From contig NC_089276.1 of assembly GCF_963678975.1 (NCBI RefSeq), forward strand, positions 24,907,059 to 24,971,058: a stretch of 64,000 bases of DNA, in the 5' to 3' direction. The stretch is from Dysidea avara (lineage: Eukaryota; Porifera; Demospongiae; Dictyoceratida; Dysideidae). The notes beneath the pieces were generated by a model that did no database searches, was not told where the DNA came from, and saw only the letters and a program-made list of their open reading frames with translations. A program made the position numbers and the translations under genes. Shown one piece after another: positions 1-64,000 of the stretch (within the stretch, counting starts at the first letter, position 1; the number at the start of each line of letters is the position of its first letter).

Positions 1-466
1 ATTTATTTTTTTCAAATGCAGTTTCTAGGGGGTACATGTCTCGGCCATAACATGCAACTGAGTTTGTATACTTGCCCAAACATACGTGGTCCACTAAGTG
101 ATTAGGCACGTACACTTTTCTGTTGTAGCCAAGGTTGTGTCAATTGTACGGAGTTGATATACAAATAATAAAAGTTGCTAGCAATCAAAGATTGGATCAA
201 GATTAAATCCTCAAGAGTTGTGGTGAAGAAACTGGAGTTGCAATAGGATGCTGATCGTGCAATAGCATTAGGTTGTAGTGTCAATAAGCTGTAGTGCAGC
301 AGTATAACAGTCTTTATTATGCAAAAATGTCTACAGTGAGACAGACTTGTATCTCAGATATTTATAATTGCATGGACGGAGTTTATGAGAAGGTGTGTCC
401 TATCTAGGCCCTGAAAGTCTAGCTATGCCACTGATTTGCGATATTGTTACAACTATTAGCTAGCTA

Positions 467-5553
<5,087 letters not shown>

Positions 5554-5559
5554 ATCATT

Positions 5560-6460
5560 TGTAAGTACTCATTCCGATATATAATAATTTTATATTGGCT
5601 TAATACACGGAGTTATCCTGCTAATTAACATCTTTGAGCACTCGTCCGTTCTCTATCGCGGGCCGCGTGCTGGTAAGTTTAGTGTCGCGTGCCAGACGGT
5701 TTGTGTGGGGGCGGTATTTTCTCAAGACTAACAGCTTGTGAGGCTGAGCCCTGAACTGGCTATTTCTGTCGCCATTGATTAACACAAAGGTAACACTGTC
5801 ACATGATGCAGTCGCAGCATGCATGATTAATCCGTTTAAAAGAAATGCTGTGTGTGACACCACAGTCTTTACAGTGCATGCCACCGGCTGACAACTAATC
5901 TGGTTAAGTCAGTTGAGAGTGGTCATGGGATAATGCAGAGTGTGGTGACCAAAATTCATCATACTGAAATGGGAATGGCAGAGGTGATCACATGCATTCA
6001 TCCCCTGCAGTATACTGATTCAGTAGCTATAGAAATTGTACTGAGAAAACTATCTGACTTGCTTGTTTGTTGAATACCCTGAAGGTGAGTTGAATTGGAT
6101 TAGCTATAGATTGACAGGAAATGTTGGTTGATGACTGGTTCAACAAGGTTCATTTGGTAAACAGGTTTGATGAAACATGATAATTATAATCTTAAGCAAC
6201 CAGTGTCAGAGAATTGAGTGAGCTCATGATCAACAACCAGAATTGGTAAGGTGATGAGTTGGTTGCTTCTCCTTAACTACATGAGGAGAGGCCTACAGGT
6301 GTATACTGAAATAATGATCCCCTGCCATAATGAATGCGGAGCCCCTAACTAGCTCACTCAACCATAAAATGCATAACTGCTGTCCTCCTTCTTTCTTAGC
6401 TTCACATGCTTGACTATTCCGTTTTAGCCAACTTTCTTAAGCCTCACACCAAGCCTGCAT
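5560..6460. other. Intergenic, no gene seen
   Basis: Region upstream of the TESK start codon. It should contain the TESK promoter, but I recognise no specific element. The short reading frames on either strand lack family similarity and splice context. Confidence 0.5.
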
Positions 6461-6463
6461 GAT

Positions 6464-8391
6464 GTGGATCCTGATTGCTTTCGGGAAAATCCTCTAAGCT
6501 CCTCAACTGGGCAGCCCTATAACCAACAAATACACAAAAAAATTGGAATTTTAATTCTAGAGCAGGACCATAGCACATCTATAAAACTATATGTTGACAA
6601 TGCTGCATTGATTTCTGACTGTTTAAAAACATATACTAAGGTACTACAGCAGTTGAACCAGAAGGCCTTGGATTTATTAAGCCTTCAAAGTGTGTGTCCT
6701 ATTTGTTTGATGACAACCATCATAGTAAGCAGGGAATTGAGTTATCAGGAGGCATTACTAGATCAATTACTGTGAGTGGCACCAAGTTATTAGGAAAGTC
6801 CCTTGAAGTGCCACCAAACTGTTGCAAATAAAAACTGTTTAGCTTGCTGTCCCACCTTTTGTCTGCTACTGATGTGCTACCCGTTCAAGGTGAACACAAG
6901 CTTTGACTCTATACTGCAACTATATTGTGTATGTTCTACGCTTCCACCTGTCTGTAGATGCTGTCACACAAAGTGTACCATCACGAAAATGGAAAACATG
7001 GCAACTCATTTCCTTAAGAAATGGTTGAGCTTTCCGAGAAGTGCCGTATGTGCCATTTTATACTATCTGGAAATGTGCTGTCCCAGATATCTAGGCAGGA
7101 AAAATTGAGCCTCTTTTCCTGTATAACTGCCTCTTCTGATTATCAACTCCAGGAATTTGGTTTGCAATTGCGTTTATGTGACTCCTATCTTCAGACTTGT
7201 GATTCTGACTATTCCATCTTGTCAGAGGCTCAATCCCAGCTGTCATCTCTTCCAATGGCCTGGCATCTTTATTTGCAGTCAAAAAAGTTAGCCTCAGTTC
7301 AGGAATGTTCAAAGTACAATAGCATCTAGATACACTATCTGTCCAATGTAAACTAAAAGACTCAGTATCATTAGAATCAAGTTGTAGGACCTGGAATAGA
7401 TTGTTACTTGGATGCAACCCAGGTCAATTTTCCTTTATTTTACGTGCTGCCTCTGACACTCTTCCAACAGCAGTTAATTTACAATGTTGGCACATTCAGT
7501 GTAGTGCAAAGTGTACTCTGTGCGGTAGTGGTCAGCCTATACAACAGCTCATGAATTGGGCGGCTGTCCCGGTGCTTTGTCACAGGGTCGCTTTACATAC
7601 CATCACAATAAGGTCTTGCATTGTTTGGCCACAGAACTGTCCAAGTGTTTCACAGGCCAGGATCATCTGTGATATCAATATATGTACGAAAACAGGACAT
7701 GTGGGTGCAAACTACATCCCATCACACTACAGGTCATATCTCAATACTGGAACAGAATATTTGCATTCTGTAACTTGCATCATAGAGCCAGTTAAATGCG
7801 TACTACAAGAGGAAAATTGCATTGCCATAGCATAATTAAATAATGCATGGGATAAAAAGTTATAAGGGATATAAGTAGGCAAAAATCATGTGCCCACATG
7901 CCCTGTTTTTTCAGGCCCGGTCACATATGCTGAATTACCTGGAATGCGGGTAAGTGACTGTCCCCAGTCAACAATTCCTCCTTTCTTACTTATTACACCA
8001 TATTGGCCTGATCTAGTTATTTTCAACAAGAGTAACAACTCAGTGGCTATCGTGTTGGAGCTAACACTTGTCCATTGGACTCAGTTCAAAACCTTGAGTC
8101 TGCAAAGGAACATAAACAAAGGAAAAAGGAATACCAAGAAATACAGTCTGAATTTGATTGACTGGGAGTTCATTGTTTTTACAGCACAATTGAACTAAGT
8201 GTATTAGGTCACTACCTATCACCTTCTTTGTCATCCTTTCAAAACTGTATTAATTTTGTTGATGAGACCACCATGATATCTAAGTCAAGCTGCAGGAGAA
8301 TTTTTGACTTAGCAGCTTCAATATCTATCTCCACTTCCAGAAGAATATTATTGGCTAAGGATTGCTCTGAATGGACTGTTGAATGTTGACA
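6464..8391 (+). pseudogene. Decayed non-LTR retrotransposon pol C-terminus
   Basis: Several frames on the plus strand chain into the C-terminal tail of a LINE-type reverse-transcriptase polyprotein. The tail includes FSFILRAASDTLPTAVNLQ, then CTLCGSGQ, then (after a frameshift near 7540) TTAHELGGCPGALSQGR with the typical C-x2-C...H...C arrangement seen after the RT domain. Further on come GMRVSDCPQSTIPP, a PDLVIFN-SNNSVAI-LEL block, and ELSVLGHYLPSSLSSF, ending at a TGA at 8389-8391. Multiple frameshifts and a stop near 7660 break it, and I cannot see the polymerase catalytic YADD motif. It is a dead fragment. Which LINE clade it belongs to cannot be decided by eye. Confidence 0.7.
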
Positions 8392-9290
8392 CTTGATTAA
8401 TTATATACATATAATATTATATTTTAGTAATTTTTTTCCTTTCCACACCCATGCACTCTTGGGGCATAGCCCCGTGAGTGGCAGTGTGTGTCTGAGGACT
8501 CACCTCACATTATTGTTGTTGTAACACTCAATTTTCATCAATAAAATGATGGTCTCTCCTCCTACTGTGCTCAAAGTACCATATATCATTTTTTACTGTG
8601 ATTAACATCGTTCACTACTCCAGCTTGTTTCAGTACTTTCTATCAATATACTATGGTTCCTGGGCACTACTCTAGTTGAAAATTCCAAGTGTACTTGTTT
8701 GTTGACTTTTTTTGTAAAATTATTATGAGACTGGTGAGCCCATGTATACTGCATCAAAAGAAAGAAAGCTATCACAAGCTATCAATTATAGTCTGAAAAG
8801 TGAAGTGTCCATTATGCTTCATTGTTAGCTATGTTCAGCCAGTCACACGGCATTATGAATCAAGAACTGTTTGAAAAACACCTCTGCAATCAAAGTAGCT
8901 ACTATGAAAATACACCATGAAGAATACATTGTATATATACTATACGGTATGCCAAAAGGTATGTGTCCAGCTGAAGCGATGCTGAACAGTGAAAAAATCA
9001 AGCCTGTAGCTTTAGCTGTTATCAAGTTACGCTTGTCTGAAGGAATCAGCCTGTCAGTTACTCAGTTAGTCAGTCGGTCACTAGAGAATTCCGTTGAATA
9101 ATTTTGTTAAAAAATTTCATAGCAACTTGTTGAAAGCATTTCGAGCCAATCTTTAGGCATTTTTTGGGCTTAGTTTTACCATACCAATACCATGGCTGTT
9201 GTCAGGGAAAAGTGAGGCTGGTTTTTAGGTGATGTTTTTTCATGAGCCACACCCAAACCTTTGTGGTCACTACCTACATACAGTAGCATG
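6521..9290. repeat. Repeat family B copy split by the LINE tail
   Basis: A left arm (6521-6597, with AAAAAATTGGAATTTT and GGACCATAG) is the inverse of 8640-8712. The right arm then continues to about 9290, parallel to 57290-58030. The copy at 57079-58030 has the same two arms separated by only about 50 bases, so here the loop is replaced by about 2 kb carrying the LINE tail. Distinctive shared text in the body includes GAAAAAATCAA and GTTATCAAGTTACGCTTGTC-like blocks. Boundaries are approximate. Confidence 0.6.
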
Positions 9291-10960
9291 ATAATCCTCT
9301 AAGTGAGGGGGATCTCACATAAATATACAAAAATCACCTCAACACGCAGTGGTGGCAGCATGTAGGTGTATATTAGCAATTTGGCCGGTCCACACACATT
9401 AAAAAGTCATGATGGTTGTGTTTAGCTGTTCTTTGATTATCTGAGGTTGGTACAGAGTAAAACTGTGCAATACATGTAGTAAAGGCAGTCCTGAACTCTA
9501 TTATAATGATTTTATTCGGTTTAGACATTCAGTGTAATCCATCATGCAGCATTATGAAAACTTACTTGACTGTAGCTGGTCTATACTTTTTTGTATGGTT
9601 ACTAATTACTGATTCTTGTTGCCTATAGCTAATCTGATTCTTGTTGTATAATCTGTACATTTTTTAATAGGCAATAATTTTTTGTAAAGATCAGGCTTTA
9701 TACAGGCTACTTGAGCCACCCTTACCTGTACACCTAAATGACCTAATACTAATACGATTATACGCTCAGAGAACAAACAAAGATTCAATAATATAGCATT
9801 CTACTTTTGCTGAATAAGTAGAAAACATTGTCACACTGTAATACTATTATGTACTACATGCGATGCAATAAAACTGATCACACTGGACCATGGCTATTTT
9901 AAAAGTTAAAAAACACCATTGGCCATATAGGCGATTCTAAGCCCCCCCCCATAGGTCATGTATATAGAATTGCCACTGACAGACTCAGAAATGTCTGAAT
10001 GTGTGAGTACATATAAATGTAAGGAATTATCACAATTCTTTTTGGTAAAGTTTATGTATTCCTTTTATGCAATTTTGTGAACTTATAATTATATATACAT
10101 TTCATTTAGCTAAGTTTTATTACATGAAGAAATACTATGGAAACGTACATATCTTTTTGCACAGTGTTAGCTGTTTGATGATGAAGAATTGCAATATGGT
10201 TGTCCAAAGCTATCAGGTCTAAACATTATTACTTATTGAATCACTGATATTGTTTGTTGTGTTATGAAGACCATGCAGACTATTACCAATTGGTCTTAAT
10301 GTACATGTGTGCATACAATCGCAACTATTGCACCAAGTGCATGCGTATGCATAATTTGTAACAATTATACTTGTATACTTCTCTTTTATTGTATGGAGAT
10401 TTAGTGTGGCTTCACTGAGCGAGCAGTTTGATATAATAATATAACAATCAATCAATAGTCCCACACCAACTATAACACTGCAATGAAACAAAGTCCATGT
10501 TACACAATACACATAAATCATCCAGATATCACAATTACTGCAGCCTGTGTAGGTAGTAAAGAGACAACTACCTCACCTGCAGTTAGAAGCTGGTTATCGA
10601 TAGAAACATATAGTCCTAGAATCTTAGGTAGTGGCATTCTGCTTAACCTTCTACTCCTGCTCAGCTGTGATACAAGACCATGAAATAGTTCATAATACAG
10701 TATAGCATCTTATGTGTTGAAATAAAAACCCATGTATAATTAAATTAATTTGGGGTATACACTGCTTCAGCATATTGATGTAAAACATCAGTTATATCTT
10801 TGTTTAATTCAACACCCCTTATGATTACCCTCCCACATGCAAGTGATGCTTAAGATTTGACCATACACGCATAATCATACATTCTCATTAAAGTATATAA
10901 AAAGTAAAATGACAACCAAGTAAATGCACTGTATACGTATGTATGAATTATAAAAAAAGT
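9290..10960. other. Intergenic, no supported gene
   Basis: Low-complexity AT-rich sequence. A minus-strand open stretch between a CACAG acceptor near 10675 and a TGA near 10518 could encode about 50 residues (it contains PKILGLYVSIDNQLLTAG). It has no partner exons I can support and no recognised family, so it is not called. Confidence 0.4.
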
Positions 10961-10965
10961 TTGTG

Positions 10966-12031
10966 CTATTTCACCAATGGTCTGTTGTGTACTTCTTCAG
11001 AACAATTCCGAGCTTGATACTCCTTTACTTCAGCCATGTAGGCCTTCCATGCATCACTTTTCGTGTCCTCCTCTTCTTGTTCCTAATCATTCAACATTAA
11101 AAAAGAGCATTATATATACATAGCATGATCAGGAGAGTACTGAATTCTATGGACAAGGGAGCATGTAAACAATGAAAATTCAAACATGACTGAAGTTTAC
11201 TATAAAAGTTATCTTATCAGGGCATAGGTGAATACATAAATTGAAATGAAACCATGGAAATGAAGTTGAATGTGCACACGGAAGAATGATGGGACAGGAA
11301 TAGGATACCCTTGCTAATGCGAAAGAACTCCAGTTGACTATTCTAAGCTGAATAATCCTTCACCTAACAGCCAGTAACTTCATTGCTTTATTGTGGAGTA
11401 GCAGCCCAGTTTGTGTATTCCTGTTATGCATAAGAATGATGTAACTAATGAAATACATCACTAACGTACACCATGTTTTGACATAATGTTTGCTATGCCC
11501 TGTAGGTAATTAACTTTATTGTCCATAGAACTCAATGTGCTCCTGACAGCCATATATGCTACAGCATGTAGTCACATAAACACTTAACAAGACCTCTAGT
11601 TGTTCGCGACGCTTTTTTCGCTTTTCTCTCAGTTCACTGGCTTTCATGAGGGCCTTTCTCTTGCCCACGAAACCCTAGAGAGAACATACTGGCGAGCTAA
11701 AGTCTTTATTCCATAACATCACCCAAACGGCACAGTAACAAAGGCCAATTAAAACCTGTATTATTGGCTTGTCTCCTGATGCATTGGTACTACTCCCACT
11801 TTCGGACTGGTCTGATATCCCTTCACTGTTCTCGGTTTTTAGTTCTTTCGACTCTGTCCTAGCCCGCGATTCTACCTTCGTTGGCGCCGGTTGCCCATGG
11901 CTAACGACTTTAGATTTTTCTTCCTCCATTCGTTTTCTAAACATTTCAAGAAAACTACCATCATTTACAAACGTATTTCCAATTGGTCGGCACGATTTAC
12001 AAGACTCCTCGCTTCTCTTTGATTCCGACAT
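10966..12031 (-). CDS. TRIR: TRIR (C19orf43) orthologue, telomerase-RNA-interacting RNase family
   Basis: Small nuclear protein of the C19orf43/TRIR family; the human member is reported as an exoribonuclease acting on telomerase RNA (family knowledge). Three exons in phase: 12031-11756, 11674-11594, 11082-10966, giving 157 residues. The two family hallmarks are present: FVNDGSFLEMFRKRMEEE near the N-terminus (human FANDGSFLELFKRKMEEE) and the C-terminal DAWKAYMAEVKEYQ...RPLVK-stop (human DAWAKYMAEVKKYK...RPLVK-stop). The middle exon begins GFVGKRKAL, matching human FVGKRR, and is followed by a basic stretch. An in-frame TTG at 12046 precedes the ATG at 12031; the ATG is taken as start. The first intron donor is CAG/GTTTTA, weaker than usual. 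The gene runs divergently from GATC, 34 bases away. Confidence 0.92.
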
Positions 12032-12065
12032 TTTGGTGCTTTTCAATTAGAATTGCGAGTGCATA
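12032..12065. promoter_or_regulatory. Ultra-short divergent interval between TRIR and GATC start codons
   Basis: Only 34 bases separate the two ATGs. The core promoters must therefore lie inside the opposite gene's 5' region or transcripts must overlap, unless one gene has an upstream non-coding exon. No TATA box is visible. This is an inference from geometry only. Confidence 0.4.
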
Positions 12066-12608
12066 ATGTGTTCCTGTGCACACCGAGGTGCACACCGCCT
12101 TTTCAATCTTTATGGAGCACGAGAACCATGTAGATATGTCAGACGTTTTATTCAAACATTCCACTTGTATAAGGGCAAGTCAGAAATTCGAGATAGTTCA
12201 GCAGGCACAGCTACTAGTGCAGAGTCTTCAGACTCACGAAAGCAGCAGATGGATGAAATAGTTCGACACATGCAAGTGTTAGCCCTTTTAAGGAATCCAA
12301 GTAAGGATGGTGCTGTACATGGGGAAGAGGAGCAAGTGGAATATCTATTATCTGCTATGGACATTGCAGACAAACTAATGGAAGTTGATACAGATGGTGT
12401 AGAGCCCTTGCACTCTGTTTTAGAGAATGAGGTGACATATTTACGGCCAGACAAACCGTTAGTTGTTAATGAAAGTGAGAGGGAAATCGCTCACAGTAGC
12501 TCACAATGTTACAAATTTGGCATGTATATAGCTCCACCCATACCTGCCACTAAGGTTAGTAGAAGGGTGACTAAAGAAGCGACAGATAATCAAGATGAAG
12601 AATTTTAA
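12066..12608 (+). CDS. GATC: Mitochondrial glutamyl-tRNA(Gln) amidotransferase subunit C
   Basis: Subunit C of the GatCAB complex, which converts Glu-tRNA(Gln) to Gln-tRNA(Gln) in mitochondria (family knowledge). A single exon of 180 residues. The core is clear from about residue 60: the QMDEIVRHMQVLALL helix, then ADKLMEVDTDGVEPLHSVLE and YLRPDKPLVV, matching human GATC (AVDTDGVEPMESVLE...YLRSD), then a C-terminal YIAPPIPATK segment like human FVAPPG. The first 60 residues are rich in Arg and Ser with few acids, fitting a mitochondrial targeting sequence. The start at 12066 is the first ATG in frame. It is divergent with TRIR. No intron is seen, which contrasts with the intron-rich neighbours. 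Confidence 0.93.
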   Translation: MCSCAHRGAHRLFNLYGAREPCRYVRRFIQTFHLYKGKSEIRDSSAGTATSAESSDSRKQQMDEIVRHMQVLALLRNPSKDGAVHGEEEQVEYLLSAMDIADKLMEVDTDGVEPLHSVLENEVTYLRPDKPLVVNESEREIAHSSSQCYKFGMYIAPPIPATKVSRRVTKEATDNQDEEF

Positions 12609-12689
12609 TTGCATTAGTCATTGTATTATATAATTATACAGTACTTACCCTGCTTATATATGTGCAACTATAATACTATTGTACATGAT

Positions 12690-13041
12690 TACCAGAATGG
12701 CTCAGATCACAGAGTGCTGCCAGCTATTCTGGATTACATGAGGAATGTGAGGTGAACATATCAACGTGTTAGGCCTATTTTTATAAAAAAAAAGAAGTGC
12801 CATTTGCAATTTGTGGCTAAATACGGATTTGCTGATTGGAGTAATATTGACACTAAAGGAACTTGCTCATTATTAAATTAATTATCAATATGGGGAGGCT
12901 CTGCTCCCTAAACAAATACAGTTGAACATATTAATGGATAAGGGATGAGTAGGACGTTGATATGTTCACCTTACGTTCCTTAGGTACATGTAATCCAGAA
13001 GAGCTGGCAGCACTCAGTGATATGAGCCATTCAGATACAGT
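12690..13041. mobile_element. MITE with about 80-bp terminal inverted repeats
   Basis: Left arm 12690-12765 (AATGGCTCAGATCAC, GTGCTGCCAGCT, TCTGGATTACATG, GGTGAACATATCAACGT) is repeated inverted at 12957-13041 with a modest number of differences. No coding capacity. Target duplication not resolved. Confidence 0.7.
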
Positions 13042-13044
13042 GTA

Positions 13045-14755
13045 ATTACATTTCGGAATGCTTGGATTATGTACAAACATGATGTTTGTGAAGAATATGT
13101 AAAAAAAAGTCTGGTATAAAACGTCAAATGTTTGTGACTAACAAGGAGTGATTGTTTGTGAGTAGTACTCGATTCAGTCGATTGTTAAAAATAGAGAGTA
13201 TTCAACTAGTAAAAATTGACTGTTTCAGCACTAATTTGGATATTTATAAACTGCAGTATACGTACTGTACAGCCTTGAATGTCAAATGTTACTTTTTAAA
13301 AATGACTGTTCTATTAGAATCTATACTGTGACCTACTGGAGTGTGTGGTTTGAGTGAATTGTATAATGGCTGTTAATCAACTTTTGCTATATGTAGCGCT
13401 GTAGAAAAAAATAAGAAAACCTGATATAAATCTATATCTAAGTACCTGAATATACAACCTAGGAATTGTCAATTACAATTGTTTTGTTAAATCCATGAAC
13501 TTGATCCTTAAAATTTAATGTACAAATTCAGTGAGTCTTTTAATCATGTTCCAAGATATTCATAGAGGTTAGCCCAAGTCACAAAAGTTTTTGAAGCTGT
13601 TCAGAACTATTATGATTTTGAACGCGTGTAGAACATACAGTATATCAGTTATAGGTACTTCCATGCATTACAAGAAACCCAGGAGGTAAAAAAAGAAAGT
13701 ATTTCTTGGCAGTTTATGAGACTCCCAAGTCTTATAAACCAAGCTATATCACATGGATGTTTAGGGATTTAATACAGGGGACATGATTGAGTCCAGAAAT
13801 GTAGGATAAAATGTGTGGGGTCTTATCAGCAGTATTGTGCCATCTGCAGACTTATAAGGTCATGAAGTACACCTTAGCTAGGGACCTAGTGGAGCTGGCC
13901 ACTAAGTACCTCTGGGATATGTGTGGTTGAAATTTGAAACACATTACCAGAGTACCCATTAAAAGGTGCTCCAACTCTTTTATTTTTTGTTCTATTATGA
14001 CCCTACTGATCTATGCACAATATTGCACAGGTGCCAAAGGTACATTGCAAAGTGTTCAAGCATGAAATTTTTTTAAACTGCAGAAAACTTAAAAATTTTT
14101 TATGTTTGCCAATTAATCAAAGAATAAAACCACTTTACCTTTCTATGTTGCTTGACAGCAACCTTCCCATTGTAATCACTGTGCATTATTTAACTTTAGT
14201 ACACCTTTTTATTATAAAACGCAAGTCCTTCAATGTCAAAAAAAAAAAAACTGTCAGGGTAGGAACAATAACAAAAAGTGTTCATGTGAAGAAAAATATA
14301 CGTAATTATACAAAAAGAACAATAATTAATGTGGTAGTAATAAAATACATCAGGAACAAGTAATTGTGATATAGGTAGCTGCTACTTAGTTTGAGGTGCA
14401 GTGGGGACTGGACAGATCACTACTCGACTACTGGCACGACCATTTGCTCTCCTAAAGAGAAATAAACAAATAATACATAAACACACATACATTTTACTGG
14501 GTGTACATCAAATACACACAGGTAAAGAGAAGTTTTATTGTAATAAGTATACAGTGAAACCTATGATGTACACTTCATTACTTGCAATTAAATACTTTTT
14601 TGGAGATTTTCCTGTTTATAGGTAAGTGGTAGGACCGAAATCTGTTGGAACCAATGTCTTATTGGCTTTTAATTGGGTCCTACATGTGGGAAAGTATGGG
14701 GTTTCACTATGCACCCACACCCATGCACAGTAAAATATCAAGTTAATAAAATACT
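13045..14755. other. Convergent intergenic region, nothing recognised
   Basis: Sequence between the GATC stop and the CDC14 stop on the opposite strand. AT-rich, with short A-runs (for example 14238-14249). It should contain both 3' UTRs. The longest frames here have no family similarity and are low-complexity Lys/Ile/Val-rich. Confidence 0.5.
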
Positions 14756-17399
14756 TCACTTGTACACTGTAACATACACTGGTGGGCTATGTGATGGTGG
14801 TGGTCTGCCCATGCACTGTACACTAGCTGGAAGGGGTGGGGCTGCCATGGGTGGTGGCATTTTGGAGACCTTCATAGGTGATATGGTAGTATGGACAGGT
14901 GGGTGAGACAACCTAAAAATACACGTAACAATAAAACACAGTATACAGATCACAAAAAAACTCTTGTACCTAAGTGAATCAGATGGATATGACTTCAACA
15001 TTTTAGGCACAGTTGGATCTAACATCATTCTACTGTAAATACAAACAATTTATATCAAATATGCAGAAGCTTGTACACAAAAAAGACTACAGAAAATGTT
15101 GTGGATGACCTTACCTAACAATGGCATGTGAATGGGAGCGGGGAGTTTGTCTTCTTTTCTTTAATTCCATCAATTCATCGCCTTGACTAGCTTCAACATA
15201 CTGCATAGGGGTGGGTGCATACTAATCAAATAAAAGTTAAGAGACATGATAAAAATTACAAAACAGAAGCTTATACACTATCCCTTACAATAATTCAATT
15301 GACTAACACTCACTTCCATTCCATAAACAGCCTGTCGATATTTATCATTCAGTGCAATGCTGTCTAGCCCAACACATATTTTACTCATCATCTGGGCTTC
15401 AAGCTGATCCACTTTTTCTGACTTTCTCAACTTTTCAAACTTCTCTGTTCGTTTCTCAAGCTCCTTTTGCTTGGCCAACTTGTCGGAAATTAACTTGTGG
15501 CTAACAGCAGACTTTTCTATTAATTGGAGTGAAAAGTAAAATAACACTACTAGATTTACCATTATTAATAATGAAATTCTTAAGCTATTTGACAAATGAG
15601 TCATTTATTGATCACTGGTTGCAAGTGATTTTCAACAAATTGCAACTATGGCCACACACACACACACACATGGATGTGTTACAAGGTCTGTCAAGTTACT
15701 GATGTCACTGTATGTAATACCATGAACATTGAACTATAAACACCACACATTGCTTACCACATGACCATCTGGACCATTATAAGAAATTGGTTTACAAATA
15801 ACTTTACTATATGTACAAGCTGCTTGCACGTGTGTACACAAATAAAGCCATTCTATCATCATTGTAATGTGCGAGACAGAAGTCTGCTGTTGATATAGAA
15901 ATCTATCAAGTTTAATATTATAATGTATAATGCCTGCTCACTATACACTGAATACAATGCAGTGTCTGAAAACATTTCTTACCATTTTCTTTGCTTCTTT
16001 CCAACTCTCCTTGCAGCCACAATGAAGTTTGCTTCCTAAATATAAATAAAAAAGCATCATCAAACGTTAGCAATGAGACTTAATTATTTCTTACTCTTCT
16101 AGAAAGTTCTGTTGCGGACCAATAATAGATCCTGGGCGACATATCCTAGGATAATAATGCACATATTACCATTGAAACGAAAAATAGATTTTTTCTATTA
16201 GACATATTAACAAGAGGAAATTGGATGCATACCTTATCCAAGCAATGCATTCAGCAGCAGTAAACTTGTAATGCTTCATGATGTAACAAGCTATAAGGGT
16301 TCCAGTCCTTCCCAAGCCAGCTACACACAAAGACACATGCCATTATACTCAGTTTATTACTAGGACAAATTTAATTATTGGATACATAACATACAGTGTA
16401 ACCTTGTTAATATGGGACCCTAAACAAAATATGGTCTTAATAATGAAGTGGTATCATTAATGAGGTACATTAAATGGCTCATATTCAGATTATAATACCT
16501 TTACAATGAACAGCCACAGCTCCACGAGTGTTTTCTGATATTGTTAAAAAACGCCGTATGATTGCATCAGTTGGGGTACTACCATCCACAAAGAAAAGAT
16601 CACGATGGTCAAATCCTGCATCAGTAAACCGCCTGGTATCATACAACTGCTTATTCAACCTCACAATGGTAGTCACGTTATTGATACGGAAGTACGAGAA
16701 GTAATGCTCAGGAGCATGTAATGGATAACCTGTAACACACAAAAAGTACCCTCACACAGTATACATTAATAACATAATACACAACACATTGTTGAGTAAT
16801 GAGCCATGATGACATACTCCACCTAGAACATACAATACCTGACTACTAATACCTCGAGAATGTATAGACTATGCAAAATTCATTAACTACCAAATAACAT
16901 TCACACACAATAGTTTTGTGTGGTCTAAAGTTATTCTATCACAGCATGCACCACTGTCCACACAATACACAAACTGGTCAAGTACCATTTTCTATTCTGC
17001 TCTTATTATGAGGTCCACTAAATGCCAAAAATTTTCCAGGTATGATCCAATTCAAATCACCGTTCTCCACTCGCTATAAGAAATAACATACACGTGAAGT
17101 ACAAACATCATACATCTGTAGCATAGCTACAGCATGCATTTTACCAAATACATATAAAAATTGTTTTCTACATGTAGCTAAGCTACATAAAAACCCTTCA
17201 ATATTATCTTTTATCATGTAATTAAAAAAAAAGAAGATTAAACACACTGTCATCCCTATGTACCATGTGTTCAACCACTCATTATAAGTACATACCTCAA
17301 AATGCTCATATTCGTCAACATTAAATGAATCAAACTGTAGAAATCCAAACTTTAGAGCCTACAGTGTATACATTACATCAATATTGAGCTCATTTATTT

Positions 17400-17444
<45 letters not shown>

Positions 17445-18841
17445 TCGCATGCATACCTTGTACATAGCAGAAAAGCAGTGATGGAGCGTCAAGTTGAAGG
17501 TACAAGTACCAAAGGATGCATCACTAAAATGTATGGACTTAAAGCTTATTCATATATTGCATATACTAGCAAACTAACCGAAAGGGAAGGAAAGGAGGGT
17601 GATGTGATGCTGCAAGTGGTCGATATGCTTCATCCGGTAGCTTGTTGTGGTAAATGATGACATAACATCCAATCAGATATGCAGCATTGGCTCTCTTGCG
17701 ACTGTCAAATGAAGTATAGTGCACAATCTTCTTCTTAGCCAAAGATGAACTCTACAGTAGATTAGAACACTACAATTTCCATTGTCTTCATATTTAGTTA
17801 CAACAACATCCCTCTCAGTACATATATGACAGCAAGTACATGGGTACACACACACACACATTAAGTCGCCTACAAATACACCCACAGTTGAACTAAATAC
17901 ACTGAATAGAGGATAAATAAACCAAACCATAGAAGTTAACAAATTTCTGACATCACAGAGTCTTTACCTTTAATTTCTTGTTGAGTTTCAGACAATATCT
18001 GTACAGCATTGACAGATTGAGAGGTCCAAAGTCACCATAAAAACTAAATAGTTAAACACAATTGTCACGTAACTTGCAAAATGTACACTGTAATAACAAA
18101 CAAGTAAGGACATTGACACAATAGTTGGCAATCTAACCACATCTGACACTACCTAAATCATACATTATTACCCAGGATTGTGATTTCACACTACACAACT
18201 AACTTAATAATGTACACAAACAGTGACAAGTGCCATATATCAACTGTACATGACCCAGAGCACCACACCAATGTCTGGAATTTAGCTTAACCAGATTCAT
18301 TTGTATGGACAGATCATTTCAAACTAACAACTACATAGCATATGCAAGGAGGAATTAATTGTGTCTACACACTCCAAACCTTTGTGAGAAAGTTGTCAGC
18401 AATTAGCAACTGTAGGGCTTTGCCAACCGTCCAGATGGAAACAATCCTTTCATGTCATCTCAATTATTGTCACAACACCACAGCAAGCAACACACCACCA
18501 TAAATTATAAGCAACAACCAACGCCTTACAGCACGATCGATCGTCCTGAGATAGTGAGCGATTGTGTTACGTTAACATATTAGGACCACCCAACTTCCCA
18601 GCATATTCACACAACACATACATCTACTCGAGTACGTACAGTACGTAGTCCCCACTTACTTTTCATATTGAAACTCGTCGTCGACATTAAAGTAGTGAAC
18701 GGTAGAAGTGTTCCTCGGTTTTGATCTTAAAGTAGCGAAGTACAGTCGACCTTCGGGTACATTTCAAATCAAGACAACTTACTACTAACTGATTATACCT
18801 TCAAGAAATTCGCACAACGCCACTTCTCTGTCAGTGGCCAT
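14756..18841 (-). CDS. CDC14: CDC14 dual-specificity protein phosphatase
   Basis: Mitotic/cytokinesis phosphatase that removes phosphate from CDK sites (Ser-Pro); acts at centrosomes, nucleolus and cilia depending on species (family knowledge). Fifteen exons splice in perfect phase: 18841-18799, 18750-18660, 18043-17968, 17751-17579, 17523-17457, 17358-17296, 17073-16986, 16729-16499, 16320-16233, 16145-16095, 16035-15983, 15516-15314, 15221-15115, 15029-14970, 14912-14756; 516 residues. The N-terminal CDC14 domain shows [39 protein letters not shown] and NVDEYEHFE. The catalytic domain has [20 protein letters not shown] and the HCKAGLGRTG loop split over an intron (Cys about 276, Arg about 282), then [14 protein letters not shown]. 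The tail is Lys/Glu-rich (possible coiled coil, about 345-390) then Pro-rich, shorter than human CDC14A. All catalytic residues are present. One acceptor (15029 or 15032) is ambiguous by one codon. Confidence 0.95.
17403..17441. repeat. (AC)n microsatellite in a CDC14 intron
   Basis: About 39 bases of uninterrupted alternating A and C between the exons ending at 17457 and starting at 17358. A shorter AC run lies near 15656-15670. No function inferred. Confidence 0.95.
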
Positions 18842-19130
18842 TTCGATTGTCGGAATTAGTTTAATAACCTAGCGAACGTGATTCAACACGTCTCTGACCT
18901 TGTCACAAACCGTAACGAGTTGGGCCAATGGCCCTTCAACAAATTAAACAACACCAGATACGAACGCGCTCCTTCCTACAAGCACGCCTTACGCTCAGAA
19001 GTACTTCCGTTTTGACCAATTATAAATTTCCGGAACTCTGGATACTTTAATAATTAAAATTAATATTGCATATCAAATCACACAATTGCAACTTGACGTC
19101 ACACACGTACAATATTATGTATTCAGTAAT
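18842..19130. promoter_or_regulatory. Short spacer upstream of CDC14 and downstream of the SDR gene
   Basis: Only 289 bases separate the CDC14 start codon from the stop codon of the dehydrogenase gene; both are on the minus strand. It must hold the CDC14 promoter and the dehydrogenase 3' UTR. No specific site is recognised. Confidence 0.35.
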
Positions 19131-22094
<2,964 letters not shown>

Positions 22095-22339
22095 CTACTA
22101 GCTATTATACAAATTACATCATTACTCAGAAAAGCACCCATTAACAAATTAATATAGCAGCTATGTAGCTACCCCCTATACAAACTGCATCATTGCATGG
22201 CCACCACCAATAACTAACAACATAGTATGATCAAGAGTTCATGAACTCTTATATCATTGCAAAGTTAAACCAAGTTGCTCTCATATCATATGCCAAACTG
22301 AGCGAGCCACTTTCCAAACAATCAACAACACATCTTTGA

Positions 22340-23060
22340 TATTGACAATGCTGTGGAAATTTATGTTAGAGTTAAAGCACCGCCGTACCTGTGTACGGAA
22401 AATACAGTACGAGGGGGTGTGTCGAGAGGCTAATACTTCGCCGAGTGCTGTATTTGCCTCGAGACACCCCCCCGAGTACTGTATTTTTCGTACACACAAG
22501 CAAGGCGGTGCTTTAAGTGGTATATTGTACTTCCTGGTCACGTCTGGCTCGGAGTGATTTTCTCTAGTACTCAAACCGCTGCGATTTTCTCTAGTACTCA
22601 GATTTTCGGTGATAAGGATATCAGTAAGTGTTCATATAGTCATAGAACAAACTAATAGGATTAGTTTGGCTGTTTTAGCGATTTACAATGTCACACATGT
22701 GATCAATCATGTTGTCTTAGTGGAGTCGTGTTTAAAAGCTTCGCGATCAGACGATCAGTAAGTGTTTATACAATCTATTCCTAGCCGTAGAATGAACTCG
22801 TAGGATTAGTTTGGCTGGTTTTAGCAATTTACAGTGTGTTGTTTACGTAACATTCCTAAAATAAATTCTCCGCATAACTGTACTGTATTTGCCTAAGTGT
22901 GCTGTATTTGCCCAATCAAGCGCATAACTGTACTGTATTTGCCCAATTAGCTGCATAACTGTACTGTATGACTCATACAGTACAGTTATGCAGTTGATTA
23001 GTACAGAATGGAGAATATGATACGTGGCATCGCTTTGATCCTCCCACGCAAAGTACAATA
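22340..23060 (-). repeat. Composite interspersed repeat family A, copy 2 (empty-site copy)
   Basis: Inverse of 2296-3560 without the 603-bp piggyBac-like insert. The left part 22375-22515 is itself a palindrome-like block (ACCGCC...ACGGAAAATACAGTAC inverted as GTACTGTATTTTTCGT...GGCGGT). Related fragments are near 29225-29300 and 63265-63440. It lies upstream of the SDR gene. Confidence 0.75.
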
Positions 23061-24219
23061 TGCGCATATAAATACCAGTAGAAAGTATAGGGCATAGTAA
23101 ACACCCTGGTTATGTGGAATTACACAAGCATTGTGTCAGGTTTAAAAGCTGGGAAAGCAATGTGTTGTATTTATAAGGGCCTAGAGATGCATTTGGCATA
23201 GACATAAAATCTGTCCTTTAGAATATTTAAGTCACCATTATTTTATTCTTTGTTTCCCATCACTGCCTGCATCTACTGCATCAATTGTTTTAAATTATTT
23301 AATTACAGATCACGTGAATGCACTATTTCATGATAGAGGATCACCTAGTGTGAGGTAAATGTATTAGCTGTGCATATATACATAGAAGAAGGGTAAATAA
23401 AAGGTTGGAGTCCTTCCATTCTTGTTCAACAGGGTGCATGGGCACACAGTTTTTGCATCTTTCAAGATTGAAATACTCTAATAGAGCAGTCTCACATATA
23501 TGCATACTAGAGTCAACTCTATAACAACTAACACTCAATGATCACTTCCCACCTTCATTAGTTTTTGTCCTTCTAGAAGCAATATAATAATGATGGCCTT
23601 AGCATTGATCTGAGGTATCAATATTGAATATTGTTTGAGATCGTGAGATTGATGACCAACCTCCTCCGAATCACTATTGAATGTCAATGATGGTCTATAA
23701 CTAGTAAGGTGTGTCCATCCCTTCCTGAGGAACGAGTAGACAGCTAACACTGCATGTTCACTTTTAAAATTTTAATATGTAACCGTCAATATGTATGTAA
23801 CTTTTGAACTCTCCTCCATCCTGCCACTCCTCATCCCACCTTGTGCACCCATGATAGTGTAAAACTCACGAAAACATTTTAGTGTACTTATCCGGATAAA
23901 ATGGCAGGAGATTGTAGAGCTATGACTCCATCTTGAGTAAAAATTTCAGCTGCCAACGTTGGTGAATTATTATCATACAAATTGTTTATCTGATCTACAA
24001 GTGTACATCGTATCCAAAAGGGAGGTTTTCCAAATCAACAGACATGCATATATGAGAACCAAGCTAAACTAAACTATTATGCTATATGGGACATTACCAC
24101 TTCAGTTCTGGACATAGTTAAAATAACTGAACTACATGCAATGTCAGCCGGACTTTCCAGAAGTCAGCTCTGCTACCTATATTTTAATCTAAACCGTACT
24201 CGTTTCTATGTTTTCAGTG

Positions 24220-25100
24220 CTATGTTTCCAGTATTATTATTATTGGGGGTACAGGTAAGAAGACAATGCCTGTAAAACATAATCAAACTACTACAAAAAT
24301 AATTAAAATCTATCAAGGTGTACATGTGTCTTAAACAAATTTTCTTTTACATTGAAGTCGATCACTCCGGGGTCAAAACTACTCGCCCGCCCCATTCGTA
24401 TTGTACCAGTCCCGTTATAGATACGTCTCACCGTCTTGATCAACAGCTGCAGCACGCAATATAGCACCTCTATTTTGCACTGCAGGCGTAAAACAAAAAT
24501 TATTATCACAAGTGATTATCACCATAAGTGCAAACAAAGTCGAGCAGCAAAGCCAAGTAGTACTATAAAGTCTAGATACTTACACACGTATACATGTACA
24601 AGTAATACCTAGTTTCTCAACTTATCAGACTTCTAGTCAGGCTGTGTGTATCGGGTAAGATAATAGGCGCCTAATTATCACGTGATCATGATACAGTGCA
24701 GTCTGTGGTGCAGTGGTGAGGCTTTTTTTCGCAGTTTCACTGCATGGTAGTGCAAGGAGGTCTCTCTCTCTCTCTCTATCCCTGACAAAACGTGTAACTT
24801 AGCTCTGTACTATGCAGACTGAGTTACTAAGTAGTAATGTAAAAACATGTCAAGTTCAGTTCAACCATCCATGCATGGTGAGCTATCAGGTAGCTATGAA
24901 GTAATAGGGCCACATGTTAACGACCAGTAGCTAGGTACAATAGCAAGTGAAAAGTGTAAACCAAATAGGATACAAACTGATTCGAAGTCCGGCACTACTG
25001 GCCCCGTACTGGGCTCAACTTGATTGGGTGCCATTTCACCTGCTGGCAAGTCAGTTTGAAGATAACTTGACATAATGCAATCCTCAGTGTCATTGTACAT
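24220..25100 (-). CDS. Doubtful small spliced ORF, about 52 residues
   Basis: Three segments on the minus strand (25100-25040, 24479-24432, 24269-24220) carry plausible GT-AG sites and agree in phase. They give a 52-residue product that begins MYNDTEDCIMSSYLQTDLPA, has QNRGAILRAAAVDQDG in the middle, and ends in a hydrophobic PVPPIIIIL stretch before TAG. I recognise no family. Phase agreement of three short segments can arise by chance in 900 bases, so this is only a candidate. Confidence 0.18.
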
Positions 25101-25689
25101 TGACTTGTTTATATTAACATATGGGCTTCAATAATGAGTATAATTGTAGTAAAAATATTCAAGTAAAAACAATATCTTAGTTTAATACTGAGACGACTAG
25201 TGGTGTACATGGCAGCCGGCTTGGCATGGTCAGAAGTGACTTGACTGGTTAACAGAATGGCATGCTCGGAAATCTAGTTGTCTCTAGAACCACATGGTTA
25301 AGTAATAGTTCCCAATTTCCCATTAAGTCTCCTCAGGACCTCAGCCACTCTGCCTTGTCAGGAACAGTTGCTTGCAGTAGCTGTCCACGTAACATTTCTC
25401 CTTCCAAGCTCTAAACAATTAACATACAGTGTAAATACTGTAACTTAGTTGATGATATATCACTACATGATACAGTCAGTACAGTATACCCTTATAGATA
25501 TAGGGTACACCCAGAGAAAAATAACTGCTAGCACAAATTGTGTACTCTGGCAAATACTAGGACATAGTGGTCTGCCAGTCATTTAGATTATTTAAATTCT
25601 TCACTTTTTAACAGTAAATTTTAGCCAATTCTATATTAAGGCCATTTCCAGCCCTTTATGATGATCGGGTGCAACAACCCCTCCATAAA

Positions 25690-25995
25690 TGATACGTGGC
25701 TGAATTTTGGAAAATCACCCATACGGGTGCATTTATTATTATTATTAAAGCTTTACAGTGGCCTGCACTGAAGGTCTGACAGCAACATTTGACACCTATA
25801 ATGATCAAACAACAAATTTTATAGTGCAAATCTACTTGTTAATGGTTGTAAACCATTCTCAATACCTTAAATTACAAGACAATTATTGAAATATTTTTAA
25901 AACTGTGTCCTGCTCTTATTAGCAACCCACTAAACTTGAAAATTCTATTTATTTCATGTGCACCCATATGGGTGATTCTCCAAAATTCAGTCACA
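25690..25995. repeat. Foldback repeat, about 300 bp
   Basis: The left arm contains TGGCTGAATTTTGGAAAATC and ACCCATACGGGTGCA; the right arm 25957-25993 contains the inverse TGCACCCATATGGGT and TCTCCAAAATTCAG. Arms of about 36 bases with a few mismatches enclose about 220 bases. No coding content. Confidence 0.6.
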
Positions 25996-27226
25996 TTATA
26001 CTTCATTGATATTTTAGGCTTAATAATGAAAAATAATTGTAAACCTACATGAAATTGTATAGAGAAGAGATTGCTCATTTAGAAAACAAAAGGTTTCTGG
26101 TGTATATCTGTTAGCTAACAATGCTTTTATCAATAAGAGACAAGGCTTAAGTTTGCATAAGTTGGAATGAAACAAAAGTTCCAAATGCTATCTCCTGTTT
26201 CAGGCAGTGTGAGTATCTCTGTGGTGTATGGCAAACTTATTTGCTGTTTATACAGAATGTGCAGTTTATTGAAAATGATAATTATTAGCTGCCATAATTA
26301 TAAAGTACATTATATTATGCACTTTTAAAACCAAATCTATATGTTTAGTTGTCAACACCTTACTAGGAGACATGCAATATCCAAGTTGGTTCTTTGAGTA
26401 AAACTGAATAAAAAAATATTGTATGTACTATTGGAGTATTTTCATGCACACTGAACTACTGTGAAATGTTCTGTGATGCATTTTAAAAATTGCAGTAACT
26501 TGCTAGGAGAGATAATCTATAATTTGACTCATTCATAAAACTAGATAAGCTAGACCATGACAAAATGTAACCTAAACAGCCTGCAAAAACAGTGGGTTGC
26601 AATCGGCTATTCTAATAAAACAACGTGTATATAATGGGGAAAGGTAAAAAGGGAGGAGACTCATGCAAGGGAGAATTTTTAAGTATTGAAACTACCAATC
26701 CAAATATATTTCTGACATAGCTATACATATAGCAATATAGGTCAGTGGAAGTGGAATCTGTAAAGATACATTGTCTCAAGCTCATCTTCCAATTTTTTTG
26801 TCATCACAACCATCTCCTCACTACTTTCTAATTACACACATTTTGTGTGGCTTTGTAAGCATGTTTGGTCTTAGAGTAGTGTTTTGTAATACTTACGTGC
26901 TTTTGTTTTGCTTTGTAACTTAACTTATGGAAGAACAGCTTTTGCTAAGTAGCTTGGGGATCAATCAAATATACACGCATGGTAGCAGGTAAGTTATCCC
27001 AACACACAGATGTACTATGGCAAAAGAATATCCGAGTGGAGGTAAGCATACATCTTTGAAGGTTGATAAAGCTTTTAAAAAGTAAGCACTTAAAAGGGTT
27101 CAATCTCAGCTGACATGGTATTAATAGATTCTCTACATTTTTATCTTAAAGCTGATACCATAATTATTTTTCCCTCTTCTTTATGAATGCTCATCACATT
27201 GTAAAATTATGTACACCACATATACG

Positions 27227-27290
27227 TATGTTAAACTCAGTCCATAGCCATATAGTATTTTAGCTATGAACATCAAAAATACATAACATA
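27227..27290 (-). promoter_or_regulatory. Candidate SECIS element in the PRXL2C 3' UTR (non-canonical core)
   Basis: Read on the minus strand, about 50 bases after the PRXL2C stop. Basal stem UAUGUUA/UAACAUA (7 bp). Internal loop, 8 nt on the 5' side and 3 nt on the 3' side. Core UGA (27275-27273) opposite UGA (27239-27237), giving the tandem G-A/A-G pairs. Helix GUUCAUAGC/GCUAUGGAC (9 bp with one G-U). A 14-nt apical loop starts UAAAAU, placing AA 11 nt after the first UGA. These spacings match eukaryotic SECIS elements. The deviation is U instead of A before the first UGA (canonical AUGA), and the helix is short. Its position downstream of a gene with an in-frame TGA raises its weight. Confidence 0.5.
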
Positions 27291-27338
27291 TATTGATACA
27301 TAATCATTATACAATTAAGTCGTCAAGTCTGCTGTTAG

Positions 27339-30300
27339 CTACTTGAAATCTACAGTTTTAACTCCAGCAGCACCCAGCACAGTATTAATAGGGGAATGGT
27401 TTAAAGATCCATCATCCAAGTGAGCAAAATGTATCACATCACCTGTCAATAAACATGTTTAACTTACATGTAAATCTTAGCTTTCGGTTTTTAAATTTTG
27501 ATAAATATATCACTTAGTGTATAATTGCAAAGGATGGCTATAAGCTGGCTCTCAGCTTGCTGTAACCATTCTTTATCTTTTACAGGCATAACAGGCCTTT
27601 GACATTACAATATTTTCTACACTTTTATAGACCGTATTCCAAACGACATCACACGAATTTTCTATTTGGGGGATTCTTATATTTTCGAGTATTATCACCA
27701 ATGGCGGTTGAGAATTTGAAGATTGATATAGAGGCTATCGAGGCGAAATTACCAAGTTTGGTAAATACAGCAAAGAAAAAATAGTTTTTCTTCTAAACTT
27801 TGAAAACCAGCTGAAAATTTCTAAATTAGTTTTAGGCCAATATCTTCTTCCAGGATTGAATAGCAATTTGAATCAATCTCACTCGAAAATGTTAGAATAT
27901 CCCAAATAGCCACAGCCATTTCATTTCGTGACGTCATTTGGAATACGGTCTATTCAATAATACCATGCTGTAAATCGTCAAAATTTCGACACAGAAAATT
28001 TTCGTGTATTAAAATTTTTATGCAACATTTGTCACTATCACAATCGTCAAAATTTTTTTGAGAATTTTGAGGAATAATATTTGTATGCACAAATTATCAT
28101 CCTTTAATTTTCGTTGATACAGCCAGCAACAAAAAAATTTGACGACAATTTTTTTTCTAAGTATTCATGTAAGCTTCTTACACATCTTTAGCCTTTATGG
28201 CATAATTAGCCTTTACAACTGCCATCTACGGACCAATTTTCAATCTAGTGGCACACAAGTTGATCTCTTTTGTAGTACCTGAATTTGCATTGTTAAGCAT
28301 GCTACTTTATGAGCAATTATCAGATAAGGCATTCACACAACTTTGAACCCTTAGTTATCTGAACCCCAATATGTCTCAGGAAATGGTAAAAGTGTTCAAA
28401 TAAGTGAACTGTTTGGATAACTAATGCCCATACAGTTACAGTATATACAGAGCTCTTTGAAATACTCTAATAGACATACACATGTGTTTAAAATACTCTA
28501 ATAGAACCGAGTTCAAATAAATGAGGGTGTGGATAAGTGAGGGTTGGATAACCGATAGTATACTACTATTTAATTTAAGGTTTATCCTCTGCTTGTATGC
28601 AATGCATCTAGAATCATTCCTGCCATAAAAACACCACATATGCTAATTTGTACACAATTACTGGACTAAATCTTATACTACAGAGAGATGCTTGTCTCTT
28701 ATACTGTAAATAGTGCCAAATACACATCATACAGTTGTTATACCTGGGCCAAGTACAAACTGCCCTCCCTGTTGCTTTATGTCACCCTGTAGCTGCATAC
28801 TCTTCAAAGTTTGAAACGTTGACTTTAATGTGCCTCCAATCATGGAAGATTTTACATGTTCACTTGAATTACCTGTAACATATATGAAAAGAAATAGTAC
28901 CCTTGTACTCTTTAACTAATTAGATGAACACGCTGACTACATACACATATTGTTATTGTACACTGTAATACACTGTAGGCCATTTTGCATGGTGTTGAAT
29001 TGCTTTACCTTCACACATGTACATACAGTAACAGGGGAAAATTGAGTACAGACATATGTGGATATCTAGCACAGTTATAAAAGGCATATTAGGAAAACAT
29101 TATGTGCATGACATTCTGCTTGTTGTACAAGATTGTATGGACAACGACAATGTGATGCCTGACTATACTTAAGATAAATGCTTCAATGAATGTGATGTAA
29201 AAGTACAATACATTAAATATACTCAATGTTGTATGGCACTCATGGTGATGTCTTGAGACTAATACAGCACTTAGTTTTGCCTTGTGCTGTATTAGTATAT
29301 AATTTTATTTACTAGTAAGGGTTACTAACACTTATAATTTTATACACATATGCAGTGCTTCTATTTGTAACTTACTGCTTCCCTTTGAAAGTGTGCAAAT
29401 CATTCCTAGCGTATTGTAGATGGTACATTCAGGATCACAGAATAGCTCTTGCTGGTATGCTATCACGGATGTAAGAATAATATCAAGTCCATTTATCCAG
29501 ATGAAAGATATACAGTGTACATAGAACATGCACAGGGTAAAGAATGCAAGCTTAACAATAAAAATATCAAGAACATGACAGTGCAAGATCATCACCATAT
29601 GTGCACTATATCTACTACACATGCATGAACACACATACAACTACAGGGACACAATATTATGTCATCATAATTACAAAGTAATCACGACTGTCAGCAATGT
29701 TGGGGACAATGTGGTACCTGAAAAGCATCTTCTTTTTTAATGGCCTATAGTAAAGTGAATGCATATTGCTTTGCTGAAGGACTTATTACAGTAGAAACGA
29801 TGAAGAGGTTAGAATTAGTTAGCAATATATTGGAAATTTATTACACACCAATTTCATGAGGCCAACATTAGTATCACTATACCCAGCCCTCAGTGAATAA
29901 ATGTCATTACCATTGTTCTAGCCCAATGTGTGCTAATGCTGACACAACCATAATAATTTAACTATACAGATATCTTGAAGAAAATCTTAATTATTACCCA
30001 GATGCTAAATTAACATCCAGATATCCTGAAAATACAGATATTTGTTGCAATAGACAGTTATCCCAGAACATGGTTGCATGATAAACATTACTAGTCAGTG
30101 TTGTCACAAGTACAAGTCCTCTATAAATACAAGCTTGATAGACTTACGTACATACCTGTTTTCTGCCTAAACCCCTATTGAAAATAAAATTTGTATAATA
30201 AAATGGTCACACACACATAGACAATAAGACATTCAATGTAGTTATCATGTAGTGTATAATGCACAGTAATTGTATGTTAATGCATTGGGAATTATGCTAA

Positions 30301-33300
30301 TCATAGTGTGCCTGGAAAATTATATTGTATAGCAATCTGTACACTAACATCAGCAAACCAATGTGCTCTTGAAAATGCAACATATAATTGCCCATGGGAA
30401 AAACATGGCCGCTCCATATAAATGCCAACTTTATCGAATGTTTGTCCCTGAGCCTTATTGATTGTCATTGAATATGAAAGGTGCAACGGGAATTGGCATC
30501 ATGAAAGCACAAATGGCATATCACAATCTGATGGTGCTAGTTACAGTCTTGGTGTTAGCACTCTGGTATGCTTTGCTTTGCCAGTTAGAACTTCTGCATC
30601 AATGCAATTATCATGCAAATGGCATATGAACATGCATGTCCCATTGCATAAATCTTCACGCAAGTTCAGGTTTTGCAGTAGCATTACATCAGCACCGACC
30701 TTCAGCCTACATGGTGTAAAACTATTTAGAAATTCATCTGGATATTGAGCTCGTTCATCGGCATGATCACATACAATGTCTATAGCTATGGACAGATCAT
30801 AAGTCAAGCATGATTGAGGATTACGTGTTACATTTAACATATGATGAGTCCATTGAACAATGCCTACGTGAGCTAACTTTACTGCTTGCACATAATGGGA
30901 AATGTTCATTTGATTATAATATTCCAATGCCAAATACAACTATAGGCATTGATAACAGTATGGGTAATGTACACAGACATGAACTTACTGCAGAGTTACG
31001 AAGCATGCTTAATCCACAGCAGAGTGCCATTGTCAAATCTGTGATTGATGTGGTTATGTCACCCATTGACATCTAAGTCCAAAGTCTTTTACTTGGATGG
31101 ACCAGGTGGGAGTGGTAAAACTTTCACATACAACTATTTAGTTGCAGAGCTTAGTGGTTATGGGCACACTGTTGCAACAGCAGCATGGACTGGTATCGCT
31201 GCTACACTATTGAATGGAGGTACTGTGCACAGTATGTTCAGTTCCTTTGCTTGATAATAGTTCTTGCAACATTACTCCCACATCAAATTATGCTGCAATG
31301 CTTCGGAATGTGTCACTTTTCATTGTGGATGAGGCATCCATGGTGCCACTACATGCTTTCAATGCAATTGATAGGCTATTGCGTGACATAACAGGAATCG
31401 ACACTTCATTTGGAGGGAAACCATTTTTATGGGGAGACGATTTCTGACAAGTACTTCCAGTAATACGTCATGGACATCCATCTGTAATCATTGAGAACTG
31501 CATTAAACAATCTGTTGAATGGTCATCTGTGACAAAGTTCCAACTTGCTACAAACATGAGAGTTCATCCTGAGGAAGCTGATTTTTTCCAATGGCTACTT
31601 CAACTTGGTAATAATGATTTACCAATCAAGAGTGACCAACCATTTCAAGGATGCATCAGGATACCAGACCAATGTGTAACTGAGTCAGTTGTTACTTCTG
31701 TATTTGGTGACCAGTTTAGCAAGTACACATTTGCTGACCGTGTGATTTTGAGTCCTACTATTTTGAATCACTGCAATTGAATGAAATAATACTCAATCTC
31801 CTTCCAGGTGAATCTAGAACTTATTTCAGTATGGATGAGGATTATAATGGGTCAAGATTATTACAAACATTCTTCTAAGTTGGTATGGCATTTGAAATGA
31901 TGCAGCTTCAGCCATTGCCTTGTGCCACTGCATGTCATCCTTAAGTAGACCTAACATAACGCATGCCTCCTTGAATGTGTCACACTGTATTCCGTCAACT
32001 ATTTGCAGTTCCTCAAAACTCTTGGTCCCAGGAATATGTAGCAATAGCATACATAAATAATATAATTCCCAATCACTTGGATTAATTGCATATATTCAAC
32101 TAATGACTTTGTTGCCTCCTCTCTTTCGCTTCTGCCATTTACGTGTATTAATGTCAAATATTGGTATTTCAGTGTACAGTAGTCCATTTGCACTTTCATC
32201 AGACTCATTTAATTTAAACCACGCTGTTAAATGCATGTCATGATCACATGCATTATGTAGTGCCTGTACTTCCTGTCCTTCACGGAAGTATATTTTCTGC
32301 TCATTAGGTAAATGAATGGCTAAACGCACAATTGTGTGCGATTGATGGTGCATAGGAAACTCAAATAGTCTCCAAGCAGCTTCTGGTGCACTGACATATC
32401 TAGCATCCATGTATCTCATCATGTTCCAGATGTTCACTAAATTCCAACTGGGCACAGTCATGTCCCTTGTAGGTGTACAGGTATTTCACTGATTTTATTG
32501 ACATACACGCCTCCACATTAATGTGTGCAGCATATTTCAGTAGCAGCCAGGGATTGTATGGTACGACCCATCGATTGTCCAACTCAACATCCCTTACCTT
32601 GATGGTTCTACCATTATCTGTGCCGATATCGTGGGTACCCATCCACAGATTCCAATGTCTGTTCACTGTATTCCTTTGGGTAACCCTTAGTACACACTCC
32701 TTCATCCATGCAAATTGAATTAGGTTGCACATGTCCACATGGCCGATGTAACATGCAGGATTTGATGATTGCATGTAACCTTGGGTTGTCATTTACATCA
32801 GGTAATTCTGCTGATATTATTCTATCAATATCATCCCTATTCCATAATTTATTGTCAGGATGAAAGTGTATTAGTAAATGGCAATGTGGCAATCCCCACT
32901 TTTGAAATTTGATTACATGAACTTTAGCAACTACTTTACCCAGGACATGATGCACTGTGATGTCATCAAGTGTAATTCTTTCAATTTCAATTTAAACACC
33001 CTGGCTAACAAATCTGGTCTGTTAAATGGCTGTTCACCATTTGAAAGGTTATCAGTGATTTCGCGCCACTTGGGAATGCATGTGAAAGTCAGAAATAATC
33101 AGGTTTGCCAAACTTCACAATTATAGCCATTGCATCCTAGTAATTCTGTTGAAGTGATCTTGGGCTGCCCTGAAAGGTAGATGGTAGAATCACTATTTTA
33201 CCAGGATGCAAGTTTGACCTACTGTATTGCTTAGTTCATCCATCAGACCTTGATAACGTTCATTTGTTGCTGATTTCTTTGTATGTAATCCAAGCGCTGA

Positions 33301-36300
33301 CTTTCAACCTTCACATATCCACAAAGTACTGTTGGAATAGCTTTCTGCTATGATGTATCACACTAAAACTATCACATATAGCCAATCAATATGTGTAGAA
33401 TTGAAGCGTTGTAACATGATTGCACTTAGATGTGGAATATTCATGAATGTGTTGTAAATCACAATGCCAACCCACCATGTGGAAACAGAAGGGATATATC
33501 ATTGGATCGCAATTGGCACTCATGTAGGATATTTGTTGTAAAGGGCAGTCTCTAGGGTAGACAACATCACGATGAATTGGTGGTACACCATCATCACCAA
33601 CAAATATCATGGCTACTTCATCATGGTGTGGTACATTGTACCTTTGCCGGTCATTGCCAGTTCTAAAATGCAGTTGTATTGATGGAATCCTACATTCCCC
33701 CATTCTATTATCCTTTGTCACTTCATATTTCTCTATGTCAGCCATGTGCCTATATGCCTTTATATATGGACTGCATACTTCCATTACTTGTTGAATTGAC
33801 CTCATCACGACATGACTGATTTGCGGTCTGCATCATTCAATGGTTTAGGGCAGTGTTGGTCTCAATTATATAAAGTTGACTAAATACAGACACTTCCCCA
33901 TCAGGTACCACTTCGATGAAAAATTTGGCCACATATTCGAAAGCATGGTGGTCCATGTCCGGGTGGTATTGCTAGAGTAGTTCCCATGGAAGCAAAGGCA
34001 AACGCACTGTTGTACTGCCTTATGTTCTTCTGAAAGTTCAATGCTTGTGTGGAATTACCAACCATAAGTTGTATCAGTTCATCTGGATAGTGACTTAAAG
34101 GGTCTAATTTCACCTTACCATTGTGGCAACATTTAAAAACTTCATTAGTGAAACTTATGGATGCACAATGATCACATTTCCTGACCATCATACCCCCTAA
34201 ATCAGAAGGTGGCTCCACTTTTCTTCCCATTTGATTTGTACTGTAATTAGCTGTTCCTTAACAGAATGTTGAATATTGTTGGTGTTATTGTATGATACTG
34301 TATGGGATCGTAGTTTCATACTGTGTAGATTATTATGTAAATTCATAGTCTGCACATCAGTTTGCAAATGACTGTCCATGGGAGGTGTAACTTCAGTGGA
34401 ATAGGGATTGAAAATGTATACCAGATATGTTACCAATCATCAATGGTGGTGAATTGAAGGTAGGAGTACCATCCCACACAGCGTAATAATTGTATTGAAT
34501 TGATGCTCCCTAGTACATAATTCAGATGTAATATGAATGTCAATGCCAATCATTACAGCTGTGGCCTTAATGAACAATTCTGTCGTCCACAGGGGAGAGA
34601 AACGTCTACAATAAGTGTCTCCAGAAAGTTGTGGACGAATGTGTCTTCCTCAGGTAGTTAAGGTGGTTTAAAGGGTATTTCCCGTAGTTAACGAATTGCT
34701 ACCAATCCTGGATCAAAAGATTTGTCTCGAATTCTAGAATTGAATGGTACCAATCCGATTGGAATCCGACCAAGAATGACGACAGATCAGCGCTCGAAAA
34801 ACACGTGCGTGGGCAAAGTGAATTAATACATAGATAGTAACAAAACAGTCAGGGGCAGCCAGGGAGAAATGACCTGCAAGAGATATTTTCTGTGCAAGAA
34901 TCTTGCAAGACTTGCAGGTTGCAGTTGCATCGTTTGCAAAAATCATAATCTTGCAAGGAAAGGGACATTTATGTGCAAGAATCTTGCTTGCAATACTTGC
35001 AAGCCTTGCACATAATTTCTCCCTACACCTATTGCTGCTTCCATAGTATTTAGGAGTCGTCAACCAAATTAGCACTCTTTTTAAGAAATCAAATTTGCCA
35101 AAAATAATACTGTCCATCTGCATCCGTGAAACATAAGATTAAATTTGTCATGGCCTAAGCCATCAGGTATGTTAGTCCCGATACAATCAGTACTAGCATC
35201 ACAATTGTAATGAACATCAATGAACCTTAATATAGTTAGGTTTATAGATACTAATAGATAAAAAGTACACATGGAGATGATAAATACATGCTATTGATAA
35301 CATACAGTACACATAAAGAAATGTATAAACATGCATATGATCCCTTACAGTTATAAATTTGTGAGGAGCACATCCAATGACAATCAACCTGACACCAGCT
35401 TCCTAAAACAAAGCAAAATAATTCCTGCTTATGTGGTACTTGATGAATCTACTATATAGTACTTCTAATTCACTGCTCTATGAGCAGATTAATATACCAA
35501 CTACAAAATAGTGAACAATAATGCCACCATCTATGCCAGAATTCTATTGTGTTTAGCAGTTTTGTATATTATTGTATTTAATTGTGTTTCACAGCTTTGT
35601 AGACTCTTGCATAGAAGATCAAATATACTGTAGGAGTCTAGCTAGTTAAATAATCAGTCAATTAAGCAATACTGAATTACTGATTGCAAGCAGTGGAAAC
35701 TTCTATTAAATTTTTTTTGCTTGTACTAGTATTTGACCAAGATACACTGTAGTGTGTGCTCACTATACTGTACTAGTATGTTATTAACAAGAACAACAAC
35801 ACAGTTTTACACATGCACCTTACTTTTATAAAATGAGACAATTTTGCTATGGAAATACACTGTGCCCTCACCTTCAGTAGTCCGTTCACAAAATTTGAAC
35901 ATAATTTCTCCAGGTATTCCTGTACATGTATACAGGTGTGGTGTATGAGTCTTCAAAAAACCAGATATAATTATATCTTTGTTTTATTTCTTCCTCATCT
36001 TTTTTTATCCCATTGTCTTGAATTGGCACACACAAGGGAGGTTTTAAAGCACATCTTGGTACCAAATTTGGTTTTAATATGATAAACATGCAGTTGTGAA
36101 ATTAATAATTATTCACACACACAAAAATGAAATGTTAAAATTGGTACGTTGATAGGTTAATCACTGAACCTCACACCTTTTGTGGTAGAATTATAAAGAA
36201 GCATGAGTAGCTAGTGCTCAATCATGATTTGTAAAACCAGTACTGGAAAATGGGTAAAATGGTTGTGTGGATACCCTGTTCATCGTAACTTCAAAAAAAT

Positions 36301-39300
36301 TTGGTTGCAAATGAATGGGAGTAACAGCTACAGAGTTACAATGCAAAACCCTAATGTGTGTAATAGCACATAATTGAGATAATCTAATAGAACAGTCATC
36401 CTCCATCCAACAAATAATAGCAACACAATAAGTTGTTTCTCTTCTCTCCCTCTATTCCTTGACTGTTATTTAGATTAAAATTATGTCAACACATTTAAAC
36501 TCAACATGGTCACAAAAATTTAATGTAAAACAGTTGCAAACTAGCTTGAAGTTGAGAGCACAGACATACCTTGAAATATGAATCAGGAACCTTAACCAGA
36601 TCTAAATAAAGGTGAAGGACACAATTATATATCAACTAGGATATACAGTAAGTCATGCAGCAATGACAAACCACTTTATTACATGGCATGTGTGTACATT
36701 AGCAGAGAACATGGTCATTCATCTATGTAATCTGTGCAATAAATGGTTTATCAGAAGGCAATATCAGAAGCCACATGCATAAAGTAGAACCGGTAAACAT
36801 TGGAAAGGCAAGTGAAAATATATAGCTTCTTCTTTCAGGAATCTAAATCCTCCAATGCATGCCCTACACCTTTTGTTTACATTACATATGTCTCAATATA
36901 GATATGGGTTAATACCCGGAAGCTTAAAAGCATGAAAGTTTGGTGAGCAATACTTTACATTTTATTAGCCAATTTTTTTCATTAAGTTAAGCTTGATCGA
37001 AATGTTGACTCGCCAAACTCTGCTCTTACCAAACTTTCATTGTTTATGGTTTACCTCGGATGTATTCCTGACATATGTATCAGAGGAAATGCTAAAAAAA
37101 AATCAAACATACAAGTAACATGTGATGTAATGGACCTGTTACAGTTAAATTCAGCTGGTGACGGGTACTGATGAAAGCCGGAATGGAACGGAATGGAATC
37201 AATCGGGGTGTGTGCCAAGCTTAAAATAGTTTGAAACAGATTGTGCACTGTTTCCAACTGTCACACAATTGTGCTAGAATTAGTTTGTTTCTGTTTTTAG
37301 GCTTGCTAGTAATCGTTCCTCAAAAATTCTATTAAATGCCCACCACGTGGCAAGGTGTGTGTAAACAAAATCCATCCAGTTTAGGATGTAGAAGTACTTC
37401 CTTACCATTCCGAAAGGTAAACTACTATAGTATTTTTATGTTGTAGTGGTATTCAAGCCTTTTTAGTACAAGTGTCGCTGGTTTTCTGAGGCGACTATAA
37501 TTCTACCATTATTGGCAGCGGTTTATGAGAGTTAGTAAACTGCAGTATGTTATATTAACAGTGCATGCTTACAAAAATAGGTTAACAGCTTAGCTAAATG
37601 ATCGCTGTTCAGCTTAGACGATTGTACAACGCATTCTTGCAGTGGGCATTAAATAGAGCCATCGAGCAAATGACTTCCAGCATGTCTATAGCAGAAGCAA
37701 ACTAATTCTACTAGTTATTGTGTGAAAGTTGGAAACAGTGCATAATCTGTTTAAAACGATTTTTTAACTTGGCGCGCGCCCCCTATTGGTTTAATTCTGT
37801 TCCCATTCTGGCTTTCATCAGTACCCGCTGGTGACAAGGACTAAAACACTTGACCAATCCTGGCTTATAATTATAAGGGTCACATACAGAAATCAAGTAG
37901 ATCTACTATAATTTGTATAGGTAATCACACACATTTGAGTGCAATTAGGGAATAATTGTACGAGTAACAGTTATTCCATAATTGTACGAAAATGCGTGTG
38001 ATTGCCTACTAATCAAATAGTGACCACCCTTCGTGGTTTGTAGTACACATCTATCCAGTTCTATGTGGCCATTAACTTCAACCAGGTGGTTGCATCATCC
38101 TTCTTTGTATTACATCATTTGTTGTTACACTTAAAAGGCTTCTATTGTCAGCTTCTTTGATTGGCTATTTATTATATCACTTTCTTGTTGCACTTAAAAG
38201 GCTTCTGTTATTCTGCTATTTTATTGGCTACTTTACAGTACAATTACAGAAACAAGGCCATGTGATTTGGAATTAATTGCACTCCTACTATTGAGACTAA
38301 TGTATGGCAAATTAAATCACCATGTGACTAGATTAGAGGTGTGCGATTATCTAGATATATCCAATTATCGAGATGAGGATGACAGGTTTATTTATCTAGA
38401 TAAATGGTAAACTTCCATAAATTACTTGTATACCAAAGAATATCTGATGGTGTAGACACCTCCTATGGGGCTCCAACTCTCCTACCACTTGGAAACATTG
38501 TTAAAACTAACATTTTTCACCTTTTGTACTCTTCAAATTGCAATGTGCTCACTTTACTGGTTAAAATATTGACAGTTAACTACAACAAATAATTGTTTCA
38601 ATTATCAAGATATGTTAGATAATCGAGATAAGTTTAAAAGAAATATCAAGATATGTCTAAATTTGTCATCGCACACCTCTAGATTAGATGCGAAGATATA
38701 ATTCTTCATGCAAACTTTAATGCGCCTATCAATTGTAACCCCCAGTATGGGATCCATAGGGGGATTATACGGGGGTTCACCTACAAAGTTACCTCCAGTA
38801 GTGGGGTTTTTGACACAAGCATTTTTTATAACAATCAAATTGTGTAGCTATATTTAGTTAAATCACGTGACGTTGACCCGTAGCCAAACCTTAACGTGTA
38901 TTGTCTGCAGGCATGGAGTGGGGGAATACCTCGGGGAATGTAGGGGGTAGGTAGGGGATTAGACAAACACTTAGGCCCCAGTATAGTGTAGTCTCGCGTG
39001 GCCAGACCGCTTTTTTCCGTGTATTGGGTGGGGAAAAAGGGCAACTCCAATAGCTGTTTACTTCTGAGCCATCCCCAGATACTGGGGACGCTAATTGGAT
39101 AACATTGGCCGCAAAGGAGGCACCGATGACGTCAGTAAGTAAACTCGGGATCTGTTTATCTTTTAAACGAATCTTAATTTGCTCCGATGTCTCTTTTATA
39201 GCGTCTTGAGAGTTCATCCTCATCCTGTAACAAGACTCACAACCGGAGCAGGAGTGTATTATAGGAATACTTCATTGTTTTACTGACGTCATGGCACCTC

Positions 39301-39621
39301 CGTGACCAATGTTATTCAATTAGCGTCCCCAGCGTCGGGGGACGGCTAAGAAGTAAACAGCTATTGGAGTTGCACCAGACCCTTTTTTCCCCACCCAATA
39401 CACGGAAAAAAGCGGTCTGGCCACGCGAGACTAAAATAGTAGTTAAAATAGTATTCCAACACACGACGTCATACCCTGATAAAGATAATCATGGCCTTCG
39501 TATCTTGGTAAAGAGATCCAAACTCAATGTTTTCTCCGTTTTCATTGACCACAGTCAATTTATCAGCAGATTTCAGCTTCTCCGCGCTTAGCTGTAGCTT
39601 CGTATCTCCCGGTGTTGCCAT
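27339..39621 (-). CDS. PRXL2C: PRXL2C/AAED1 (SelU3-type) peroxiredoxin-like protein with in-frame TGA, putative selenoprotein
   Basis: Thioredoxin-fold AhpC/TSA-like protein of the PRXL2 (SelU) family, third branch (human AAED1/PRXL2C/C9orf21). Eight exons in phase: 39621-39475, 37091-37055, 36601-36570, 35402-35349, 30174-30156 (19 nt), 29459-29376, 28872-28744, 27442-27339; 202 codons including stop, against 226 residues in human. Exon 1 gives LTVVNENGENIEFGSLY...MIIFIR. Exon 2 gives HFL-TGA-YICQEYIR (human HFLCYICKEYV). Then DLVKVPDSYFK, EAGVRLIVIG, a CDPECTIYNTLGM block (human VDPEREIYKRLGM), QQGGQFVLGPG, and IHFAHLDDGSLNHSPIN to the stop. The TGA is the only in-frame stop and falls exactly on the first Cys of the human C-x-x-C. 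With the downstream SECIS-like hairpin this suggests selenocysteine. A nonsense mutation or assembly error is the alternative. Introns hold a Helitron and several MITEs. It is head-to-head with the SYD-1-like gene. Confidence 0.88.
27627..27953. mobile_element. MITE with terminal inverted repeats in the last PRXL2C intron
   Basis: Ends TAGACCGTATTCCAAA and TTTGGAATACGGTCTA are exact inverse copies; the inner parts (ACGACATCACACGAA against TTTCGTGACGTCA) match less well. About 327 bp, possibly a TA target. Between the arms is a short frame with AVENLKIDIEAIEAKLPSLV, which may be remnant coding sequence. Confidence 0.7.
30300..34440 (-). mobile_element. Degenerate Helitron with an internal inversion
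   Basis: A rolling-circle transposon (RepHel) in the 5.2-kb PRXL2C intron 30175-35348. Minus-strand fragments run in order: Helitron N-terminal zinc-like region (34230-33901, with KCDHC and CCHNGKV), a middle segment (33808-33386), the Rep HUH motif in KWGLPHCHLLIHF (near 32885), then LLLHIPGTKSFEELQIVDG (about 32050). The Pif1-type helicase N-terminal half is on the plus strand (30810-31865): DGPGGSGKTFTYN (Walker A), LFIVDEASMVP (Walker B), then NMRVHPEEADFFQWLL. Its C-terminal half is again on the minus strand (30805-30301): YPDEFLNSFTPCRLKVGADVM and TINKAQGQTFDKVGIYMERP. Stops and frameshifts are frequent (for example TGA at 31445), so it is inactive. Terminal TC/CTRR ends were not located. 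Confidence 0.85.
34861..35034. mobile_element. 174-bp MITE with AGGGAGAAAT/ATTTCTCCCT ends and internal GCAAGA palindromes
   Basis: Perfect 10-base inverted ends enclose repeated self-complementary words such as TGCAAGAATCTTGCA and CTTGCAAG. The whole element can fold on itself in several registers. It lies in the same PRXL2C intron as the Helitron, about 0.4 kb from its end. Confidence 0.65.
37055..37091 (-). other. PRXL2C: Redox-motif exon of PRXL2C with TGA (putative Sec) codon at 37080-37082
   Basis: A 37-nt exon with a poly-T tract and TAG acceptor, and donor CGAG/GTAA. It reads His-Phe-Leu-TGA-Tyr-Ile-Cys-Gln-Glu-Tyr-Ile-Arg plus one base that completes the Asp codon of the next exon. 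Both flanking junctions keep the frame and the surrounding residues match the human protein, so shifting the exon edges cannot avoid the TGA without losing the motif. The resulting active site would be U-x-x-C. Confidence 0.85.
37163..37826. mobile_element. 664-bp TIR element with 9-bp target duplication
   Basis: Flanked by GCTGGTGAC on both sides (37154-37162 and 37827-37835). Ends GGGTACTGATGAAAGCC and its inverse GGCTTTCATCAGTACCC begin inverted repeats of about 100 bp (inner landmark TGCACTGTTTCCAACT). A 9-bp duplication is typical of Mutator-like elements (8 would suggest hAT). No transposase. Lies in PRXL2C intron 1. Confidence 0.8.
37919..38010. repeat. Imperfect palindrome of about 90 bp
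   Basis: GGTAATCACACACATTT at the left is inverted as AAATGCGTGTGATTGCC at the right, with ATTCCATAATTGTACG and its inverse inside. It can form a near-continuous hairpin. Function unknown; probably a small MITE. Confidence 0.55.
38337..38678. mobile_element. hAT-type MITE
   Basis: Ends AGGTGTGCGAT and ATCGCACACCT are inverse copies, flanked by the direct repeat CTAGATTAG (8-9 bp). The end sequence resembles the element at 61189-61629 (GGTGTGCGATA). Inner sequence is rich in ATCTAGATA/ATCGAGATA words. No coding capacity. In PRXL2C intron 1. Confidence 0.75.
38989..39433. mobile_element. 445-bp MITE with TAGTCTCGCGTGGCCAGAC ends
   Basis: Terminal inverted repeats of about 150 bp: TAGTCTCGCGTGGCCAGACC at the left, its inverse GGTCTGGCCACGCGAGACTA at the right. 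The inner arms include CCAATGTTAT and TGACGTCA-type blocks. The loop, about 140 bp, contains a minus-strand frame with NSQDAIKETSEQIKIRLKDK, which looks coding but is unidentified. In PRXL2C intron 1, just downstream of exon 1. Confidence 0.75.
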
Positions 39622-39941
39622 GGTTGACAGAATCGAAGGAGAAGGTGCTGACTCGTCTTCGGTTTGGGAAGTGTAAGTCACGTGCGTAGACCCACCTGGT
39701 AGCAACCCGATGTTTTCAAATCACCCGTAAACTACATCCGCCAAGAAGACTTGTCGGTTACGCCCCTTTTAAGTTAAGTTTCTACTTGTTTACGCACAGT
39801 CATGAAGTACTACTTGAATGCAGATATATTCTGAAACCGTGTCCACAGAAGTATCTTTCAAGAGGTGTTGCTGAATAGCTAATAGCTACTGACTTGTGTG
39901 CAGCTCATGTTGTAACTACTTTGTCAACTTACTACAGAAAC
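39622..39941. promoter_or_regulatory. Divergent promoter region of PRXL2C and the SYD-1-like gene
   Basis: 320 bases between the two start codons on opposite strands. It includes CACGTG-like and ACGTGCGTAG text, but I cannot assign any factor. A TACAG acceptor just before the plus-strand ATG (39937) leaves open a non-coding first exon for that gene. Confidence 0.4.
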
Positions 39942-42419
39942 ATGTCAGTGGAAATACGCAAGAGAAGGAAGTTGCCTTCTGCTCCAGCAAGAGTACTCAG
40001 CTGGGTAGGTGAGGAAGGTGTAATTATACCAGACAGCACCATCAAACCTGACTTGGATCGATTTGCAAAATTTCCTTCAGCTGTGTTGGCTCAACTGAAA
40101 GCAATTGAAGGAGATAAAAGCATCATTCCTGGACAAAAATTTACAGAAATACCTACAAGTGACGATGATATGTGGCAGCACAGAGCCACAACTAGGAAAG
40201 GCAAAAATATTACAATTGAATTGAAAATGGAAACATTTAGGAGAATAGCAGGAATTAGGGAATTCGCTGATGCAAACAACTCCTATTTAATACGAAAAAT
40301 TGAAATTCGCAAGGTTCCAGGAAAGAGTTTGGGTTTTTATATTCGTCAGGGAGATGGCTGGGACAGGCGTGATGGAATATTCATATCACGTCTTATTTTG
40401 GGAAGCTACATTGAAGCCAATGATTTTCTCAGAGTTGGAGATGAAATTCTGAAAGTAAATGAAGTTGATGTGAGTGATTTCTCATTGAATGATGTAGTTC
40501 TGATGATGCAGATGATAGATAAGCTTGTCCTAACTGTAAAAGTGTTAACCTCTCTTTCACTTGTCCGAAGTCGCTCCATGCGCTTGTCAACTAGAGCCAG
40601 AGCACTTTCTCCCGAGTATTTTGCAGCATCCCCAGTATCTGAAAGTGTCACAGTTTCTCCAACAGCAAAGTATTCCACATCCTCATCAGAGCATCTGTCT
40701 TTTACAGAGCATTCCTCTTTTATGGAACATCCTTCATCTATACCACATCTGTCTTCTACAGGGCACCCGGCACCCCCTGTGGAACATCCCTCCTCTATGG
40801 AACACTGTTCTACAGATGTAATGCCAGAGCAAATTACCACAGAGTTACCTTCTCAGACTGTACAAACAAAAGAAACCATAACTATTGAAGATTCAGTGAG
40901 TAATACTTCAGAACTTTTAAGCATAACGCAAGTACTAGAAGAAGGATATCGATCATTGGATTCAGAAGGTAGCGTAATGGTAGTTGATGTGCACAATACA
41001 AAGGATGACGAAATTGAGAAGTCAGAGGATATTCTACAGATGACTGGACTAGATGCATCGCCAAAGGCAGTTATTGTAAACTTGGACACCAGTAATCCTG
41101 AACTTGACAGGGATCAGGAAGATTCCAATACTGCTGAGGATAAGAGTGAGATGCATGATGCAAGTGGTGGTATTGAACAGTTTACAAGTACATCTGATCA
41201 AAGCATGGATGAAAGTGGCAAGGAGGCAGCAATTGATGAAGTTGACTTTTCATTGTTCAAGAAATCAAAAAAGAAAGTTTCTTCAAACACTGACGACACG
41301 TATTCTGTTGAAAAGTCTCTTTGGCAAAAGCAAGAAGAATCCATGTCACACATCGATCCTATTAGAGATATGGAAGACACTACCACTACCTTTATTGGTA
41401 AAGCAGCTGATGAGTCAAGTCCCCCAAAAATAACAGATTCCAGTAGTTCAGTCACGGTTACTCAAGACGACCCAACTGAAAATGTTTCTTGTGGCACGAC
41501 TGTAATGATCAAAATTAAAACCCTGTTGGACATAAGCAGTTTTGCTCCAAGTAGCTTGTTTTGTTCAGTGTTAATAGACCATCGCAAGAAAGCTTCCACT
41601 AAAGCAAAGTCTACATCATCCACTATTGATTTTGATGAGATATTCTATCTTGACTTGCACCTCGTACCAACTGAATTGGAAATCGCTCTTTGTGAACCGG
41701 GCATGGATGAGCGGATCATAGGTTCTGGCTTTGCTAAGCCACCACCAGGCTGCCAGACTTCTCCAACGCAGTTTAATCTTGAAATCGCATCTATTGGTGT
41801 GCTAACATTAGATATCCAATTGCTATCCCTTGAAGACACTTTCCCCAGATACAACAGAACCATTCAGCTAACAGGGAAGGCATACAATGCTCCATTTGAG
41901 GCTTTGGATAATTCAGAAATACCTGAAATTTTACAAAAATGTGTTGAAGCAATTGAAAAGCATGGTCTTAAGGAAGATGGGCTGTATTTCAAACGAGTGT
42001 CTGAAGAAAGAATTCTTGAAGCTAAAACGCTCATTGAAAGTACTGATAACCTAGAACAAACACTTACCAACACAGAAGTACACGTCATCAGCTGCGTGAT
42101 TCAAGATTTGTTAAAAGCTCTACCCAATCCAGTATTCAGCAATATTAAACCAGAGATGATTGCACACCTTCTTTCAGGTGACCAGTCTAGAGACTCTATT
42201 TGGACTCTTCTGTGGTGTATGAAAGAGAGTGACACTCAGGTTATCATTTTCATGTTGAATCATCTCAGAAATGTGCTCCAATACTGCAATACTAACAAGC
42301 TTGATCTAAACATGTTGTCACAGACTTTTGGACCTCTCCTTTTATTTCCGACGAAAGACTCTTCCATAAAACTTGACTTTACCAAAGTAATTGAACTGCT
42401 TCTACACAAGCAAAGTTAG
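39942..42419 (+). CDS. PDZ-C2-RhoGAP protein of the SYD-1/SYDE type
   Basis: Rho-family GTPase-activating protein with the domain order of SYD-1 of worms and flies, which organises presynaptic sites; vertebrate SYDE1/2 keep C2 and RhoGAP (family knowledge). One open exon of 825 residues from ATG 39942. PDZ at about 115-200: IRKIEIRKVPGKSLGFYIRQ, GIFISRLI, VGDEILKVNEVDVSDFSL. A Ser/His/Pro-rich repeat of E-H-(S/P)-S units at about 245-285, then a long acidic low-complexity linker. A C2-like fold at about 515-630 (TVMIKIKTLLDISSF). RhoGAP at about 640-810, with EDGLYFKRVSEERI holding the likely arginine finger and later LLKALPNPVF and LNMLSQTFGPLLLFP. The arginine-finger loop is KRVSE instead of the usual RVSG. 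The lack of introns over 2.5 kb is unusual here. Its stop is 176 bases from the kinesin stop on the other strand. Confidence 0.85.
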   Translation: MSVEIRKRRKLPSAPARVLSWVGEEGVIIPDSTIKPDLDRFAKFPSAVLAQLKAIEGDKSIIPGQKFTEIPTSDDDMWQHRATTRKGKNITIELKMETFRRIAGIREFADANNSYLIRKIEIRKVPGKSLGFYIRQGDGWDRRDGIFISRLILGSYIEANDFLRVGDEILKVNEVDVSDFSLNDVVLMMQMIDKLVLTVKVLTSLSLVRSRSMRLSTRARALSPEYFAASPVSESVTVSPTAKYSTSSSEHLSFTEHSSFMEHPSSIPHLSSTGHPAPPVEHPSSMEHCSTDVMPEQITTELPSQTVQTKETITIEDSVSNTSELLSITQVLEEGYRSLDSEGSVMVVDVHNTKDDEIEKSEDILQMTGLDASPKAVIVNLDTSNPELDRDQEDSNTAEDKSEMHDASGGIEQFTSTSDQSMDESGKEAAIDEVDFSLFKKSKKKVSSNTDDTYSVEKSLWQKQEESMSHIDPIRDMEDTTTTFIGKAADESSPPKITDSSSSVTVTQDDPTENVSCGTTVMIKIKTLLDISSFAPSSLFCSVLIDHRKKASTKAKSTSSTIDFDEIFYLDLHLVPTELEIALCEPGMDERIIGSGFAKPPPGCQTSPTQFNLEIASIGVLTLDIQLLSLEDTFPRYNRTIQLTGKAYNAPFEALDNSEIPEILQKCVEAIEKHGLKEDGLYFKRVSEERILEAKTLIESTDNLEQTLTNTEVHVISCVIQDLLKALPNPVFSNIKPEMIAHLLSGDQSRDSIWTLLWCMKESDTQVIIFMLNHLRNVLQYCNTNKLDLNMLSQTFGPLLLFPTKDSSIKLDFTKVIELLLHKQS

Positions 42420-42595
42420 GCTTCAAGAAATATTTGTGTTCTACTGTTGCGTTTAACTTACATGTAAGTATACCAGTGCTTTATACATTGACATTTGTAT
42501 ACGTAATTTGTGCAATATTACAATAGATATACTTTGGAGACAATTTGTTGTAATCTGTAAATGTTCTATTTCCAGTTCCATAAATAATCCATTTC

Positions 42596-60776
<18,181 letters not shown>

Positions 60777-61188
60777 CTGAAAAAAGAACAAAGTGCGTAT
60801 CATGATTATTATTGTGCAAGTGCAATGTACAGATGTAATCCAATGCACTTATATGAATATGTCAACATGCACAGTTGACAAGTATGGTACTTCTTGATAC
60901 TGCAACTGTTTTACTGTGTTTATAATCTAATCCAGATTAACACAGAACGTGTTACATATTCACTGTTACAAACATGTTGTCTGCACACTAACATTTACAG
61001 TAACATGCACAGTGTGCATGCACAACCCTGCAATAGTCATGTTACGTTAAATATGCATGGAAGGTGCATGTAACATATGTGTAACGTACCCCAAACCTAT
61101 TGTACCCTGTATCTTATGATAGCCTCTGGCTACATAATCTGTTATAGCAATTCAGTGCTATAAAAAAGCTACTAACAAGGGTTGTTAC

Positions 61189-61629
61189 TAGTGGTGTGCG
61201 ATATCAGGATTTTTATTTCGATATGATATCGATACGATATTAAGGTAAATATCAAAATTTCGATACGATTTTCAATAATTTTTAATTGTGTGGGTGGTGT
61301 AATTGCGTGGGCGGCCGATATTTATAAATATGCTTGAAATACAATTTACACATAAATTATTGTATAAAACTAATAATAAGCCTAGAAAACTGGTAGACAA
61401 GTTTTTTAAAGTGGCTAGATAGTACAGAACCAACCTTATTTCTAGTGTGATTGCGCAATCACACATTAAATGCTGTAGATTTATCGAAATATTCTTCGAT
61501 AATTATCGCAAAATATTACCTTTTCGATAAATATCGAAATCTGCTAAAGCAGTATCAAAAATCAATACGATAACGATATCGACAAAATTATCGCAGAATC
61601 GATATTTTTCGATATATCGCACATCACTA
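61189..61629. mobile_element. hAT-type MITE with 8-bp target duplication
   Basis: Flanked by GTTGTTAC on both sides (61181-61188 and 61630-61637). Ends TAGTGGTGTGCGATAT and ATATCGCACATCACTA are inverse with one mismatch. Inner sequence is rich in ATCGATA/TCGATAT words. 8-bp duplications are the hAT hallmark (established). Confidence 0.85.
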
Positions 61630-61870
61630 GTTGTTACTTGTAGAAAGTGTAAAGCCAGAGCAATATGCAATCACATGGGGAATGTTATATATGTAATAGT
61701 TATACCACGGGCACAAATGCTTTAAAGCACGAGTGCCCATGGTATACTGTAGCTAATATGTTCTACTTTAGCATGTAGACCCACCTAATTGGCTAAATCC
61801 TTCAGCTGTTATACACCTCTCTTATATAGGGAACCAAGTAAGCTGTGATTGTGGGATTGAATTTTGCCAC

Positions 61871-62391
61871 ACTGCCTTAACGAGATATATGCACCAGTGC
61901 ATTAACTTGAGATATTACACACCTAATAATAGTGCACACTATATATCCAGAAATCATTAGATTTCTTTGATGCTATACTCCTCTCTCTTATATAGGGAAT
62001 CAAGCAAGCTGTTGTTGTGGGATTGAATTCTGCTAAACAACCTGTGATTGTGGGATTCAATTTTAATACATCAACAGTAGTTTGTTTTTTACTTTTGTAA
62101 ATGTAGCAATTAAAGTAACATAATTAACACTGGTCTATTAAAATTGCTATATTAGTAAAAATAAAATCAAACTACTGTTTGATATATTAAAATTGAATCC
62201 CACAATCACAGGTTGTTTAGCAGAATTCAATCCCACAATCACAGCTTGCTTGATTTCCTATATAAGAGAAGAGGATAACAGTACAACATCAAAGAAATCT
62301 GATGATTTCTGGATATAGTGTGTACTCTTATTAGGTGTGCAATGTCTCAAGTTAAGCACACTGGTGCATATATCTTGTTAAGGCAGTGTGT
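61871..62391. repeat. Large foldback repeat, arms about 220 bp
   Basis: The left arm (CACTGCCTTAACGAGATATA, CCAGAAATCA, GATTGAATTCTGCTAAACAA, TGTGATTGTGGGATTCAATT) is repeated inverted in 62150-62391. Within the left side, the CTCTTATATAGGGAA..CAAG block is also directly duplicated (about 61820 and 61980). Short TTGTTAA copies extend to 62490. Confidence 0.7.
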
Positions 62392-62819
62392 AATGAGATA
62401 ATTATATGCACTGCTTTAACAAGATACATGCACTGGTAGCAGTGCATATATCTTGTTAAATACACTGTATATCTTGTTAACATTTTGAGTCGGTGCGATA
62501 TGTGATATATATGCACTGGCTTTCCTTTGATCTGAGGTATGAAAATGGTACATATACATGTAATATAATATATATGTTAAAGTTCGGCCTCTCGCCTCGT
62601 ACTTTATTTTTCATATAGCACGAGCAAGGCTATGCTTCAAATTATTTATGGAACTTTCTACTCGTGTAGCTTCACCATACACTAGAACTCGTAATTAACA
62701 CGCATTGCACGAACTATTAGCAGCCTGAACACACACAAACCAGTTTAACAAAGTAACTCACACGTAGTTCACTATAGTTTGGCATGGTAAACGTTCATTG
62801 CGTCCTTTGGCAGGTTTAG

Positions 62820-63090
62820 CTTGCAGCCCACAATCGATTCTATTGTGAGTCACATGGTAAAGTATTTCCAAGGACTTGTCCGTTTACATTAACAAACGTA
62901 ACAGCAACGTTACCTCCTCCCACCCATCATCGAAGCATTTAGGTACAGTGTATGTCTATAAAAGCAATCCAGTGGTAGAACTCGTACTGGCTGGAGTGAT
63001 TGATCACTCAGCGCGGCGAGGCTATCAGCCTTCACCGGCTTGGGTGATTAGTCATACTGGCGCGAGCCCAGTAGGCTATTAGGCTACACT
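62820..63090 (+). repeat. Direct repeat copy 1 (partner 63630-63900)
   Basis: Shares in order GGACTTGTCCGTTTA, CATCATCGAA, TGTCTATAAA, ATCCAGTGGT, ACTGGCT and AGGCTATCAGCCT-type blocks with 63630-63900. Similarity is moderate. Element type not recognised. Confidence 0.5.
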
Positions 63091-63272
63091 AAGGCACGTG
63101 GGCAACTGTGCCCACAAAGAGTGCTTTATTGAACGAATAAAGCACTCTTTGCGGTGTAATAAAACACTCTTTGTGGTTGATGAAGCAGTTGGCCAGCTGA
63201 GAGTGTACTTTATGAAATTTAAAGCACACCTTTTCCTTTGATCTTGCCCACGTAAAGTTCTATAAGTATTAG

Positions 63273-63434
63273 ATAAAGCACTGCCACGAGTGCTATACGG
63301 GAAATATAGCATGAAAAGAGTGGGCGAGAGACAAATATAGCATGAGGCGAAGTTGAGTGCTACATTTTGTCTCGAGACCACTAGTGCTCTGAGTGCTATA
63401 TTTCCCGTATAGCACAAGCAAAAGGCAGTGCTTT
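63273..63434. repeat. Palindromic repeat related to family A ends
   Basis: AAAGCACTGCC at the left, GGCAGTGCTTT at the right, with GTGCTATACGGGAAATATAG and its inverse CTATATTTCCCGTATAGCAC inside. The layout recalls 22375-22515. Confidence 0.7.
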
Positions 63435-63629
63435 ATCTGGTATAGAAAACTGTCAACTTGAGGTATACACAAGATACACAAAACAATTAGAAACTCACGG
63501 AGGAGTGTTATCATCGGTAGAATAGGCACTGTGCCTGTGTTTCGCCTACATTGCACTGTGCTGCGCCTTCATTAGTCGTTTTGTGAGTCTAGTCTGTCTT
63601 CTCAATACCAATAGTTTTTGATTGTGGTG

Positions 63630-63900
63630 CTTTAATAAGCATACAGTATTTCCATGATATTCCTAGGACTCGTCCATTTATGTGAGCAAAACATACTAAG
63701 AACGTTCACTGCTGCTGACCACAAGCAACCATCATCGAAATCTTCAAGTGTGTCTATAAATTAAATCCAGTGGTTTTGTTCTTACTGGTTGGGTTGACTA
63801 GTCAGCCAGCACAGTCAGGCTATCAGCCTACACTGGCTTGGTTGTACTGGCCAGAAATGAGCGATTACTCACTCAAAGTAGGCTATCAGCCTACAAAATA
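63630..63900 (+). repeat. Direct repeat copy 2 (partner 62820-63090)
   Basis: See copy 1; here the blocks read GGACTCGTCCATTTA, CATCATCGAA, TGTCTATAAA, ATCCAGTGGT and AGGCTATCAGCCTAC. The last is repeated twice. Confidence 0.5.
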
Positions 63901-64000
63901 GACCTGGCAGTTCTATAACTACCTGATATAGAACTGTGGTCTATTAAAGTGTTCTAAAACTGCCCAATATAGAACACTTGGGTGTTTATGGTGAATATAG

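Follow-up and report, generated by a model that had tools for sequence, protein, structure and literature searches.

Structure of the PRXL2C locus

The window, as the whole 64-kb stretch of DNA analysed here is called, carries on its minus strand a gene of the PRXL2C type (also SelU2; C9orf21, AAED1 and PRXL2C are taken by us to be one gene), which runs in eight exons from the ATG at 39621 to the TAG at 27339 (Table 1). All seven introns have GT-AG borders, the phases agree across the eight exons, and the joined coding sequence comprises 606 nt, i.e., 201 codons and the TAG stop codon. The sole internal stop is a TGA at codon 53 (37082-37080) in the 37-nt exon 2, which reads CAT TTC CTC TGA TAC ATA TGT CAG GAA TAC ATC CGA G on the minus strand from 37091 to 37055, is preceded by ...ttttttttag and followed by gtaaac..., and continues the frame of exon 1 (39621-39475) into exon 3 (36601-36570). 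An in-frame TGA in exactly this exon, reading HFL-TGA-YIC in phase with its neighbours within an eight-exon model free of any other in-frame stop, had been predicted earlier from the DNA, and both parts of this prediction were confirmed. The least certain exon is the fifth; its inclusion makes the corresponding segment gap-free against the crinoid PRXL2C.

Table 1 Features of the PRXL2C gene and of the region downstream of it (positions in the window)
Feature	Position	Strand	Comment
PRXL2C exon 1	39475..39621	-	ATG at 39621-39619; donor GT, phase 0; aligns with PRXL2C proteins
PRXL2C exon 2, HFL-U-YICQEYIR	37055..37091	-	AG/GT borders; start phase 0, end phase 1; top profile match of the window
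In-frame TGA, taken as selenocysteine 53	37080..37082	-	aligned mostly with Cys in homologues
PRXL2C exon 3	36570..36601	-	AG/GT borders, in phase
PRXL2C exon 4	35349..35402	-	AG/GT borders, in phase
PRXL2C exon 5	29718..29744	-	27 nt; least certain exon; AG/GT borders, in phase
PRXL2C exon 6	29376..29451	-	AG/GT borders, in phase
PRXL2C exon 7	28744..28872	-	AG/GT borders, in phase
PRXL2C exon 8, coding part	27339..27442	-	AG border, in phase; TAG stop 27341-27339
SECIS-type element	27227..27285	-	Rfam SECIS_1 28.8 bits (gathering cut-off 35); passes SECISearch criteria as coded here
Longer hairpin extending SECIS helix I	27205..27310	-	-29.4 kcal/mol, z -3.46

Two of the introns contain remains of mobile elements. 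Three inverted-repeat pairs in intron 1 make up two MITE-like elements, at 38984-39438 (arms 85% and 95% complementary) and at 37223-37763 (91%), the second of which starts about 130 nt from exon 2. Intron 4 harbors remains of a Helitron-like transposon (30301-34257), in which Helitron_like_N and Pif1 2B domains lie on the minus strand but fragments of PIF1 helicase on the plus strand, so that part of the element is inverted. Five of the ten frames scanned in this region gave no Pfam match. Head to head with PRXL2C, a single open frame with PDZ and RhoGAP domains lies at 39942-42419 on the plus strand, the two start codons being 320 bases apart, and a short-chain dehydrogenase exon was found downstream of PRXL2C on the same minus strand (21228-22001). 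A short tandem repeat with a unit near TCAGCTGGTATCCCAACTGG was spotted by eye at 43900-44030 (+).

Family assignment and the residue at the TGA position

The search with the product, in which TGA was read as Cys, gave four matches at E up to 0.001 among 5.8 billion proteins, and all four were named peroxiredoxin-like 2C or AAED1, with identities of 42-50%. The top match was PRXL2C of the crinoid Antedon (E 1.5e-55, 50% identity, 92% covered). The Pfam domain AhpC-TSA_2 (PF13911) was recognized at 6.1e-14 (52.8 bits against a cut-off of 27), and AhpC-TSA was also matched. On these best matches and the domain, the gene is assigned to PRXL2C/AAED1 (SelU2). The family match from end to end, as originally claimed, applies to most of the length, but the C-terminus is about eight residues shorter than in the crinoid, nemertean and bird homologues.

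Two profile searches, of which the best 120 of 462 and the best 120 of 201 proteins were used, provided 180 distinct proteins that were fetched; no non-bilaterian PRXL2C homologue was present among the named rows of these best matches. At 33 of the 40 columns with at least 95% conservation among the 180 fetched homologues (among the matches listed), the gene keeps the conserved residue. With bilaterian PRXL2C/AAED1 it shares the AhpC-TSA_2 domain and the second Cys, three columns after the TGA (150/180 homologues), and it differs from them at the TGA column itself, where 153 of the 180 have Cys, 26 have Asp and one has a gap, all these counts again being those among the matches listed. The TGA had been placed at the redox Cys of the family, which is correct for the great majority of these homologues, but Cys is not universal there. 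A 12-residue profile built from 175 of the 180 homologues scored 13.95 at the TGA exon, and its second-highest score anywhere in the six frames of the window was -0.89. What was found is an in-frame TGA aligned with the Cys of homologues, with the frame open on either side.

By profile, the closest solved structures are those of human prostamide/PGF synthase (PRXL2B), wild type and double mutant, and the HFL-U-YIC segment was aligned to them. The TGA column corresponds to the first of the two Cys residues of this enzyme, both of which are Ser in entry 9usa (title: C44S/C47S), so that U and C of the present product align with C44 and C47 of human PRXL2B (SelU3). PRXL2B belongs to the same superfamily but to another subfamily, and in the single-sequence search it matched only at E 1.1e-06. 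When the Antedon homologue was modelled with AlphaFold2 (mean pLDDT 76), a helix at 70-79 directly followed Cys69; the model's three best PDB matches were chains of the same two prostamide/PGF synthase entries, with peroxiredoxins and further thioredoxin-like proteins ranking next. The alignment with the two Cys residues of prostamide/PGF synthase, together with the helix and the PDB matches of the Antedon model, indicates that the TGA occupies a redox-active position.

The Asp form (HFLDFIT) occurs in PRXL2C of many molluscs: it accounts for 26 of the 180 fetched homologues (rows P0124-P0173), and every Asp row for which a species is named (18) is a mollusc, the other eight having no name. 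Of these 26, 22 lack the second Cys as well; other molluscs, such as Patella and Lottia, have kept Cys at the redox position. A prediction error was rejected as the source of the mollusc Asp, which recurs in 26/180 fetched homologues (among the matches listed). Judging from the residues at these two positions, the enzyme chemistry of the Asp-form proteins should differ.

SECIS-type hairpin downstream of the gene

A SECIS-type hairpin begins 53 nt past the PRXL2C stop codon. It consists of the 5' core UGAU (UGA at 27275-27273), helix II, AA in the apical loop and the 3' core UGAG (27239-27236), and it is the inner part of a 106-nt hairpin that was folded at least as well by only 2 of 200 dinucleotide shuffles. 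The SECIS to be looked for in the 3' UTR according to the original prediction is therefore represented by a hairpin of this type on the expected strand and in the expected place, albeit one weaker than the Rfam cut-off. In a 106-nt tile chosen with the hairpin known, the match to the Rfam SECIS_1 model spans all 64 positions of the model and scores 28.8 bits (E 2.6e-4), which is below the curated gathering threshold of 35. Scanning of the whole window with Rfam at the gathering level gave no match, two scans wider than the tile (1901 nt and 441 nt, E up to 10) did not list SECIS_1, and neither of two decoy tiles (the second and third best sites of our own descriptor) matched the model. Note that SECIS_1 is one description of SECIS, and a match to it is no requirement for the class of eukaryotic selenoprotein genes.

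The SECISearch criteria, as given in the description by Lobanov et al. 2007 (PMC2375036), consist of NTGA, 10-13 nt, AA or CC, 15-39 nt and GA, with energy limits of ≤ -12.6 kcal/mol for the whole structure and ≤ -3.7 kcal/mol for the upper stem. They were coded here with the candidate already known, using ViennaRNA energies, the AA form of the loop only (not CC), a single-hairpin upper stem, at least four pairs in helix I and 16-nt flanks. In this form, one site in the window passed on both strands together, namely, the hairpin at 27285-27227, with -19.8 kcal/mol for the whole and -11.9 kcal/mol for the upper stem. Four sites passed in 100 kb of flanking DNA (both strands), a background of about 0.02 hairpins per kb of strand that do not belong to a selenoprotein; at this rate, a kilobase downstream of a stop codon is expected to hold about 0.02 such sites. 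One of the four had a lower whole energy (-21.5 kcal/mol) and a weaker upper stem (-8.0 kcal/mol); it was set aside, the surrounding open frames looking transposon-like by eye. On one strand of 4 Mb of random sequence, 14 sites passed; the upper stem was at least as stable as that of the hairpin in two of them, and its whole-structure energy was reached by none.

Our own SECIS descriptor, set after the hairpin was known, ranked it at the top among 18 sites, and its score was reached by none of 324 random sites (2 Mb). An earlier scan of our own, limited to [AG]TGA, did not pick up the hairpin at 27285-27227 and had a weak site at 25039 as its sole hit. Unusually, the core UGA is preceded by U: in the account of Jiang et al. 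(PMC3473315), 12 of 21 SECIS from sponge genes have GUGA and nearly all those of other invertebrates have AUGA, and the 2007 SECISearch criteria, as described, permit any base before TGA (PMC2375036). The hairpin was not found as a copy of a repeat in the window or its flanks, where the best other match was 28 nt long (E 0.021).

tRNA-Sec in the genome

The genome (551 Mb, 108 contigs) contains a tRNA-Sec gene at C3:19401770-19401855, matched at 75.8 bits against a cut-off of 47. It was the only one of 23 matches over the cut-off, the other 22 scoring 39-46 bits, and ARAGORN identified it as tRNA-SeC with the anticodon tca (UCA). The same search gave some match in 14 of 14 control genomes and a match over the cut-off in five of them; since matches of some kind occur in every control, only those over the cut-off are telling.

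Probable reading of the TGA as selenocysteine

We consider it very probable that this is a selenoprotein gene whose product is PRXL2C in its Sec form, with a U-x-x-C site. The original prediction of a likely selenoprotein is supported by the intact gene, the TGA at the Cys column, the SECIS-type hairpin and the tRNA-Sec gene. Decoding of UGA as Sec in eukaryotes employs SBP2, eEFSec and tRNA-Sec with the anticodon UCA. The gene would be transcribed with a 3' UTR extending over the hairpin, which would recruit this machinery, and the UGA at codon 53 would be read as selenocysteine. The predicted product would adopt a thioredoxin-like fold in which the active-site helix begins with U-x-x-C; a peroxide or disulfide would be the substrate attacked by its selenol, and the resulting selenenyl intermediate would be resolved by Cys56.

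Another explanation is that the locus is a pseudogene, or that the sequenced individual carries a loss-of-function allele, in which a Cys codon has become a stop, so that the protein ends after 52 residues. TGA is one base away from both TGT and TGC. A decayed gene would nevertheless have to have kept 201 codons without any other stop or frame break and seven introns with GT-AG borders. Elsewhere in the PRXL2C coding sequence, 80 single-base changes could have made a stop, and none of them was taken; a random nonsense change would therefore hit codon 53 in about one of 81 cases, and the single stop lies on the very codon expected for Sec. A pseudogene also leaves the SECIS-type hairpin downstream on the correct strand as a coincidence. 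The intact frame, the place of the TGA and the hairpin thus agree with the earlier opinion that a pseudogene is unlikely, and we regard this explanation as very improbable.

Still less credence is given to splicing by which exon 2 is skipped or replaced and the TGA is never read. Exons 2 and 3 together have 69 nt, and the loss of both would preserve the frame, but it would remove the active site, while the loss of exon 2 alone (37 nt) would break the frame. Replacement would need a substitute exon, and there is none in the 64-kb window: the 12-residue profile found no Cys version of exon 2 there in six frames. No linked copy of PRXL2C was present in 50 kb on each side of the window. An error of sequencing or assembly at the third base of the codon leaves the SECIS-type hairpin unexplained and is just as hard to credit as the splicing alternative.

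Comparison with known SelU proteins and possible origin of the Sec form

A Sec form of the PRXL2C subfamily has been known since 2012, when one Sec member of SelU2 (C9orf21-like) was found in Trichoplax adhaerens, as stated in the SelU account of Jiang et al. 2012 (PMC3473315). The Trichoplax protein belongs to the same subfamily and is likewise a Sec form in an animal; it comes from a different genome and is likened to the present product by its description. The novelty initially seen in a Sec PRXL2C accordingly shrinks to its presence in a second genome, which the gene described here adds. Beyond Trichoplax, no further report of a Sec PRXL2C was recognized in a full-text literature search of limited depth, and sponge, Porifera and Amphimedon do not appear in the main texts of PMC3965025 and PMC4561486.

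Sec forms have been reported for SelU1 and for invertebrate SelU3 in the same account (PMC3473315). SelU1, with Sec in fish and birds, is of the same superfamily and another subfamily. The Aq.AphC.like selenoproteins of sponges also combine a thioredoxin-like domain with Sec, as described (PMC3473315), but they are given there as restricted to sponges and have two or five coding exons, compared to eight in PRXL2C here. Amphimedon is the only sponge in the survey of Jiang et al.; four Sec SelU genes are listed for it, none of them named SelU2 (PMC3473315), which, as far as that list goes, argues against the presence of a Sec SelU2 in all sponges. In the passages of Mariotti et al. 2012 (PMC3316567) that concern SelU, the Sec sequences are placed in SelU1, and this vertebrate study describes no evidence that SelU2 and SelU3 changed early from Sec to Cys.

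It is conceivable, and we put it forward tentatively as a somewhat less than even prospect, that the ancestral animal PRXL2C was a selenoprotein. If the present genome is that of a sponge, Sec would have been kept in two lineages that branched off early, this one and Trichoplax, replaced by Cys in Bilateria, and Cys in turn by Asp in many molluscs. According to the discussion in Lobanov et al. (PMC2375036), a change from Cys to Sec is very rare, since a SECIS must evolve, and this rarity would favor an ancestral Sec. If this were true, one active-site residue would have passed through three chemistries along the animal tree. Now that a second genome shows a TGA together with a SECIS-type hairpin, the hypothesis of an ancestral Sec can be tested across sponges and cnidarians, and the case of PRXL2C helps to date the Sec-to-Cys change in an animal redox family. 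Gene predictors that treat TGA only as a stop would probably truncate or miss such a gene.
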